A DNA stretch of 64,000 nucleotides. Origin: Isoptericola cucumis. GTDB lineage: Bacteria > Actinomycetota > Actinomycetes > Actinomycetales > Cellulomonadaceae. Under the pieces are notes generated by a model, which was not told where the DNA came from, made no database searches, and saw nothing but the letters and a program-made list of their open reading frames with translations. The translations under genes and the position numbers were made by a program. The stretch covers positions 62,001-126,000 of the forward strand of contig NZ_BMDG01000010.1 of NCBI RefSeq assembly GCF_014635665.1. The letters run 5' to 3'. Below are positions 1-64,000 of the stretch, in pieces (the stretch's first letter is position 1; every line of letters starts with the position of its first letter).

Positions 1-1
1 C

Positions 2-67
2 GACCGCGACACGGGCGAGACGTTCGCGCAGTGGGCGCACCGGGCCGACGAGGAGGCGCTGCGATGA
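2..67 (+). CDS. Ferredoxin-dependent sulfite/nitrite reductase, C-terminal end (5' truncated)
   Basis: Only the last 21 codons are present, in the frame that begins at base 2. The tail contains ETFAQWAHRADEEALR and then TGA, which resembles the C-terminus of actinobacterial NirA-type sulfite reductases. Such enzymes reduce sulfite to sulfide with a siroheme-4Fe4S centre. The stop overlaps the start of cysH as ATGA, so the two genes are translationally coupled, and the next genes make APS reductase and siroheme, which fits. The call rests on a short tail plus context, since the catalytic domains lie outside the window. Confidence 0.7.
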   Translation, partial: DRDTGETFAQWAHRADEEALR

Positions 68-918
68 CCGCGCTCGCCGCGACGCCGGTCGCCGCCACCA
101 GCGCCGTCTCGGCCGGCGGCAGCGGCCGGCTCGCCCGGGTCCGCGAGCGGGCCGCGGCGCGGGAGCGCACGCGGACCGAGCGGCGCGCGGCCCGCGCCTC
201 GCGCCACCGGCGGTCCACCGAGGAGCTGCGCCACGTCGTCGAGCGCGGCCAGGCCCAGCTGCACGCGAGCGCCGACCGGCCGGAGGCGACCGCCGAGGAG
301 GTGATCGCCTGGGCCGTGCGCGAGTTCGGCCCGTGGCTCGCCGTCGCGTCGTCGATGCAGGACACGGTGCTCGCCCACCTCGTCTCCCAGCGGCTCCCGT
401 TCGTCGACGTGCTGTTCGGCGACACCGGGTACCACTTCGCGGAGACGCTGGGCACGCGCGGCGCGGTCGAGATCGAGCTGGACGTCGACGTGGTCGACGT
501 GCGTCCCGAGCTCACCGTGGCCGAGCAGGACGCCGCGCACGGGCCCCGGCTGCACGACCGCGACCCCGAGGCCTGCTGCGCCATGCGGAAGGTCGCGCCC
601 ATGAAGCAGGCCCTGCAGGGGTACGAGGCCTGGGCGACGGGCGTGCGCCGCGGCGAGACGGCGGCACGCGCGAACGCGCCGCTCGTCTCGTTCGACGAGC
701 GCAACGGCGTCGTCAAGCTCAACCCGCTGGCGGCCTGGACCGACGCGGAGGTCGAGGCGTACGCGGCCCGGCACGGGGTCGTCGTCAACCCGCTGCTGTC
801 CGACGGCTACCCGTCGGTGGGCTGCGAGCCCTGCACGCAGCGCGTCGCGCCCGGCGAGGACGCGCGCGCCGGGCGCTGGGCCGGGCGGGACAAGACCGAG
901 TGCGGCCTGCACGGATGA
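64..918 (+). CDS. cysH: Assimilatory APS (adenylyl-sulfate) reductase
   Basis: It reduces adenylyl sulfate to sulfite in cysteine biosynthesis, acting upstream of the sulfite reductase that ends just before it. It has 284 residues when started at the ATG overlapping the preceding stop. Residues 171-172 are the CC pair (CCAMRK), residues 254-257 are CEPC, and the catalytic ECGLH is near the C-terminus with Cys280. The CC...CxxC set is typical of 4Fe-4S APS reductases rather than the cluster-free PAPS type. The first 65 or so residues form an Arg/Ala-rich extension before the PAPS-reductase fold. An in-frame upstream ATG at 31 would overlap the previous gene and is less likely. Confidence 0.93.
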   Translation: MTALAATPVAATSAVSAGGSGRLARVRERAAARERTRTERRAARASRHRRSTEELRHVVERGQAQLHASADRPEATAEEVIAWAVREFGPWLAVASSMQDTVLAHLVSQRLPFVDVLFGDTGYHFAETLGTRGAVEIELDVDVVDVRPELTVAEQDAAHGPRLHDRDPEACCAMRKVAPMKQALQGYEAWATGVRRGETAARANAPLVSFDERNGVVKLNPLAAWTDAEVEAYAARHGVVVNPLLSDGYPSVGCEPCTQRVAPGEDARAGRWAGRDKTECGLHG

Positions 919-2234
919 GCGGACGGAGCACCCCGATGCACGAGACCTACCCCCTGGGGCTGCGGGTGGCCGGACGGCTGGTGATCGTCGTCGGCGGCGG
1001 GCCGGTGGCCCTGCGCCGGGTCGGCGGGCTGCTCGCCGCGGGCGCCCGGGTGCGCGTGATCGCGCCCGACGTCGTGGCTGAGATCGCCGCACTGGTGGCG
1101 CGCGGCGCCGTCGAGCACCTCACGCGCGGCTACCTCACCGGCGACCTCGACGGCGCCTGGCTGGTGCACACCGCCACGGGCGACCCCGTGGTGGACGCGC
1201 ACGTGGCCGCGGACGCCGAGCTGCTGCGCACCTTCTGCGTCACCGCCGGGGACGCCGAGGCGGGCACGGCGTGGGTGCCGGCGGTCGCCCGCACCCGCGT
1301 CGACGACGGCCCGGGCGCACCGGCCGGCCGCGAGGTCACCGTCGCGGTCACGGCCGGCCGCGACCCGCGGCGCGCCCAGCGGGTGCGGGACGCGGTGGCC
1401 GCAGGGCTCGACGACGGCACCCTCCCCCTGCGCCGGGTGCGCCCCGACGGCGCACCCCGTCCCGGGCGGGTCGCGCTGGTCGGCGGGGGCCCCGGGGCCG
1501 CGGGCCTCGTCACGACGCGCGGCCGGCGGCTGCTCGCGACCGCCGACGTGGTGGTCGTCGACCGCCTCGCGCCGCGGTCGCTCCTCGCCGGGCTCGGCGC
1601 CGACGTCGAGGTGGTCGACGTCGGCAAGACGCCCGGCCACCACCCCGTGCCGCAGGAGCGGATCTCGGAGCTGCTCGTCGAGCACGCGCTGGCCGGGCGC
1701 GACGTGGTGCGCCTCAAGGGCGGCGACCCGTACGTGTTCGGCCGCGGCGGCGAGGAGCTCGAGGCGTGCCGCAGCCACGGCATCGAGGTGGAGGTGGTGC
1801 CGGGCGTGACGTCCGCCGTCTCCGTCCCGGCCGCCGCGGGGATCCCGGTCACCCACCGCGGCGTCGCGCACGGCTTCAGCGTCCTCACCGGCCACGAGGA
1901 CGTGGGACACGTCCCGGGCGGCACCGACCACACCGTCGTCCTGCTCATGGGCGTCACGCGCCTCGCGGACACGGCGCGCGCCCTGGTCGCGGCGGGACGC
2001 CCGGCCACGACGCCCGTCGCCGTGGTCGAGGACGGCTTCGGGCCGCGCCAGCGCACGACCGTCGGCACGCTCGCGGACATCGCCGAGCGCGCCGCGCACG
2101 TCGGCGTGCGGGCGCCCGCCGTGACCGTCGTGGGGGACGTGGTGCGTCTCGGCCCGGCGTGGACCGGGGACGCCGCGAGCACCACCGCGGGCGGCGCTCA
2201 CACCCCCGCCGCGCCCGCGGTGAGGGTGTCGTGA
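915..2234 (+). CDS. cysG: Siroheme synthase: precorrin-2 dehydrogenase plus uroporphyrinogen-III C-methyltransferase
   Basis: A 439-residue fusion that methylates uroporphyrinogen III and oxidises precorrin-2 toward siroheme, the cofactor of the neighbouring sulfite reductase. Residues about 10-150 are the NAD-binding dehydrogenase domain (VIVVGGGPVALRRV). From about residue 180 comes the SAM-dependent methyltransferase domain, with RVALVGGGPGAAGL, RLKGGDPYVFGRGGEEL and a proline/alanine-rich tail. The start ATG overlaps the cysH stop (ATGA); a second in-frame ATG is at 936. The metal insertion step is probably done by the separate chelatase gene that follows. Confidence 0.92.
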   Translation: MSGRSTPMHETYPLGLRVAGRLVIVVGGGPVALRRVGGLLAAGARVRVIAPDVVAEIAALVARGAVEHLTRGYLTGDLDGAWLVHTATGDPVVDAHVAADAELLRTFCVTAGDAEAGTAWVPAVARTRVDDGPGAPAGREVTVAVTAGRDPRRAQRVRDAVAAGLDDGTLPLRRVRPDGAPRPGRVALVGGGPGAAGLVTTRGRRLLATADVVVVDRLAPRSLLAGLGADVEVVDVGKTPGHHPVPQERISELLVEHALAGRDVVRLKGGDPYVFGRGGEELEACRSHGIEVEVVPGVTSAVSVPAAAGIPVTHRGVAHGFSVLTGHEDVGHVPGGTDHTVVLLMGVTRLADTARALVAAGRPATTPVAVVEDGFGPRQRTTVGTLADIAERAAHVGVRAPAVTVVGDVVRLGPAWTGDAASTTAGGAHTPAAPAVRVS

Positions 2235-2277
2235 CGACCGTTCACGCGGCCGCAACGGCGGCGGTCGACGACGCGGC

Positions 2278-2283
2278 TAGCCT
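2278..2283 (+). promoter_or_regulatory. -10 hexamer TAGCCT, leaderless start of chelatase gene
   Basis: TAGCCT lies 7 bases before the ATG at 2291. This matches the TANNNT-N6-8-ATG pattern of leaderless actinobacterial mRNAs and supports that start over the in-frame GTG at 2231. Confidence 0.5.
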
Positions 2284-2290
2284 CGCCGGC

Positions 2291-3082
2291 ATGACCGCTC
2301 CGGCCACCGCACCCGCCCTGCTCGCGATCTCGCACGGCACGTCGTCGCCCGCCGGTGCAGGCGCCGTCGCGACCCTGGTCGACGCCGTGGCCGCCCGGCT
2401 CGGCGGCCCCTCCGGCGACTCATCCGGCGGCCCCTCCGGCGGCCCCTCCGGCGGCCAGGTGCCCGTGCACGCCGGGTTCGTCGACGTGCAGCAGCCGGAC
2501 GTGCCGACCTGCCTCGGCGGGCTGCGGGACTCCGCGGCGCGCCGGACCGTGGTCGTGCCCCTGCTCCTGTCCGCCGGGTACCACGTGCACGTCGACCTGC
2601 GCGAGGACGTCGACGCGGCGGCCGCCGCGGGGCAGGACGTCGTGCTCGCCGGGGCCCTGGGCCCGGACGACCGGCTCGTCGGGCTGCTCGCGCGCCGGCT
2701 CGCCGAGGTGGGCCTGGCCGGCGACGACGTCGTGGTCCTGGCCGCGGCCGGCTCGAGCGACCCGCGGGCCGTCGCCGACTGCGAGGAGACGGCGGCGCGG
2801 CTGGCCGAGCGCCTGGGCCGCCGCGTGCGGGTCGGGTACGTCGCCAACGCCACCCCGCGGGTGCACGAGGCCCTCGACGCCGCCCGCGCCGAGCGGCCGG
2901 GCGGGCGCGTCGTCGTCGCGAGCTACCTCCTGGCGCCCGGCTTCTTCGCCGACCTCGCGGCACGGGCGGGCGGCGACGTCACGAGCGCACCGCTCCTCGT
3001 GGCCGGCCAGGACGCCCCGGCCGAGCTGGTCGACGTCGTCCGGGACCGCTTCCGGGCGGCCGCCGGCGCTCCGCGCGGCTGA
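2291..3082 (+). CDS. Sirohydrochlorin chelatase (CbiX/SirB family)
   Basis: This class II chelatase probably inserts Fe2+ into sirohydrochlorin to make siroheme. It has 263 residues. The N-terminus reads LLAISHGTSSPAG, with the conserved metal-binding His of the family. A second half begins near VVVLAAAGSSDPRA and VGYVANATPRVHEAL, so two chelatase lobes are present, as in fused CbiX proteins. A Gly-Pro-Ser repeat of about 18 residues is inserted after residue 38. It is the last gene of the sulfite reductase-cysH-cysG run and may also have its own promoter. It ends 27 bases before the convergent sigma factor gene. Confidence 0.85.
   Translation: MTAPATAPALLAISHGTSSPAGAGAVATLVDAVAARLGGPSGDSSGGPSGGPSGGQVPVHAGFVDVQQPDVPTCLGGLRDSAARRTVVVPLLLSAGYHVHVDLREDVDAAAAAGQDVVLAGALGPDDRLVGLLARRLAEVGLAGDDVVVLAAAGSSDPRAVADCEETAARLAERLGRRVRVGYVANATPRVHEALDAARAERPGGRVVVASYLLAPGFFADLAARAGGDVTSAPLLVAGQDAPAELVDVVRDRFRAAAGAPRG
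2402..2449 (+). repeat. 12-bp tandem repeat inside the chelatase gene
   Basis: Four units of GGCGGCCCCTCC, the second of them diverged (GGCGACTCATCC), followed by a partial fifth. The units are in frame and encode Gly-Gly-Pro-Ser blocks in the first chelatase lobe, so copy number changes would not shift the frame. Confidence 0.85.
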
Positions 3083-3109
3083 TCGGCGCGGGCCCTCGGC
3101 ACGGGACCG

Positions 3110-4309
3110 TCAGCGCCGGCCCGGTACGCCGGCGTTGATCCGGGCGGCCTGGCGCGTCAGGTGGTCGCGCTCGGCCACGTTCGACGCCGCCCGGGCCGCC
3201 GCGGCGTAGAGCCGCGCCGCCGTCGCCAGGTCCCCGTCGCGCTCGTGGAGGTACGCCGCGACCGCGTCGTGGCGGGGCAGGGCGCCGTCGAGCTCCGCCA
3301 GCGCCGCGAGCCCGGCGCGCGGGCCGTCTGCCTCGCCCACCGCCACCGCCCTGTTGAGCCGCACGACCGGGCTGTCGGTGAGGCGTACGAGCTCGTCGTA
3401 CCACTCGACGACCTGCACCCAGTCGGTCTCCTCGGCGCGGGGAGCGTCGGCGTGGAGCGCCGCGATCGCGGCCTGCGCCTGGTACTCCCCCAGCCGGTCG
3501 CGCGCCAGGGCCGCCTGCAGGATCCGCACCCCCTCGGCGATCGCCGTGGTGTCCCACCGGCCGCGGTCCTGCTCGGCCAGCGGCACCAGCGCGCCGTCGG
3601 GCGCCGTGCGGGCGTCCCGCCGGGCGTGGTGGAGCAGCATGAGGGCCAGGAGCCCGGCCACCTCGGGGTGGTCGGACGCCGCGGCCAGCTGCCGGGTGAG
3701 GCGGATCGCCTCGGCGGCGAGGTCGACGTCGCCGGAGTAGCCCTCGTTGAACACCAGGTACAGGACGCGCAGCACGGTCGCGACGTCCCCGGGCCGGTCG
3801 AACCGGTCCCCGCGCGCCACCTCGGCGGAGACCGTGCGCTTGGCGCGGCTGATGCGCTGCGCCATCGTCGCCTCGGGCACCAGGTAGGCCTGCGCGATCT
3901 GGCGGGTCGTGAGCCCGCCGACCGCGCGGAGCGTGAGCGCGACCGCCGACGACGGCGTGAGCGACGGGTGGGCGCACAGGAAGTACAGCCGCAGCGTGTC
4001 GTCCGCGGCGGGCACCGGCCCCGGCTCCGGCTCCTCGCCCGCGTGGTCCTCGCGGCGGCGGCGCGCGGCGTCCGAGCGCGTCGCGTCGAGGAACCGGCGC
4101 CAGGCCACCGTGACCAGCCAGCCCTTCGGGTCCTGCGGCCGGTCGGCCGCCGGGCCCGGGAGCCAGGTGCGGACGGCCTCCACGAGCGCGTCCTGCACGG
4201 CGTCCTCGGCCGCCGCGAAGTCGGCTCCGCGGCGGACGAGGACGCCGATCACCTGGGGCACGAGTCTCCGGAGCAGGACGTCGTCCGGCTCGCTCGCCCG
4301 TGGGGTCAT
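3110..4309 (-). CDS. ECF42-like RNA polymerase sigma factor with C-terminal TPR-like extension
   Basis: It has 399 residues, about twice the size of a minimal ECF sigma factor. Residues 1-90 carry region 2 (DFAAAEDAVQDALVEA, WLVTVAWRRFLDATR), and about 110-175 carry region 4 (LTTRQIAQAYLVPEATMAQRISRAKR). The remaining 220 residues are an alpha-helical extension (the DUF6596/TPR-like part, with FNEGYSG and LNRAVAVGEADGP) seen in ECF42-type sigma factors. These have no classical anti-sigma factor and are typically encoded beside DGPF/YCII proteins, as here: the YCII gene lies 7 bases upstream on the same strand. The C-terminal extension presumably takes part in control; the signal is unknown. 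Confidence 0.88.
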   Translation of the reverse strand: MTPRASEPDDVLLRRLVPQVIGVLVRRGADFAAAEDAVQDALVEAVRTWLPGPAADRPQDPKGWLVTVAWRRFLDATRSDAARRRREDHAGEEPEPGPVPAADDTLRLYFLCAHPSLTPSSAVALTLRAVGGLTTRQIAQAYLVPEATMAQRISRAKRTVSAEVARGDRFDRPGDVATVLRVLYLVFNEGYSGDVDLAAEAIRLTRQLAAASDHPEVAGLLALMLLHHARRDARTAPDGALVPLAEQDRGRWDTTAIAEGVRILQAALARDRLGEYQAQAAIAALHADAPRAEETDWVQVVEWYDELVRLTDSPVVRLNRAVAVGEADGPRAGLAALAELDGALPRHDAVAAYLHERDGDLATAARLYAAAARAASNVAERDHLTRQAARINAGVPGRR

Positions 4310-4316
4310 CGGAGGG

Positions 4317-4724
4317 TCAGTCGGTGACCGAGGGGTGGGCGGCGAGGAACGGCCGGACCTCGAGCCACTCGTGGATCGGCTTCCCGCCGGCCCCGGGGGC
4401 CGCCGACAGCTCGCCGGCCAGCTCCACCGCGCGGTCGTAGCTGTCGACGTCGATCACCATCCAGCCGGCGATGAGGTCCTTGGTCTCCGCGAACGGCCCG
4501 TCAGTGACCGGCGGGCGCCCCTCGCCGTCGTACCGGACCCACGCGCCCTCGGGGGCGAGCGCCTGGCCGTCGACGTACTCCCCCGTCCCCTCGAGCCGCT
4601 TGGCGAAGTCGTCCATGTACGCCAGGTGGGCCGAGACCTCCTCGGGCGTCCACTGGTCCATCGGCACGTCGTTGACCGCCGCCGGGTTGCCCCGGTAGTG
4701 CTTGAGAAGCAGGTACTTGGCCAT
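4317..4724 (-). CDS. YCII-related DGPF-domain protein, partner of the ECF sigma factor
   Basis: A 135-residue single-domain protein with the family signature DGPF at residues 75-78, inside VTDGPFAETKDLIAGW. The ATG at 4724 is preceded by GAGGAG at a good distance; a longer open frame upstream has no such signal. It is the first gene of a two-gene unit with the sigma factor. The biochemical function of DGPF proteins is not established; genetic linkage to ECF42 sigma factors is the main clue. Confidence 0.85.
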   Translation of the reverse strand: MAKYLLLKHYRGNPAAVNDVPMDQWTPEEVSAHLAYMDDFAKRLEGTGEYVDGQALAPEGAWVRYDGEGRPPVTDGPFAETKDLIAGWMVIDVDSYDRAVELAGELSAAPGAGGKPIHEWLEVRPFLAAHPSVTD

Positions 4725-4847
4725 CGTGGTTCTCCTCGGTGCTGCGCGACCCCGGTGGTCGCGTTCATCCCTGGGACGGAGCCGGCCGCGGGTTCTCGAC
4801 ATCGGCGGCGAGACGTCCTCGAAATCGATCCTCGTGCGGGCCCGAGG

Positions 4848-5567
4848 TCACAGCAGGCGGCGCGCCGCCGCCCACCGGGTGAGCTCGTAGCGGCTGGACA
4901 GCTGCAGCTTGCGCAGCACCGCCGACACGTGGGTCTCCACCGTCTTGATGGAGATGAACAGCTCGCTCGCGACCTCGCGGTAGGAGTAGCCGCGCGCGAT
5001 GAGCCGCATGACCTCCTGCTCCCGCTTGGACAGGCGGTCGAGCTCGTCGTCCGCGACCGCGACGTCGCCCGCGGCCGTGCCGAACGCGTCGAGCACGAAG
5101 CCCGCCAGCCGCGGCGAGAACACGGCGTCGCCGCCGGCGACCCGCACCACCGCGCCGGACAGGTCCGTCGCCGAGATGTTCTTCGTGACGTAGCCCCGCG
5201 CACCCGCACGGATGACCGCGACGACGTCCTCCGCGGCGTCGGACACCGACAGCGCGAGGAAGCGCGTGTCGCCGAGCAGGTCCGCGCAGCGCCGCACGAC
5301 CTCGGCGCCGCCGCCGCCGTTGCCACCGGGCAGGTGCACGTCGAGCAGCACCACGGGCGGCCGGTGCTCGTGCACCGCGGCGACCGCCTGGTCGACGTCG
5401 GCCGCCTCCCCCACGACCTGCACGCGGCCGTCGAGGCTCGCGCGCACGCCGGTGCGGAACATGTGGTGGTCGTCGACGAGGACCACCGGCACCGGCCCGG
5501 TCGGGCCGGGGCTGCTCGCCGCGGGGGTGGCGGCCGGGGTCGCGTCGGGGGTGTCGGGCGTGGTCAC
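4848..5567 (-). CDS. LuxR/NarL-family response regulator
   Basis: A 239-residue cytoplasmic transcription regulator. The receiver domain has acidic residues D32-D33, phosphoacceptor D76 (LLDVHLP) and K129. The LuxR helix-turn-helix lies at about 180-235 (LSKREQEVMRLIARGYSYREVA, ISIKTVETHVSAVLRKL). The GTG start at 5567 overlaps the stop of the upstream sensor kinase (GTGA), so the pair is co-translated and should form one two-component system. AAGGAG lies 7-12 bases before the start. A 25-residue Pro/Ala/Thr-rich stretch precedes the receiver domain. Confidence 0.92.
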   Translation of the reverse strand: MTTPDTPDATPAATPAASSPGPTGPVPVVLVDDHHMFRTGVRASLDGRVQVVGEAADVDQAVAAVHEHRPPVVLLDVHLPGGNGGGGAEVVRRCADLLGDTRFLALSVSDAAEDVVAVIRAGARGYVTKNISATDLSGAVVRVAGGDAVFSPRLAGFVLDAFGTAAGDVAVADDELDRLSKREQEVMRLIARGYSYREVASELFISIKTVETHVSAVLRKLQLSSRYELTRWAAARRLL

Positions 5568-6886
5568 GGGCGAGCTCCTTCGTCGATGTCGGTGGTCGTC
5601 CCGGCCGGGACCCCGCTGGTCGTGACGGGCTCGGCCGGCGCGGCGGGCTCGGTGTCGCGGGGGATCCGCAGCCGCACCTCGGTGCCCCAGCCGGGCCGGC
5701 TGGTCACGTCCGCCGTGCCGCCGCGGCGGCGTGTCCGGCCCAGGATGGACTCGCGGACCCCGAACCGGTCGGTGGCGATGTCGTCCATGTCGAAGCCGTC
5801 CCCCCGGTCGCGGACGAACATCTCGACCGCGTCGTCGGTCACCTCGAGGTAGACGGTCACCGGGGGGCGGCCGTGCACGACGGCGTTGACGAGCGCCTCG
5901 CGGGAGGCCTGCAGGAGCGCCGACGACGCCTCCGTGGGGACGCAGTCGCCCACGACGACCACCTCGACCTCGACCGCGCGGCCGTCCTCCACCTCGGCGA
6001 CGAGGGCCCGCAGCTCGGCGGCCAACGACGTGCCCGGCTCGGTCCGGTCCGTGTACAGCCACTCGCGCAGCTCGCGCTCCTGGGCGCGCGCCATCCGCGC
6101 GACCGCCTCGGGGTCGTCGGCGCGGGAGCGGATCAGCGCGAGCGTCTGCAGCACGGAGTCGTGCAGGTGCGCCGCGATGTCGGCCCGCTCGGCCTCGCGG
6201 GCGCGGGCGGCCCGCTCGTCCCCGAGCTCGCGCATCAGGCGCAGCCACCAGGGCGCGAGCATGAGGGCGGCCCCGGCGAGGACGGCGAGCGACGCGGCCG
6301 CCGCCTGCAGGAGCACCGGTATCGGTGCGTCCTGGCCGACGAGCATCAGCACCCCGACCATGACGAGGACGACACCGCCGACGAGCCGCAGGACGAGGGT
6401 CGAACGGCGCCCGCCCCCGGCGCGGCCCACCCAACGACCCCGCTGGGCGGCGTCGAGCTGGCTCCACGCGAGGGCCAGCCCGCCGACCGCCACGAGCACG
6501 GGCAGCACCCACGACGCGCCGGGGTCCCAGCCGGCGCGGATCGCGACCAGCACGAAGGCGCCCGCGATGAGCGTCGCGCCGATCATGATGTCCCGCACCG
6601 GGAGCGCGGACACGGGCCCCTGCAGGCGCAGGCGGGGGGCGAGACGCTGCAGCGAGTTGGGCGCCGCCGCGGCCGCCGCCCGCGGGTCGCCGGACGGGAG
6701 CGTCACCCACCAGAAGACGTACGCCACCAGGCCCGCACCGCCCGCGAGCACGAGCAGCAGGAACGCCACCCGGACCACGAGGACGGGGATCCCCAGGTGG
6801 GCGGCGAGGCCCGCGGCGACCCCGCCGAGCATCCGGCCCTGCGGGGGCCGGCGCAGCGGGAGGCGCGCGGGCAGGTCTGTGGTCAC
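5564..6886 (-). CDS. PspC-domain sensor histidine kinase
   Basis: A 440-residue membrane kinase. Residues about 12-65 form a PspC domain (GRMLGGVAAGLAAHLG, then a hydrophobic helix). Further membrane helices follow to about residue 213. The HisKA_3 dimerisation region has the phosphoacceptor His242 in HLHDSVLQTL, and the C-terminus is an HATPase domain with DRGDGFDMDDI. The GTG start at 6886 is preceded by AGGAGG. The architecture resembles PspC-type kinases such as Streptomyces MacS, which respond to envelope stress. It diverges from a PspC membrane protein gene, the likely functional partner or target. Confidence 0.9.
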   Translation of the reverse strand: MTTDLPARLPLRRPPQGRMLGGVAAGLAAHLGIPVLVVRVAFLLLVLAGGAGLVAYVFWWVTLPSGDPRAAAAAAPNSLQRLAPRLRLQGPVSALPVRDIMIGATLIAGAFVLVAIRAGWDPGASWVLPVLVAVGGLALAWSQLDAAQRGRWVGRAGGGRRSTLVLRLVGGVVLVMVGVLMLVGQDAPIPVLLQAAAASLAVLAGAALMLAPWWLRLMRELGDERAARAREAERADIAAHLHDSVLQTLALIRSRADDPEAVARMARAQERELREWLYTDRTEPGTSLAAELRALVAEVEDGRAVEVEVVVVGDCVPTEASSALLQASREALVNAVVHGRPPVTVYLEVTDDAVEMFVRDRGDGFDMDDIATDRFGVRESILGRTRRRGGTADVTSRPGWGTEVRLRIPRDTEPAAPAEPVTTSGVPAGTTTDIDEGARP

Positions 6887-7023
6887 CCTCCTGATCCTGG
6901 CACGTCGGGAGGCCCCCGGAACCCCCCACGGCGCGGTTTCAGGGTGGTGCTCCCCCATGATTCAGGGTCGCCTCAGGGCTGCACCCGATGCCGTGCGGGC
7001 CGCCGGGTTGCCAGCATGGAGCC

Positions 7024-8580
7024 ATGAGCACCGACGACCTTCCCCAGCCGCCCGGGCCGCAGCCCGGCGCTGGCGCCCCGCCGGCCGGCGACGCCGCGCC
7101 CGGCAGCGGCATCCCGCCCCGCCGCGGCGGCGACGGCTTCTTCGACTCCATCCGCCGCATGGGGGTGGCCCGCTCCGACGACCGCTGGGTCGGCGGCGTG
7201 GCGGGCGGCATCGCCGAGCGCTTCGGGCTCGACCCCCTGCTCGTGCGCGGTCTGCTGATCCTGAGCTTCTTCCTCACGGGCGCCGGCATCGTCATCTACG
7301 CCATCGCGTGGGCGCTGCTGCCGGAGCGCCGGGACGGGCGCATCCACCTGCAGCAGGCGATCCGTGGCGACTTCGACGTCGCGCTCCTGGGCGCGGTCGT
7401 GGTGATGGTCATCGGCTTCGCGTGGGGCGACGGCCTGTGGTCGTGGGGCTTCGGGATCTTCAGCTGGATCGGCGGCCTGCTCTGGATCGCCGTGTGGGTG
7501 GCGATCATCTGGCTCGTCGTCAAGCTGGTGCGCGACCGCCGTGGCCGCAGGGCCGGCGGTCCCGCCGGTCCTGCGGCGGGTCCCGCGGCCGGTCCTCAGA
7601 CGGGCCCTGGCGGCGCGCCCGGACAAGGCGGTGGGCCGGTCCCGTCGCCCGCCCCCTGGACGCCGCAGGACCACTTCACCCCGGCGCCGCCGGCGCCGTA
7701 CGTGGCGACGTCGGCCGCCGCGCCGGCCGACCCGGCGACGACGTCCCCCGTCCCGCCCGCCGGAGGGGCACCCTCCACCGGCGCTGCCTTCACCGGGACG
7801 CCCTCCCCAGGAGCCCCCTACGCCGGGGCGGCGCCGACGGCGCCCGCCCGGCCCGCACCGCCCGTCGTCACTGCCCCGGTCCCGCCCCGCCCGGTGCGGC
7901 GCGGGCCCGGGGCGGGAGCGGTCGGCATCGTGTTCGGGCTGGTGCTGCTGGCCGGCGCGCTCCTCGTCGGCGCCGACCGCGTGGACGACCTCGGGATGCC
8001 CCTCCTCCCGGCCTGGCTGGGCGCCTCGATCGTCATCATCGGGCTCGGGATCGTCGTGACCGGCCTGCGCGGCCGCCGCGGCGGCGTGCTGACCTTCCTC
8101 GCGATCCTCGCCCTGGTCGCGGGGGTCGCCACCTGGCCGTTCGCCGGCGACGACGTCTGGGACCGGTGGCAGGAAGACGGCGCCCCGAACGCCGCCGTGA
8201 TCAGCGACGGGACGCTCACACCGACGTCCACCGAGGAGGCGGAGAACGGCGTGGTCGTGCGCCTCGGCAGCGCCTCGGTGGACCTCACCGAGCTCGACCT
8301 GTCCGAGGTGACGCCTGGCGACCCCGTCGTCGTGCCGATCTCGATGGCGGCCGGCATGACACGCGTCCTGATCCCCGAGGGCGAGGCCGTCGAGGCCGAG
8401 GTCGACGTCATCGCGGGCAACGTGACCTGGCATGCCGACGACACGACCCGGGCGATCAACACCTACACCGACGGCCCGGTGCGGTTCGCCACCGACGAGG
8501 TGGACGAGCACGACGGAGCCCGCCTCCTGCTCGCCGTGGACGTCCGCGCGGGCGACCTGAACATCGAGGAGTCCCGATGA
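7024..8580 (+). CDS. PspC-domain membrane protein with LiaF-like C-terminal region
   Basis: A 518-residue protein. The PspC domain is at about 45-101 (SDDRWVGGVAGGIAERFGLD and a membrane helix), followed by two or three more helices to about residue 168. A Pro/Ala/Gly-rich linker runs to about 300, more helices follow, and then comes a soluble C-terminal beta-rich region of about 120 residues (VVVRLGSASVDLTEL, IAGNVTWHADDT) like those in LiaF-type or cell-wall-stress proteins. The start at 7024 leaves a CAGCAT hexamer 6 bases upstream; in-frame ATG codons at 6988 and 7015 are possible but less favoured. It is divergent from the PspC kinase gene. Confidence 0.82.
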   Translation: MSTDDLPQPPGPQPGAGAPPAGDAAPGSGIPPRRGGDGFFDSIRRMGVARSDDRWVGGVAGGIAERFGLDPLLVRGLLILSFFLTGAGIVIYAIAWALLPERRDGRIHLQQAIRGDFDVALLGAVVVMVIGFAWGDGLWSWGFGIFSWIGGLLWIAVWVAIIWLVVKLVRDRRGRRAGGPAGPAAGPAAGPQTGPGGAPGQGGGPVPSPAPWTPQDHFTPAPPAPYVATSAAAPADPATTSPVPPAGGAPSTGAAFTGTPSPGAPYAGAAPTAPARPAPPVVTAPVPPRPVRRGPGAGAVGIVFGLVLLAGALLVGADRVDDLGMPLLPAWLGASIVIIGLGIVVTGLRGRRGGVLTFLAILALVAGVATWPFAGDDVWDRWQEDGAPNAAVISDGTLTPTSTEEAENGVVVRLGSASVDLTELDLSEVTPGDPVVVPISMAAGMTRVLIPEGEAVEAEVDVIAGNVTWHADDTTRAINTYTDGPVRFATDEVDEHDGARLLLAVDVRAGDLNIEESR

Positions 8581-9098
8581 CCGACGACACGCCCACGACG
8601 CCCGAGGACCGGCGGCCCGACCCGACGGAGCCGGACGAGACCCAGGCCCTGCCCGCGGCGGACCAGACCCAGGCTCTGCCGGCGCCGGAGACGACGCGCG
8701 CGCTGCCCACCGTCGGGCCCGACGACCCGCTGTCGGTGTTCGACCAGCCGGAGCCGGCGCCGGACCGCCCCGCACCGGCAGCACCCGAGCCCGTCCCCGC
8801 GCCGCCCGCCGTCAGCACGGCGGCCGACATGCCGCCCGACACCACGCCCGATCTGGCGGCCGCACCGGCCGCGTCTGTCGCGCCTGTCGCGCCTGCCAGC
8901 ACCGGGCCCCGGACCAGCACGGTCGTGTGGGGCTTCCTGGTGGTCGCGTTCGGCGTCGGGCTGGTGGCCAACGGCGCGGGAGCGCAGATCGACGTCGAGC
9001 TGGCGGCGATCGTCCTGCTGGCTGCGGCCGGCGCCCTGCTCCTCCTCGGCTCCGTGGTCAGCGCCCTGCGCCGACGCCGCCGGACGACCACCGGCTGA
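8577..9098 (+). CDS. Hypothetical membrane protein with three TQALP-like repeats
   Basis: A 173-residue protein coupled to the PspC gene by an ATGA overlap, so probably part of the same envelope-stress unit. The N-terminal 115 residues are acidic and Pro/Ala-rich. They carry three 9-residue repeats with TQALP at 22-26 and 31-35 and TRALP at 40-44. Two membrane helices follow (WGFLVVAFGVGLV and LAAIVLLAAAGALLLLG), then a short Arg-rich cytoplasmic tail. No known enzymatic domain is recognised. The Thr repeats could be phosphorylation or FHA-docking sites, but that is inference. Confidence 0.75.
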   Translation: MTDDTPTTPEDRRPDPTEPDETQALPAADQTQALPAPETTRALPTVGPDDPLSVFDQPEPAPDRPAPAAPEPVPAPPAVSTAADMPPDTTPDLAAAPAASVAPVAPASTGPRTSTVVWGFLVVAFGVGLVANGAGAQIDVELAAIVLLAAAGALLLLGSVVSALRRRRRTTTG

Positions 9099-9144
9099 CG
9101 ACGCACGGCCGACGACCGCCGGCCTGCGACACCCGACCACCGAC

Positions 9145-9174
9145 GACGACCCGCCGCCCGCGCGGCGGGTCGTC
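9145..9174. terminator. Bidirectional hairpin terminator
   Basis: A perfect 12-bp stem (GACGACCCGCCG and its complement) with loop CCCGCG, between two convergent genes. It overlaps the stop codon of the minus-strand gene. There is no T tract, which is usual for actinobacterial terminators. Confidence 0.7.
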
Positions 9175-9892
9175 AGGCTCTCGGGCCCGGCGCGGCGGGC
9201 GGCGGGGCGTCGGAGCCGGGGCCGGCGGGCGGCGCGGGCGGGGCCGGCGGCATGACGGACGTCCCGTCCGCCGTCTTCCCGGCCGTGGCGGGCGGGGCCT
9301 GCGGCGTCGCCCGCGTGGTCGGCCGGGACGGCGGGGGCCCGGGATGCGGCGCCGGCTGAGGCGCGGGCTGCGGCGGAGCGTCGGCGTGCCGGGGCCCGGC
9401 CGAGAGGTCGCCCCGCGACGAGAGGCCGGGGGTCTCCACCGCCACCTGCGGTCCGCCGGCGAGGCCCCGTAGCGCACCGCCGACGAGGACGAACAGGATC
9501 CCCAGGCCGATGACCAGGGCGCACACGCCGAACGCGACGACCGACGTGAACAGGGACGCGCGGAGGAACGACGCGTTCATCACGTCCTCGCGCACCGGGT
9601 CGTCCTGCGGCAGCTGGGCGTACGTCTGGCCGTCCGCCATCCCGGTGGCGTGCATGGCGATGACGTCGGCCTGCGCATAGGCGGAGAGCGGGCCCGCGAC
9701 GCGGTCGCCCGCGAACGCCCCGCCCAGGAACGTCGAGTCGTCCGACACGGTGATCTGCTCGTCGGCGAGCGTCTGGGAGACGACGATCCAGACGGCGGCG
9801 CCGGCCACGATCAGGAGGATGCCCGCGATGATCGAGATCATCCCGACCCCCCGGACGCCCCTGGTGGGTCGGATGGTGACCGTGCTCGACAT
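9173..9892 (-). CDS. Hypothetical membrane protein with Pro-rich cytoplasmic tail
   Basis: 239 residues. Helix one is at about 17-42 (GMISIIAGILLIVAGAAVWIV), followed by an extracytoplasmic loop of about 70 residues and a second helix (FTSVVAFGVCALVIGLGILFVLVGG). The remaining 90 residues are a Pro/Ala-rich tail. Similar actinobacterial proteins are often mislabelled as LigA ring-opening dioxygenase because of such Pro/Ala tails; nothing here supports a dioxygenase. AGGAGGGCCATC precedes the ATG. Function unknown. Confidence 0.75.
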   Translation of the reverse strand: MSSTVTIRPTRGVRGVGMISIIAGILLIVAGAAVWIVVSQTLADEQITVSDDSTFLGGAFAGDRVAGPLSAYAQADVIAMHATGMADGQTYAQLPQDDPVREDVMNASFLRASLFTSVVAFGVCALVIGLGILFVLVGGALRGLAGGPQVAVETPGLSSRGDLSAGPRHADAPPQPAPQPAPHPGPPPSRPTTRATPQAPPATAGKTADGTSVMPPAPPAPPAGPGSDAPPPAAPGPRA

Positions 9893-10038
9893 GATGGCCC
9901 TCCTTCGGGTTCACGCTGCGGCTCGCGGCACTCGCTTCGTCGCCCACGCTAGCCCGGGCCGCGGGCCCCGGCGCGGCGGCGACACGGCGACGGTGCAGGT
10001 CGGCCGAGGGAACCGGCCCCTGATGGAAGGATGACCGG

Positions 10039-11211
10039 GTGCGCATCACCCACGTGTCGGACTCCTACCTCCCCCTGCTCGGGGGCATCGAGACCCAGGT
10101 CGCCCGGCTCGCCCGCCGGCAGGCGGAGGCCGGTCACGACGTGGAGGTGATCACGACGACCCCGGCGGCCCGCGGCGCGCACGGCGTCGGCACCGAGCGG
10201 GGCACGGACGGGGTGACCGTCCACCGGGTGGCCGCGCGCGTGCCGGGCGGGTACCCCGTGCACCCGCGCTCGACCCGGCACGTGCTCGACCGGCTGCGCG
10301 ACCTCGAGGCGGCCGGTCGGCGTCCCGACGTCGTGCACCTGCACCTGGGGGTGCTCGCACCCACGGTCGAGCTGGCCCTGCGCGCCGTGACCCGCCGGGG
10401 CCTGCCCGCCGTCGCGACCGTGCACTCCGTCTGGGGCGGCTGGGAGCGCGCGTTCGCCGCCCTCGACGCGGTGACCCGCTGGTCCGCGTGGCCGGTGCAG
10501 TGGTCGGCGGTGAGCGAGCTGACCGCCGACCCCCTGCGCCGCGTCGTCGGGCGCCGCCTCGGCCCGGAGGCCGCGGCCGACCGCGTCTGCGTGCTCGGCA
10601 ACGGCATCGACGTCGAGAGCTGGCGGCTGCCGCGCACCGAGCGCGGCGAGCGTGCCGAGGGCTCGGAGGTGCACGTGGTGTCGGCCACGCGGTTCGCCCC
10701 GCGCAAGCGCGTGCTGCCGATGCTGGAGGCGGTCGCAGCCGCCGCGGGTCAGGTGCCGGGCGGGCTCGTCGCCACCGTCGGCGGCGACGGCCCCCAGCTC
10801 GCCGAGGCCCGGCGCTGGGTGCGGGAGCGCGGCCTGTCCGACGTGGTCCGGCTCGTCGGGCGGCTCAGCCCGACCGAGCTCAAGCGGCTGTACGTGCGCG
10901 CCGACGTCTTCGTCGCCCCCGCGGTGCAGGACGCCTTCGGCATCGCCGCGCTCGAGGCGCAGGCCGCCGGCCTCGCGGTCGTCAGCCGGTCGCAGTCCGG
11001 GGTCGCGGAGCGCCTCGTGGACGGTCGGGACGCGCTGCTCGTGGACGACGACGAGGCGATGGCCGGCGCGCTGGTGCGCCTCGTGCGCGAGCCGGCGCTG
11101 CTGGACGCGATCATCGCGCACAACCGCACCGCCGAGCTCGCGACGTCCTGGCCCCGCGTGCTGGCCGACGTCGAGGACGCGTACGCCCGCGCGGCGGCCC
11201 TGGTCGCCTGA
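10039..11211 (+). CDS. Glycosyltransferase, GT4 family (GT-B fold)
   Basis: 390 residues. The N-terminal domain begins MRITHVSDSYLPLLGGIETQ, the classic opening of GT4 enzymes with the glycine-rich acceptor loop. The C-terminal domain has FAPRKRVLPMLEAV and GGDGPQL, and the nucleotide-sugar site ends with AFGIAALEAQAAGLAVV, which carries the catalytic Glu motif E-x7-E. It likely transfers a sugar to a lipid or cell-surface acceptor. The GTG start at 10039 has GGAAGGA upstream. It stands alone between the membrane protein gene and a secreted protein gene, so the acceptor cannot be deduced. Confidence 0.87.
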   Translation: MRITHVSDSYLPLLGGIETQVARLARRQAEAGHDVEVITTTPAARGAHGVGTERGTDGVTVHRVAARVPGGYPVHPRSTRHVLDRLRDLEAAGRRPDVVHLHLGVLAPTVELALRAVTRRGLPAVATVHSVWGGWERAFAALDAVTRWSAWPVQWSAVSELTADPLRRVVGRRLGPEAAADRVCVLGNGIDVESWRLPRTERGERAEGSEVHVVSATRFAPRKRVLPMLEAVAAAAGQVPGGLVATVGGDGPQLAEARRWVRERGLSDVVRLVGRLSPTELKRLYVRADVFVAPAVQDAFGIAALEAQAAGLAVVSRSQSGVAERLVDGRDALLVDDDEAMAGALVRLVREPALLDAIIAHNRTAELATSWPRVLADVEDAYARAAALVA

Positions 11212-11239
11212 GCCGTCCCTCCGTCCCCACCGTCGCGCT

Positions 11240-11267
11240 GGGCCCGCCCGGGCCCCCTCGTGGGGGC
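11240..11267 (+). terminator. Possible terminator hairpins after the glycosyltransferase
   Basis: Two adjacent small hairpins: GGGCCC-GCCC-GGGCCC, and GCCCCC-TCGT-GGGGGC. They sit 29 bases past the stop codon. In GC-rich DNA short palindromes are common, so support is weak. Confidence 0.35.
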
Positions 11268-11352
11268 GCCGACGTATCAGGCCGCCGGACGTGTGCCTCA
11301 TCACACCATGTGACCGGCGACGGGGGTCGTCGGCAGAGGTGAGGAGAACGGT

Positions 11353-11910
11353 ATGCGCACCACCACACGTCACCGCACGATCCGGACGTCCGTCGCCGGG
11401 GCCGTCGTCAGCCTCGTCGGGCTGGTCTCGCTCGGGCTGGGCGGCACCTCGGCCGCGGCCGCACCGGACGGCGACGGCACGCCCGTCCAGGTCGAGGCCG
11501 TGACCAGCGAGAAGCCGGTCATGGTCGAGGACCTCAAGATCTCCGCCGCGGCCGCGCGGAGCACCTACTACTGCGCCGTCCGGGACGGCACGTTCGGCTG
11601 CAAGAACGCCAAGCCGGGCACCGGGCTCGTCGTGGCCCGGCTGTACCAGCACAAGGACTTCGGCGGGTTCCAGGTCGTCGTCTTCAACCCGGCGTACCGC
11701 GTCGGCTGCTCCGGGGGCACCGGCGACAACGAGGGCGGGGCCAACCTGGGCTCGGCCCTCTCCAACCGCGTCAGCTCGGTCAAGACGTACAACAGCTGCG
11801 ACGTGAAGCTCTACAACGGCAACAACAAGACCGGCGCCACGTCCGGCTTCATCCACCGCGACAACCTGCTCGCGTTCAACGACCGGGCCAACTCGTTCCG
11901 CATCTCCTGA
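11353..11910 (+). CDS. Secreted beta/gamma-crystallin-like protein (peptidase inhibitor I36 type)
   Basis: 185 residues with a Sec signal peptide (Arg-rich start, hydrophobic core SVAGAVVSLVGLVSLGLGG, cleavage likely after AAAA near residue 36). The mature part has two crystallin-like motifs, LYQHKDFGGFQVVVF and the later LYNGNNKTGATSGF, with three Cys residues in the first half and one in SCDVKLY. This matches extracellular I36/crystallin-fold proteins of actinobacteria. Family members inhibit metalloproteases or bind Ca2+; which applies here is unclear. GAGGAG lies 7 bases before the ATG. A strong terminator follows. Confidence 0.8.
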   Translation: MRTTTRHRTIRTSVAGAVVSLVGLVSLGLGGTSAAAAPDGDGTPVQVEAVTSEKPVMVEDLKISAAAARSTYYCAVRDGTFGCKNAKPGTGLVVARLYQHKDFGGFQVVVFNPAYRVGCSGGTGDNEGGANLGSALSNRVSSVKTYNSCDVKLYNGNNKTGATSGFIHRDNLLAFNDRANSFRIS

Positions 11911-11945
11911 CCCGACCCGCGAACCGGACCGACGGTCCGGACCGA

Positions 11946-11987
11946 CGAAGGGACCTGCTTCCGCAGCGGCGGAGGCAGGTCCCTTCG
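11946..11987. terminator. Bidirectional terminator between the secreted protein gene and guaA
   Basis: A perfect 13-bp stem CGAAGGGACCTGC with its complement and a 16-base loop that can form a second small stem. It lies 35 bases after the plus-strand stop and 19 bases beyond the end of guaA, so it can serve both convergent genes. Confidence 0.8.
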
Positions 11988-12001
11988 TGTCACGGCGTCG
12001 C

Positions 12002-13614
<1,613 letters not shown>

Positions 13615-13620
13615 CGGACC

Positions 13621-13626
13621 AGGATA
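13621..13626 (-). promoter_or_regulatory. -10 hexamer TATCCT of guaA (leaderless GTG)
   Basis: TATCCT on the minus strand ends 6 bases before the guaA GTG. This fixes the start codon and predicts that transcription begins at or within a base or two of it. Confidence 0.5.
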
Positions 13627-13701
13627 GTCGTCACCCGCGCGGGCACCGCCCTCGCCTAGGGTGACGTGCGCCCCCTCCCTTCGAGCGAGAGACGATGAAC
13701 C

Positions 13702-14286
13702 GTGCGACCTGCCACCCCTGCCGACGTGGACCGGGCGAGCGACACGCTCGCCGCCGCCTTCGCCGACTACCCCTTCACCCGCCACACGGTGTCGGCGGAC
13801 CACCACGCCGACCGCCTGCGCGCCTTCCAGCGGATCTTCGTCGCCGAGGTGGGCCTGCCGCACGGCGTGGTGCACGTGTCGGACGACGTGGACGCCGTGG
13901 CCGTGTGGACCACGCCGCGCACGGACCTCGCGGTGCTCGCCGCCCTCGGCCCGCGGCTCACCGAGCTCGCGGGCGACCGGGCGGCGGCGCAGGCATCGGC
14001 CGAGGAGGCCATGGGCGTGCACCGCCCGCAGGAGCCCGCCTGGTTCCTCGGCACGGTGGGCGTGCACCCCGGCTCGCAGGGCCGCGGGCTCGGCGGCGCG
14101 GTCGTGGCCGAGGGCCTGCGCGCCGCCGACGCCGAGGGCGTGCCCGCGTTCCTCGAGACGTCCCTCGAGCGCAACGTCCGGCTCTACGAGCGGCTCGGCT
14201 TCGTCACCGTGGCCGAGTACGACCTGCCCGACGGCGGACCGCGCACCTGGTCGATGCGCCGCCCCGCCGGCGGCGGGTCCCGCTGA
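13702..14286 (+). CDS. GNAT-family N-acetyltransferase
   Basis: 194 residues. The acetyl-CoA site is [20 protein letters not shown], matching the Q/RxxGxG/A motif, followed by [17 protein letters not shown], the usual last helix and strand of the fold. The GTG start at 13702 follows GAGAGA. A TAGGGT hexamer at 13657-13662 may be its -10 with a short leader. It diverges from guaA. Substrate unknown. Confidence 0.82.
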
Positions 14287-14287
14287 C

Positions 14288-14323
14288 GGGGCAGCACATC
14301 CGGGCAGCACATCCGGGCAGCAC
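14288..14323 (+). repeat. 13-bp tandem repeat, about 2.8 copies
   Basis: The unit GGGCAGCACATCC is repeated just after the acetyltransferase stop and before the convergent OmpA-domain gene. It is short and noncoding, with no known role. Confidence 0.75.
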
Positions 14324-14342
14324 GGCCGGGTGACCGGGCAGG

Positions 14343-15014
14343 TCACGACGCGGGGTACGTCACCTCGACCCGGCGGTTGAGCGCCCGGCCGGCCGGGTTG
14401 TCCTCGCCGTCGACCTCGTTCTCGGCGACGGGGTCGTCCTCGCCGTGCCCGGCGACGTCGACCTCGAGGTCCGGTCGCTCGGCGCCGAGGACGTCCGCGA
14501 CCGCGTCCGCCCGCTTCGTCGAGAGCTTCTGGTTGAACGCGTCCTCGCCCACGGAGTCGGTGTACCCGTCGACGTGGACGGTCGCGCCGTCGGGGATCTC
14601 GCCCGTCAGGTCCGCGACGGCGGCCTCCGCCTGCGCGGAGAGCTTCGCCTCGCCGAAGTCGAACAGCAGGTCCGAGGTGAGCGTGACGACCTTCGCGTCG
14701 GCCTCCTCGCGCTCGCGCCGCAGGCTCGTGGTCGAGTCCTCGGGGCGCAGGGCGAACGTCGAGTCGTCGGCCCGCAGGTCGAACGTCGCGTCGGCGACCA
14801 TCTCTGGGGTCGTCGTCGCGGCACCGATGCGCTCGCCGTCCTCCACGACGGCGGCGTCCGCCTCCTCCACCAGCTCCGGGTCGGGCTCGCCGGCGCCAGC
14901 CGACGACGTGGCGGTCGGGTCCTGGGTCGACGCCGTGGCGACGGTGGCCGGGGCGCCGGTCACCACGAGCGCGACGGCGGTGACGAGCGGGACGACGCGG
15001 CGGACCGTGCTCAC
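14343..15014 (-). CDS. Exported OmpA-domain protein
   Basis: 223 residues. A signal peptide ([21 protein letters not shown]) is followed by an acidic linker, which contains a short repeat pair around DDSTFALR and EDSTTSLR (83-99). The OmpA-C domain spans about 107-221, with VDGYTDSVG at 148-156 and NRRVEV near the C-terminus, the residues that contact meso-diaminopimelate in OmpA-like peptidoglycan binders. It is coupled to the preceding lipoprotein gene by a GTGA overlap, so the two probably work together at the cell wall, as with actinobacterial OmpA-like proteins such as ArfA. Confidence 0.85.
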
Positions 15015-15682
15015 TCCGCCGCCCCGTCGGCGTACGTGACGGTGGCGTCGGTGAACATCGGCAGGCCCTCGACGGGCGCGACGTCGACCTGCCCCGGCTT
15101 CCCTTCGGGCGCGGGCAGCACCGCCCACGACTCGACGGTGCCGTGGTTCGGGAACTTGAACTCGATGTTCTCGAGCGGCGAGACGAGCATGGAGTCCCGG
15201 CACTTCATCTGCTCGAGCTGCGCGTCGCCGGCGGACACGGTCTCGGCCTGCCACGAGCCCTCGGTGCAGAAGGGCCGGTAGAGCTTGAGGTTCTCCCGGT
15301 CGGTGACCGCGGTGCTCGGCTCGAGCCCCATGTCGTAGTAGCTCGCGCCGGCGTCCGCGGGCGCCTCGTCGTCGTCCCACCGCAGCGCCCAGCGCACCGT
15401 CATGGTGCCGTCGGCGACCTCGACGGTGCGCAGGGTCATCGTGACCTCGCCGCCCCACTCGTCGCCGCCACCGTGCGGCGTCGCGGTGGTCTTCGTGGCC
15501 ATCTCGCCGTCGCCGGGGTTCGCGGTGCCGGCAGCGGCCGGCGTCGCGCCGTCAGCCTCAGGGGTGGCCTCGCCCCCGCCGGCGGCGTCCCCGCCTCCGG
15601 AGCATCCGGCGGCGAGCGCCACGGTCACGGTCAGCGCCGCGGCGAGTCGGGCAGCGGCGGTGGTAAGGGCGCGCGTGTTCAC
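15011..15682 (-). CDS. Lipoprotein, unknown function
   Basis: 223 residues starting at GTG 15682, with GGAGG directly upstream. The signal peptide ends in the lipobox LAAGC, so the protein should be lipid-anchored on the outer face of the membrane. A Gly/Ala/Pro-rich spacer is followed by a beta-rich domain ([24 protein letters not shown]) typical of putative surface domains. The region ends near [14 protein letters not shown]. First gene of a two-gene unit with the OmpA-domain protein. Confidence 0.8.
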
Positions 15683-15805
15683 GGTCCTCCAGGAGTCGTC
15701 AGGGTTGCCCCTCGCAAGCGTCGGAGCGCGCTCACAGTGGCACGCGACGACCGTGTCGCGCCAGGTCAGCCCATGGGGAGTGATACCCATCGGGCCCCGC
15801 GGGTG

Positions 15806-16231
15806 TCAGCCGGCGACGTCGTAGCGCTCGGCGAGGGCGACGAGCTTGGCGTCGGCGTCGGCGTGCACGCGCTTCTCGAGCACGAACGACATCACGGGGA
15901 CCACGCCGGCGAGCACCATGGTCACCAGGCGGCCGAAGCTCCAGCGCATCTTGGCCCACAGGTCGAGGACGGTGACGAGGTAGACGACGTAGATCCAGCC
16001 GTGGGCGAACGGCACCCAGCCCATGTAGTCCACGACGACCTCGACCGGGACCACGTACTTGAAGAACATCTCCACGCACAGCACCAGCAGCATCACGCCG
16101 GTGAGGATCGCCATGAACCGGTAGCGCGACAGGGCGCCCCGCGCCTTGCGGATGGCGGTCGTGGCCTGCTCGTGGGTGGCCTGCCCCACCGCGGGATCGT
16201 CGGGTCCGGGGGTCTGCTGCGGCGTGCTCAC
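15806..16231 (-). CDS. DUF3817 integral membrane protein
   Basis: 141 residues with three membrane helices (FMAILTGVMLLVLCVEMFF, the segment WIYVVYLVTVLDLW, and LVTMVLAGVVPVMSFVLE). The pattern VPFAHGWIYVVYL is typical of DUF3817, a small actinobacterial membrane family of unknown function. GTG start with TACGAT 6 bases upstream (leaderless). Divergent from the ABC exporter operon, 89 bases away. Confidence 0.85.
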   Translation of the reverse strand: MSTPQQTPGPDDPAVGQATHEQATTAIRKARGALSRYRFMAILTGVMLLVLCVEMFFKYVVPVEVVVDYMGWVPFAHGWIYVVYLVTVLDLWAKMRWSFGRLVTMVLAGVVPVMSFVLEKRVHADADAKLVALAERYDVAG

Positions 16232-16237
16232 CCCAGC

Positions 16238-16243
16238 ATCGTA
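16238..16243 (-). promoter_or_regulatory. -10 hexamer TACGAT (leaderless DUF3817 gene)
   Basis: TACGAT on the minus strand lies 6 bases before the GTG at 16231. Confidence 0.45.
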
Positions 16244-16306
16244 GGCGTCGGCGCGGGCCCGCCAGGACCGCCGGTTAATCCGTGGCCCGGTGTCGGGGGC
16301 CCTCCG

Positions 16307-16312
16307 TAGGCT
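16307..16312 (+). promoter_or_regulatory. -10 hexamer TAGGCT of the ABC exporter operon
   Basis: TAGGCT lies 8 bases before the GTG at 16321, giving a leader of zero to two bases. Confidence 0.45.
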
Positions 16313-16320
16313 GGACGATC

Positions 16321-18162
16321 GTGCGACCCCTCCCCCAGCCCGACGTGGGCACCCCTCCCCTGGCGTCCCCCGCCCGGCTCCTGGCCTGGCAGGGCTGGCG
16401 CCAGCGCGACGTGCTCGCGAAGTCGCTGGTCGCCGGGGTCGTCGCGATGCTGGCGTCGGCGGCGGCGCCGCTGCTCATCGGGCGCGCGATCGACGAGGGC
16501 CTGAGCCAGGGGTTCTCCGGCCCGCTGTTCGCCTGGTGCGGCGCGATGCTGCTCGCCGCCGGCGTGATCGTCGTCGCCGGCATCTACAACCACATCTGGG
16601 ACGTCGAGAACTGGGTGCGCGCGTCGCTGTCGTTCTCCCAGCTCGTCGGCTACAAGGCCTCGCGCAGCGGGCACGCGATCACGCGCAAGCTGCCCACCGG
16701 CGAGGTCGTGGCCGCCGTCGCCAACGACGCCCTGCGCGTCGGCGACATGTACTCGATGGTCGGCAGGTTCGCCGGCGGGGCCATGGCGTACGCGGTCGTC
16801 GTGGCGATCATGCTCTCGGCGCACCTGCAGCTCGGTCTCGTGCTCGCGCTGGGCGTCCCCGTCGTCGCCGCGGTGCTCGGCCTGCTGGTCAAGCCCCTGC
16901 AGTCCCGCCAGACGACGCAGCGCGAGGCCACGGGCCGCCTCACGTCGCTGGGTTCGGACACCGTCTCCGGGCTGCGCATCCTGCGCGGCATCGGCGGCGA
17001 GGACGTCTTCGCCGGGCGCTACGCCCGCCAGTCGCAGGAGGTGCGCCGCCAGGGCGTGCGGGTGGCCGTGCTGCAGTCGGTGCTCGACGGGCTGCAGGTG
17101 CTGCTGCCGGGTCTCCTCGCCGTCGCCGTGCTGTGGCTGGGTGCCCGTGCCGCCGTGCGCGGCGAGATCACCGGCGGCCAGCTCGTCACGTTCTACGGGT
17201 ACGCGGCGTTCCTCGCGTGGCCCGTGCAGATGGCGACCCAGATGCTGCAGATGGTCATCCGGGCCGTGATCTCGTCGCGCAAGATCCTCGACGTGCTGCG
17301 GGTCACGGAGGCCACGCCGGTCGCGACCGACCCGGCCGAGGCGCCGTCCGCCGGGGCCGAGCTCGTCGACGAGACGAGCGGGCTGCGGCTGCGCCCCGGC
17401 CGCGTGGTCGGTCTGGTCGGCGCCGACCCGGACGCCTCGGCCGCCGTGGCGACCCGCCTGGGCCGGTTCGACGACGAGGCCGAGGCCGCCACCCCGGTCC
17501 GGCTCGGCGGCGTGCTCCTCGCCGACCTCGACAAGGAGGCGCTGCGCCGGCGCGTCGTCGTCTCGGAGGCCACCCCGCACCTCTTCTCGGGCGTGCTCGG
17601 CACCGAGCTCGACGCCCGCGGGCGCGCGACGGAGGCCGACCTGCTCGCGGCGATGTTCACGGCCGACGCCCACGACGTGCTCGACAGCGTGCCGGGCGGC
17701 CTCGCGGGCGAGCTGCCCGAGAAGGGACGGTCCCTCTCGGGCGGCCAGCGTCAGCGCGTGGCCCTGGCGCGGGCGCTGCTCACCGACCCGGAGATCCTCG
17801 TGCTGGTCGAGCCGACCAGCGCCGTGGACGCCCACACCGAGGCGCGGATCGCCGAGCGGGTCGCGCAGGTGCGGCGCGGCCGCACCACGCTGGTGGTCAC
17901 GGCGAGCCCGCTGGTCCTCGACCGCCTGGACGAGGTCCTGCTGCTCGACGACGACGGCCGCGTGACCGCGAGCGGGACGCACGACGAGCTGCTGCGCCGG
18001 CCGGACCCCGACGGCGCCGCCTACCGCGCTGTCGTCGGGCGCAGCATGGCCGACCCGGGCCCCGACGAGCAGGACGAGCGGCCGGAGGAGGGCGACCGGC
18101 ACGACGAGCAGACCGACGGACAGCCCGACCGGAGCAGCATGGAAGGAGCGGCACGACGATGA
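16321..18162 (+). CDS. ABC exporter half-transporter, degenerate nucleotide-binding half
   Basis: 613 residues: a six-helix membrane domain to about residue 320, then a nucleotide-binding domain. The Walker A position reads GLVGADPDASA (364-374) and lacks the GK[ST] core. The Q-loop position has VSEATPH instead of a Gln. Walker B reads ILVLVE (Asp replaced by Val). The switch His is replaced (VVTASP). The ABC signature LSGGQ at 472-476 is intact. The domain therefore cannot bind ATP normally in its own Walker site but can complete the partner's site. It is coupled by ATGA to that partner, forming a heterodimer. Substrate unknown. Confidence 0.9.
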   Translation: MRPLPQPDVGTPPLASPARLLAWQGWRQRDVLAKSLVAGVVAMLASAAAPLLIGRAIDEGLSQGFSGPLFAWCGAMLLAAGVIVVAGIYNHIWDVENWVRASLSFSQLVGYKASRSGHAITRKLPTGEVVAAVANDALRVGDMYSMVGRFAGGAMAYAVVVAIMLSAHLQLGLVLALGVPVVAAVLGLLVKPLQSRQTTQREATGRLTSLGSDTVSGLRILRGIGGEDVFAGRYARQSQEVRRQGVRVAVLQSVLDGLQVLLPGLLAVAVLWLGARAAVRGEITGGQLVTFYGYAAFLAWPVQMATQMLQMVIRAVISSRKILDVLRVTEATPVATDPAEAPSAGAELVDETSGLRLRPGRVVGLVGADPDASAAVATRLGRFDDEAEAATPVRLGGVLLADLDKEALRRRVVVSEATPHLFSGVLGTELDARGRATEADLLAAMFTADAHDVLDSVPGGLAGELPEKGRSLSGGQRQRVALARALLTDPEILVLVEPTSAVDAHTEARIAERVAQVRRGRTTLVVTASPLVLDRLDEVLLLDDDGRVTASGTHDELLRRPDPDGAAYRAVVGRSMADPGPDEQDERPEEGDRHDEQTDGQPDRSSMEGAARR

Positions 18163-19901
18163 ACCCGAACCAGCTGCCCATCGCCGACCGCGCCGAGGTC
18201 AACCGGACCGTGGGCCGGCTCTTCCGCCGCCACCGCGGCCAGCTGAGCGGCGTGGCGGTGCTGCACACGCTCGCCGCGCTCGCCGGCCTCGTCGGCCCGT
18301 TCCTGCTGGGCCGCATCATCGACGAGGTCGCCGGCGGCACGACGATCGGCGCCGTCGACCAGCTCGCCCTCGTCCTGCTGGGGGCCGTGGTGGCGCAGGC
18401 CGTCATCACCCGGTACGCGCAGCGGCTGTCGATGATCTTCGGCGAGGAGGTCTTCGCCGACCTCCGCGAGGAGTTCATGGACGCCGTCACCCGCCTGCCG
18501 CTGTCCACGGTGGAGAAGGCCGGCACCGGCGACCTCGTGGCCCGCACCACGAACGACGTCAACAAGCTGCAGCACGCGGTGCGGTTCGGCGTGCCCCGCG
18601 TGCTGGTGTGCGTCGTGACGATCGTGCTCACGCTGGTCGCGTCGTTCCTCACCTCCCCGCTCGTCGCCCTCGGACTGCTGACGGGAGTGCCGCTCATCGC
18701 CGTCGCGACCCGCTGGTACCTCAAGCGGGCCACGCCGGGCTACCTGCGCGAGTCGGCCGCGTACGCGACGATCAACGGCTCCATCACCGAGTCCGTCGAG
18801 GGCGCGCGCACCACCGACGCCCTGCACCTGGGCGAGCGGATCCGGCGCCGGATCGACCGCGACATCCGGGAGGCGTTCGACGCCGAGTCGTACACCCTCG
18901 GGCTGCGGCTGCGGCTCATCCCGTCCCTCGACGCGGCCGTCGCGATCGCGCCGATCGTCGTCGTCCTGTGGGGCGGCTGGCTCGTCTCGCAGGACCTGGT
19001 GTCCGTCGGGACAGTGGCGACGATCGCCATGTACGGCCACCAGATGGGCGGCCCCGTCTTCGACCTGGTGTTCTGGCTCGACGAGCTGCAGGTGGCGGCC
19101 GTCGCGCTCGCGCGCGTGGTCGGCGTCGGGCTCGTCGGCCCGGACCGCGAGGCGGGCACGGCCGTGCCGACGTCGGAGGAGGTGCGCGCGCACGCCGTGC
19201 GCTACGCCTACCGCGAGGGCCACGACGTGCTGCACGGCATCGACCTGGACCTCGCGCCGGGCGAGCGGCTCGCCGTCGTCGGGCCGTCCGGCGCCGGCAA
19301 GTCGACGCTCGGGCGCATGCTCGCCGGCATCCACCCGCCCACGGGCGGCACGGTGACCGTGGGCGACGTGCCGCTCGTCGAGCTGCCGCTGGAGGACCTG
19401 CGCCAGCACGTCGCGCTGGTCACCCAGGAGCACCACGTCTTCGTCGGGTCGTTGGCCGAGAACCTGCGGCTCGCGGACACCACGGCGAGCGACGACGCGC
19501 TGTGGGAGGCGCTCGGCGCCGTCGACGCCGGCGGCTGGGCCGCGGCGCTGCCGGACGGTCTCACGACCGAGGTCGGCTCGGGCGGGCACACGCTCAGCCC
19601 GGCGCAGGCGCAGCAGGTCGCGCTCGCCCGGCTGGTGCTGCTCGACCCGCACACGCTGGTGCTCGACGAGGCGACGTCGCTGCTCGACCCGCGCGCGGCC
19701 CGGCACCTGGAGCGCTCGCTCAACGCGGTGCTGACCGGGCGCACCGTCGTCGCCATCGCGCACCGCCTGCACACGGCGCACGACGCCGACCGGGTGGCCG
19801 TCGTCGACGGCGGGCGCATCACCGAGATCGGCCCGCACGAGGAGCTCGTCGCCGCCGGCGGCGACTACGCGCGGCTCTGGCACAGCTGGCAGCACGAGTA
19901 G
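18159..19901 (+). CDS. ABC exporter half-transporter, catalytic half
   Basis: 580 residues: membrane domain to about 325, then an ATPase domain with canonical Walker A GPSGAGKS (375-382), Q-loop VTQEH, Walker B with catalytic DE at 503-504 and switch His535. Its signature is degenerate: LSPAQ (479-483) in place of LSGGQ. With the previous protein, the intact Walker A/B of this subunit pairs with the intact signature of the other, leaving one consensus and one degenerate ATP site. The start overlaps the upstream stop (ATGA), with GGAAGGAG before it. A 61-bp palindrome follows 30 bases after the stop. Confidence 0.92.
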   Translation: MNPNQLPIADRAEVNRTVGRLFRRHRGQLSGVAVLHTLAALAGLVGPFLLGRIIDEVAGGTTIGAVDQLALVLLGAVVAQAVITRYAQRLSMIFGEEVFADLREEFMDAVTRLPLSTVEKAGTGDLVARTTNDVNKLQHAVRFGVPRVLVCVVTIVLTLVASFLTSPLVALGLLTGVPLIAVATRWYLKRATPGYLRESAAYATINGSITESVEGARTTDALHLGERIRRRIDRDIREAFDAESYTLGLRLRLIPSLDAAVAIAPIVVVLWGGWLVSQDLVSVGTVATIAMYGHQMGGPVFDLVFWLDELQVAAVALARVVGVGLVGPDREAGTAVPTSEEVRAHAVRYAYREGHDVLHGIDLDLAPGERLAVVGPSGAGKSTLGRMLAGIHPPTGGTVTVGDVPLVELPLEDLRQHVALVTQEHHVFVGSLAENLRLADTTASDDALWEALGAVDAGGWAAALPDGLTTEVGSGGHTLSPAQAQQVALARLVLLDPHTLVLDEATSLLDPRAARHLERSLNAVLTGRTVVAIAHRLHTAHDADRVAVVDGGRITEIGPHEELVAAGGDYARLWHSWQHE

Positions 19902-19931
19902 CCCCGGCCCGGCATCGAGCCCCGGCTCGGC

Positions 19932-19992
19932 AACGTGCGTGCTGACTTGATCCTCAAACCCACGGAATGGGGATCAAGCCAGCACGCTCGAT
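19932..19992. repeat. 61-bp palindromic element, copy 1 (overlaps the DUF559 3' end)
   Basis: The left arm begins AACGTGCGTGCTGAC and the right arm ends CAGCACGCTCGAT. The arms pair over 22 bases with three mismatches. It aligns without gaps to copies 2-4. It lies 30 bases past the ABC exporter stop, and its minus strand encodes the last 12 residues and the TGA of the DUF559 gene. It is the most diverged copy. Confidence 0.9.
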
Positions 19993-20967
19993 GTCGTAGA
20001 CGGCTCCCTCCGGGATCGGACGGGGTCGCCAGCCCGCCGCCGTCAGGAGCGCCCGGACCTCGGACGCCAGTCGCCCGCTCCGCGCGTCGCCGCCGCTGTA
20101 CCGCCGCACGACGGTGTGCCGGGTCGCGATGCGGTTCTGCCGCCGCCGGTCCTCGAACAGCGCGTCCGGCCGCGAGTGCACGTCTGCCCCGTCGACCTCG
20201 ACGACCAGCAGACGCCCGCCCGGAAGCAACCACGCGAGATCGACCCGGGCGCGCCAGCCCGGCCCCACGACCCACAGCTGGACGGCGTCGGGCGCACACC
20301 CGTGGTCCAGGCACGTGATCCGGGCCCACGTCTCGGCCGGCGACTCCGATCGAGGGTCGGAGTCCTCCCACCATGGCCAGCTCGCGCGTGTGCCTCGACG
20401 CCCGGTCGTCATCCCTCGTGCCACCACGAGCCCGGGCTGGTCGATCAGCCCGAGATGCCACGCCGAGTCGATCATCGCGACGGCGTCGAGCCGGCCCGAC
20501 GCCGGTACCGCGAGCGCCAGGGACTCCCCCACCGGTGCACAAGAGATCCCGTCCACGGTCACCGGTGCGGGGACGAGGATCCTGCGGACCCGGACCGGCC
20601 CGTCGCCGGGCCGTGGTCGGGCCTTGGGGAGCGCGACCTCCGCGGCGACGTCGATCGGCGCACCCTGGACGCCGTGCAGCACCAGGGCGCAGACACCGAC
20701 GGCGACACCTCCCGGGTGCGCCAACGGCCCGAGCAACGACGTGCGCCGACGGCGCAGGTCGTACGACTCCGAGAGCGTCGCTGCCTGAACCGTTCCGGTG
20801 TCGAGGACTCCGCGCGCGACCCGGTGCCAGTCCTTGCGATCCACGCGACGCGCTACCTGCCCGCGCGTCATCCCCACGGCCAGGCACTGCCGGAGGGCGA
20901 CCAGACCGGCTTGGACCCGGGCGATCTCCAGGAGTTCCGGCGGCACGGGGTCTGCGGCTCGAGGCAC
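19954..20967 (-). CDS. AbiEi/DUF559-like protein: N-terminal HTH plus putative PD-(D/E)XK nuclease domain
   Basis: 337 residues, GTG start. The N-terminal 60 residues (LRQCLAVGMTRGQVARRV, WHRVARGVL) resemble the helix-turn-helix of AbiEi-type proteins. The C-terminal part has RVDLAWLLPGGRLLVVEVDG, HSRPDALFEDRRRQNRI and VVRRYSG, matching the DUF559/Vsr-like endonuclease fold with D and ExDG acidic residues. Such genes are common in actinobacteria, often annotated as type IV toxin-antitoxin AbiEi antitoxin, but no AbiEii toxin partner is nearby. The gene is bracketed by two 61-bp palindromes, and codons 326-337 plus the stop lie inside copy 1. Function unknown. Confidence 0.78.
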   Translation of the reverse strand: MPRAADPVPPELLEIARVQAGLVALRQCLAVGMTRGQVARRVDRKDWHRVARGVLDTGTVQAATLSESYDLRRRRTSLLGPLAHPGGVAVGVCALVLHGVQGAPIDVAAEVALPKARPRPGDGPVRVRRILVPAPVTVDGISCAPVGESLALAVPASGRLDAVAMIDSAWHLGLIDQPGLVVARGMTTGRRGTRASWPWWEDSDPRSESPAETWARITCLDHGCAPDAVQLWVVGPGWRARVDLAWLLPGGRLLVVEVDGADVHSRPDALFEDRRRQNRIATRHTVVRRYSGGDARSGRLASEVRALLTAAGWRPRPIPEGAVYDIERAGLIPIPWV

Positions 20968-21023
20968 CGCGCCAGCAGACCAGACCCGTACGGCCCCATC
21001 GGATGTTCATCCACAGTCTCAGC

Positions 21024-21084
21024 AACGTGCGTGCTGACTTGATCCTCAAACCGCTGCTTTGAGGATCAAGTCAGCACGCACGTT
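21024..21084. repeat. 61-bp palindromic element, copy 2 (perfect 27-bp stem)
   Basis: The arms from 21024 to 21050 and 21058 to 21084 are perfectly complementary, with the 7-base loop CCGCTGC. It carries T/A at arm position 5 where copies 3 and 4 carry A/T, a compensated change. It lies 20 bases past the stop of the GyrI-like gene and 57 bases before the DUF559 start codon. Confidence 0.95.
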
Positions 21085-21104
21085 CTGGAAGCAGAGGGGC
21101 AGGG

Positions 21105-21716
21105 CTACCTGGGGGCGACGGGCTGGCGGATGATCGTGCGCCAGCGCTCCGGGTCACCCTTGCGCATGTCCGACAGGTAGATCTCGTGGTGGCGGCCGGC
21201 CAGGGCGAGCCCCTGCTCCTCGACGAAGTCGTGCAGGCCGGCGATGGTGGCGGGTTCCGTCGTCATGGGCCCGACGTGCAGCACCTGCGCCGCGTCGCCG
21301 TCGCCGAACTGCTCGAGCCGCACGCGGTCGCCCGCGGGCAGGCCCTTCTCGCTGCTCGTCCGAGCCAGGACGGCCGCGGCGTCCACCTGCGCGACGGCGT
21401 CCGGCAGGCTGATCATCAGGGTCCAGCGCCACTCGTCCTTCGCGTCCACGCTGAACCGGCTCATGTCGTCGGCCCACCACAGCCCCTCGAGCGGCATCAC
21501 CGTGTACGCGTCACCGGTCGCGTCCTTGATCGCCGCCCGCAGCGCGTACGCGAGCGGGTAGAGGCTCTCGACGCACTCGCGGTAGACGGGCGCTGTGTTG
21601 GGGTCGCCCTGTCCGTCCACCAGCAGGTACGGCCGGGGCGGGACGGACACGAGCGCAGGCGTCTGCGTCGCGCGGTAGTGGAGCCGTTGCTCACGCTTGA
21701 GGTCGATGGTCGCCAT
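21105..21716 (-). CDS. GyrI-like small-molecule-binding domain protein
   Basis: 203 residues, a single GyrI-like (SOUL/AraC effector-binding fold) domain. It opens DLKREQRLHYRA and continues with PPRPYLLVDGQGDPN and YPLAYALR, typical of the GyrI-like stand-alone family in bacteria. No DNA-binding domain is present. The family binds small hydrophobic ligands and may act in detoxification; the ligand is unknown. It lies between palindrome copies 2 and 3 and is transcribed on the minus strand. Confidence 0.8.
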   Translation of the reverse strand: MATIDLKREQRLHYRATQTPALVSVPPRPYLLVDGQGDPNTAPVYRECVESLYPLAYALRAAIKDATGDAYTVMPLEGLWWADDMSRFSVDAKDEWRWTLMISLPDAVAQVDAAAVLARTSSEKGLPAGDRVRLEQFGDGDAAQVLHVGPMTTEPATIAGLHDFVEEQGLALAGRHHEIYLSDMRKGDPERWRTIIRQPVAPR

Positions 21717-21763
21717 CCCGGCACCCTGGCAGCCGACACCGACACCGACACGGACAGACGCAG

Positions 21764-21824
21764 GACGAGCGTGCTGACACGATCCTCAAACCGGCGCTGT
21801 GGGGATCAAGTCAGCACGCTCGTT
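21764..21824. repeat. 61-bp palindromic element, copy 3
   Basis: The left arm begins GACGAGCGTGCTGAC and the right arm ends CAGCACGCTCGTT. Four or five mismatches between the arms fall mainly at positions 16-17 and in the inner part. It lies 22 bases past the SURF1 stop and 48 bases upstream of the GyrI-like start codon. The minus-strand reading gives NERADLIPTAPV and TGA, close to the DUF559 C-terminus. Confidence 0.92.
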
Positions 21825-21845
21825 GTCGAGGTTCCGCGACGTGGC

Positions 21846-22775
21846 TCAGCCGGGCAGGCCCGCGATACCCGTGCCCACGGGGTCGTCGGTCCCGGCGCCG
21901 CCCTTGCCGTCGCCGCGGGTGCCACGGTGCGACCGCTCCCGGCGCCCGCCGGCCATCTCGTCGCGCACCAGGCGCAGCCACAGCGCGACCGCGAAGAGCC
22001 CGAAGACCCACCACTGCAGCGCGTAGAAGAAGTTCTGCAGGTTGACGCCGGTGCCGCCCTCGATGACCGGACGGGGCAGCGCGGCCGGCCCGCCGTCGGC
22101 CTCCGCGGTCTGCGCCGGGTCGGACGCGGTGAGGACCACGTAGCCCGAGTAGATCGGACCGCCCCAGTCGTTGACGAGCGCGGCGGTGGAGACGGAGTCG
22201 ACCAGCGGCGGCCCGCCCGGGTTCTCGGGAGGGGTCGGCGCACCGTCCTGCGTCGCCTCGGAGGCCTGGAGCCAGCCGGTGACCTGCACCTCGCCGGCCG
22301 GGACGCCGAGCGCCGGCTCGCCCGGGTCCGGGGAGCCCACCCAGCCCCGCACGACCGGCACGACCGGCGGCCCGGACAGCTCCGACCAGGACGCGCCGCC
22401 CGTGCCGTCGTCCGTCACCCGCAGCGGCGTGAGCACCAGGTAGCCGGAGCGGCCGTCGAGCGCGCGGCCGGTCACCAGCCGCTGGCCGTCGGGCTCGTAC
22501 GTGCCGGTGACCTGCACCTCGCGCCCCACGAGCTCGCCGGGGAACGACGTCTGCGGCGGCAGCACCTCCCCGAGACCCACGGGCGCCGCGGCGGCGGCCT
22601 CCGCGGCCTCCTGCTCGGCGGCGAGCTCGGCCCGCTCGTAGGCGCGGTCCAGCTGCCACACCCCGAGGCGTCCGCACACCCCCGCGGCGAGCAGGAAGAG
22701 CAGCAGGATGCCGATCAGGCGGGGCTGGGTGGCCACCGCCCAGAAGGACCGGCGGGCGGGCGGGCGGCTGGGCAC
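21846..22775 (-). CDS. SURF1-family cytochrome oxidase assembly protein
   Basis: 309 residues with two membrane helices, one near the N-terminus (LIGILLLFLLAAGVCGRLGVWQL) and one near the C-terminus (FFYALQWWVFGLFAVALWL), enclosing an extracytoplasmic domain with GVWQLDRA and VTGTYEPDGQRLV. This is the normal SURF1 layout; the protein helps haem A insertion into aa3-type oxidase. The GTG start has TACGGT 6 bases upstream (leaderless). An Arg-rich C-terminal tail follows the last helix. Confidence 0.9.
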   Translation of the reverse strand: MPSRPPARRSFWAVATQPRLIGILLLFLLAAGVCGRLGVWQLDRAYERAELAAEQEAAEAAAAAPVGLGEVLPPQTSFPGELVGREVQVTGTYEPDGQRLVTGRALDGRSGYLVLTPLRVTDDGTGGASWSELSGPPVVPVVRGWVGSPDPGEPALGVPAGEVQVTGWLQASEATQDGAPTPPENPGGPPLVDSVSTAALVNDWGGPIYSGYVVLTASDPAQTAEADGGPAALPRPVIEGGTGVNLQNFFYALQWWVFGLFAVALWLRLVRDEMAGGRRERSHRGTRGDGKGGAGTDDPVGTGIAGLPG

Positions 22776-22781
22776 GGGACC

Positions 22782-22787
22782 ACCGTA
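22782..22787 (-). promoter_or_regulatory. -10 hexamer TACGGT of SURF1 (leaderless GTG)
   Basis: TACGGT on the minus strand lies 6 bases before the GTG at 22775. Confidence 0.45.
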
Positions 22788-22979
22788 GACGGCGCCGGGC
22801 CGACGACAGAATCGCGCCGGCACCGTCGTCCTGACGGCGCGCCAGATCGACGTCACGCCCGCGGCCCGCCCGTGTCGGGCTGCACCGGGCGGTCCGGTGC
22901 GGTGGAATGAAGGCGCAGGCCCCGGGGGCCGCGAGGCCGGCTCCCCGAGGACCCGACCCCGAGCCGCAGGGAGCGTGTG

Positions 22980-25475
22980 ATGAGCACCACGACCGTCTCG
23001 ACCAGCACCGGCACCTCATGGCGCGCCGCCGGGGGCGCCGACCTGTCCGACGGGCAGGTGGAGCAGATCGACCGATGGTGGCGAGCCGCCAACTACCTGT
23101 CGATCGGGCAGATCTACCTGCTCGACAACCCGCTGCTGCGCGAGCCGCTCACCCGGGACCACGTCAAGCCGCGCCTGCTGGGCCACTGGGGCACCACGCC
23201 GGGCCTCAACTTCCTGTACGCGCACCTCAACCGGGCCATCAAGGCCCGCGAGCAGTCCACGATCTACGTCGCCGGCCCCGGGCACGGCGGTCCGGGGCTC
23301 GTGGCGAACACCTACCTCGAGGGCACCTACTCCGAGACGTACTCCGACATCACGCAGGACGACGAGGGACTGCGGCGCCTGTTCCGGCAGTTCTCGTTCC
23401 CGGGCGGCATCCCGTCGCACGTGGCACCGGAGACGCCCGGGTCGATCCACGAGGGCGGTGAGCTCGGCTACGCGCTCTCCCACGCGTACGGCGCCGCGTT
23501 CGACAACCCGGACCTGCTGGTGGCGGCCGTCGTCGGCGACGGGGAGGCGGAGACGGGGCCGCTGGCCACGAGCTGGCACTCGAACAAGTTCGTCAACGCG
23601 CGCAACGACGGCGTGGTCCTGCCGATCCTGCACCTCAACGGCTACAAGATCGCGAACCCGACGGTGCTGGGGCGCATCAGCGACGACGAGCTGCGCGACC
23701 TCATGATCGGCTACGGCCACACCCCGTACTTCTTCACCGGCGGGTTCGACGGCGAGGACCACGCGGCGGTGCACCGCCGCTTCGCGACCCTGCTCGACGA
23801 GGTGCTCGACCACATCGCCCGGATCAAGGCCGACGCCGCCGCGGGGAACGACGCCCGCCCCGCGTGGCCGATGATCGTCTTCCGCACCCCGAAGGGCTGG
23901 ACGTGCCCGCCCGTCATCGACGGCAAGAAGACGGAGGACTCGTGGCGCGCCCACCAGGTGCCGCTCGCGAGCGCCCGGGACACGCCCGAGCACCTCGAGG
24001 TGCTCAAGGACTGGCTCGAGTCCTACCGCGCCGACGAGCTCTTCGACGCCGGCGGCCGGCTGGTCGACGACGTCGCGGACCTCGCCCCCGCGGGCGCGCT
24101 GCGGATGAGCGCCAACCCGCACGCCAACGGTGGTCTGCTGCTCAAGGACCTGCGGCTGCCGGACTTCCGCGACTACGCGGTGGACGTCTCCGCCCCCGGC
24201 GGGACCGTCGCCGAGGCGACGCGCGTGCTGGGCACCTGGCTCACCGACGTGGTGCGCCTCAACCCGGACAACTTCCGGATCTTCGGCCCGGACGAGACCG
24301 CGTCCAACCGGCTGCAGGCGGTCTACGAGGTCACCGACAAGCAGTGGAACGCCGACTTCTTCGGTCCCGACGTCGACGAGCACCTCGCCCGCGCCGGGCG
24401 CGTCATGGAGATGCTCAGCGAGCACCAGTGCCAGGGCTGGCTCGAGGGGTACCTGCTGACGGGGCGGCACGGCCTGTTCACCAGCTACGAGGCCTTCATC
24501 CACATCGTCGACTCGATGTTCAACCAGCACGCGAAGTGGCTGAAGGTCACCAACCACATCCCGTGGCGGCGGCCGGTCGCGAGCCTCAACTACCTGCTGT
24601 CCAGCCACGTGTGGCGGCAGGACCACAACGGCTTCAGCCACCAGGACCCGGGCTTCATCGACCACGTGGTCAACAAGAAGGCCGAGATCGTGCGCGTGTA
24701 CCTGCCGCCGGACGCGAACACGCTGCTCAGCACGTACGACCACTGCCTGCGCGGGCGCCAGTACGTCAACGTGGTCGTCGCGGGCAAGCAGCCGTCGCCG
24801 CAGTTCCTGTCGATGGACGAGGCGATCGCGCACTGCACGCGGGGCCTGGGCATCTGGGACTGGGCCGGCACGGAGACACCGGGCACCGACCCCGATGTCG
24901 TGCTGGGCTGCGCCGGGGACGTCCCGACGCTCGAGGTGCTGGCCGCGGCCGACATCCTGCGCCACGAGCTGCCCGACCTCAAGGTCCGCGTCGTGAACGT
25001 CGTCGACCTCATGCGGCTGCAGGACGAGCACGAGCACCCGCACGGCCTGTCGGACAAGGACTTCGACGGCCTGTTCACGCCCGACCGCCCGGTGATCTTC
25101 AACTACCACGGCTACCCGTGGCTCATCCACCGCCTCACCTACCGGCGCCGCAACCACGCGAACATCCACGTGCGCGGCTACAAGGAGGAGGGCACCACCA
25201 CCACGCCGTTCGACATGGCGATGCTCAACGACATCGACCGGTACCACCTGGTGATCGACGTGATCGACCGGGTGCCCGGCCTCGGGTCGAAGGTCGCGAG
25301 CCTGCGGCAGCGGATGGTGGACGCCCGGCTCGCCGCCCGGCAGTACACGCGCGAGCACGGCGAGGACATCCCCGAGGTGCGCGACTGGGTGTGGCCGGAC
25401 GCCGGGGACACTGCGACCGCGAAGGGCGGTCCCGAGTACGACGCGGCGGCCGCGACCGGCGGCGACAACGAGTAG
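22980..25475 (+). CDS. xfp: Xylulose-5-phosphate/fructose-6-phosphate phosphoketolase
   Basis: It splits xylulose-5-P (and probably fructose-6-P) with phosphate into acetyl-phosphate plus an aldose phosphate, using thiamine diphosphate. 831 residues, the normal length. Signatures include [19 protein letters not shown], the diphosphate-binding GDGEAETGP, and [20 protein letters not shown] lies 6 bases before the ATG at 22980; a GTG three bases earlier is possible. The next two genes convert acetyl-phosphate, so the three make a complete acetyl-phosphate node. Confidence 0.96.
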
Positions 25476-25529
25476 GCGGCGCACCGGGCGACGACCGGCC
25501 CGCCGCATCCGCACGACGACAGGACATCC

Positions 25530-27692
25530 GTGAGCGCAGCACGCACCACCAGGAGCATCTACATCGCGTCCCCGGAGGGGGACACCGGCAAGTCGACGGT
25601 CGCGCTGGGCGTGCTGGACCTGCTGGTCCGGCAGGTCCGGCGGGTCGGGGTCTACCGGGCGGTGTCCCGCGTGCCGGACCCTCCGTCGTCGGACGCCGGC
25701 GCGGGCGCCCCGCGCGACCACGTGCTGGAGATGCTCCTGTCGCACGACGGCGTCGACGTCACCTACGAGCAGGCGGTGGGCGTCACGTACGACGAGGTGC
25801 ACGCCGACCCGGAGGCCGCCCTGTCCCGGATCGTCGACCGGTACCACGCGGTCGCCGAGCGCTGCGACGCCGTCGTGGTGGTGGGCACGGACTACACGGA
25901 CGTGGCGGGCGCGACCGAGCTGTCGTTCAACGCCCGCGTGGCGGCCAACCTCGCGGCGCCGGTGCTGCTGGTCGTGTCCGGGCACGAGCGCACGACCGAC
26001 GACGTGCGCGCCCTGGTCCGCCTGAGCCTGGCCGAGCTGCGCGCCAACCACGCCCAGCCGGTGGGCGTGGTGGTCAACCGGTCCGGACCGTCGGTCGTCG
26101 GCACGCCGGCGGCACGCTCGCTGGCCGACGACGAGCTCCCCGTCTGGACGATCCCCGAGGAGCCGTTCCTGCAGGCGCCGACGGTGGGCCGTCTCGCCGA
26201 GGCGGTCGGCGGGCGGCTCATGCTCGGCGACCCGGACCTGCTGCAGCGCGAGGCGCTCGACCTCATCGTCGGCGCCATGTCGTTCGAGCACGTGCTGGAC
26301 CACCTGTCCGACGGCGCCGTCGTCATCACGCCCGGCGACCGCTCCGACGTGCTGCTCGGGCTGCTGTCCGCGCACGCCGCGGCATCGTTCCCGTCGCTCG
26401 CCGGCATCATCCTCACGGGCGGCTACGTGCCGCACGGGATGATCGCGCAGCTGCTGTCGGCGCTCGGGCCGCGCGTGCCCGTGGTGTCGACGCCGATGGG
26501 GACGTACCAGTCGGCGCGGGCGGCCGCCGAGACGCGCGGGCACGTCACGGTGACCTCGAGCCGCAAGATCGACGTCGCGCGGGCCCTCTTCGAGCAGCAC
26601 GTGGACGGCGGCGCGCTGCTGGCCCGGCTCGACCTGCCGCGCGCGCCGGTCGTGACGCCGCTGATGTTCGAGTACGGGCTGATCGAGCGGGCGCGGGCCG
26701 ACCGCAAGCGGGTCGTGCTGCCCGAGGGGGACGACGACCGCGTGCTGCGCGCGGCCTCGACCGTGCTGGCCCGCGGGATCGCGGACCTGGTGATCCTCGG
26801 CGACGAACCGGAGATCCGCGCGCGGGCGGCCGAGCTCGGCCTCGACATCTCCGCGGCGGAGGTGCTCTCCCCCACCGACCCCGAGCACGTGGAACGCTTC
26901 GCCGCGGAGTACGCCCGGCTGCGCGCGCACAAGGGCATGACGGCGGAGCGGGCGCGGGAGATCGTCACCGACGTGTCGTACTTCGGCACGATGATGGTGC
27001 ACCTCGGCCTGGCGGACGGCATGGTCTCCGGCGCGGCGCACACGACGGCGCACACGATCCGGCCGTCGTTCGAGATCGTCAAGACGGCCCCGGGCACGTC
27101 CGTGGTGTCGTCCGTCTTCCTCATGTGCCTGCCGGACCGGGTGCTCGTGTACGGCGACTGCGCCGTCATCCCCGACCCGACCGCGGAGCAGCTCGCCGAC
27201 ATCGCGATCTCGTCGTCGGCCACGGCGGCGCAGTTCGGCGTGGACCCGCGGGTCGCGATGCTCTCGTACTCGACCGGGACGTCGGGCACGGGCGCCGACG
27301 TCGACAAGGTGCGCTCCGCGACCGAGCTGGTCCGCGAGCGCCGGCCGGACCTGTCCGTGGAGGGCCCGATCCAGTACGACGCCGCCGTGGACGCGTCGGT
27401 CGCGGCGTCCAAGCTGCCCGAGTCGTCGGTGGCCGGGCGCGCCACCGTCTTCGTCTTCCCCGACCTCAACACGGGCAACAACACGTACAAGGCCGTGCAG
27501 CGCTCGGCGGGGGCGGTCGCCGTCGGGCCCGTGCTGCAGGGCCTGAACAAGCCGGTGAACGACCTGTCCCGCGGCGCGCTCGTGGCCGACATCGTCAGCA
27601 CCGTCACCATCACCGCGATCCAGGCGCAGGGGCCGGCCCCCGCGCCGCCGGCGTCGCGGACCGAGTCGAAGTCGCAGGAGGCCAGCGCATGA
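25530..27692 (+). CDS. pta: Phosphate acetyltransferase, long form
   Basis: It interconverts acetyl-phosphate and acetyl-CoA. 720 residues: an N-terminal P-loop-like domain ([14 protein letters not shown]), a central DRTGG-type regulatory domain, and the C-terminal catalytic PTA_PTB domain beginning near [24 protein letters not shown], with [22 protein letters not shown]. The length matches the large Pta class. GTG start; it overlaps ackA by ATGA and follows xfp by 54 bases. Confidence 0.95.
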
Positions 27693-28963
27693 GCATCGTC
27701 CCGGAGTCCGAACGGGCGAACCCGTACAGCGCGTACGGGGCGCACGGCTCGGTGCTGGTGCTCAACTCGGGCTCGTCGTCGCTGAAGTACCAGCTCGTCA
27801 ACCCGGTGGGCGGCGAGGCGATCGCGGCCGGGACGGTCGAGCGCATCGGCGAGCCGTCCGGCATCGTCACGCACACGTTCGCGGGCAACCGCACGCGCCG
27901 CGAGCTCGAGGTCCCCGACCACGGCGAGGCCCTGCGCCTCGCGCTCGGGATGTTCGACGAGATCGGGCCGCGGCTCGCGGACGCCGGGATCTACGCCGTC
28001 GGGCACCGGGTGGTGCACGGCGGCGCGGAGTTCTCGGGGCCGGTCGTGGTGGACGACGGAGTGGTGGACCGCATCGAGGCGCTGGTGCCGCTCGCGCCGC
28101 TGCACAACCCGGCCAACGTGCAGGGCATCCGGGTGGCGCGAGAGCTGCTGGGCGACGTGCCGCACGTCGCCGTGTTCGACACCGCGTTCTTCTCCTCGCT
28201 CCCCGCCGAGGCGTACACGTACGCCATCGACCGCGAGGTCGCGGCCACCTACGACGTGCGCCGCTACGGCTTCCACGGCACGAGCCACCAGTACGTGGCG
28301 GGCAAGGTCGCACGCGTGCTGGGGCGCCGGGTGCAGGACCTGCACACGATCGTGCTGCACCTCGGCAACGGGGCCTCCGCCTCGGCCGTCAAGGGCGGCG
28401 TGCCGATCGACACGTCGATGGGCCTGACGCCCCTGGAGGGGCTCGTCATGGGCACGCGGTCCGGCGACATCGACCCGGCCGTCGTCTTCCACCTCGCCCG
28501 CAACGCCGGCATGGACATCGACGAGCTCGACACCCTGCTCAACAAGCGGTCCGGCATGCTCGGCCTGTCGGGCGTGAACGACTTCCGCGAGCTGCGCCGG
28601 CTCATCGACGACGGCGACGAGGCGGCCGCGCTCGCGTTCGACGTGTACATCCACCGGCTGAAGAAGTACGTCGGCGCGTACGCGGCCCTGCTCGGGCGGG
28701 TGGACGTCGTCGCGTTCACGGCGGGCGTGGGCGAGAACGACGCCGTGGTGCGCGCCGCCGTCTGCGAAGGGCTGGAGGGCATGGGCATCGCCGTGGACCC
28801 GGAGCGCAACACGGCGTCCGCCGGCGGCGAGCGGATCGTCTCCCCCGACTGGACGTCGACGCTGGTGATGGTGATCCCCACGATGGAGGAGCTCGCCATC
28901 GCCCGGCAATGCGTCGAGGCCGTGGAGCACCTGCGCCCCGACTCCGCGGTCACCACCGGCTGA
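27689..28963 (+). CDS. ackA: Acetate kinase
   Basis: It makes ATP and acetate from acetyl-phosphate. 424 residues with [15 protein letters not shown], the ASKHA motifs [12 protein letters not shown] and [14 protein letters not shown], and [12 protein letters not shown]. The N-terminus has about 20 extra residues before the first strand. It is the last gene of the xfp-pta-ackA unit. A perfect 28-bp palindrome follows 14 bases after the stop and probably ends transcription. Confidence 0.96.
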
Positions 28964-28980
28964 CCCACCGGAGCAACAGC

Positions 28981-29041
28981 AACGAGCGTGCTGACTTGAT
29001 CCTCACACCGCGCGTTTGAGGATCAAGTCAGCACGCTCGTT
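28981..29041. repeat. 61-bp palindromic element, copy 4 (perfect stem, 28 bp when extended)
   Basis: The arms are perfectly complementary from 28978 to 29005 and 29017 to 29044, with an 11-base loop. It carries A/T at arm position 5. It lies between the convergent ackA and gntP genes, 14-17 bases past the ackA stop and 22-25 bases past the gntP stop. Probably a bidirectional terminator. Confidence 0.95.
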
Positions 29042-29066
29042 GCTCCACCGGGTGGCGGGCGCCGGC

Positions 29067-30446
29067 TCAGGCGATGGCGAAGGCGAGGCAGGCGATCCCG
29101 AAGCCCATCAGGCCGATCGTCGTCTCCATGACGGTCCAGGTCTTCAGCGTGGTCTTCACGTCCATGTCGAAGAACCGGCCCACGAGCCAGAAGCCGGAGT
29201 CGTTGACGTGGCTCAGCACGACTGAGCCGGCGGCGACGGCGATCACGATCGCGGCGGTCTCGACCGGGTTGAACCCGCCCGCGGCGACGGCCGGCGCGAC
29301 GAGCCCGGCCGCCGTGGTGAGCGCCACCGTCGCCGAGCCCTGCGCGACGCGCAGCACCGCGGCGATGACGAACCCGGCCACGATGACCGGCAGCCCCAGG
29401 TCGCCCAGCACGTCGGCGAGCGCGTCGCCGATGCCCGACGAGCGCAGCACGCCGCCGAACATGCCGCCGGCGCCCGTGATGAGGATGACGGAGCACACCG
29501 GGCCCAGCGCGGAGTCGAGCGTCTTCTCCAGCGCGGTGCCCTCCACGCCCCGGCGACGGCCGAGCGCCCAGGCGGCGACCAGCACCGAGATCAGCAGCGC
29601 GATCGGTGTCGAGCCGATCACGGCGGCCCACGTGACGACCGGGCTCTCGCCGTCGACCCAGCCCGCCGAGGCCGCCGTCTCCAGGCCGGTGTTGGCGAAG
29701 ATCAGCACGAGCGGCAGCAGCAGGATGCCCACGACCGTGCCGAAGCGCGGCGGGTTCGCGACCTGCGCGTCGTCGGCGCGGCCGAGGATCTCCGGCACGG
29801 GCAGCACGAAGCGGCGCCCGGCGAGCTTGCCGAAGAGGTAGGCGGTCACGTACCACGTCGGCACGGCAGCGACGAGGCCGAGGATCAGCACCGTGCCGAC
29901 GTTCGCGCCGAGGAACTCCGACGCCGCGACGGGGCCCGGGTGCGGCGGCACGAACACGTGCATCACCGAGAACGCGCCGGCCACGGGCAGCCCGTACAGC
30001 AGCAGCGACCCGCCGAGGCGCCGGGCCACGGCGAACACGATGGGCAGCATCACGACGAGCCCGGCGTCGAAGAAGATCGGGAAGCCGAAGATGAGCGAGG
30101 CGACGCCGAGGGCGAGCGGCGCCCGCTGCTCGCCGAAGCGGGCGATGAGGACGTCGGTCATGACCTTCGTCCCGCCGCTGGTCTCGATGAGGCGCCCGAG
30201 CATCGCCCCGAGCCCGACCAGCAGCGCCACGGAGGCGAGCGTGGAGCCGAAGCCGTCCAGCAGCACGTCGACGACGCCGCCGGAGGGCAGGCCCGCGGCC
30301 ACGGCCGTCAGCGCGCTGACCAGCACGAGCGCGAGGAACGCGTGCAGGCGCACCTTGATGATGAGGAAGAGCAGGAGGGCGACGGCCGCCGCGGCGATGG
30401 CGAGCAGCGGGCCGGCCGTGAGGGTCTGGGTCCAGTCGTCGGTCAT
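29067..30446 (-). CDS. gntP: Gluconate:H+ symporter, GntP family
   Basis: 459 residues, about 12-14 membrane helices, the expected size. Family signatures: FGFPIFFDAGLVVMLPIVF, HVFVPPHPGPVAA, and SHVNDSGFW near the C-terminus. It likely imports gluconate. It follows gntK on the minus strand after a 49-base spacer containing a hexanucleotide repeat, and GAGGACC precedes the ATG. Confidence 0.94.
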   Translation of the reverse strand: MTDDWTQTLTAGPLLAIAAAAVALLLFLIIKVRLHAFLALVLVSALTAVAAGLPSGGVVDVLLDGFGSTLASVALLVGLGAMLGRLIETSGGTKVMTDVLIARFGEQRAPLALGVASLIFGFPIFFDAGLVVMLPIVFAVARRLGGSLLLYGLPVAGAFSVMHVFVPPHPGPVAASEFLGANVGTVLILGLVAAVPTWYVTAYLFGKLAGRRFVLPVPEILGRADDAQVANPPRFGTVVGILLLPLVLIFANTGLETAASAGWVDGESPVVTWAAVIGSTPIALLISVLVAAWALGRRRGVEGTALEKTLDSALGPVCSVILITGAGGMFGGVLRSSGIGDALADVLGDLGLPVIVAGFVIAAVLRVAQGSATVALTTAAGLVAPAVAAGGFNPVETAAIVIAVAAGSVVLSHVNDSGFWLVGRFFDMDVKTTLKTWTVMETTIGLMGFGIACLAFAIA

Positions 30447-30463
30447 GTGAGGTCCTCGTTGAC

Positions 30464-30493
30464 GGGTGCGGGTGCGGGTGCGGGTGCGGGTGC
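30464..30493 (+). repeat. Hexanucleotide tandem repeat (GGGTGC)5
   Basis: Five perfect GGGTGC units lie between gntK and gntP, upstream of the gntP start on the minus strand. The array is noncoding, and one unit's gain or loss would change the distance to the gntP start by 6 bases. Confidence 0.95.
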
Positions 30494-30495
30494 GG

Positions 30496-31062
30496 TCAGC
30501 GTGCGGCGAGCCAGGCGACGACGGACGCGACGATCTCGTCCGGGGAGTCGGCGATGTCGACGGTCGTCCCGTCCTCGTCCGCGTCCAGCGGCTCGAGGGT
30601 CGCGAGCTGCGACGGCAGCAGCGTGGGCGGCATGAAGTGGCCGGAGCGGTGGGTGATGCGCTCCGCGAGCAGGTCCGGGTCCCCGTCCAGGTGGACGAAG
30701 CGGACCCGTCCGCGGGCTCGGCGCAGCTCGTCGCGGTAGCTGCGCTTGAGCGCCGAGCAGGTGACGACGGCCGCCCGTCCGGCGTCCGACTCGTGGTCGA
30801 GCCACTCGCGGATGGCGGCGAGCCACGGCGCCCGGTCGGCGTCCGTCAGGGGCGTGCCGGCGCTCATCTTCTCGATGTTCGCGGGCGGGTGGAACTCGTC
30901 CGCCTCGGCCAGGTCGTGGCCGAGCCGCTCGGCGAGGAGCCCCGCGATCGTGGTCTTGCCCGATCCCGACACGCCCATGACGACGAGGTGCTCGGTGACC
31001 GGCAGCCGCGACGTGCTGGCGACGCCCGCGTCCTGGGGCGCATTCGTGACGACGGTGTCCAT
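30496..31062 (-). CDS. gntK: Gluconokinase
   Basis: It phosphorylates gluconate to 6-phosphogluconate. 188 residues with Walker A GVSGSGKTT near residue 34, ADEFHPPANIEKMSAGTPL (substrate region of the GntK family), CSALKRSYRD and HRSGHFMPPTLLPSQ. The ATG at 31062 has GGGAAG upstream. First gene of the gntK-gntP unit, transcribed away from the GntR regulator gene. Confidence 0.95.
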   Translation of the reverse strand: MDTVVTNAPQDAGVASTSRLPVTEHLVVMGVSGSGKTTIAGLLAERLGHDLAEADEFHPPANIEKMSAGTPLTDADRAPWLAAIREWLDHESDAGRAAVVTCSALKRSYRDELRRARGRVRFVHLDGDPDLLAERITHRSGHFMPPTLLPSQLATLEPLDADEDGTTVDIADSPDEIVASVVAWLAAR

Positions 31063-31163
31063 GTCGACTTCCCTGTCTGTGTCCCGGTCCCGCCGGGGGC
31101 GGGTCCCTGCTGCGTACGACCGCGCCGACGACCTCGTCGTGACGCGGTCCGAGCATGCCTCAT

Positions 31164-31173
31164 TGGTGGCACC
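31164..31173. promoter_or_regulatory. GntR/FadR-type operator half-match, distal site
   Basis: TGGTGGCACC fits the FadR-subfamily core TNGTNNNAC. Its centre lies 21 bp from that of the second site, which is two helical turns. It overlaps the likely gntK promoter. Confidence 0.5.
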
Positions 31174-31184
31174 TTTGCCAACAT

Positions 31185-31194
31185 TGGTCACACC
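31185..31194. promoter_or_regulatory. GntR/FadR-type operator, main site
   Basis: TGGTCACACC sits inside the longer palindrome TTGGTCACACCAA (31184-31196), an exact fit to TNGTNNNACNA. It is placed between the divergent gntK and gntR genes, 40 bases upstream of the gntR start. Confidence 0.65.
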
Positions 31195-31221
31195 AAACCG
31201 CCGCGCCGGGCCGGGGCCGGA

Positions 31222-31227
31222 TAGGCT
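31222..31227 (+). promoter_or_regulatory. -10 hexamer TAGGCT of the GntR gene (leaderless)
   Basis: TAGGCT lies 6 bases before the ATG at 31234. Confidence 0.5.
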
Positions 31228-31233
31228 CCCGGT

Positions 31234-31944
31234 ATGGCCCGGCCCTCCCTGCACACCGCCGTGCTCGACTCCGTCGGGCGCGCGATCACCAGCGGCGACG
31301 CCCCGCCGGGCACCCCGCTGACCCTCGACGGGATCGGTGCGCAGCACGGCGTCTCGCGCACCGTCGCGCGCGAGGTGATGCGGATGCTCGAGGGCCTCGG
31401 GATGGTGCGCTCCCGTCGTCGGGTCGGCCTGGTCGTCCTCGGCATCGAGGACTGGAACGTCCTCGACCCTCGCATCATCCGGTGGCGTCTGCAGGGTCCC
31501 GGGCGCGACGCCCAGCTGCGCAGCCTCACCGAGCTGCGGCACGCCGTCGAGCCGCTCGCGGCCGCAGGCGCCGCGCGGCACGCCGGACCGCAGGTGCGTG
31601 GCGAGCTGCTCGACCTCGCGCGGCGGATGCGTTCCACCGGCGAGGCCGGCGACCTCACCGAGTTCCTGGCCCTGGACGTGCGGATGCACGAGCTCCTGCT
31701 GCGCTCCAGCGGCAACGAGATGTTCGGCCCCCTCGCCGACGTCGTCGCCGAGGTCCTGGCCGGGCGCACGCACCTGGGCCTGATGCCCGCGTCGCCGGTG
31801 CCCGAGGCCCTCGACCAGCACGAGGCCGTCGCGCGCGCCGTCGCCGACGGCGACCCCGACGCCGCCGAGGCCGCGATGGCCGCGATCGTGGGCGAGGTGC
31901 GGCACGCCCTCGCGCGCCGCGACGGCGAGCGGGTCGGGTCGTGA
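31234..31944 (+). CDS. FadR/GntR-family transcription regulator, probable gluconate repressor
   Basis: 236 residues. The N-terminal winged helix-turn-helix includes LDGIGAQHGVSRTVAREVMRMLEGLGMVRSRRRVG. The C-terminal FCD helical ligand domain has ELRHAVEPLAAAGAA, ALDVRMHELLLRSSGNEMF and DQHEAVARAVADGDPDAAEAAM, with the His and Asp residues that bind metal in FCD domains. It is divergent from gntK-gntP with two operator-like sites between, so control of gluconate genes is very likely, with gluconate or 6-phosphogluconate as the probable inducer (inference). Confidence 0.88.
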   Translation: MARPSLHTAVLDSVGRAITSGDAPPGTPLTLDGIGAQHGVSRTVAREVMRMLEGLGMVRSRRRVGLVVLGIEDWNVLDPRIIRWRLQGPGRDAQLRSLTELRHAVEPLAAAGAARHAGPQVRGELLDLARRMRSTGEAGDLTEFLALDVRMHELLLRSSGNEMFGPLADVVAEVLAGRTHLGLMPASPVPEALDQHEAVARAVADGDPDAAEAAMAAIVGEVRHALARRDGERVGS

Positions 31945-32900
31945 CGCTCCTCATCGACCCGCCCGCGTGGCCCGCGCACGGCACGCTGTGGTCGCACCTG
32001 GTCTCCGACACGTCGCTGCACGAGCTGCGCACGTTCGCCCGGGCCCAGGGCCTCGGCGACCGGGGATTCGACCTCGACCACTACGACGTGCCCGCCGAGC
32101 GCCACGACGCGCTCGTGGCCGCCGGTGCGGTCGCCCTCGACGGGCGGGCGCTCGCCCGCCGGCTCGGCGCGTCGGTGCTGCGCGTGCCGGGCCGCGAGCG
32201 GCGGCGCGCCTCGCGCGCGGAGCTGCTCGACCGCTGGTCGGGCCTGTGGGCTCCGGACGCGCGTCGGCACGCCCGTGCCGTCGGCGCCGAGCTGGTGGAC
32301 CGGTGGCGCGAGCCGCACCGGGTGTACCACTCGCGCCTGCACCTGGCCGACGCCCTCGACGCGCTCGACGTGCTGGTGGCGGACGGCGCACCCGGGTCGG
32401 CGCGGCTCGCGGCCCTCGCGCTGTGGTTCCACGACGCCGTGCACGACGGCGAGGCGGGCCGGGACGAGGAGCGCTCCGCGGCGCTGGCCGGCACGATGCT
32501 GGGCCCCCTCGTCGGCGGCGCAGCACTCGCGGGCGAGGCGGCTGCGGTGTCGCCGCACGACGTCGACGAGATCGCGCGGCTGGTCCTGGTCACCACCGAC
32601 CACGACCCCGCGGCCGGCGACCTCACCGGAGCGCTGGTCAGCGACGCCGACCTCGCCGTCCTCGGCTCCGGGCCGCCGCGCTACGCCCGCTACGCGGCAC
32701 AGGTCCGCGCCGAGTACGGCCACGTGCCCGACGACGCGTTCCGCGCCGGGCGCGCCGCGGTCCTGGACCAGCTGCTGGCGGCCGGGAGCCTGTTCCGCAC
32801 CGAGGCGGGCCGCCGCCGGTGGGGCGGCCCCGCCGGCACCAACCTGCGTGCCGAGCGCGACGGCCTCGCCGGCGGGCCACCCGATATCGTCCGGTCATGA
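31941..32900 (+). CDS. DUF4031 domain fused to an HD-domain phosphohydrolase
   Basis: 319 residues. Residues 1-85 are a DUF4031 domain (LLIDPPAWPAHGTLWSHLVSD, LDHYDVPAERHDALVAAGA). Residues about 94-300 form a predicted metal-dependent HD hydrolase: YHSRLHL with H130 and H134, the HD pair at 164-165 in LWFHDAVHDG, then DEERSA and a later Asp in SDADLAVLG. The GTG start overlaps the stop of the GntR gene (GTGA), so translation is coupled. These two families are usually separate proteins, often adjacent. Substrate unknown. Confidence 0.85.
   Translation: MTLLIDPPAWPAHGTLWSHLVSDTSLHELRTFARAQGLGDRGFDLDHYDVPAERHDALVAAGAVALDGRALARRLGASVLRVPGRERRRASRAELLDRWSGLWAPDARRHARAVGAELVDRWREPHRVYHSRLHLADALDALDVLVADGAPGSARLAALALWFHDAVHDGEAGRDEERSAALAGTMLGPLVGGAALAGEAAAVSPHDVDEIARLVLVTTDHDPAAGDLTGALVSDADLAVLGSGPPRYARYAAQVRAEYGHVPDDAFRAGRAAVLDQLLAAGSLFRTEAGRRRWGGPAGTNLRAERDGLAGGPPDIVRS
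32885..32890 (+). promoter_or_regulatory. -10 hexamer TATCGT of the enoyl-CoA hydratase gene
   Basis: TATCGT, inside the end of the HD gene, lies 6 bases before the ATG at 32897, suggesting an internal leaderless promoter in addition to read-through. Confidence 0.4.
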
Positions 32901-33706
32901 CCGACACAGTCCGCACGCACGTCACCGGCGGTGTCGCCACGGTGACGCTGAACCGCCCCGCGAAGAAGAACGCGCTCACGACCACGATGTACGCCGCCCT
33001 GGCGGACGCCCTGCAGGCCGCGGAGCTCGACGCGGACGTGCGGGCCGTGGTGCTGCGGGGAGACGAGACCGTGTTCTGCGCCGGCAACGACGTCGCCGAC
33101 TTCCTCGACCACCCGCAGGCGGGGCCGGAGGCTCCGGCGTACCGGTTCCTGCGGGCGATCGCGCGGTTCCCGAAGCCGGTCGTCGCGGCGGTGTGCGGTC
33201 CGGCCGTCGGCATCGGCGCCACCATGCTGCTGCACTGCGACCTCGTGTACGCCGGCGAGAGCGCGACGCTGCTGTTCCCGTTCGTGGACCTCGGCCTGGT
33301 CCCCGAGGCGGGCTCCAGCCTCCTGCTGCCGGAGCTCGTCGGCCGGCACCGGGCGGCCGAGGCCCTGCTGCTCGGCGACCCGATCCCCGCCGCGGCGGCG
33401 CTCGACGCAGGCCTGGTCAACCAGGTGCTCCCGGACGCGGAGGTCCTCGACCTCGCGCACGCGCAGGCGGCCCGCCTGGCCGCGAAGCCCGTCGCGTCCG
33501 TCATCGAGACGAAGCGGCTGATGCGGGCGGGCGACCAGGACGCCGTCCTGGCCCGCATCGAGGCCGAGGGAGCCGTCTTCGCGCGCCTCCTGGACGGCCC
33601 CGAGGCCCGGAGCGCCCTGACCTCGTTCCTGCGCCGCGACCGGTCCGGGCCCGCGGCGGGCCCTACGGCAGGCGCAGCCTCCGCAGGGCGCCCAGGGCCA
33701 CGGTGA
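32897..33706 (+). CDS. Enoyl-CoA hydratase/isomerase family protein
   Basis: 269 residues, crotonase fold. The oxyanion hole motifs are present: FCAGNDVADF and CGPAVGIGATMLLHCDLVYAGESA. Position LVPEAGSSLLLPELVGR has the catalytic-loop Glu. The start overlaps the previous stop (ATGA). The C-terminus is a Gly/Ala/Pro tail that overlaps the convergent aldehyde dehydrogenase gene by 44 bases. Exact substrate unknown; many such proteins are PaaG- or EchA-like. Confidence 0.88.
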   Translation: MTDTVRTHVTGGVATVTLNRPAKKNALTTTMYAALADALQAAELDADVRAVVLRGDETVFCAGNDVADFLDHPQAGPEAPAYRFLRAIARFPKPVVAAVCGPAVGIGATMLLHCDLVYAGESATLLFPFVDLGLVPEAGSSLLLPELVGRHRAAEALLLGDPIPAAAALDAGLVNQVLPDAEVLDLAHAQAARLAAKPVASVIETKRLMRAGDQDAVLARIEAEGAVFARLLDGPEARSALTSFLRRDRSGPAAGPTAGAASAGRPGPR

Positions 33707-35285
33707 GCGCCCGGCTCGGGGCCTCGCCGCCCAGCGTGTAGAGCGAGTCGAGCGAGACGCCGAGCCGGGCACCGCGCTGGGCGGCGACCGCCTGCACCTC
33801 GGTGAGCGCCTCGACGGCCTCGCGCCCGTGCCGGCGGCCGAGCCCGGAGGCCTTGAACCCGCCCATCGGTGCCGCCGGGGACGCCCACGCGGAGGCGTAC
33901 CCGTCGTTGATCACCACGGTGCCGGACTCGACGCGCGCCGCCAGCGCACGGGCGCGCGCGACGTCGGCCGACCAGATGCTCGCGTTGAGCCCGAACTCGG
34001 TGTCGTTCATGACGCGCACGGCCTCGTCGTCGGACGCCACCCGCGTGACCGACACGACGGGCCCGAACGTCTCCTCGGTCGCGCACCGCGCGTCGGCGGG
34101 GACGTCGTCGAGCACGGTCGGGGCGTAGAAGTAGGGGCCGACGTCCGAGCGGTGCACGCCGCCGACCAGCGCACGCGCGCCCTTCGCCAGCGCGTCGTCC
34201 ACGTGCGCGGTGACGCGCTCCAGCTGCGCGGCCGAGACCAGCGAGCCCACGTCGGCCGTGTAGTCGAGCTCCGACCCGAGACGCAGGTCGCGCACCGCCT
34301 CGACGAACCGCTCCAGGAAGGCGTCCGCGATCCGCTCGTGCAGCACGAGCCGCTCGATGGACATGCACAGCTGCCCCGTGTTGGAGAAGCACGCCCGCAC
34401 GACGCCGGGCACCGCGGTGTCCAGGTCGGCGTCCGCGGCGACGTAGAGGGGGTTCTTCCCGCCGAGCTCCAGCGTGGCGCCGATGAGACGCTCCCCCGCG
34501 CGCCCGGCCACCTTGCGGCCCGTCGCCGTCGACCCGGTGAAGGCGATGTGGTCCACGTGCTCGACGAGCTCCGCGCCGATGTCACCGCCGCCGGTGACGA
34601 CGAGGAACAGGTCGTCGGGCAGCCCCGCGTCCTGCAGCACCTCGGCCACCCACAGCGCCGACAGCGTGGTCTGCGGGTCGGGCTTGATCACGACGGCGTT
34701 CCCCGCGAGGAGGGCCGGCACCGCCTCGGACAGCACCAGCGACAGCGGGTAGTTCCACGGCGCGATCGCGCCGACCACGCCCACGGGCCGCCGGTGCACG
34801 CGCACGCCCGTCAGCACGGGGAGCATGCCCGGCACCCGCCGGTCGGCCAGGTAGCGCGGGCCGCGCACGGCGTAGTGCCGGCACACGATCGCGACGTCCG
34901 CGACCTCCTCGAACGCGCTGCGCCGCGCCTTGCCCGACTCCATCTGGATCAGGTCCAGGATCTCGGACTGCCGCTGGAGCACGAGGGCCCCGAGCCGGTC
35001 GAGCACCGTCGTGCGCTCGCGCAGCGGGGTCCGCGCCCAGCCGGCCTGCACCGCGCGCGCCCGCTCGACGGCGGTCGCCACGTCGGCGGGCGACGAGACG
35101 GGGTACGCCGCGAGCGGGGCGCCCGTGAAAGGTGAGGTCGAGCGGTGCGTCCCGGCAGCGTGCGAGGTCACGATCCGCCTGGTCAGCGGCTCGACGACGT
35201 CGGGTTCGAGGACGTAGGTGGCAGCCGGCAGCTCGGGGTCGATGAGATCCCCCAGAGCTCCGTCGCTCTCGTGCGCGGTGGACAT
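33663..35285 (-). CDS. NAD(P)-dependent aldehyde dehydrogenase (succinate-semialdehyde type)
   Basis: 540 residues. Catalytic and cofactor motifs: APWNYPLSL, the cofactor-site FTGSTATGRKVA, catalytic Glu in LELGGKN, and nucleophile Cys in FSNTGQLCMSIER. It resembles actinobacterial GabD2-like succinate-semialdehyde dehydrogenases, which share the GQLC and ERIYV-like contexts. It starts at the ATG with TAGGGT 7 bases upstream (leaderless). Its 3' end overlaps the convergent enoyl-CoA hydratase gene by 44 bases. Confidence 0.9.
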   Translation of the reverse strand: MSTAHESDGALGDLIDPELPAATYVLEPDVVEPLTRRIVTSHAAGTHRSTSPFTGAPLAAYPVSSPADVATAVERARAVQAGWARTPLRERTTVLDRLGALVLQRQSEILDLIQMESGKARRSAFEEVADVAIVCRHYAVRGPRYLADRRVPGMLPVLTGVRVHRRPVGVVGAIAPWNYPLSLVLSEAVPALLAGNAVVIKPDPQTTLSALWVAEVLQDAGLPDDLFLVVTGGGDIGAELVEHVDHIAFTGSTATGRKVAGRAGERLIGATLELGGKNPLYVAADADLDTAVPGVVRACFSNTGQLCMSIERLVLHERIADAFLERFVEAVRDLRLGSELDYTADVGSLVSAAQLERVTAHVDDALAKGARALVGGVHRSDVGPYFYAPTVLDDVPADARCATEETFGPVVSVTRVASDDEAVRVMNDTEFGLNASIWSADVARARALAARVESGTVVINDGYASAWASPAAPMGGFKASGLGRRHGREAVEALTEVQAVAAQRGARLGVSLDSLYTLGGEAPSRALTVALGALRRLRLP

Positions 35286-35292
35286 GGCCGCC

Positions 35293-35298
35293 ACCCTA
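35293..35298 (-). promoter_or_regulatory. -10 hexamer TAGGGT of the aldehyde dehydrogenase gene
   Basis: TAGGGT on the minus strand lies 7 bases before the ATG at 35285, a leaderless start. Confidence 0.45.
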
Positions 35299-35371
35299 CG
35301 CGCCCCGGGCGACACTCCCGCGCGCTCGCCGTCGCCGTTCGCTCTCAGCGCGAGATGTCGGGGCCGTCGTC

Positions 35372-35405
35372 CCTCGGGGGCCTCCCCGAGGCCGCCCGGG
35401 CGGCC
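35372..35405 (-). terminator. Terminator after the guaB3-acetyltransferase unit
   Basis: Two adjoining hairpins: CCTCGGGG-GCCT-CCCCGAGG, and the palindrome GGCCGCCCGGGCGGCC. They begin 3 bases past the acetyltransferase stop (35408) on the minus strand. Confidence 0.55.
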
Positions 35406-35407
35406 GG

Positions 35408-35881
35408 CTACAGGTCGCGCCCGAGGACGACGCACTCCGCGTCCGTGTACCCGAGCGCCGCGTAGAAGCCCAGCACGCTCTCGTTGCCGTGGCGCACCAT
35501 CAGGCGCACCTTGCGCACGCCCGCGCGACGCAACCAGTCCTCGGCCGCCGCCGTCGTGGCCCGGCCCAGCCCGCTGCCCTGCGCCCCAGGGTCGACGGCG
35601 AGGTAGTAGAGCCACCCGCGGTGACCGTCGTAGCCGACCACGGCGGAGGACATCACCACCCCGCCACGCACGCCGACGAGCACGGTCGACGTCGGCGTCG
35701 CCCGCGCGTCCGCGACGTCCCGGTGGGGGTCGTTCCACGGCCGCGTCAGCCCGCACGCGCGCCACAGCGCCACGACCTGCTCGACGTCGGCGTCCTCGAT
35801 CTCCCGGAAGGCGACGTCGGGTGCCGGGCCGGGCTCGGTGGCCGAGCCGGCCGAGACCGTCGAGGACCCCGCCCTGCTCAC
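35408..35881 (-). CDS. GNAT-family acetyltransferase (YpeA-like)
   Basis: 157 residues. FREIEDADVEQVVALWRACGLTRPWNDP is typical of YpeA-type acetyltransferases, and the acetyl-CoA site is AVDPGAQGSGLGRATTAAAE. GTG start overlaps the guaB3 stop (GTGA), so it is co-translated with guaB3. Acceptor unknown. Confidence 0.85.
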   Translation of the reverse strand: MSRAGSSTVSAGSATEPGPAPDVAFREIEDADVEQVVALWRACGLTRPWNDPHRDVADARATPTSTVLVGVRGGVVMSSAVVGYDGHRGWLYYLAVDPGAQGSGLGRATTAAAEDWLRRAGVRKVRLMVRHGNESVLGFYAALGYTDAECVVLGRDL

Positions 35882-37002
35882 CGCGGCTGGTACGGGGAGA
35901 CGACGACCTCGACCCGCTGGAACTCCTTGAGGTCCGAGTAGCCGGTCGTGGCCATCGCCCGGCGCAGCGCGCCGACGAGGTTGAGCGTGCCGTCGGCCGC
36001 GCTGCTCGGGCCGAAGAGGATCTCCTCGAGGGTGCCCGCGGTGCCGACCGACACGCGCTCGCCCCGCGGCAGCTCCGAGTGGTGCGCCTCGGCGCCCCAG
36101 TGCCAGCCCCGGCCCGGAGCCTCGGAGGCGCGGGCGAGCGCGGCGCCGAGCATCACGGCGTCGGCGCCGCACGCGACGGCGCGCACGACGTCGCCCGACC
36201 GGCCGACTCCGCCGTCGGCGATGACGTGCACGTACCGGCCCCCGGACTCGTCGAGGTAGTCCCGCCGTGCGGCCGCGACGTCCGAGACGGCCGTCGCCAT
36301 CGGCGCGTGGATGCCGAGGCCGACGCGCGTGGTGTGCGCGGCGCCGCCCCCGAAGCCGACGAGGACGCCCGCGGCGCCGGTGCGCATGAGGTGCAGCGCC
36401 GCGGTGTAGGTGGACGCCCCGCCCACGACGACGGGCACGTCGAGCTCGTAGATGAACCTCTTGAGGTTCAGCGGCTCGGCGTTGCCGGAGACGTGCTCGG
36501 CGGAGACGGTCGTGCCACGGATGACGAACAGGTCGACGCCCGCGTCGACCACCGTCTGGTAGTGCTCCTGCGTGCGCTGCGGCGACAGCGCGCCGGCGAC
36601 CGTCACGCCGGCGGCCCGGATCTCCTTGAGCCGCTGCGTGATGAGCTCGGCCTTGATCGGCTCGGCGTAGATCTCCTGCATGCGCCGGGTGGCCTCGCCC
36701 GCCGGCAGCTCGCGGATCTCCGCGAGCAGCGGCTCCGGCGACTCGTACCGCGTCCAGAGGCCCTCGAGGTCGAGGACGCCGAGCCCGCCGTGGTTGCCCA
36801 GCGCGACGGCGGTGTCCGGGCTCATCACGGAGTCCATCGGGGCCGCCAGGATCGGCAGCTCGAAGTGGTAGGCGTCGATCTGCCACTCGACCGAGACGTC
36901 CTTCGGGTCGCGCGTGCGCCGCGAGGGCACCACCGCGATGTCGTCGAAGGAGTACGCGCGGCGGCCGCGCTTTCCACGCCCGATCTCGATCTCGTTGCTC
37001 AC
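35878..37002 (-). CDS. guaB3: GuaB3-type IMP dehydrogenase family protein
   Basis: 374 residues, a TIM barrel of the IMPDH/GMP reductase superfamily without CBS domains (VVPSRRTRDP, ILAAPMDSVMSP, VHVIADGGVGRSGDVVRAVACGADAVMLG). The position of the catalytic Cys (GSICTTR in GuaB) is GAAHTTR here, with His223. Actinobacterial GuaB3 proteins have no firmly established activity. The GTG start has TAGGCT 6 bases upstream. Co-translated with a GNAT acetyltransferase. Confidence 0.88.
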   Translation of the reverse strand: MSNEIEIGRGKRGRRAYSFDDIAVVPSRRTRDPKDVSVEWQIDAYHFELPILAAPMDSVMSPDTAVALGNHGGLGVLDLEGLWTRYESPEPLLAEIRELPAGEATRRMQEIYAEPIKAELITQRLKEIRAAGVTVAGALSPQRTQEHYQTVVDAGVDLFVIRGTTVSAEHVSGNAEPLNLKRFIYELDVPVVVGGASTYTAALHLMRTGAAGVLVGFGGGAAHTTRVGLGIHAPMATAVSDVAAARRDYLDESGGRYVHVIADGGVGRSGDVVRAVACGADAVMLGAALARASEAPGRGWHWGAEAHHSELPRGERVSVGTAGTLEEILFGPSSAADGTLNLVGALRRAMATTGYSDLKEFQRVEVVVSPYQPR

Positions 37003-37008
37003 CGGGCC

Positions 37009-37014
37009 AGCCTA
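37009..37014 (-). promoter_or_regulatory. -10 hexamer TAGGCT of guaB3 (leaderless GTG)
   Basis: TAGGCT on the minus strand lies 6 bases before the GTG at 37002. Confidence 0.5.
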
Positions 37015-37151
37015 CCGGCGCCCCGCCGGTGGGACCGAGGCGGGCCACGGCGGGGCGGTCGTGACGACCTGTCGGTGGCGGGTGGCACAGTCCGTGCCAG
37101 GCACGGCGGGGCAGCCCGCGAGGACGGCGGAGCGGGAACGGAGGGGCGGCG

Positions 37152-37922
37152 ATGGGCCGGCTCGGGCACGACGACACGGGGTGGGCGCGCGGCCCCCTGC
37201 TCGGTTTCGACACCGAGACCACCGGGATCGACGTCGCGCACGACCGCATCGTGTCGGCCGCCGTCGTGCGGCGCGTGCCGGGCGAGCACACCGACGTGCG
37301 CACCTGGTTGATCGACCCGGGGGTCGCCATCCCCGCCGAGGCCACCGCCATCCACGGCATCACGACCGCCCACGCCCGGGCGCACGGACGCGCCCCGGAG
37401 GCCGCGCTCGAGGAGATCGCCGCGACGCTCGCCGACCAGCTGCGCGCCGACGCCCCCGTCGTCGCGTACAACGCCGCGTACGACCTCTCGCTCCTCGACG
37501 TGGAGCTGGGACGGCACGGCCTCGCGACGCTGCCCGAGCGCCTCGGGCGACCGGCGGCGCCGGTCGTCGACCCGCTCGTCCTCGACCGCTGGCTGGACGG
37601 CGCCCGGGAGGGCAAGCGCCGCCTCGGCGACCTGTGCGCGCTCTACGACGTGCACGGGGCGGGCGAACTGCACACCGCGGACGTCGACGTGCTGGCCACG
37701 CTGGACGTGCTCGACGCGCAGCTCGTGCGTCATCCGCACCTGCGGAGCGTGGCGCTCGACGCGCTGCACGCCGCCCAGGCGGGCGCCCACCGCGCGTGGG
37801 CGGAGCGCGTCAACGCCGAGCGGGCCGCCAGCCCCGAGGGCCGCCCACCCACGTCGACCGCCTGGCCCGCCGAGCCCCGGCCCGCCGAGCCCCGGGCCGT
37901 GCACCGAGCCCGGTCGGCCTAG
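37152..37922 (+). CDS. DnaQ-family 3'-5' exonuclease (DEDDh)
   Basis: 256 residues. Exo I: LLGFDTETTGID; Exo II: VVAYNAAYDLSLLD; Exo III: the H-x4-D pattern HTADVD. All four acidic residues and the catalytic His are visible, so an active DEDDh nuclease is likely. GGAGGGGCGG precedes the ATG. The C-terminal 50 residues are Ala/Pro-rich. It could be a repair or RNA-processing exonuclease; it is not fused to a polymerase. Confidence 0.9.
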   Translation: MGRLGHDDTGWARGPLLGFDTETTGIDVAHDRIVSAAVVRRVPGEHTDVRTWLIDPGVAIPAEATAIHGITTAHARAHGRAPEAALEEIAATLADQLRADAPVVAYNAAYDLSLLDVELGRHGLATLPERLGRPAAPVVDPLVLDRWLDGAREGKRRLGDLCALYDVHGAGELHTADVDVLATLDVLDAQLVRHPHLRSVALDALHAAQAGAHRAWAERVNAERAASPEGRPPTSTAWPAEPRPAEPRAVHRARSA

Positions 37923-37943
37923 ACCCCGGCCTCACGGCGGCCG

Positions 37944-38582
37944 TCACCGCCCGTAGACCGCGTCGACCTCCACCTCGACGAGCCAGCCGTCCACCGGCAG
38001 GTTCTCGATCTCCAGCGCGAACCGGGAGGGGCGCCCGGCGTTGACGATCATGGGCTCGGTGGTCGCCGACCCGAGCTGGACCTCCAGGGGCTCCCCCGTG
38101 GACCGGTCGGTGTTCGCGAAGAACTGCCGGTACGCGCGGTTCCAGCCGGCGAAGTCCATCGCCGGCTCGCCGTCGGGGTTCTGCAGGAACACCCGCATCG
38201 ACACGACGTCCTCGTACGACAGCCCGGCCGCCTCGAGGTTGGCGCCGATGCGTCGCAGGGCGTTGATCCCCTGCGCCTCGGTGAGCGTCACGCCGTCGGG
38301 CAGCTCGCCGTCGGGGAAGACGTCCGTGGGGATGTACCGCTCCTCGGCGGAGGCTCCCGGCGCGGTGTGCATCGCGGCGGGCCCGAGGCCGGACGACTTG
38401 TACAGCGCGACGTTCTTGCCGATGGCGACGCCGTCGGCGATCGACGCCGTGTCGCCCGTGACGAAGGACCGGACCTCGGTGGGCCGCGGCTCGAAGAGCC
38501 GGCTGCCGGCGTAGGCGGTGCCGGGGACGGCGACGGCCGCGGTGACGACGACGGCGAGAGCGACCTTGGTGGTGTTCTTCAT
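37944..38582 (-). CDS. Exported RidA/YjgF-family protein
   Basis: 212 residues starting at the ATG with TACGTT 6 bases upstream. A Sec signal peptide (KVALAVVVTAAVAVPGTAYA, cleavage near residue 25) is followed by a Rid domain with NALRRIGANLEAAGLSYEDVVSMRVFLQNP and IENLPVDGWLVEVEVDAVYG. RidA proteins hydrolyse reactive imines/enamines; most are cytoplasmic. The gene is divergent from a Tat-exported flavin amine oxidase, whose product would be an imine, so this protein may clear that imine outside the membrane (inference). Confidence 0.82.
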   Translation of the reverse strand: MKNTTKVALAVVVTAAVAVPGTAYAGSRLFEPRPTEVRSFVTGDTASIADGVAIGKNVALYKSSGLGPAAMHTAPGASAEERYIPTDVFPDGELPDGVTLTEAQGINALRRIGANLEAAGLSYEDVVSMRVFLQNPDGEPAMDFAGWNRAYRQFFANTDRSTGEPLEVQLGSATTEPMIVNAGRPSRFALEIENLPVDGWLVEVEVDAVYGR

Positions 38583-38588
38583 GCGGGG

Positions 38589-38594
38589 AACGTA
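38589..38594 (-). promoter_or_regulatory. -10 hexamer TACGTT of the exported RidA gene
   Basis: TACGTT on the minus strand lies 6 bases before the ATG at 38582 and supports that start over upstream ATG codons. Confidence 0.45.
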
Positions 38595-38732
38595 GGCCCG
38601 CGACGTTTCGCCCGGATGACGACCGCGCGTCGGACACAAGTTCCTGACCTGCGACGACATCACGAAACCGGATCGTTACCGCGGGCGACGGACCCGTCAC
38701 GTCCCCGACACGCCCCCGTGACGACCGGCTCC

Positions 38733-38738
38733 TAGCGT
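38733..38738 (+). promoter_or_regulatory. Possible -10 hexamer TAGCGT of the amine oxidase gene
   Basis: TAGCGT lies 81 bases before the ATG at 38820. No clear -35 box is visible. The rest of this 237-base divergent region holds nothing else that I can identify. Confidence 0.3.
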
Positions 38739-38819
38739 CACCAGCGAGCTGACGGCGACCCCCGGCACACGGCCGGCCCTGGTCGGCCGCCAGAGATGTC
38801 GACAGAGAGGTTGTGCCGC

Positions 38820-40448
38820 ATGGTCACAGACGAGCTGGTCACGGACGCGTCCACGTCCGGCGTCTCCCGCCGCGGGTTGCTCCAGGCCGTCGGCGTGGGC
38901 TCCGGTGCGGGGGTCATGTTCGCCACGATGGGCGCGCTGGGGCTCGCCCCGACCGCTGCTGCACAGCCCCGGGCCGACGCCTGGACCCCACCGCGCGGCA
39001 GCGACTTCACCCTGACCGGCCGTTCTGCCAAGAAGGTCGTGGTCGTCGGCGCCGGCCCAGCCGGCCTCGCCACGGCCTACGAGCTGCAGAAGGCGGGGTA
39101 CCGGGTGACGGTGCTCGAGGCCCGGCACCGTCCCGGCGGTCGCACGCTCACGATCCGGGGCGGGGACTCCGAGACCGACGTCGACGGCGTCACCCAGACC
39201 GCGCGCTTCGCCGACGGCATCTACATGAACGCCGGTGCCGGGCGTATCGCGCAGTGGATGGTGACCATGGACTACCTCCGCGAGCTGGGCGTGCCGTACG
39301 AGGTCTTCACCAACGCGAACGCCGACGCCTACCTGTACAACGAGAGGTCGGGTGCCACGCCCGGCCGCCCGGTGCGCTACCGCACCGCGAAGGCCGACGT
39401 CTTCGGCTACACGTCGGAGCTGCTGCACCACGCGACGGACCAGGGCGCCCTGGACGCGAGGCTCACCGCGGACGACAAGGAGAACCTGCGGGAGTTCCTG
39501 CGCGGCTGGGGCTCTCTCAAGGCGGACGGCACCTACGCCGGCGGCGCCAACCGCGGTTACGAGGTCTACCCGTCGGCGTGGAACGCCCACGGCACGCCGC
39601 TGCCCGGCCCGGGCTCCGTGTCGGAGGTGCTGGCGTCACGGGTGGGCCAGTACTTCCCGTTCGAGATCAACTGGGAGCAGTCGATGCTCATGTTCCAGCC
39701 GAAGGGCGGCATGGACACGACGTACGAGTACTTCGTGCGCGCCATCGGCCGGCAGCACGTGCACTTCAGCTCGCCGGTGACGGGCGTGGAGAACACCGGC
39801 GGCGGTGTCCGCGTCACGTACACGCCCCCGCACGGCCGGGCACGGCAGGTCGAGGCGGACTTCGCTGTCGTCACCGCGCCGGCCGGGCTCATGCGGCGGT
39901 GGGACACCAACTGGGGCCCCGAGACCGACGCCGCGCTGGGCGAGTTCGCCGTCGGCTCCCCCGCGGGCAAGATCGGCCTGCAGTACCGGTCGCGTTTCTG
40001 GGAGGACGACCACCGCATCTACGGCGGCATCACCGAGACCGACATGGACCTTGCGCACGTCTGGTACCCCTCCTCCGGGTACGGCGAGCGCAAGGGGCTC
40101 GTCGTCGGCTACTACAACACCGGGGCGAACGCCCGCGCGTACGCGGACCTCACCCCACGGGAGCGCGAGCGGCGCGCCGTCGCGCAGGGCGTGAAGATCC
40201 ACGGCGAGAAGTACCGCACCGAGCTGGAGAGCTCGTTCTCGATCGCGTGGCACAAGGTCCCGTACGTCGAGGGGGCGTGGGCGTACCCCGACACGACGTC
40301 GTCGGGCTTCAAGCACCTGCAGCAGGGCTCCGGCAACGTCTACTTCGCGGGCGACTGGATGTCGGAGGTCTCCGCCTGGCAGCACGGGGCGTTCTGGTCG
40401 GCCCGGTACGCGGTCCAGGCCCTGCATGCTCGGGTCATGGCGGGCTGA
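38820..40448 (+). CDS. Tat-exported flavin monoamine / L-amino-acid oxidase
   Basis: 542 residues. The N-terminus has a twin-arginine signal ([16 protein letters not shown], with hydrophobic core and APTAAAQ cleavage region). The FAD-binding motif [18 protein letters not shown] is followed by [12 protein letters not shown], the flavin amine oxidase signature. The C-terminal FAD contact is [18 protein letters not shown]. The likely reaction is oxidation of an amino acid or amine to an imine plus H2O2, in a folded, cofactor-loaded exported enzyme. AGAGAGG precedes the ATG at 38820; an ATG at 38796 is possible. Divergent from the exported RidA. Confidence 0.9.
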
Positions 40449-40474
40449 CGCCCGCCCCACGCGCGACGACGATG

Positions 40475-40525
40475 CGACGAGGGCCCGGAGGTCACCCGCG
40501 CGGGGTGGCCTCCGGGCCCTCGTCG
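40475..40525. terminator. Bidirectional terminator between the oxidase gene and guaB
   Basis: A perfect 17-bp stem beginning CGACGAGGGCCCGGAGG, with a 17-base loop that can itself pair. It lies between convergent genes, 27 bases past the plus-strand stop and 17 bases past the guaB stop. Confidence 0.85.
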
Positions 40526-40541
40526 TCGTCCGGCGCCGGGC

Positions 40542-42071
<1,530 letters not shown>

Positions 42072-42131
42072 CGTTCCCGGGCGCGCCGTTATTCCGGCCC
42101 GTCCGGGCGCGTGACGACGCTCACCCCCACC

Positions 42132-43256
42132 TCAGCCGACGACGGCGAGCACCTCGTGCAGCATGCCCGTGAAGGAGCGCACGCGCTGGACGGTGGCGGC
42201 GAGCGGCAGCTCGCCCGCGGCGTCGTCCCGGCTCAGCCCGACCACGATCGGGAGCTCGGGGAAGCCCTCGTGCACCGCGTGCACGACGTCGAGGTCCGGC
42301 CGGCGCTGCGACGTGGCGAGGACGAGCGCCGCCGGGCGCACCATCGTCACCAGCTCCAGCGACCGGTGCGTGCTGGCGGGGCCGGTGACGATCCGCACCG
42401 TGGCACCCTTCGCCGTCAGCGCCGCGGCGAGCGCGTGCGCCGACAGCGGCACCACCTCGTCCGGCGCGGCGAAGATCAGCACGATCTTGCGCATGCGGCT
42501 GGGGTGGTTGGCGGGCGGTGACCCGCCGGCGACCATCGCCTGCTCGAACGCCTCCGTGAAGTCCCGCAGCGCGTGCAGCACCGCGGTGGCCAGCACGACC
42601 TCGGGCACCGCGCCCGGCCCGGCCAGCACGGTGCGCTGCGCGACGCGCTGCCACGCCGGCTCGACCACCTGCGTCCACCACGCCGCCGGGTCCCCGTGGG
42701 CGGGGATGCGCAGCAGGTCGTCGCACGCCGCCTGGTCGTAGGCCAGGGTCGCGTCGACGACGGCGGAGACCCGCCCGGAAGCGCTCCCACCCGCGCCGAC
42801 GCCGTTGGGCTGCTGCGGCTGCTGCCGGCCCTCGCCGCCGCCCGGGATCGCCCGCAGGTGCGCACGCGCCGGGCGCGGGCCGCTGTCCGCGGGCCGGGCG
42901 TCCTCCGCGTCGTCCTGGTCGGGCTCGTCCTCGACGTCCTGCTGCGCCTCGGCGGACGCCTCCTCAGCCGCCTCGAGCTCCTCGACCCCCGCCTCCAGGG
43001 CCGCCTGCGCGGCGTCCACGGGCGCGACGCCCTCGAGGGTGAGCCGGCGCATCACGAGCAGCCGCGCCACGTCCTCCGGCGTGTAGCGACGGTGGGAGCC
43101 CGCGGTCCGGGCCGACGGACCGAGCCCGTAGCGACGGTCCCAGGTGCGGAGGGTCGCGGGGGCGACCCCCAGGCGCCGGGCGACCGCAGCGACGGCGAGG
43201 CCGGGGCTCGACGCGCGAGACCCGCCCCGCTCGGGGACGGGTCGGGAAGAGGTCAT
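42132..43256 (-). CDS. MerR-family regulator with degenerate B12-binding-like C-terminal domain
   Basis: 374 residues. The MerR helix-turn-helix lies at about 18-85 (AVARRLGVAPATLRTWDRRYGLGPSART, SHRRYTPEDVARL). An acidic, low-complexity linker covers about 90-160. Then come a helical region and a Rossmann-like domain (KIVLIFAAPDEVVPLSAHAL, TVRIVTGPAST) as in CarH/LitR-type regulators. At the cobalamin site the usual E-x-H pattern is replaced by DEVVPL (266-271), so B12 binding is doubtful. The ATG at 43256 is preceded by CGAGG. It diverges from whiB, sharing a 202-base regulatory region. Confidence 0.83.
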   Translation of the reverse strand: MTSSRPVPERGGSRASSPGLAVAAVARRLGVAPATLRTWDRRYGLGPSARTAGSHRRYTPEDVARLLVMRRLTLEGVAPVDAAQAALEAGVEELEAAEEASAEAQQDVEDEPDQDDAEDARPADSGPRPARAHLRAIPGGGEGRQQPQQPNGVGAGGSASGRVSAVVDATLAYDQAACDDLLRIPAHGDPAAWWTQVVEPAWQRVAQRTVLAGPGAVPEVVLATAVLHALRDFTEAFEQAMVAGGSPPANHPSRMRKIVLIFAAPDEVVPLSAHALAAALTAKGATVRIVTGPASTHRSLELVTMVRPAALVLATSQRRPDLDVVHAVHEGFPELPIVVGLSRDDAAGELPLAATVQRVRSFTGMLHEVLAVVG

Positions 43257-43384
43257 GACCTCGATTCTGCCGAGTGGGACACCCCGTCGCCACCGCGCGG
43301 ACGGGCGCGCCTCGAACCCGGCACGATGCATCGATCAAAGCCGTTCAGATGCCGCTCGAAATCATTCAGGGCTCTCGCGAAAGT

Positions 43385-43402
43385 TGAACACTAAACTGTT
43401 CA
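43385..43402. promoter_or_regulatory. Inverted repeat TGAACA-N6-TGTTCA upstream of whiB
   Basis: A perfect 6-bp inverted repeat with the 6-base spacer CTAAAC in an unusually A/T-rich stretch between the divergent merR and whiB genes. The GAACA/TGTTC half-site recurs around the whiB promoter at 43425-43431 and 43449-43455. A candidate operator; the binding protein is unknown. Confidence 0.45.
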
Positions 43403-43422
43403 TTTCCGCAGGACACCGGGTA

Positions 43423-43451
43423 TTGAACAACTTCTGCACAACTTGTAGGTT
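43423..43451 (+). promoter_or_regulatory. whiB promoter: TTGAAC, 17-bp spacer, TAGGTT
   Basis: The -35 TTGAAC (43423-43428) and -10 TAGGTT (43446-43451) are 17 bases apart. The ATG follows 7 bases after the -10, so the mRNA should be leaderless. A 7-bp inverted repeat GAACAAC/GTTGTTC overlaps both boxes. Confidence 0.7.
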
Positions 43452-43458
43452 GTTCGCC

Positions 43459-43749
43459 ATGACGGAGATCTCGAGGCTGCCTGGACCGGTCATGGAGCTG
43501 TGGGAGTGGCAGTACCAGGGCTCGTGCCGCGACGCGGACGACACCCTGTTCTTCCACCCCGAGGGTGAGCGGGGGTCCACCCGACGACGGCGGGCCGAGG
43601 CCGCCAAGGCGATCTGCCGCAGCTGCCCCGTCATGCTGCAGTGCCGGGAGCAGTCGCTGCGCGTGCGCGAGCCGTACGGCGTCTGGGGCGGGCTGAGCGA
43701 GGACGAGCGGTCGTCCATCCTCGCCGGCGCCGCACGCAAGACCGGCTGA
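43459..43749 (+). CDS. whiB: WhiB-family iron-sulfur transcription regulator
   Basis: 96 residues with the four cluster Cys residues C23, C53, C56 and C62 (GSCRD, AICRSCPVMLQCRE), the turn GVWGG at 74-78, and a basic C-terminus. The pattern resembles WhiB/WhmD-class (WhiB2) proteins, which act in cell division or sporulation control together with WhiA in other actinobacteria. Two GACAC sequences, the known WhiA core site, lie in the upstream region at 43278-43282 and 43412-43416; chance is possible for such short motifs. Confidence 0.93.
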   Translation: MTEISRLPGPVMELWEWQYQGSCRDADDTLFFHPEGERGSTRRRRAEAAKAICRSCPVMLQCREQSLRVREPYGVWGGLSEDERSSILAGAARKTG

Positions 43750-43855
43750 GCACGACCGGCCGAGCACGACCTGCCGGGCACCGCACCACGCACCGACGAC
43801 GTGCACCTGGGCACGCCGACCGACACCGTCACGCGCCGCGGGCCCACCCCGGACG

Positions 43856-43894
43856 CGCGAGAGCCCCGCACCGGACCGGTGCGGGGCTCTCGCG
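43856..43894. terminator. Bidirectional terminator between whiB and groES
   Basis: A perfect 19-bp inverted repeat beginning CGCGAGAGCCCCGCACCGG around a single central base. The actual loop is probably CGGACCG. It lies between convergent genes, ending 24 bases past the groES stop. Confidence 0.85.
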
Positions 43895-43918
43895 TCTGCA
43901 GCGTGTCGTGCGGCTGTG

Positions 43919-44215
43919 TCAGCCGACGACGACGGCGAGGATGTCGCGCGCCGAGAGGACCAGGTAGTCCTCGCCGGCGTACTTGACCTCGGTGCCGCCG
44001 TACTTGCTGTAGATGACCTTGTCGCCGACCTTGACGTCGACCGGGACACGGTTGCCCTTGTCGTCGAAGCGGCCGTCGCCCACTGCCAGGACCTCGCCCT
44101 CCTGGGGCTTCTCCTTGGCGGTGTCCGGGATGACCAGGCCGGAAGCGGTCGTGGTCTCGGCCTCGATGGCCTTGACGACGATCCGGTCCTCGAGCGGCTT
44201 GATGGGGACCGACAC
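43919..44215 (-). CDS. groES: Co-chaperonin GroES
   Basis: 98 residues, full length: [36 protein letters not shown], the mobile loop that docks on GroEL, then the conserved [33 protein letters not shown] precedes the ATG. It stands alone here, without groEL downstream, because the next gene (whiB) is convergent. CIRCE upstream implies HrcA control; neither hrcA nor groEL is in the window. Confidence 0.97.
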
Positions 44216-44315
44216 GTCGGACCTCCTTGTTTCGCGGTGCGTGATGGACTGATCTCGCGCCCGGCGGCTGGCCGTCGTCGCGGGTGCCGGTGACAGCCTG
44301 CGGTCGCTGACGACA

Positions 44316-44344
44316 AATCTAGGCAGCCGTTAGCACTCTGACAA
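44316..44344 (-). promoter_or_regulatory. groES promoter: TTGTCA, 17-bp spacer, TAGATT
   Basis: Read on the minus strand, TTGTCA (44344-44339) and TAGATT (44321-44316) are 17 bases apart. The -35 box and the spacer lie within the CIRCE element, so a bound repressor would block RNA polymerase. The leader is about 95 bases. Confidence 0.75.
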
Positions 44345-44356
44345 GTCGAGTGCCAG
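44330..44356. promoter_or_regulatory. CIRCE element (HrcA operator)
   Basis: TTAGCACTC-N9-GAGTGCCAG matches the CIRCE consensus TTAGCACTC-N9-GAGTGCTAA with two differences in the distal arm. It overlaps the groES promoter, the known arrangement for HrcA-repressed chaperonin genes. Confidence 0.92.
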
Positions 44357-44449
44357 AAGTTCACCGAGAGCGTCGCGCCCGGCACGCCCCGTCACCGGCG
44401 TCACCGGCCCGTCGACCGACAGCCCCGCGACACCTGCGACGATGGACGG

Positions 44450-45688
44450 ATGGACACCCCCTCCCTGGCCAGGCTGCTCAGTCCCGAGGGGTGGGCCCTG
44501 CTCAACGCCCTGCCGCCGTACGACGAGAAGCAGGCGATGGCGCTGGCCACGCGGCTGCGGGCGGACGGCGTCGACCCGGAGCTGGCTGCCGCCGCGCTCA
44601 CCCAGTCGCGGCTGCGCGCCAAGGCCCGGGCGAAGCTCGGCGACTTCGCGGACGGCATGCTCTTCACCCCCGACGGCCTCGAGCAGGCCACCCGGCTCGT
44701 CGTGGCGGCACTGCACGCCCGTCGCTACCTCGCGGCCGGCGTCACCAAGGTCGCCGACCTCACCAGCGGGATCGGCGCCGACGCGCTCGCGTTCGCCGGC
44801 GTCGGCCTCCAGGTGCTCGCCACCGACGTCGACGAGGTCACCGCCGCCGCGGCCACCGTCAACCTGCGCCACTTCCCCGAGGCGGAGGTGCGGCACACCG
44901 ACGGCCTCACGCTCGACCTCGCGGCCGAGGGCGTCGACGGCGTGTACGCCGACCCGGCGCGGCGTACCCGCGGGGGGCGGCGCGTGTTCGACCCCGCCGC
45001 CTACGCTCCCCCGCTGGACGCGGTGTGGGCCCTGCGCACGCAGGTGCCCGCCCTGGGCATCAAGGTCGGCCCCGGCATCCCCCACCAGGGCCTGCCCGAC
45101 GACGCCGAGACGCAGTGGGTGTCCGTCGACGGCGACGTCGTGGAGGCCGGGCTCTGGTTCGGCCCCCTCGCCCCGGACGGTCCGGGACGCTCGGCCCTCG
45201 TCCTGGCCGCGGTGCCGGACGGCGCCGGGGGCAGCCGGACGGCGACGCGCGTGCTGCGGACGGGCCCGGGCGACGAGCTCGTCCCCGACGTCGGCGCCGT
45301 CGGCGGGTACCTCTACGAGCCCGACGGCGCGGTCATCCGCGCCGGGCTGGTGGCGCACGCGGCGGCCGAGCTGGGCGGGCGGCTCCTGGACCGCACCATC
45401 GCCTACGTCACGACCGACCAGCCCGCGCCGGCCCCCGCGGACGGCGCGCCGCCGGTCGCCACCGGCTACCGCGTGCTCGACGTCATGGGGTTCAGCCTCA
45501 AGCGCCTCAAGGCCTACCTCCGCGAGCGGGGCGTCGGGCGGGTGACGATCAAGAAGCGCGGCACCGCCGTGACGCCCGAGCAGCTGCGCTCCCAGCTCTC
45601 CCTCCGGGGCGATGCCGAGGCCACGCTCGTCCTCACGCGGATCGACGGCGCGCAGCACGTGCTCGTCGTCGAACCGCTCGCCGGCTGA
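44450..45688 (+). CDS. Class I SAM-dependent methyltransferase with THUMP-like C-terminal domain
   Basis: 412 residues. The N-terminal helical region (SPEGWALLNALPPYDEKQAMALATRLR) is followed by a Rossmann methyltransferase core with VADLTSGIGADALAFAGVG, VLATDVDEVTAAA and the ADPARRTRGGRRVFDP loop. The C-terminal 70 residues (GYRVLDVMGFSLKRLKAYL, GRVTIKKRGTAVTPEQLR) match the THUMP-like domain found in this actinobacterial family. Probable RNA methyltransferase; the target is unknown. Divergent from groES. Confidence 0.83.
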   Translation: MDTPSLARLLSPEGWALLNALPPYDEKQAMALATRLRADGVDPELAAAALTQSRLRAKARAKLGDFADGMLFTPDGLEQATRLVVAALHARRYLAAGVTKVADLTSGIGADALAFAGVGLQVLATDVDEVTAAAATVNLRHFPEAEVRHTDGLTLDLAAEGVDGVYADPARRTRGGRRVFDPAAYAPPLDAVWALRTQVPALGIKVGPGIPHQGLPDDAETQWVSVDGDVVEAGLWFGPLAPDGPGRSALVLAAVPDGAGGSRTATRVLRTGPGDELVPDVGAVGGYLYEPDGAVIRAGLVAHAAAELGGRLLDRTIAYVTTDQPAPAPADGAPPVATGYRVLDVMGFSLKRLKAYLRERGVGRVTIKKRGTAVTPEQLRSQLSLRGDAEATLVLTRIDGAQHVLVVEPLAG

Positions 45689-45757
45689 GGCGCTCGTCAC
45701 TGCCGTGAGGCGGTCTCGACGGGCTCGATCGTCGGTGCGCGTGGAAGCATTGCCCAC

Positions 45758-46909
45758 ATGGTGCTGGACTTCGCCCCCTCGGAGCGGTCGAGCGTCGGCC
45801 TGGAGTGGGAGCTCGCCCTGGTCGACGCCGACTCGGGCAACCTCCGGCAGGTGGCGCCCGCGGTCATCGACGCGCTGACCGACGACGCCCGGCACCGGTT
45901 CGTCAAGCCCGAGTTCCTGCGCAACACGCTCGAGGTGATCAGCGACGTGCGGCGCACGGTGCCCGACGCCGTCGCCGACCTCGAGCAGGGCATCGAGGCG
46001 ATCCGCGAGATCACCGCCCCCATGCGGGTCGAGCTCATGGGCGCCGGCACCCACCCGTTCGCGCAGTGGGCGCAGCAGAAGGTGACCGACAAGGAGCGGT
46101 ACGCCACCGTCGTCGACCGGGCACAGGTGCTGGGCCGCCAGCAGATCGTCTACGGCGTGCACGCCCACGTGGGCATCGAGGACCGCGCCAAGGTGCTGCC
46201 CATCGTGAACTCCCTGCTGGTGCACCTGCCGTACCTGCAGGTGCTGTCGGCTTCCTCCCCGTTCTTCGGTGCGGACGACACCGGCTATGCGTCGATGCGG
46301 ACGATGATCTTCCAGCAGCTGCCCACGGCGGGGCTGCCGTACCAGTTCGCCGCGTGGTCCGAGCTCGAGCGGTACGTCGACGACATGCTGCACACGGGCG
46401 TCATCGACGACTTCACGGAGGTGCGCTGGGACGTCCGCCCGGCGCCGCACTTCGGCACCGTCGAGGTGCGCATCTGCGACGGCACGTCCAACGCGGGCGA
46501 GCTGGCCACCATCGGCGCGCTGGTGCACTGCCTGGTCGAGCGGATGTCCACCCTGCTCGACGAGGGGTGCACGCTGCCGACCATGCCGCCGTGGTTCGTG
46601 CACGAGAACAAGTGGCGGGCGGCCCGGTACGGGCTCGACGCGATCATCATCCTCGACGACGCGGGCAACGAGGAGCTCGTCACGGACGCCCTCCCGCGCC
46701 TGCTGGACGACCTCGCCCCGGTCGCCGAGCGGCTGGGCTGCGCGGCCGAGCTCGACGGCGTGCACGAGATCCTGCGGGCCGGCGCGTCGTACCAGCGCCA
46801 GCGCGCCGTCGCCGCGGCGCACGGCGGCGGCGCGGACGGCCTGGAGGCCGTCGTGAGCTCGCTGGTGGCGGAGCTGCGCGCCGGCCGCCCTCTCCCCGCG
46901 ACCGGGTAG
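45758..46909 (+). CDS. Carboxylate-amine ligase, YbdK (glutamate-cysteine ligase 2) family
   Basis: 383 residues. SVGLEWELALVDADSGNL carries the Glu residues of the ATP/Mg site; TVVDRAQVLGRQQIVYGVHAHVGI and VRWDVRPAPHFGTVEVRICDG are the other conserved blocks. YbdK proteins can ligate glutamate and cysteine weakly, and in actinobacteria their real substrate is often unclear. The stop TAG directly abuts the stop of the convergent methyltransferase gene with no base between. Confidence 0.88.
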   Translation: MVLDFAPSERSSVGLEWELALVDADSGNLRQVAPAVIDALTDDARHRFVKPEFLRNTLEVISDVRRTVPDAVADLEQGIEAIREITAPMRVELMGAGTHPFAQWAQQKVTDKERYATVVDRAQVLGRQQIVYGVHAHVGIEDRAKVLPIVNSLLVHLPYLQVLSASSPFFGADDTGYASMRTMIFQQLPTAGLPYQFAAWSELERYVDDMLHTGVIDDFTEVRWDVRPAPHFGTVEVRICDGTSNAGELATIGALVHCLVERMSTLLDEGCTLPTMPPWFVHENKWRAARYGLDAIIILDDAGNEELVTDALPRLLDDLAPVAERLGCAAELDGVHEILRAGASYQRQRAVAAAHGGGADGLEAVVSSLVAELRAGRPLPATG

Positions 46910-47869
46910 CTACTCCCGCTCGAAGTCCCACACGATGAGCACCGGCGCACCGGCGTAGGCCGAGCGTGCGGCGGCCTCGACCCACGGCATCATCTCCCAG
47001 ACGTTCGGGGGCCTGGACGGGTCCGCGAGCTCCAGGTCCGAGGCGGGGTCGAAGCCGCCCGTCCCGTCGTGGGCGGCGGCGGTGAAGTCGCGACCGCCGT
47101 CGGCGTCGTCGGCCCCTCCCCCGGCGTACTCCCTGCAGAACCGGGGAGCCAGGCCCACGGGCAGCGCCGCCTGCAGGTACTCGCTGGTCGCGTGCCGCCA
47201 GTTCGGGATGTAGCCGAACTCGCCGTCCGCGCCCTCGACGAGCGGGTACAGCGGCGACCCGATGTAATAACCGCGCGTGTCGGAGACGACGAGGTGGCCT
47301 CCCGGCCGCAGCACGCGCGCGACCTCGGCGAACACGGGGCCGAGGTCCCGCACGTGGCTCAGGGCGAGCGTGACGACCACCAGGTCGGCGGAGGCGTCCG
47401 GCACCGGCAGGTCGTGCAGGTCCGCCTCGGCGAACCGGGCGCCGGGGACCTTCGCGCGGGCGATCTCGAGCATGTCGCGAGAGGTGTCGAAGGCGAGCAC
47501 CTCGTGCCCCTGCTCGACCAGCCACCCGGTGTGCCGGCCGGTGCCGCACGCGGCGTCGATCACGACGCCGGGCTCGGCCCGCTCCAGAAGCGGGCGGACC
47601 AGCGGCTCCTCCATCCCCCAGAACCCGTTCGGCCCGGCGTCGTACCGGGGAGCCCAGTGGCGGTAACCCTCCCGGGTATCGATCGGCGGCACGTCGTGAC
47701 CAGGGCCGAGGCCCTCGGCCGCGTCGAGCAGGGCGCGGACGTCGGCGAGCCGCGCCTCGACGAACGCGCGGTCGTGCTCGCCGGCGAAGGCGCGCATCAG
47801 CGCCACGCCCTCCAGGCCGACGAGGTACGCGAGCGGGTGCTGGTGGATCGTCGGGAGATCGGTGTGCAC
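46910..47869 (-). CDS. Class I SAM-dependent methyltransferase
   Basis: 319 residues. GVVIDAACGTGRHTGWLVEQGHEV is motif I, FDTSRDMLEIAR motif II and RVLRPGGHLVVSDTRG the later strand. An N-terminal helical region of about 90 residues precedes it. The GTG start at 47869 has TAGCGT 7 bases upstream, supporting a leaderless start. Possible substrates range from small molecules to quinones; none can be assigned. Confidence 0.83.
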   Translation of the reverse strand: MHTDLPTIHQHPLAYLVGLEGVALMRAFAGEHDRAFVEARLADVRALLDAAEGLGPGHDVPPIDTREGYRHWAPRYDAGPNGFWGMEEPLVRPLLERAEPGVVIDAACGTGRHTGWLVEQGHEVLAFDTSRDMLEIARAKVPGARFAEADLHDLPVPDASADLVVVTLALSHVRDLGPVFAEVARVLRPGGHLVVSDTRGYYIGSPLYPLVEGADGEFGYIPNWRHATSEYLQAALPVGLAPRFCREYAGGGADDADGGRDFTAAAHDGTGGFDPASDLELADPSRPPNVWEMMPWVEAAARSAYAGAPVLIVWDFERE

Positions 47870-47876
47870 GGCCGCG

Positions 47877-47882
47877 ACGCTA
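47877..47882 (-). promoter_or_regulatory. -10 hexamer TAGCGT of the methyltransferase gene
   Basis: TAGCGT on the minus strand lies 7 bases before the GTG at 47869. Confidence 0.4.
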
Positions 47883-47945
47883 CCGACGCCCTCCCTCGGC
47901 GACGAAGGCCTTTTCCGCAGGGCGAGAGCCGGTGCCGACGGTCGG

Positions 47946-49028
47946 TCAGACCGTGATGGTCGCCATCGGCATGGAGGAGTCGACGGGGACGTCGAGGTCC
48001 GACGGCGCGACACCGGCCCGGACCACGGCGGAGCCGAGCGCCGCGATCATCGCCCCGTTGTCCGTGCAGTAGCGGATCGGCGGGATGTGCAGCTCGATGC
48101 CCGCCTCGGCGCACCGGCTCGCGGCGAGCTCGCGCAGCTGGCTGTTCGCGGAGAACCCGCCGCCGATGACGAGGGAGTCGACGTCGTGCCGGCGGCAGGC
48201 CGCGATGGTCTTGGCGGTGAGCACGTCGGCCACGGCGGCCGCGAACGACGCCGCGACGTCGGCGAGGGGCACCTCGCGGCCGGCGTCCACGCACGCCTCG
48301 ATCCACCGGGCCACCGCCGTCTTCAGCCCGGAGAAGGAGAAGTCGTCCGCGTGCTTCGCCTGGAACTTGGCCGCGGTGAGGCCCCGCGGGAACCGGATCG
48401 CCTCGGGGTCGCCCTCGCGGGCGAGGCGGTCGACGTGCGGGCCGCCCGGGTAGGGCAGGCCCAGCAGGCGCCCGACCTTGTCGAACGCCTCCCCCGCCGC
48501 GTCGTCCAGGGTGGAGCCGAGCTCGGTGACGTCGGTCGCGACGTCGTCGATCATCAGGAGCGAGCTGTGCCCGCCCGAGACGACGAGGGCCATCGTGCGC
48601 CCGCTGAACGGGCCGTCGACGAGCTGGTTCACGGCCGCGTGCCCGATGACGTGGTTGACGCCGTACAGCGGCTTGCCGAGCCCGATCGACAGGGCCTTGG
48701 CCGCCGACGCGCCGATCGTCAGCGGCCCGACGAGGCCGGGGCCGGCGGTGACGGCGATCGCGTCGACCTCGGACAGGTCGACGTCGGCCTCCCCCAGCGC
48801 GCGGCGGATGGTGGGGACCATCGCCTCGAGGTGGGCGCGGCTGGCCACCTCCGGGATGATGCCGCCGTACCGGGCGTGCTCGTCCATCGAGCTGGCGACC
48901 GCGTCGACCAGCAGCGTGTCACCGCGGACGAGGGCGACGCCCGTCTCGTCGCAGGACGTCTCGATGCCGAGGACGAGGGGGTCACCGGCGTGCGTCGTTC
49001 CAGGAGTCGGTGCGGCCATGACGACCAT
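47946..49028 (-). CDS. tsaD: tRNA N6-threonylcarbamoyladenosine transferase subunit TsaD
   Basis: It transfers threonylcarbamoyl to A37 of ANN-decoding tRNAs together with TsaB and TsaE. 360 residues, ASKHA fold, with [16 protein letters not shown], metal-binding [17 protein letters not shown] and [12 protein letters not shown]. An alternative ATG at 49019 has GATCAT 7 bases upstream and may be the true start. In many actinobacteria tsaD directly follows rimI; here three genes intervene between rimI and tsaD. Confidence 0.95.
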
Positions 49029-49143
49029 GATCGCACCACGGCCGGTCCGCCCCGCCCGTCACGGCCCGGTCCCGCCACCCGGCGTGACGGGCGTCACCGC
49101 TCGATCAGGAATCATGCGTCTGCATCTATCCGTTCAGGCAATC

Positions 49144-49764
49144 ATGACCGAGACCCTGACGCACCCGACCGCGCTCGCCGTCGGCGACGACGTGGCCGAC
49201 CTCCTGTTCCGCACCGCCCGCACCACCTCGCTGTGGACCGACGCCGAAGTGAGCGACGACGAGCTCCGCGCCGCCTGGGACCTGGCCAAGTTCGGCCCCA
49301 CGGCGATGAACATCCTCCCGCTGCGCGTGCTGGCCGTGCGCTCCGACGAGGCGAAGGCCCGCCTGGTCCCCCACATGGCGGACGGCAACAAGGCGAAGGT
49401 CGAGGCCGCCCCGGTCTCCCTCGTCCTCGCGGCCGACCCGGCCTTCCACGAGCACCTCGACACGCTCTTCCCGATCTACCCGGGCATGAAGGACCAGCTC
49501 GCCCCCGCTGTCGAGGCGCGCGAGGCGATGGCCCGCAAGAACGCCCTCATCCAGGCCGGCTACCTCATGGTCGGCATCCGGGCCGCCGGCCTCGCCGCCG
49601 GCCCGATGGACGGCATGGACAACGACGGCGTGGACGCCGAGTTCTTCGCCTCCTCCGGCTGGAAGTCGTTCATGGTGATCAACGTCGGCCACGCCGACGG
49701 CGAGGGCTCCCCGTACCCGCGCGGCCCGCGCCTGGCGTTCGAGCAGGTCGCCGAGATCCTCTGA
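49144..49764 (+). CDS. Malonic semialdehyde reductase / nitroreductase, RutE-HadB family
   Basis: 206 residues. DLLFRTARTTSLWTDAEVSDDELRAAWDLAKFGPTAMNILPLRV is the FMN-binding opening of RutE-type proteins, and YLMVGIRAAGLAAGPMDGMDNDGVDAEFF the dimer and flavin contact. An in-frame ATG 30 bases earlier is possible. It is inserted, on the opposite strand, between tsaD and the rest of the tsaEB-rimI cluster. No rut pyrimidine operon is present. Confidence 0.85.
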   Translation: MTETLTHPTALAVGDDVADLLFRTARTTSLWTDAEVSDDELRAAWDLAKFGPTAMNILPLRVLAVRSDEAKARLVPHMADGNKAKVEAAPVSLVLAADPAFHEHLDTLFPIYPGMKDQLAPAVEAREAMARKNALIQAGYLMVGIRAAGLAAGPMDGMDNDGVDAEFFASSGWKSFMVINVGHADGEGSPYPRGPRLAFEQVAEIL

Positions 49765-49790
49765 TCGGGTCCCCTCCCCCCGTTCGTCCC

Positions 49791-49831
49791 CGCGCCCCCG
49801 GGCCGTCCCTTCCGGACGGCCCGGGGGCGCG
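49791..49831. terminator. Bidirectional terminator, perfect 18-bp stem
   Basis: The stem CGCGCCCCCGGGCCGTCC pairs with its complement around loop CTTCC. It lies between the nitroreductase stop and the end of the convergent MmcQ-like gene. Confidence 0.88.
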
Positions 49832-49875
49832 GTGCGTCCGGCACCGGGCCGGGCGTCGGGCGTCGGGCCGAAGGC

Positions 49876-50265
49876 TCAGGCGCGGACCTGCCCGAACGTG
49901 TCGGGGTCGACGGGGCGCTGCGCCCGGGGCAGGTTCTTCTCGATCACCAGCAGGTACGACTCCGTGACGAGGTCCTCGACCAGCTGCGGGTCGATCCCGG
50001 CGCCCTCGTTCAGCGTGATCCAGTGCCGCTTGTTCATGTGATAGCCCGGGGTGATCTCCGGGAAGGCCTCGCGCAGCGCCGCACCGTCGGCGGGCCGCGC
50101 CTTGACGATCACGATCGGCTCGCCGGTCACGCGGGTCTGGAGCATGAACACCCGGCCCCGCACCGTGAACACGTCCCAGTCGGGCCCGAACGGGTGCTCG
50201 AGGTCGGCACCCGGCAGCTCCGCGGTCCGCGCGGCGGCCCGCTCCTGGATGGCTCGTCCGTCCAT
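49876..50265 (-). CDS. MmcQ/YjbR-family protein
   Basis: 129 residues. GADLEHPFGPDWDVFTVRGRVFML and KARPADGAALREAFPEITPGYHMNKRHWITLN are typical of the MmcQ/YjbR family, a small single-domain fold often described as DNA-binding-like without experimental function. It follows the sulfurtransferase gene by 20 bases on the minus strand and is the last gene of the long operon. Confidence 0.85.
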   Translation of the reverse strand: MDGRAIQERAAARTAELPGADLEHPFGPDWDVFTVRGRVFMLQTRVTGEPIVIVKARPADGAALREAFPEITPGYHMNKRHWITLNEGAGIDPQLVEDLVTESYLLVIEKNLPRAQRPVDPDTFGQVRA

Positions 50266-50285
50266 GTCGCGGCTCCGGCGCGTGC

Positions 50286-51167
50286 CTAGGGGCGCGGCCC
50301 GGTGGCGACGGGCCGGCTCTCGTCGTTCGACCACTGCGACCACGAGCCGGGGTACAGCGCCGCCGGCACGCCGGCGCAGGCGAGCGCCGCGACCTCGTGG
50401 GACGCCGTCACCCCGGACCCGCAGTACACGCCCACCCCGGCCGAGCCCGGGTCGGCCGTGAGGCCCAGGTCGGCGAAGCGCTCCCGCAGCGCCGCGTCGG
50501 GCAGGAAGGTCCCGTCGTCGGCGAGGTTCTCGGCCGTCGGCGCCGACACGGCGCCGGGGACGTGCCCCGCCCGCGGGTCCACAGGCTCGACCTCTCCGCG
50601 GTACCGCTCGCCCGCGCGGGCGTCGAGCAGCGTGCCGTCCTCCGCCAGGTCGGCCGCCTCGTCGGCGTCCAGCACCGGCAGGTGCCCGGGGCGCACGACG
50701 ACGTCTCCCGGCCCGCGCACGACCTCCCCGACCTCCAGCGCCTGGCCCGCGCGCACCCACGCCGGCAGGCCGCCGTCGAGGATCCGCACGTCGTCGAGCC
50801 CGAAGTAGCGCAGCACCCACCAGGCGCGGGCGGCGGACGTGCCGCCCACCGTGTCGTACACGACGACGCGCGAGCCCTGCCGCAGCCCCCAGCGCCGGGC
50901 GGACGCCTGGAGCTCGGAGGCCGACGGCAGCGGGTGCCGGCCGTGCTCGGGCGACGGCGTGGACGCCAGCTCGGTCTCCAGGTCGACGTACACGGCCCCC
51001 GGCAGGTGTCCGGAGAGGTAGCGCTCGTGGCCGTCCGTCATCCCGAGCGCCCAGCGCACGTCGAGCAGCACCGGCGCGCCGGTGGCCGGGTCGGGGCCGG
51101 TGCCGAGCTGCAGGTCGGCGACCAGCTCGTCGACACCGACGAGGACCTGCTCGCGGGCCGCCGTCAC
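50286..51167 (-). CDS. Thiosulfate/3-mercaptopyruvate sulfurtransferase
   Basis: 293 residues, two rhodanese domains. The N-terminal domain (VLLDVRWALGM, YLSGHLPGAVYVD) is inactive-like; the C-terminal one (LLDARAGERYRG, AGHVPGAVSAP) carries the active Cys in VYCGSGVTAS, the loop type of mercaptopyruvate sulfurtransferases. GTG start overlaps the rimI stop (GTGA). Its place in the t6A operon is not functionally explained, though sulfur carriers do serve tRNA modification elsewhere. Confidence 0.9.
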   Translation of the reverse strand: MTAAREQVLVGVDELVADLQLGTGPDPATGAPVLLDVRWALGMTDGHERYLSGHLPGAVYVDLETELASTPSPEHGRHPLPSASELQASARRWGLRQGSRVVVYDTVGGTSAARAWWVLRYFGLDDVRILDGGLPAWVRAGQALEVGEVVRGPGDVVVRPGHLPVLDADEAADLAEDGTLLDARAGERYRGEVEPVDPRAGHVPGAVSAPTAENLADDGTFLPDAALRERFADLGLTADPGSAGVGVYCGSGVTASHEVAALACAGVPAALYPGSWSQWSNDESRPVATGPRP

Positions 51168-51721
51168 GACGCGCCTCCCGCCGGCCCGCCGGGCGCCGCG
51201 GGGGACGACAGGTCGAGCCGCATGGTGAAGGCGTCCTTGTCCTCCGGCTGGTAGTAGCGGCGGCGCAGCCCGATGCGCTCGAACCCAGCCTTGGCGTACA
51301 GCGAGAGCGCCGCGTCGTTGTCGACGCGGACCTCGAGCAGCACGGCACCCGCCTTGAGCTGCCGGGCGCGCTCGACGAGCGCGTCCAGCAGCGCGCGGCC
51401 GACGCCGTGGCGCTGGTAGGCGGGGTCGACGCCGATGGTCATGACCTGGGCGACGTCGCCGTCGAACCACAGGCCGGCGTACCCCACGACGGGCTTGGGG
51501 CCCGGCCCGTACACCGCGACGGCGTCCGGACCGGCGGGCTCCGCCACGACGTACCAGCGCCCGAGGGCGCCGAGCTCGTCCGCGAGCATGCCGTACGTCC
51601 AGGCGCCTGCGCCGAACAGGGCGCGCTCGAGCTGCAGCACGCGGTCGAAGTCCACGCTGCGCAGCGGCCGCAGCCGGCAGGTGGGGGTGTAGCCCTCCTC
51701 GGGCCGCGCGGTCGCGGTCAT
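51164..51721 (-). CDS. rimI: [Ribosomal protein S18]-alanine N-acetyltransferase
   Basis: 185 residues, GNAT fold. RPLRSVDFDRVLQLERALFGAGAWTYGMLADEL is the RimI-type N-terminus, and IGVDPAYQRHGVGRALLDALVERARQL the acetyl-CoA site, followed by LEVRVDNDAALSLYAKAGFERIG. The C-terminus has a short extension. ATGA overlap with tsaB and GTGA overlap with the sulfurtransferase gene place it in the middle of the operon, its usual position. Confidence 0.9.
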   Translation of the reverse strand: MTATARPEEGYTPTCRLRPLRSVDFDRVLQLERALFGAGAWTYGMLADELGALGRWYVVAEPAGPDAVAVYGPGPKPVVGYAGLWFDGDVAQVMTIGVDPAYQRHGVGRALLDALVERARQLKAGAVLLEVRVDNDAALSLYAKAGFERIGLRRRYYQPEDKDAFTMRLDLSSPAAPGGPAGGAS

Positions 51722-52455
51722 GCCGGCCTCCCCGTGGCGGGCACCAGCCGGGACGTGCCCGCCGGGGCCTGCACGTCGGGGCGGCGCAGGTAGAGCGGCT
51801 CGGTGGGCAGGTCCTCCCCGGCGGCCCGGCGCGCGAGGGCGACCCGCGCGAGCACGGTGGCGTCACAGACCAGCGGCGCGTCGTCGTCCGGCGGGAGCAC
51901 GTCCGCGTACAGCTGGGCGCCCTCGCCGACGACCACGAGCCGCCCGTCCGCCGCGGGGACCGCGAGCTGGGTGTCCGCCACGCCGGCGGCCTTCGCGACG
52001 TCCGGCCCGGCCAGCGTGCGCACCACGGGGACGCCGTGCGGCCCCTCGTGGGCGACGACGGCGTACCGCGCCCAGTAGACCTCCTTGCGGCGGGCGTCGG
52101 ACGCGACCAGCACCTCGTCGCCGGGGGCGAGGCCGAGGTCCGCGACGGCCTGCACGGCCAGGGCGTCCACGCTCGGGACGCCGAGGACGTCGATCCCGAG
52201 GCTCAGCGCCAGGGTGCGCGCGGTGACCAGACCGACGCGCAGGCCCGTGAACGGCGCGGGACCGGTGCCGACGGCGATCGCGGTGAGCGCGGAGCGGTCG
52301 AGACCGGCGTCGTCGAGGACGGCGGCGACGAGCGGGGCGAGCGACTCGGCGTGCCGCCGGCGCTCGGACGAGGTGCGGGCCGCGAGCCGGCTCCCGTCGG
52401 TGTCCACGAGGGCGACGGCGACGGCTGCGGAGGTGTCGAGAGCGAGGACTGCCAC
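51718..52455 (-). CDS. tsaB: t6A biosynthesis protein TsaB
   Basis: 245 residues, inactive paralogue of TsaD that forms the TsaBDE complex. ALDTSAAVAVALVDTDG, RHAESLAPLVAAVL and VGTGPAPFTGLRVGLVTARTLAL are the family motifs. The GTG start has TAGGCT 6 bases upstream, so an extra leaderless promoter may lie in the 28 bases after tsaE. Confidence 0.93.
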   Translation of the reverse strand: MAVLALDTSAAVAVALVDTDGSRLAARTSSERRRHAESLAPLVAAVLDDAGLDRSALTAIAVGTGPAPFTGLRVGLVTARTLALSLGIDVLGVPSVDALAVQAVADLGLAPGDEVLVASDARRKEVYWARYAVVAHEGPHGVPVVRTLAGPDVAKAAGVADTQLAVPAADGRLVVVGEGAQLYADVLPPDDDAPLVCDATVLARVALARRAAGEDLPTEPLYLRRPDVQAPAGTSRLVPATGRPA

Positions 52456-52461
52456 GCCCCC

Positions 52462-52467
52462 AGCCTA
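52462..52467 (-). promoter_or_regulatory. -10 hexamer TAGGCT of tsaB (leaderless GTG)
   Basis: TAGGCT on the minus strand lies 6 bases before the GTG at 52455. Confidence 0.5.
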
Positions 52468-52483
52468 CGTTTCCCGCGGCCGG

Positions 52484-53023
52484 CTATCGCGCGACGAGGG
52501 CCGCGAGGTCGACGTCCGCCCACCGCGGCCCGACGCCCCGCAGGGTGGCGTGCCGCGTCCCCGCCTCGGGGTCGGCGTCCGGGTCGTCGACCCCGCCCCG
52601 CGGGCGCTCGAGGTCGAGCTCCAGCCGGTCCTCCGTCAGCGCCTCCGCCAGCCCGCGCCCCCACTCGACGACGGTCACCGACTCGTCGAGCGACGTGTCG
52701 AGGTCCAGGGCGTCGAGCTCGTCCAGCCCGCCGAGCCGGTACGCGTCGACGTGCACGAGCCCGGGCCCGACGGTCCCGTCGGCGCGGGGCAGCGGCGGGT
52801 GCTCGCGGGCGACGATGAACGTCGGCGAGGCGACGTGGCCGCGCACGCCCAGCGCGGCCCCCAGCCCCTGGGTGAGCGTGGTCTTGCCCGCGCCCAGGTC
52901 GCCGGTGAGGATCACCAGGTCCCCCGCCCGCAGGACGGCGGCCAGCGCCGCCCCGAGGGCGCGCGCGGCGTCGGCGTCGGGCAGGTCCACCCGGGCCTGC
53001 GGCGTGCTGGTGGTGTCGGTCAT
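52484..53023 (-). CDS. tsaE: t6A biosynthesis ATPase TsaE
   Basis: 179 residues. Walker A is LTGDLGAGKTTLTQGL, then SPTFIVAREH, VHVDAYRLGG and the Walker B-like VTVVEWGRGL. It powers turnover of the TsaB-TsaD complex. The ATG overlaps the alr stop (ATGA). The C-terminal 40 residues are acidic with a Pro/Asp-rich stretch. Confidence 0.93.
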   Translation of the reverse strand: MTDTTSTPQARVDLPDADAARALGAALAAVLRAGDLVILTGDLGAGKTTLTQGLGAALGVRGHVASPTFIVAREHPPLPRADGTVGPGLVHVDAYRLGGLDELDALDLDTSLDESVTVVEWGRGLAEALTEDRLELDLERPRGGVDDPDADPEAGTRHATLRGVGPRWADVDLAALVAR

Positions 53024-54282
53024 GATGCGTCCTTCCCGGCAGCCGCCTCCGGCTCGCCGACGTGCACCCGCGGGACACGGCTCCCGATGCCGGTGACGAT
53101 CTCGTAGCTGATGGTGCCCGCCGCCTGCGCCCAGTCCGTGGCGTTCGGCACGAGCGCGCCGCGCGCGACGCCGTCGGACTCGCCGAACAGGGTCACGACG
53201 TCCCCCGGCCGCTCCGTGGCGGCCGGGCCCAGGTCGAGCACGAACTGGTCCATGCAGACCCGGCCCGCCACGCGCAGCACCCGGGCCGCGCTCCCCCGGC
53301 CGACGCCCACCGGCCCGCCGACGCCGAGCTCGCCCCCCGACGCGTGCCGCTGGATGCCGTCGGCGTAGCCGAGCGGGACGACGCCGAGCCGCGTGTCCTG
53401 CGTCGTCGTGTACCGGTGGCCGTAGGAGACGCCGTGCCCGGCCGGGACGTCCTTGACGGTCACGAGCCGGGCCTGCAGCGTCATCGCGCCCCGCAGGCCG
53501 AAGTCCCCGGGCGCCCCCAGCTCCGGGGCCGGGCTGTGGCCGTAGACGGAGATGCCCGGGCGCACCAGGTCGTAGTGCAGCCGCGGGTCGGTGAGGACGG
53601 CGGCGGAGTTGGCCAGGTGCCGCACCTCCGGCGCCAGGCCCGCGGCCTCGACCGTCGACACCGCGTCGTCGAACGCGCGCGCCTGGAGGGCGATGGACGG
53701 GTGGCCGGGCTCGTCCGCGCACGCGAGGTGCGACATCACGCCGACGACGCGCACGTCCCCGGCCGCCTCGAGGGCGGCCGCGCGGCGCACGACGTCCGGC
53801 AGGTCGGCCGGCGTGATCCCGTTGCGCCCGAGCCCGGTGTCGACCTTGAGGTGCACCCGCGCGGGCCGTCCCGCGGCGCGGGCGGCGGCGACGACCTCGT
53901 CGAGGGCCCACGGGGCGGCGACCCCGACGTCGACCTGCGCGGCGACGAGCCGTTCGAACGGCGCACCCGGGGCGCAGAGCCAGGTGAGCACCCGCGCGTG
54001 GTCGGGGGTGACGCCACCGGCACGCAGCGCCAGCGCCTCCGCCGGGACCGCGGTGCCGAGCCACGTCGCGCCGCCCGCGAGCGCCGCCCGGGCCACCGGC
54101 AGCATGCCGTGCCCGTACCCGTCGGCCTTGACCACCGCCATCACCGCCGCGCCCGACGCGTACCCGCCCAGCGTGCGGACGTTGTCGCGCACGGCGACGA
54201 GGTCGACGACGGCGCGTGCGGACGCCTCCGCCGCGAACGGCAGGTCGGCGGCACGGGGGACGGCGAGGGCGCTCACGGTCAT
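53020..54282 (-). CDS. alr: Alanine racemase
   Basis: It makes D-alanine for peptidoglycan. 420 residues, PLP enzyme. VMAVVKADGYGHG holds the PLP Lys, HLKVDTGLGRNG the barrel part, and GVSYGHRYTT plus VPLGYADGIQRH the second-base Tyr region and substrate site, with GRVCMDQFVLDL near the C-terminus. It lies 8 bases after the pseudouridine synthase gene and heads the tsaE-tsaB-rimI run, a common actinobacterial arrangement. Confidence 0.95.
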   Translation of the reverse strand: MTVSALAVPRAADLPFAAEASARAVVDLVAVRDNVRTLGGYASGAAVMAVVKADGYGHGMLPVARAALAGGATWLGTAVPAEALALRAGGVTPDHARVLTWLCAPGAPFERLVAAQVDVGVAAPWALDEVVAAARAAGRPARVHLKVDTGLGRNGITPADLPDVVRRAAALEAAGDVRVVGVMSHLACADEPGHPSIALQARAFDDAVSTVEAAGLAPEVRHLANSAAVLTDPRLHYDLVRPGISVYGHSPAPELGAPGDFGLRGAMTLQARLVTVKDVPAGHGVSYGHRYTTTQDTRLGVVPLGYADGIQRHASGGELGVGGPVGVGRGSAARVLRVAGRVCMDQFVLDLGPAATERPGDVVTLFGESDGVARGALVPNATDWAQAAGTISYEIVTGIGSRVPRVHVGEPEAAAGKDAS

Positions 54283-54290
54283 GGATTCTC

Positions 54291-55340
54291 TCACCGGCCG
54301 GGCGGTCCCGGCTCCGGGGCCGGCTCCGAGGCCGGCCCCGCGGACGACCTGGACCATGCAGCGAGCGTGCGGCGCGAGACGAACCGGCGGCGCTCGCCGG
54401 TCAGCGGGTCGTCGAGCTCCACGCTGCGGGACAGCAGCTGCAGCGGAGCGTCCGGGTCGTCGGGGGCGTCGGCGCGCAGCTCGGGCCAGAACGTGTCGCC
54501 CAGGATCGGCAGGCCCAGCGACGCCAGGTGCAGGCGCAGCTGGTGCGTCTTGCCGGTGTGCGGCTCGAGCCGGTACAGGCCGACGCCGCGGTCTTCGTCG
54601 CGCGCGACGAGCTCGATCCGGGACTCGGCGTTCGGCTCCCCGGGCTCCTCGACCGCCCGCACCACGCCGCGGTGCTTGACGATGCGCGACCGCACCACCT
54701 GCGGGCCGTCGGCGAGCGCCGACCCGGCGGGCGGCAGCGGCGCGACCGCCTCGTACGTCTTGCGCACGGCGCGGTCCTGGAACGCCGTCTGGTACGCGCC
54801 CCGCACCTGCGGGCGCACGGTCAGCACGAGCACGCCCGCCGTCGGGCGGTCGAGCCGGTGCGCCGGCGCCAGGTCGGGCAGGTCGAGGGTGGCGCGCAGG
54901 TGCACCAGGACCGTGCGGGTCACCCACCGGCCGCGGGGCATCGTCGCGACGAGGTGCGGCTTGTCGACGACGAGCAGGTCGTCGTCACGGTGCAGGACCT
55001 CGAGCTCCGCCAGCGCTGGGACCTCGGGCTCGTCGGCGGGCGGGTCGCGGTACAGGTAGAGGAAGCCGCGCGGCTCGAACGGCGTGGACGCGTCGACCAC
55101 TGCGCCGGCCCCGGTGACGACCTCGCCCGCCGCGAGCTTCTCGGCCAGCCGGGCGGCGTCGTGCGGGAACCGGTCCAGCAGGTACGCGGCCGCGGTCGGG
55201 TAGCGGGCGACGCTGGCCGCGTCGTGGGGCAGCACGAGGCGGGTCGGGTTGAGCCCGTCGCGCACCGGCAGCGGCGGCCGGTGCGGGCGCGGGCCGCGGC
55301 GGGTCGGATCGGCGGGCACTCCTCCATTGTCTCGCCCCAT
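54291..55340 (-). CDS. RluA-family pseudouridine synthase
   Basis: 349 residues. The catalytic Asp motif is APAHRLDRPTAGVLVL, preceded by LLVVDKPHLVATMPRGRWV and followed by LEPHTGKTHQLRLHLASLGLPILGD. The MPRG element after the first motif places it near the RluA/RluC type acting on rRNA or tRNA; the exact uridine is not predictable. First gene of the operon leading to alr. Divergent from the peroxidase gene, with only 19 bases between start codons. Confidence 0.9.
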   Translation of the reverse strand: MGRDNGGVPADPTRRGPRPHRPPLPVRDGLNPTRLVLPHDAASVARYPTAAAYLLDRFPHDAARLAEKLAAGEVVTGAGAVVDASTPFEPRGFLYLYRDPPADEPEVPALAELEVLHRDDDLLVVDKPHLVATMPRGRWVTRTVLVHLRATLDLPDLAPAHRLDRPTAGVLVLTVRPQVRGAYQTAFQDRAVRKTYEAVAPLPPAGSALADGPQVVRSRIVKHRGVVRAVEEPGEPNAESRIELVARDEDRGVGLYRLEPHTGKTHQLRLHLASLGLPILGDTFWPELRADAPDDPDAPLQLLSRSVELDDPLTGERRRFVSRRTLAAWSRSSAGPASEPAPEPGPPGR

Positions 55341-55359
55341 GAGGCGGCATGATGGGCGG

Positions 55360-55842
55360 ATGAGCCTCTACGACATCCCGTTCGAGCGCATGGACGGCAC
55401 CACCACCTCCCTGGCGGACCACCGCGACGACGTGGTGCTCGTGGTCAACGTCGCGTCCCGGTGCGGGCTCGCCCCGCAGTACGAGACCCTCGAGCAGCTG
55501 CAGAAGACGTACGCCGCCCGCGGGTTCACGGTGCTCGGCTTCCCGAGCAACCAGTTCCTCCAGGAGCTGTCCACCGACGAGAAGGTCGCCGAGTTCTGCT
55601 CCACCACCTACGGCGTCACCTTCCCCGTGCTCGCCAGGGTCCGCGTGAACGGTCGGCACACCCACCCGCTGTACGCCGAGCTGAAGAAGTCCACCGACGA
55701 CGGCGGGCACACCGGCCGCGTCCGGTGGAACTTCGAGAAGTTCCTCGTGCTCCCCGGCGGCGACGTGCACCGCTTCTCCCCCAAGACGGTGCCCGACGAC
55801 CCGGCGCTCGTCGGCGTCATCGAGAAGGCCCTGCCCCGGTAG
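55360..55842 (+). CDS. Glutathione peroxidase-family thiol peroxidase
   Basis: 160 residues. NVASRCGLAPQYETLEQL contains the peroxidatic Cys, GFPSNQF the Gln region, and VRWNFEKFLV the Trp-Asn of the catalytic tetrad. Since actinobacteria lack glutathione in most cases, such Cys-type enzymes usually use thioredoxin or mycothiol systems. The start is preceded by CATGAT 6 bases away. Divergent from the pseudouridine synthase gene. Confidence 0.93.
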   Translation: MSLYDIPFERMDGTTTSLADHRDDVVLVVNVASRCGLAPQYETLEQLQKTYAARGFTVLGFPSNQFLQELSTDEKVAEFCSTTYGVTFPVLARVRVNGRHTHPLYAELKKSTDDGGHTGRVRWNFEKFLVLPGGDVHRFSPKTVPDDPALVGVIEKALPR

Positions 55843-55861
55843 CCGACCCTCGCCGGGTCGG
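55843..55861. terminator. Small bidirectional terminator
   Basis: CCGACCC-TCGCC-GGGTCGG, a perfect 7-bp stem directly after the peroxidase stop and 8 bases beyond the end of the convergent acetyltransferase gene. Confidence 0.6.
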
Positions 55862-55868
55862 TCCGGCG

Positions 55869-56474
55869 TCAGGGCGCGACGAGGTGCAGCCAACGCTCGG
55901 TGACGGCGTAGCCCAGCGCCTCGTTCGCCCGCCGCGACCCGACGTTGGCGCCCGCGCCGCCGGTGCCGAAGCGGACGTGCCCCGCACCGGCGAGCGCGAG
56001 CAGCGCCGCCGCCTTGACGGCGGTCGCCAGGCCACGGCGACGCACCTCCGACCGCGTGACCGTGAAGTCGGTGTCGATCCGATCGGACGCCGGGTACAGC
56101 ACGGTCGCGGCGTCCAGCCGGCCGTCGGCGGCGAACGCCCCGAAGGCCCAGCGGTCCCCGCCCTCGAGCGCGGCCGCGAGCACCGCCCCATCGGGCACGT
56201 CGTGCGAGGTCGCCACGGTCACCGGGTAGTCCGCCGCGGCGCCGGCGTCGAGCTCGACGAGGGCCGCAGCCTCCTCGGGCACGAGCTCGCGGACCGTCCA
56301 CCCCGCACCGCGGACGGCGGCCACGGCGGCGCGGCAGGTCGCGGCCACGGCGGGCGTGACCGTGAGGCGCGCGCCCCACGACTCCCCCTGGACCTGAGCC
56401 CCGGCGGCGAGCAGGCGGACGGCCTCCGGGTCGTCGGAGCGCAGGACCCGCACGGCGGGGACGTTCGTCGTCAC
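55869..56474 (-). CDS. GNAT-family acetyltransferase
   Basis: 201 residues. The N-terminal half is divergent; the second half has TDFTVTRSEVRRRGLATAVKAAALLALAGAGH, matching the acetyl-CoA motif, then FGTGGAGANVGSRRANEALGYAVTERW, the family's C-terminal strand. The GTG start at 56474 has TACGGT 6 bases upstream. Substrate unknown. Confidence 0.82.
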   Translation of the reverse strand: MTTNVPAVRVLRSDDPEAVRLLAAGAQVQGESWGARLTVTPAVAATCRAAVAAVRGAGWTVRELVPEEAAALVELDAGAAADYPVTVATSHDVPDGAVLAAALEGGDRWAFGAFAADGRLDAATVLYPASDRIDTDFTVTRSEVRRRGLATAVKAAALLALAGAGHVRFGTGGAGANVGSRRANEALGYAVTERWLHLVAP

Positions 56475-56480
56475 CGGCAC

Positions 56481-56486
56481 ACCGTA
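56481..56486 (-). promoter_or_regulatory. -10 hexamer TACGGT (leaderless acetyltransferase GTG)
   Basis: TACGGT on the minus strand lies 6 bases before the GTG at 56474 and fixes a start well inside a longer open frame. Confidence 0.45.
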
Positions 56487-56512
56487 GCGACGTCGTCCCC
56501 GGTGGTGTGCCC

Positions 56513-57301
56513 TCAGTCCGACGGCCGGCTCACGACCAGCACGAGCGAGCCGTCGAAGGTCGGCTGCGTGCGCAGGTGCCCGTACCGGCGGTCCCACTCC
56601 CCGGAGGCGAGGTCGCCGCCCAGCCGGTCGGTGAACCGCTCCTGGACCGCGGGGCCGACGAAGCTCCACGCGGAGTTCGCACGGCGCGCCTCCGGGTCGA
56701 GCAGGCCCTCCGGGCGGCCGTAGTAGGCCTCCCCGAAGCGGTCGACGCAGCCGAGCGGGACCGGCAGCCCGATCACCTCGACGCGCCCGCCGAGCCCGGC
56801 GGCCACCCGATCGAGGCTCGGATAGCGGGCCGCCTCCGTCGCGATCACCTCGGGCGCGTACTCGTGCAGCCAGAACCGGTCGAGGAGCGCGGGGTCGCAC
56901 GTCATGACGACCACCGGCCCGGCGGCCACCCGGCGCAGCTCCCGCAGTCCACCCTCGAGGTCGGCCCACTGGTGCACGGAGAAGGTCGTCATGGCGGCGT
57001 CGAACGCGTCGTCGCCGAACGGCAGCGCCTCGGCCGTGGCGTCCACCGCGGGGACGAGGTCCGGCGGCCGCTGCGCGCGCATCGACGCCGACGGCTCGAC
57101 GGCGGTCACCGTTCGGTCCCGCGGCTCGTACGAGCCGGCGCCGGCGCCGACGTTCAGCACGGCGGCGGCGTCGCCGAGCGCCGCGGCGATCGCCGCCTCG
57201 AACGCCGGCTCCGGCTGCCGGTACCGGGTGTACCCGCCACCGATCGTCGCGTAGTCGGCGTCGCCGGCGGAGCCGTCGGGCGTGCGGGCCGAGGGCGTCA
57301 T
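56513..57301 (-). CDS. SAM-dependent methyltransferase
   Basis: 262 residues. AAVLNVGAGAGSYEPRDRTVTAVEPSASM is motif I through the acidic loop, and ALPFGDDAFDAAMTTFSVHQWADL and ELRRVAAGPVVVMT the later motifs, as in UbiE/Tam-like methyltransferases. ATGA overlap with the NAD(P)HX repair gene, so it is the third gene of that operon. Target unknown. Confidence 0.85.
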   Translation of the reverse strand: MTPSARTPDGSAGDADYATIGGGYTRYRQPEPAFEAAIAAALGDAAAVLNVGAGAGSYEPRDRTVTAVEPSASMRAQRPPDLVPAVDATAEALPFGDDAFDAAMTTFSVHQWADLEGGLRELRRVAAGPVVVMTCDPALLDRFWLHEYAPEVIATEAARYPSLDRVAAGLGGRVEVIGLPVPLGCVDRFGEAYYGRPEGLLDPEARRANSAWSFVGPAVQERFTDRLGGDLASGEWDRRYGHLRTQPTFDGSLVLVVSRPSD

Positions 57302-58938
57302 GCGGGTTCCTCGGGCCGGCGGGTCGGCGGGCAGGTCCCCCGGGGGCGTCGTGACGACAGCAGGCGGGCGACCTCCGCGGGCACGGCGTGCGCGACGTCC
57401 AGCGCCGCGACCGGCCCGCCCGGGTTCGCCCGGTGCGCCGCGCGACCGTGCACGAGGGCGGCGGCCGCGGCCACCTCGGCGGCCCGCTCCGGATGGCGGA
57501 CGACCTCGTCCGCGCGGGCGGCGAGCATCGCCCCCAGCAGGCCGGCCAGCACGTCGCCGGCTCCGGCCGTGGCGAGCCAGCCGGGGCCGTCGGACTGCGC
57601 GTACGCCACGCCGGGCCCGGCGACGACGGTCACGCCGCCCTTGAGGAGCACGGTCGCGCCGGTCAGGTCGTGCGCTCGGCGGGCCCAGCGCAGCGGCTCC
57701 GCCTCGACGTCCGCGCGCCGCACGTCCTCGCCGCGGGAGCGCAGCAGCGCCGTCAGCTCGCCCGCGTGCGGGGTGACGACGAACCACGGCGGGGAGTCGT
57801 CGTCCAGGAGGCCGAGCCCGCCCGCGTCGACGACGGCCGGCACCGGCCCGCCCGCCAGGCCCCCGAGCCCGCCCGACGCGGCCACGAGCCCGGCCCGGCC
57901 GCGCTCGTGCTGCCCGTCGTCCTGTCCCTCGTCCTCCGCCTCGGGGCCGCCGGGGACGCCGGGGCCCACCACCCACGCCTGCACGCGGCCGGGGACGGTG
58001 ACCACCTCCGGCCGCGCCCCCACCACGACCCGCCCGACCTCGACCGACCCGCGGTAGCGCACCATCCCGGCCCCGGCGCAGACGGCGCCGGTCGTCGTCA
58101 GCACCGCCGCACCCGGGTACGTCGCCGTGCCCGCGACGACCCCCACGACGCCGCGCGTGTACTTGTGGTCCGCGGCGCCGGGGACCGGCCACGACCGCGC
58201 GACGTCGTCGGGCTCCAGACGCCGCACCGCCGGCGGGTCGTCGAGGTGCAGCCCGATGTCGACGACGGCCACCTCCCCCGCCAGCCCGGCCGCGGGCGGC
58301 AGCAGCAGCCCCGGCTTGGCGGCCCCGAACGTCACGGTCCGGTCCGCCGCCAGCACGGGGCCGGCCACCGCGCCGTCGTCCACCCCGATCCCGGACGGCA
58401 CGTCGACGGCCACCACCCACGCCCGCCTCGTCGCTCGGGGTGCGGCCTCGTCGAGGGCGGGCGCCTGGGCCGTCTCCAGGGCCCCCACCAGGGCCGCCAC
58501 CAGATCGGCGGCGAGGCCGCGCAGCGGCCCGCGAGCGCCGAGGCCGACAAGTCCGTCGAGCACGACGTCGGACCGTGCGACGTCGCCGGCCACCGCGCCG
58601 ACCCGCCCGGGGGCCGCGAACAGCTCGACCACCCGTCCGCCGGCACGCCGCAGCGCCGTCAGCCCGCCGGGGTGCGCGCGCTCGTCGACGAGGACGGCGG
58701 TCACCCCCAGACCCCTCCGCGCGAGCACCGCCCCCGCGTGCAGCGCGTCGCCGCCGTTGTTGCCGGCGCCCACCAGCAGCACGACGCGGGCGCCGCGGAC
58801 CGTGCCCCGGCGCGCCGCGACGTCACGCACCACCTGCGTCGCGAGCGCGAACGACGCCCGCTCCATCAGCGGCACCCCCTCGGCCAGCAGGGGCTCCTCG
58901 GCGGCGCGGACGTCGGCGGCGGACCAGGCGGAGATCAT
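57298..58938 (-). CDS. nnr: Bifunctional NAD(P)H-hydrate epimerase / ADP-dependent dehydratase
   Basis: It repairs hydrated NAD(P)H. 546 residues. The N-terminal YjeF_N epimerase domain ([25 protein letters not shown]) is fused to a C-terminal ribokinase-like dehydratase (DHKYTRGVVGVVAGTATYPGAAVL, VVTPHAGELTALL, ATVLLKGGVTVVAGP, GWLATAGAGDVLAGLLGA). Started at 58938 where it overlaps the SUMF-like stop (ATGA); an ATG 9 bases earlier is possible. The linker around residue 345 contains an acidic EDEGQDDGQ stretch. Confidence 0.93.
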   Translation of the reverse strand: MISAWSAADVRAAEEPLLAEGVPLMERASFALATQVVRDVAARRGTVRGARVVLLVGAGNNGGDALHAGAVLARRGLGVTAVLVDERAHPGGLTALRRAGGRVVELFAAPGRVGAVAGDVARSDVVLDGLVGLGARGPLRGLAADLVAALVGALETAQAPALDEAAPRATRRAWVVAVDVPSGIGVDDGAVAGPVLAADRTVTFGAAKPGLLLPPAAGLAGEVAVVDIGLHLDDPPAVRRLEPDDVARSWPVPGAADHKYTRGVVGVVAGTATYPGAAVLTTTGAVCAGAGMVRYRGSVEVGRVVVGARPEVVTVPGRVQAWVVGPGVPGGPEAEDEGQDDGQHERGRAGLVAASGGLGGLAGGPVPAVVDAGGLGLLDDDSPPWFVVTPHAGELTALLRSRGEDVRRADVEAEPLRWARRAHDLTGATVLLKGGVTVVAGPGVAYAQSDGPGWLATAGAGDVLAGLLGAMLAARADEVVRHPERAAEVAAAAALVHGRAAHRANPGGPVAALDVAHAVPAEVARLLSSRRPRGTCPPTRRPEEPA

Positions 58939-59783
58939 GAGTGGCATCCTGCCCCGTGCGGGGCGTCGTCGCCGGTCGCGGCGCCCACCTCGCCGGCCGC
59001 GGGGTGGTCCACGAGCTCGCGCAACGGCGTCCATCCGAGCGGGAGCGGCCCGCGCACGTCGGCCCGCTCACGGTCCCGCCGGGCCGACCATCCCTGGGCT
59101 GTGTCCCCGCCGGGCGCTCCCACGACGCCGCGGGCGACACGGAACCCCACGTCCTCGAGCCGGGCCTCCGGCAGGCTCCCGCGTCGTACGGACGCCCGGA
59201 CGCTCCACCGCGGATCCGCCCAGCCGCCGCCGCGCAGCACCCGGTAGTCGGCGTACCGCGCGGGGTCGGCGTAGTCCCAGCACCACTCCCAGACGTTGCC
59301 GAGCATGTCGAACGCGCCGAAGGCGTTCGGCGCCTTGCCGGCCACGGGTTGCGGACCCGGCACGTCGTCCAGGGCCGTCCACGCCGTCGTCTCCAGCGGG
59401 CCGTAGGTCGGTCCCGTGCTCCCGGCACGGGCTGCGTGCTCCCACTCGCCTTCCGTCGGCAGCCGGTAGCCGTCGGCGTGGACGTCCCAGGCGACCCGCC
59501 GCCCGGCGACCCGGTAGGCCGGCCGCAGGCCCGCGCGGGCCGATGCGGCGTTGCACCAGGCCACGGCGTCGAACCACGAGACCGGTTGCACGGGCAGCCG
59601 GCCACCGGCGGGGCCCGTCGGCCGGGGAGACCCTGCGGCCGTCCACGCCTGCGCCGTGACCGGGGTGCGCCCGATCTCGAAGGGCATCAGGTCGACGGCG
59701 CGCGAGGTCCCGGAGCGCGCGTCCCGCAGCGTCACCGTGCCGCCCGGCACCGCGACCGTCTCGACGGCGTTCTCGGTCGTCAT
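58935..59783 (-). CDS. SUMF1/FGE-fold protein lacking the catalytic cysteines
   Basis: 282 residues. C-type-lectin-like FGE-sulfatase fold: TPVTAQAW, PVQPVSWFDAVAWCNA, YRLPTEGEWEHAARAG, GAFDMLGNVWEWCWD and YRVLRGGGWADPRWSVRASVRRGSLPEARLEDVGFRVAR. True formylglycine-generating enzymes have two Cys in the last block; here it has none, so another role is likely. The ATG has TAGCCT 6 bases upstream. Heads an operon with nnr and a methyltransferase. Confidence 0.85.
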   Translation of the reverse strand: MTTENAVETVAVPGGTVTLRDARSGTSRAVDLMPFEIGRTPVTAQAWTAAGSPRPTGPAGGRLPVQPVSWFDAVAWCNAASARAGLRPAYRVAGRRVAWDVHADGYRLPTEGEWEHAARAGSTGPTYGPLETTAWTALDDVPGPQPVAGKAPNAFGAFDMLGNVWEWCWDYADPARYADYRVLRGGGWADPRWSVRASVRRGSLPEARLEDVGFRVARGVVGAPGGDTAQGWSARRDRERADVRGPLPLGWTPLRELVDHPAAGEVGAATGDDAPHGAGCHS

Positions 59784-59789
59784 GCGCCC

Positions 59790-59795
59790 AGGCTA
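59790..59795 (-). promoter_or_regulatory. -10 hexamer TAGCCT (SUMF-nnr-methyltransferase operon)
   Basis: TAGCCT on the minus strand lies 6 bases before the ATG at 59783. The divergent LLM promoter starts 24 bases away. Confidence 0.5.
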
Positions 59796-59818
59796 GGCGC
59801 CCGTGCCGTGGGCGGGCA

Positions 59819-59824
59819 TAGGCT
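59819..59824 (+). promoter_or_regulatory. -10 hexamer TAGGCT of the LLM oxidoreductase gene
   Basis: TAGGCT lies 7 bases before the ATG at 59832. Confidence 0.5.
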
Positions 59825-59831
59825 CGGGGCC

Positions 59832-60887
59832 ATGCGATTCGGACTCTTCATCCCGCAGGGCTGGCGCCACTCGCTCACCGACGTCCCCCCGGAGCAGCAC
59901 TGGGAGACGATGCTGTCTCTCCTCCACTACGCCGACAACGCCGCGGCGGGCGAACCGGTCCCGGGCGGACCCTGGGCCTGGGACTCGGTCTGGGTGTACG
60001 ACCACTTCCACACGGTCCCGGTGCCCAGCACCGAGGCGACGCACGAGGCGTGGACGCTGATGGCGGCGTTCGCGGCCGCGTCCCAGCGCGTCAAGCTCGG
60101 GCAGATGTGCACGTGCATGTCGTACCGGAACCCGGCCTACCTGGCGAAGGTCGCGGCCACGGTCGACCACGTCTCCGGCGGCCGCGCGCAGATGGGCATC
60201 GGCGCCGGCTGGTACGAGCACGAGTGGCGGGCGTACGGCTACGGCTTCCCCCGCGCCGGGGAACGCATCCGCGCGCTCGACGAGGGCGTGCAGATCATGA
60301 CGCAGATGTGGCGCACCGGGTCGTCGGGCCGGTTCGACGGCGAGACCTACCAGGTGGACGGCGCCCTGTGCTACCCGCAGCCGCTGCAGCGCCTGCCCGT
60401 CGGCGACGGCGGCGCCGAGGTGCCGAGCATCCCGCTGTGGATCGCAGGCGGCGGCGAGAAGAAGACGCTGCGGGTCGCGGCACGCTTCGCGCAGTACACG
60501 AACTTCGCGGGCGACCCGGAGACGTTCACGCACAAGTCGCGGATCCTGGAGCAGCACTGCGCCGACGTCGGCACCGACTTCGGGGCGATCACCCGCAGCT
60601 CGGACTACAACGTCGTCATCGGCGAGAACCAGGCCGAGGTGGACGACCGGTTCGCGTGGATCTCCTCGCACTTCCGCAAGCACGCGCCCGGCGAGAAGGG
60701 CGAGAACGAGATCGCGAACTGGCGCAACAGCCCGTTGGTGGGCACGCCCGAGCAGGTCGTCGAGGCCCTGACCGACCTGCAGCAGCGCGGCATGACGTAC
60801 GCCATCACGTACTTCCCGAACGCCGCCGCGGACCGCGACCAGATCGAGCTGTTCCAGCGGCAGGTCGTCCCCGCGCTCCAGGACTGA
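59832..60887 (+). CDS. LLM-class F420-dependent oxidoreductase
   Basis: 351 residues, luciferase-like TIM barrel. MRFGLFIPQGWRHSL, DSVWVYDHFHTVPVPS, SYRNPAYLAKVAATVDHVSGGRAQMGIGAGWYEHEW and IPLWIAGGGEKKTLRVAA are hallmarks of F420-dependent family members in actinobacteria. FMN use cannot be excluded from sequence alone. Followed after 7 bases by an alpha/beta hydrolase gene, probably co-transcribed. Confidence 0.9.
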   Translation: MRFGLFIPQGWRHSLTDVPPEQHWETMLSLLHYADNAAAGEPVPGGPWAWDSVWVYDHFHTVPVPSTEATHEAWTLMAAFAAASQRVKLGQMCTCMSYRNPAYLAKVAATVDHVSGGRAQMGIGAGWYEHEWRAYGYGFPRAGERIRALDEGVQIMTQMWRTGSSGRFDGETYQVDGALCYPQPLQRLPVGDGGAEVPSIPLWIAGGGEKKTLRVAARFAQYTNFAGDPETFTHKSRILEQHCADVGTDFGAITRSSDYNVVIGENQAEVDDRFAWISSHFRKHAPGEKGENEIANWRNSPLVGTPEQVVEALTDLQQRGMTYAITYFPNAAADRDQIELFQRQVVPALQD

Positions 60888-60894
60888 CCGGGGC

Positions 60895-61752
60895 GTGACA
60901 CCGCCCGTGACCAGACGCCACGAGCTCGACCTCCCCGACGGGCGGCGCCTGGTCGTGCACGACGACGGCGGGCGCCCGGGTGCGCCCGCCGTCGTCTGGC
61001 ACCACGGCTCGCCCCAGTCCGGCGCGCTGCTGCCGCCCGTCGCCGAGGCCGCGGCGGCCCGCGGGCTGCGCGCGGTCTCCGGCGCCCGCGCCGGGTACGG
61101 CGGCTCCACGCGCCGGCCCGGGCGGACCGTGGCCGGCTCCGCCGCCGACCTGGCGCACGCCCTGGACGAGCTCGGGGTGACGCGCTGTGTCGCCGTCGGC
61201 GCCTCGGGCGGGGGTCCGCACGCCCTGGCCCTCGCGGCGCTGCGCCCCGACCTGGTGGCCGGCGTCGTCACGCTCGCGGGACCGGCCCCGTTCCCGGGCG
61301 CCGACGCCGGGAGCGACGTCGAGGGGTGGTTCGCCGGCATGGCGGACGACGGCGGGCTGCGGTCCGCGCTCGAGGGCACCGCCGCGCGTGCGGCGCACCA
61401 GGAGACCGCCGAGTTCGACGAGTCGAGCTTCACCCCCGCCGACCACGCGATGTTCGCCGGCCCGTGGGGCGCCCTCGGCGAGGACGCCGGCCGGGCCGGC
61501 GAGGCCTGGCCGGGCGGGCTCGTGGACGACGACGTGGCGTTCGTCCGGCCCTGGGGCGTCGAGCTCGCCGACGTCGCGGCACCCGTCCTCGTGGTGCAGG
61601 GCGGCGCCGACCGCGTCGTGCCGCGCCGGCACGCCGACCTGCTGCTGGACGCGCTGCCCGCCGGCGAGCTGTGGCTGCGCCCCCGCGACGGTCACATCAG
61701 CGTGCTCGACGCGCTCCCCGTCGCGCTCGACTGGTTGCGCCCGCTCGCCTGA
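60895..61752 (+). CDS. Alpha/beta-hydrolase
   Basis: 285 residues. WHHGSPQSG is the oxyanion-hole region, nucleophile Ser in VGASGGGPHAL, acid in GGADRVVP and catalytic His in RDGHIS. GTG at 60895; a second GTG at 60907 is possible. It lies 7 bases after the LLM oxidoreductase gene and ends 8 bases before the convergent acpS gene. Confidence 0.88.
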   Translation: MTPPVTRRHELDLPDGRRLVVHDDGGRPGAPAVVWHHGSPQSGALLPPVAEAAAARGLRAVSGARAGYGGSTRRPGRTVAGSAADLAHALDELGVTRCVAVGASGGGPHALALAALRPDLVAGVVTLAGPAPFPGADAGSDVEGWFAGMADDGGLRSALEGTAARAAHQETAEFDESSFTPADHAMFAGPWGALGEDAGRAGEAWPGGLVDDDVAFVRPWGVELADVAAPVLVVQGGADRVVPRRHADLLLDALPAGELWLRPRDGHISVLDALPVALDWLRPLA

Positions 61753-61760
61753 GGCGGGGC

Positions 61761-62111
61761 TCAGCCCTCCGCCACGACCATCGCCGAGGAGATGCCGGCG
61801 TCGTGCGAGATCGACAGGTGCCAGGCCTTCACGCCGAGCTCGTCGGCCCGGGCCAGCACGGTGCCGCGCAGCTCGACCTGGGGAGGCCCGCCGACGGTGC
61901 GGTGCACGGTCGCGTCGTGCCAGTGCATGGTGCCGGGAGCTCCGAGTGCCTTGGCGATGGCCTCCTTGGCCGCGAACCGCGCGGCCAGCGAGGACGCCGG
62001 CAGGTCGCGCTCGGCCTCGGTGAACAGCTTCTCGCGCAGCCGCGGCGTGCGCTCGAGGGTCGCCATGAACCTCTCGACGTCGACGACGTCGATGCCCACC
62101 CCGATGATCAT
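61761..62111 (-). CDS. acpS: Holo-[acyl-carrier-protein] synthase
   Basis: It loads 4'-phosphopantetheine onto acyl carrier proteins. 116 residues: [14 protein letters not shown] with the Mg-binding Asp, [27 protein letters not shown] with the Glu, and [18 protein letters not shown] with the conserved His-Asp. The ATG has TAGGCT 7 bases upstream. Divergent from the hydrolase gene at 62192. Confidence 0.95.
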
Positions 62112-62118
62112 GGGCCTC

Positions 62119-62124
62119 AGCCTA
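62119..62124 (-). promoter_or_regulatory. -10 hexamer TAGGCT of acpS
   Basis: TAGGCT on the minus strand lies 7 bases before the ATG at 62111. Confidence 0.5.
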
Positions 62125-62178
62125 GGACCCTGCGAGGCTCGCCCCCCGGGCCGGCGGGCGGATGTCGGTGCCTGCTCC

Positions 62179-62184
62179 TAGGGT
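62179..62184 (+). promoter_or_regulatory. -10 hexamer TAGGGT of the second hydrolase gene
   Basis: TAGGGT lies 7 bases before the ATG at 62192 and favours that start over the ATG at 62162. Confidence 0.5.
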
Positions 62185-62191
62185 CCGGCCC

Positions 62192-63019
62192 ATGCTCGTC
62201 GACGCCGCAGGCTCCCCGGTCCACTACGTCGAGCGCGGCGCCGCGGCCGGCCCCGACGCCTCCACGACGGTCCTCCTGCACGGGTTCCCGGTCGACCACC
62301 GCCTCATGCTCACCGCGTTCGAGGGCGCGTTCGCGGCCCGTCCCGGGCAGCGGCGCCTCTACCTCGACCTGCCCGGCATGGGTGCGAGCCCGGCGTCCGG
62401 GGTCGCGAGCACGGACGACGTGCTCGCGGTGGTGCGGGCCGCGATCGACGCGCTGGTCCCGGGCCCGTACACGCTGGTGGGCGAGTCGTACGGCGGGTAC
62501 CTGGCCCGCGGCCTCGTGGCCGCAGACCCCGAACGGGTCCGAGGGCTCGGCCTGCTCTGCCCGATGATCGTGCCCGAGCACGCGGCCCGCGACGTCCCGG
62601 AGCACCGGGTGCTCGTCCGCGACGAAGGGCTGCTGCGGGAGGTGGGCGCGGCCGCCCTCGACGCGGACGACGTCGGCGTCGTGCAGACGCCCGAGACCTG
62701 GCGGCGCACCGAGGTCGAGGTGGCTCCCGGCCTCGCGGCCGCCGACGACGCCGCCGTGGCGCGCATCGGGTCCCGCTATGCCGGGACGTTCCCGCTCGAG
62801 CCGGAGCCCTACGACGGCCCGACCCTCTTCGTGCTCGGCCGACAGGACTCCTCGACGGGGTACCGCGACGCCTGGCACCTCCTCGAGCACTACCCGCGCG
62901 CCACGTTCGCCGTCCTCGACCGCGCCGGGCACAACCTGCAGATCGAGCAGCCCGCGCTGTTCGAGGCGCTCGTGGGCGAGTGGCTCGACCGCGTCGACGA
63001 GGCCGCGGCCGCCGGGTAG
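62192..63019 (+). CDS. Alpha/beta-hydrolase
   Basis: 275 residues. LLHGFPVDHRLM is the oxyanion loop, nucleophile Ser in LVGESYGGYLARG, acid region VLGRQDSS and catalytic His in RAGHNLQIEQP. Resembles aliphatic hydrolases of the haloalkane-dehalogenase/carboxylesterase clan; substrate unknown. Unrelated in sequence detail to the hydrolase 0.4 kb upstream. Confidence 0.87.
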   Translation: MLVDAAGSPVHYVERGAAAGPDASTTVLLHGFPVDHRLMLTAFEGAFAARPGQRRLYLDLPGMGASPASGVASTDDVLAVVRAAIDALVPGPYTLVGESYGGYLARGLVAADPERVRGLGLLCPMIVPEHAARDVPEHRVLVRDEGLLREVGAAALDADDVGVVQTPETWRRTEVEVAPGLAAADDAAVARIGSRYAGTFPLEPEPYDGPTLFVLGRQDSSTGYRDAWHLLEHYPRATFAVLDRAGHNLQIEQPALFEALVGEWLDRVDEAAAAG

Positions 63020-63059
63020 CCGAGGGCGGGCCGCGCAGGTGCCGCGCGGTCGCGGTGGG

Positions 63060-63401
63060 CTACGGCGCGCGCACCCCTGCCTCGTCCTGGGGCTCCACGA
63101 GGTGGCGGAACCTGAACCACTTGCGCTCGATCTCCGCCTCGAGGTCGACGTCGAAGCGGCGCGCGACCAGCAGCACCTGCGCGAGCACGTCCGCCAGCTC
63201 GGCCCGGAACGCCGCGTCGACGGTCGCGCCGTCGCCCCGGTCCCGCGAGCGCCCCGACCGGGCGAGGTAGGCCTGGGTGAGCTCGCCGATCTCCTCGTGC
63301 AGCTTGAGCACGAGCCAGTCGTCGGTGCGGGGCACGCCGAAGCGCCGCTCGTACACCCGCGAGATGATCTCGACCTCGTCGGTCAGCTCCGCCAGCTCCA
63401 T
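63060..63401 (-). CDS. MazG-like nucleotide pyrophosphohydrolase
   Basis: 113 residues, all-alpha NTP-PPase fold. VLKLHEEIGELTQAYL and AELADVLAQVLLVAR give the E-x2-E and E-x2-D metal-binding pattern of MazG-type enzymes. It probably hydrolyses an NTP or dNTP to the monophosphate. The ATG has TAGTCT 6 bases upstream. Confidence 0.85.
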   Translation of the reverse strand: MELAELTDEVEIISRVYERRFGVPRTDDWLVLKLHEEIGELTQAYLARSGRSRDRGDGATVDAAFRAELADVLAQVLLVARRFDVDLEAEIERKWFRFRHLVEPQDEAGVRAP

Positions 63402-63407
63402 GCCCGC

Positions 63408-63413
63408 AGACTA
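63408..63413 (-). promoter_or_regulatory. -10 hexamer TAGTCT of the MazG-like gene
   Basis: TAGTCT on the minus strand lies 6 bases before the ATG at 63401. Confidence 0.5.
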
Positions 63414-63438
63414 CGCGCGCGGGCCGGCCGCGCGACGG

Positions 63439-64000
63439 TCACTCGACGGTGACGGACTTCGCCAGGTTGCGCGGCTGGTCGACGTCGAGGCCCTTCGCCG
63501 TGGCGAGCTCCATCGCGAAGATCTGCAGCGGCACCACGGCCAGCAGCGGCTGCATCAGCGACGGGGCCTTGGGGATCCAGAAGATCTCGTCGGCGTACCG
63601 GCGCACCTCGTCGTCGCCGTCCTCCGCGATGACCAGCGTCCGCGCCCCGCGGGCCCGGATCTCCTGGATGTTCGAGGTGACCTTGGCGTGCAGCTGGTCG
63701 CGCCCGCGCGGGGACGGCACCACGACGAACACGGGCTGGCCGGCGTCGATCAGCGCGATCGGTCCGTGCTTGAGCTCGCCGGCGGCGAAGCCCTCGGCGT
63801 GGATGTAGGCGAGCTCCTTGAGCTTGAGCGCCCCCTCGAGCGCGACCGGGAAGCCCACGTGCCGGCCGAGGAAGAGCACCTTGTCGGCGTCCTTCATCGA
63901 CCGCGCCGTGGCGCGCACGTACTCGCTGCGCTCGATGACGGTCTGCACCTTGCGGGGCATGTCCCGCAGCTCGTCGAGGAGCGCGGTGATCTCGTCCGCG
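63439..64000 (-). CDS. glmS: Glutamine-fructose-6-phosphate aminotransferase, C-terminal part (5' truncated)
   Basis: The open frame continues off the window edge; about 187 C-terminal residues are visible. They form the second SIS isomerase domain: FLGRHVGFPVALEGALKLKELAYIHAEGFAAGELKHGPIALI, with the Glu and His of ring opening, and the hallmark C-terminus QPRNLAKSVTVE. GlmS makes glucosamine-6-phosphate for peptidoglycan precursors. The glutaminase domain lies outside. Confidence 0.95.
   Translation of the reverse strand, partial: ADEITALLDELRDMPRKVQTVIERSEYVRATARSMKDADKVLFLGRHVGFPVALEGALKLKELAYIHAEGFAAGELKHGPIALIDAGQPVFVVVPSPRGRDQLHAKVTSNIQEIRARGARTLVIAEDGDDEVRRYADEIFWIPKAPSLMQPLLAVVPLQIFAMELATAKGLDVDQPRNLAKSVTVE

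Follow-up and report, generated by a model that had tools for sequence, protein, structure and literature searches.

The 64-kb window (the whole stretch of Isoptericola cucumis DNA that was analysed, 64,000 nt) contains a nuclease gene bracketed by two copies of a 61-bp palindrome, family A, that is dispersed in the genome. Nuclease and palindrome form a cognate pair, and related nucleases have palindromes of their own. We consider it fairly probable that this is a REPtron-like system with an unrelated nuclease as its enzyme: the nuclease gene would be stationary, act on its cognate palindromes and have dispersed them. The four family A copies in the window (Table 1) align without a gap at the positions and the length given in the original prediction, which was made from the window alone. 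Of the perfect stems that it described for two copies, one of 27 bp is seen in the copy at 21024, and a scan of the window gave these four copies only, as had been stated. The absence of a known sequence match also stands, with no Rfam family at the gathering score in a scan of the whole window. That reading recognized a repeat family but missed its position behind stop codons and the nuclease gene between two of the copies.

Table 1. Family A palindromes and the nuclease gene in the 64-kb window.
Feature	Position	Strand	Description
Family A palindrome	19932-19992		61 bp; downstream palindrome of the nuclease gene, covering its stop codon and last 12 codons; stop of an ABC transporter gene 30 nt away, with the palindrome behind it
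Family A palindrome	21024-21084		61 bp; stem of 27 bp, perfect; lies upstream of the nuclease gene, with 57 nt between its end and the GTG; follows a GyrI-like gene, 20 nt from the stop
Family A palindrome	21764-21824		61 bp; follows the SURF1 gene (21846-22856, minus strand), 21 nt from its stop
Family A palindrome	28981-29041		61 bp; palindrome extends over 28978-29044; lies between two convergent genes, acetate kinase (17 nt) and GntP permease (25 nt)
Nuclease gene	19954-20967	minus	337 aa from the GTG at 20967; bracketed by the family A palindromes at 19932 and 21024

The copies had been described as confined to 9 kb, which is true within the window but not genome-wide. The I. cucumis genome (4.46 Mb, 29 contigs) carries 15 family A copies on 8 contigs, as identified by a pattern and a covariance model, and all 15 are exactly 61 bp. 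BLAST with one copy recovers 14 of them (E values from 5.6e-29 to 1.8e-9), and a pattern search allowing up to 2 mismatches gave 23 + 20 matches versus 6 + 4 for the reversed control. The palindrome at 28978-29044 has arms of 31 nt that are 97% complementary, and the 28981 copy differs from a copy at C2:190532 at 4 of 61 positions. Orthologous copies of the window palindromes at 19932 and 21764 are present in genome G003. The copy at 19932-19992 and the 21024 copy have 29 identical nt in the left arm, while the right arm of the former has the G003 form at its end, as if one arm had been converted.

The stem shows paired changes. In the 15 copies 92.3% of the stem cells pair, a value reached by 0/500 shuffles, and changes on both sides occur in 9 of the 27 pairs (reached by 4/500 shuffles); in a 34-sequence alignment, 16/27 pairs show both-side changes, with 102 cells in total. 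The compensated change noted at arm position 5 is real, the 15 copies having U-A (7), A-U (5), C-G (1) or no pair (2) at this position. Among the 128 copies examined across the genus, arm positions 3-11, CG(A/T)GCGTGC, are 94-100% conserved except at the A/T position, and the arm consensus RWCGWGCGTGCYG is present at both ends of units that are mostly 60-62 bp long, apart from five that measure 55-58 bp. Species have different inner stems, which are largely common to the copies within a species. Between copies within six genomes, the loops differ at 39-60% of positions versus 12-23% for the stems. Since the loops are far more divergent than the stems, either the units were copied long ago or selection maintains the arms; recent copying of whole units would not account for the degree of arm conservation.

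The covariance model detects family A in 17 of 18 same-genus genomes (own included), in 0/6 genomes of other genera of the family and in 1/14 genomes of the order's other families. It scored up to ~150 candidates per genome, and the per-genome counts of family A are therefore lower bounds. In G028, a genome of another family of the order, three model rows were obtained at locus L062, the best of which is a 61-bp palindrome of different sequence; this genome has one distant nuclease match. A search of genome contigs also gave candidate matches outside Isoptericola, in Variovorax, Nocardioides, Mycobacterium and others.

The link between nuclease and palindrome extends well beyond the window. 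About half of the nuclease homologues tested (34/70 genes) are bracketed by a pair of similar palindromes. Only 6/258 control genes scored, and all six are nuclease neighbours or the nuclease itself: the GyrI-like neighbour in G000 and G003 (each fetched twice), the G003 nuclease, called again from a different locus, and a G019 neighbour. The bracketing of the window nuclease is thus unlikely to be a coincidence. The distance from the end of the upstream palindrome to the match start is 55-153 nt in 32 of the 34 paired genes, and the downstream palindrome is mostly located at the stop codon or shortly behind it. The other 36 homologues have no matched pair at the threshold used, and ~25 of these have a palindrome of score >=15 on one side. 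Palindromes of this score adjoin 57/70 nuclease genes versus 90/258 controls, and lie upstream of 37/70 versus 27/258. The gene caller and the palindrome score behind these counts are our own scripts, with thresholds set by hand. Outside the order, a first inspection showed matched pairs for 8 of the 28 best homologues from other families of the class, versus 0/18 controls.

Within a genome, each paired nuclease has a palindrome of its own. The best match of the upstream palindrome is its own downstream partner in 31/34 paired genes, and where one genome has several pairs, this partner is a better match than the palindromes of the other paired nucleases in 26/26 cases. Protein similarity and palindrome similarity are correlated (Mantel r 0.53; reached by 0/5000 permutations). 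It is an even bet that a class of chromosomal mobile palindromes exists that is widespread among Actinomycetes, in which homing-endonuclease-like nucleases, and not HuH or DDE transposases, would each recognize and disperse their own ~60-bp palindrome as private coevolving pairs, several of which could share a genome without cross-talk. Homologues occur in 28/58 genomes (own included), and the nuclease profile matches 176 of the 296 genomes sampled from the class; many such Actinomycete genes may therefore have cognate palindromes that can be read from their flanks.

The nuclease comprises an AbiEi-like N-terminal part and a C-terminal nuclease domain at approximately residues 205-315. The N-terminus is AbiEi_4-like and weakly matches the PADLOC AbiEi models; against AbiEi PF13338, the window protein scores 20.4 bits (curated cut-off 25), and the homologues L308, L312, L318 and L321 score above the cut-off. 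The predicted structure of the nuclease domain has a fold like that of the homing endonuclease I-Bth0305I; Can2/Card1, TnsA and Bax1, with lower VIA-align scores, are possible alternatives. The proposed catalytic residues, E257 and D259 among them, are invariant, and fold and residues both agree with a homing-endonuclease/Vsr-like nuclease. The statement on the fold rests on this second look with VIA-align; Foldseek with the nuclease domain gave no match at E 0.001 or better. The full-length structure model is poor (pLDDT 47), and its PDB search was uninformative. Among solved structures searched by sequence, none was below E 0.5 (best 3hrl). NCBIfam gave no match to the window protein, and Pfam MTES_1575 (PF18741), only a weak relative, gave 18.9 bits, below the cut-off of 38.2. 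Horizontal carriage was rejected: the window protein has no plasmid or phage match, and of 13 pattern stretches in viral contigs none was confirmed.

Family A pairs bracket the nuclease in five genomes of the genus (G000, G003, G008, G009 and G017), and two further families show the same organization. The half-site of family B was taken from the nuclease flanks in G016, G017, G012 and G008. The resulting pattern identified 69 palindromes in 10/18 genomes, with none for the reversed pattern, and the gap is exactly 33 in all 69 (29-41 allowed), which with three outer bases per side gives 61 bp, as in family A. Family B counts are 17, 14, 11, 9 and 8 in the five genomes with a B nuclease and 0-3 in the other 13, a comparison that is partly circular because the pattern came from the nuclease-flanking copies of those genomes. 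For family C (60 bp), the pattern identified 7 copies in G008, including the two around its nuclease, 5 copies in G009, one of which is ~0.6 kb from a nuclease remnant, and one copy each in G012 and G013; single matches mean little, because the reversed control gave one match in 11/18 genomes. At the loci read for 18 B and 10 C copies, a called stop codon lies within 60 nt in 26/28 and no divergent context was called. In families A, B and C, the palindromes that bracket the non-homologous (non-Y1) enzyme gene are thus also dispersed in the genome.

The dispersed copies are concentrated at gene 3' ends. A stop codon lies within 60 nt of 118/128 family A copies, and the median of 175 distances is 17 nt. 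The called contexts are convergent (61), same-direction (58), divergent (5) and other (4), whereas the 168 background gene pairs from the window and 20 loci comprise 37 convergent, 78 same-direction and 53 divergent pairs. This position behind stops, not at promoters, and the scarcity of divergent contexts speak against the palindromes being fixed, immobile binding sites of an AbiEi-like nuclease-regulator, multiplied by ordinary recombination. Such sites, serving as genome marks or operators in self/non-self discrimination, genome maintenance or autoregulation, for example, would agree with the AbiEi-like N-terminus, with half-sites that are more conserved than pairing alone demands, and with the near-constant 60-62 bp of families A, B and C, which suggests a spacing constraint. 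At the 3' site of acetate kinase, however, different families occupy the same place in different species, which looks like independent gain, and we regard the fixed-site explanation as unlikely. Across 17 genomes, this site is occupied by a family A element in G000 and by a family C element in G008. Long palindromes of other kinds stand there in G013, G014 and G017, G009 and G016 have hairpins of ~40 nt, and the ten others, including G003, G010 and G005, have no palindrome or a short one. It is an apparent insertion hot spot. The palindromes at the acetate kinase loci L185 (G013), L187 (G008), L192 (G017) and L197 (G014) differ in sequence between the species. Separately, the divergent call G003_C8_376159 is probably a miss of the gene caller, because its window orthologue follows SURF1.

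Proximity to stop codons in 118 copies and the 61 convergent contexts would also be expected of bidirectional terminators or mRNA 3'-end stabilizers that had turned repetitive, with the nuclease gene merely insulated by two of them. The predicted hairpins of the 15 own copies with 30-nt flanks are indeed very stable (-52.6 to -101.1 kcal/mol). Yet no U-tract follows the hairpin: on both flanks of the 128 elements, T occurs at 4%, 9%, 15%, 29% and 19% at +1 to +5, and the outward positions +1 and +2 are instead G in 87% and C in 71%. In one-sided transcription contexts, the transcribed strand shows 50 G.U versus 40 A.C (p 0.34). Without a clear G.U excess, the symmetry seems to be kept at the DNA level and not for an RNA hairpin, and RNA-level selection as the main cause is not favoured. 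At the other convergent pairs of the window, the hairpins are short, GC-rich and ordinary, and terminators would leave both the nuclease-specific palindromes and the palindrome upstream of the nuclease unexplained. Termination as the origin of the family is therefore still less probable than fixed sites, and the palindromes may act like terminators as a secondary effect. The short GC-rich hairpins of the window (39-51 nt; 11945-11988, 40475-40525, 43856-43894 and 49790-49832) lie behind gene ends, are unlike the 61-bp family and look like the standard terminators of this genome. Insertion of the palindromes into the loops of existing terminators, with inverted repeats as flanks, was rejected (p 0.10 for 15 copies; p 0.63 for 128); flanking inverted repeats are striking in the single copies C1:204730 and C2:422434.

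A very improbable explanation is that an insertion sequence with these terminal repeats left the palindromes behind as MITE-like relics, with the nuclease as a passenger: dispersal, near-constant length and terminal inverted repeats fit, but the 15 copies have no direct flank similarity (10.1 own versus 10.3 between copies), family A pairs bracket the nuclease in five genomes while other nucleases have their own palindromes, and Y1 transposases (PF01797), the class covered by the transposase search, are found in 0/18 genus genomes, with control matches in 5/14 reference genomes.

The favoured reading, a nuclease gene with cognate dispersed palindromes, would work as follows. The palindromes would serve as cognate DNA sites for the nuclease whose gene lies between two of them, and this gene with its two flanking palindromes would be the stationary home locus. 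The nuclease would recognize its own palindrome by the conserved half-sites, and would probably do so as a dimer, on either the duplex or an extruded hairpin or cruciform. Cutting by the nuclease would, over evolutionary time, lead to palindrome copies at other loci, of which those behind stop codons would survive, and the gene would stay put while the palindromes disperse, as proposed for TnpA-REP. No transposition event was seen, there being no target duplication in the 15 copies and no base-level empty site. Around the nuclease, the loops of the three orthologous palindrome pairs of G000 and G003 differ by 0.18-0.24, versus a mean of 0.34 for non-orthologous pairs. The family A count differs modestly with nuclease presence (medians ~10 with and ~4 without, p 0.009; approximate counts, with the ambiguous G013 omitted). 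Nine genus genomes without an A-type nuclease carry family A, with ~12 copies in G012 and 9 in G016; the elements therefore persist or spread without this nuclease. Fragments of nuclease homologues are located at G013:C1:71450-72434 and G009:C1:965159-965521, and the proximity of the latter to a family C palindrome suggests that genes may decay while palindromes remain.

Among enzymes tied to dispersed palindromes in bacteria, the RAYTs of REP sequences are the best known. REP/RAYT REPtrons are IS200/IS605-related and use a Y1 HuH enzyme (TnpA-REP), and the REP unit is a repeat of 20-40 bp with a GTAG (or CGTC) tetranucleotide at one end. The original prediction of a REP/MITE-type element was right as to kind, the family being dispersed, extragenic, of fixed length and with paired changes; membership of REP/RAYT does not hold, because no Y1 transposase was found, the GTAG foot is missing and the units are longer. 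A Y1/RAYT transposase is likewise rejected as the mobilizer. In PMC3733652, PMC8266576 and PMC6006769, REP/TnpA-REP systems are described as dispersed extragenic palindromes at gene 3' ends, many less than 20 bp away, that form several families, each with its own enzyme. The tnpA-REP gene is portrayed in PMC8266576 and PMC6006769 as mostly single copy, bracketed by its REPs and without evidence of mobility, and according to PMC3733652 the REPs located between convergent genes mostly lie 20 bp or less from both gene ends. The Isoptericola system shares with these the bracketing of an enzyme gene by palindromes that are dispersed in the genome, and the location at gene 3' ends in convergent or same-direction contexts. 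It is also similar in having several families with an enzyme each, and an enzyme gene that is mostly single copy and shows no sign of mobility. It differs in its enzyme, which is a homing-endonuclease/Vsr-like nuclease whose N-terminus is AbiEi-like, instead of a Y1 HuH protein, and in its units, which are mostly 60-62 bp, lack the GTAG foot and number from 0 to ~20 copies found per genome. The system seems to operate in the manner of a REPtron without being one.

Compared with EDxHD homing endonucleases (I-Bth0305I) and Vsr-like nucleases, including the MTES_1575 domain, the window nuclease is set apart by its cognate dispersed palindromes, and it was not seen inside an intron or intein. It weakly resembles the AbiE antitoxin AbiEi in the N-terminal part, whereas its C-terminal part is the nuclease-like domain. 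Family A also differs from intrinsic (U-tract) terminators in the missing T run and from MITEs in the absence of target-site duplication (15 copies). Reportedly, according to the RNIE paper, TRIT is a sequence-conserved mycobacterial terminator motif, and conserved hairpins occur behind genes in Actinobacteria. By this description, family A is alike as sequence-conserved hairpins behind genes, and TRIT is not known to be linked to a nuclease gene. Among open-licence papers, none was found on the nuclease-palindrome link or on the 61-bp repeat; the data suggest an undescribed enzyme-plus-repeat system. If the proposed reading is true, a REPtron architecture with an unrelated nuclease would mean that this lifestyle has evolved repeatedly, and that it may not need single-strand transposase chemistry. 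The many nuclease-palindrome pairs would be a convenient collection with which to decode DNA recognition and to test how palindromes spread.

Several loci show related features. Upstream of the gene at C1:1419636 in G013 (L303), a 102-nt palindrome of other sequence occupies the expected family A site. Beside the homologues at L321 (G052) and L322 (G030) are long, imperfect palindromes in which other short motifs are repeated in tandem. In G009, the same matches recur at near-identical offset on C1 near 326/6309 and 4025544/4031525, so the contig ends probably overlap.
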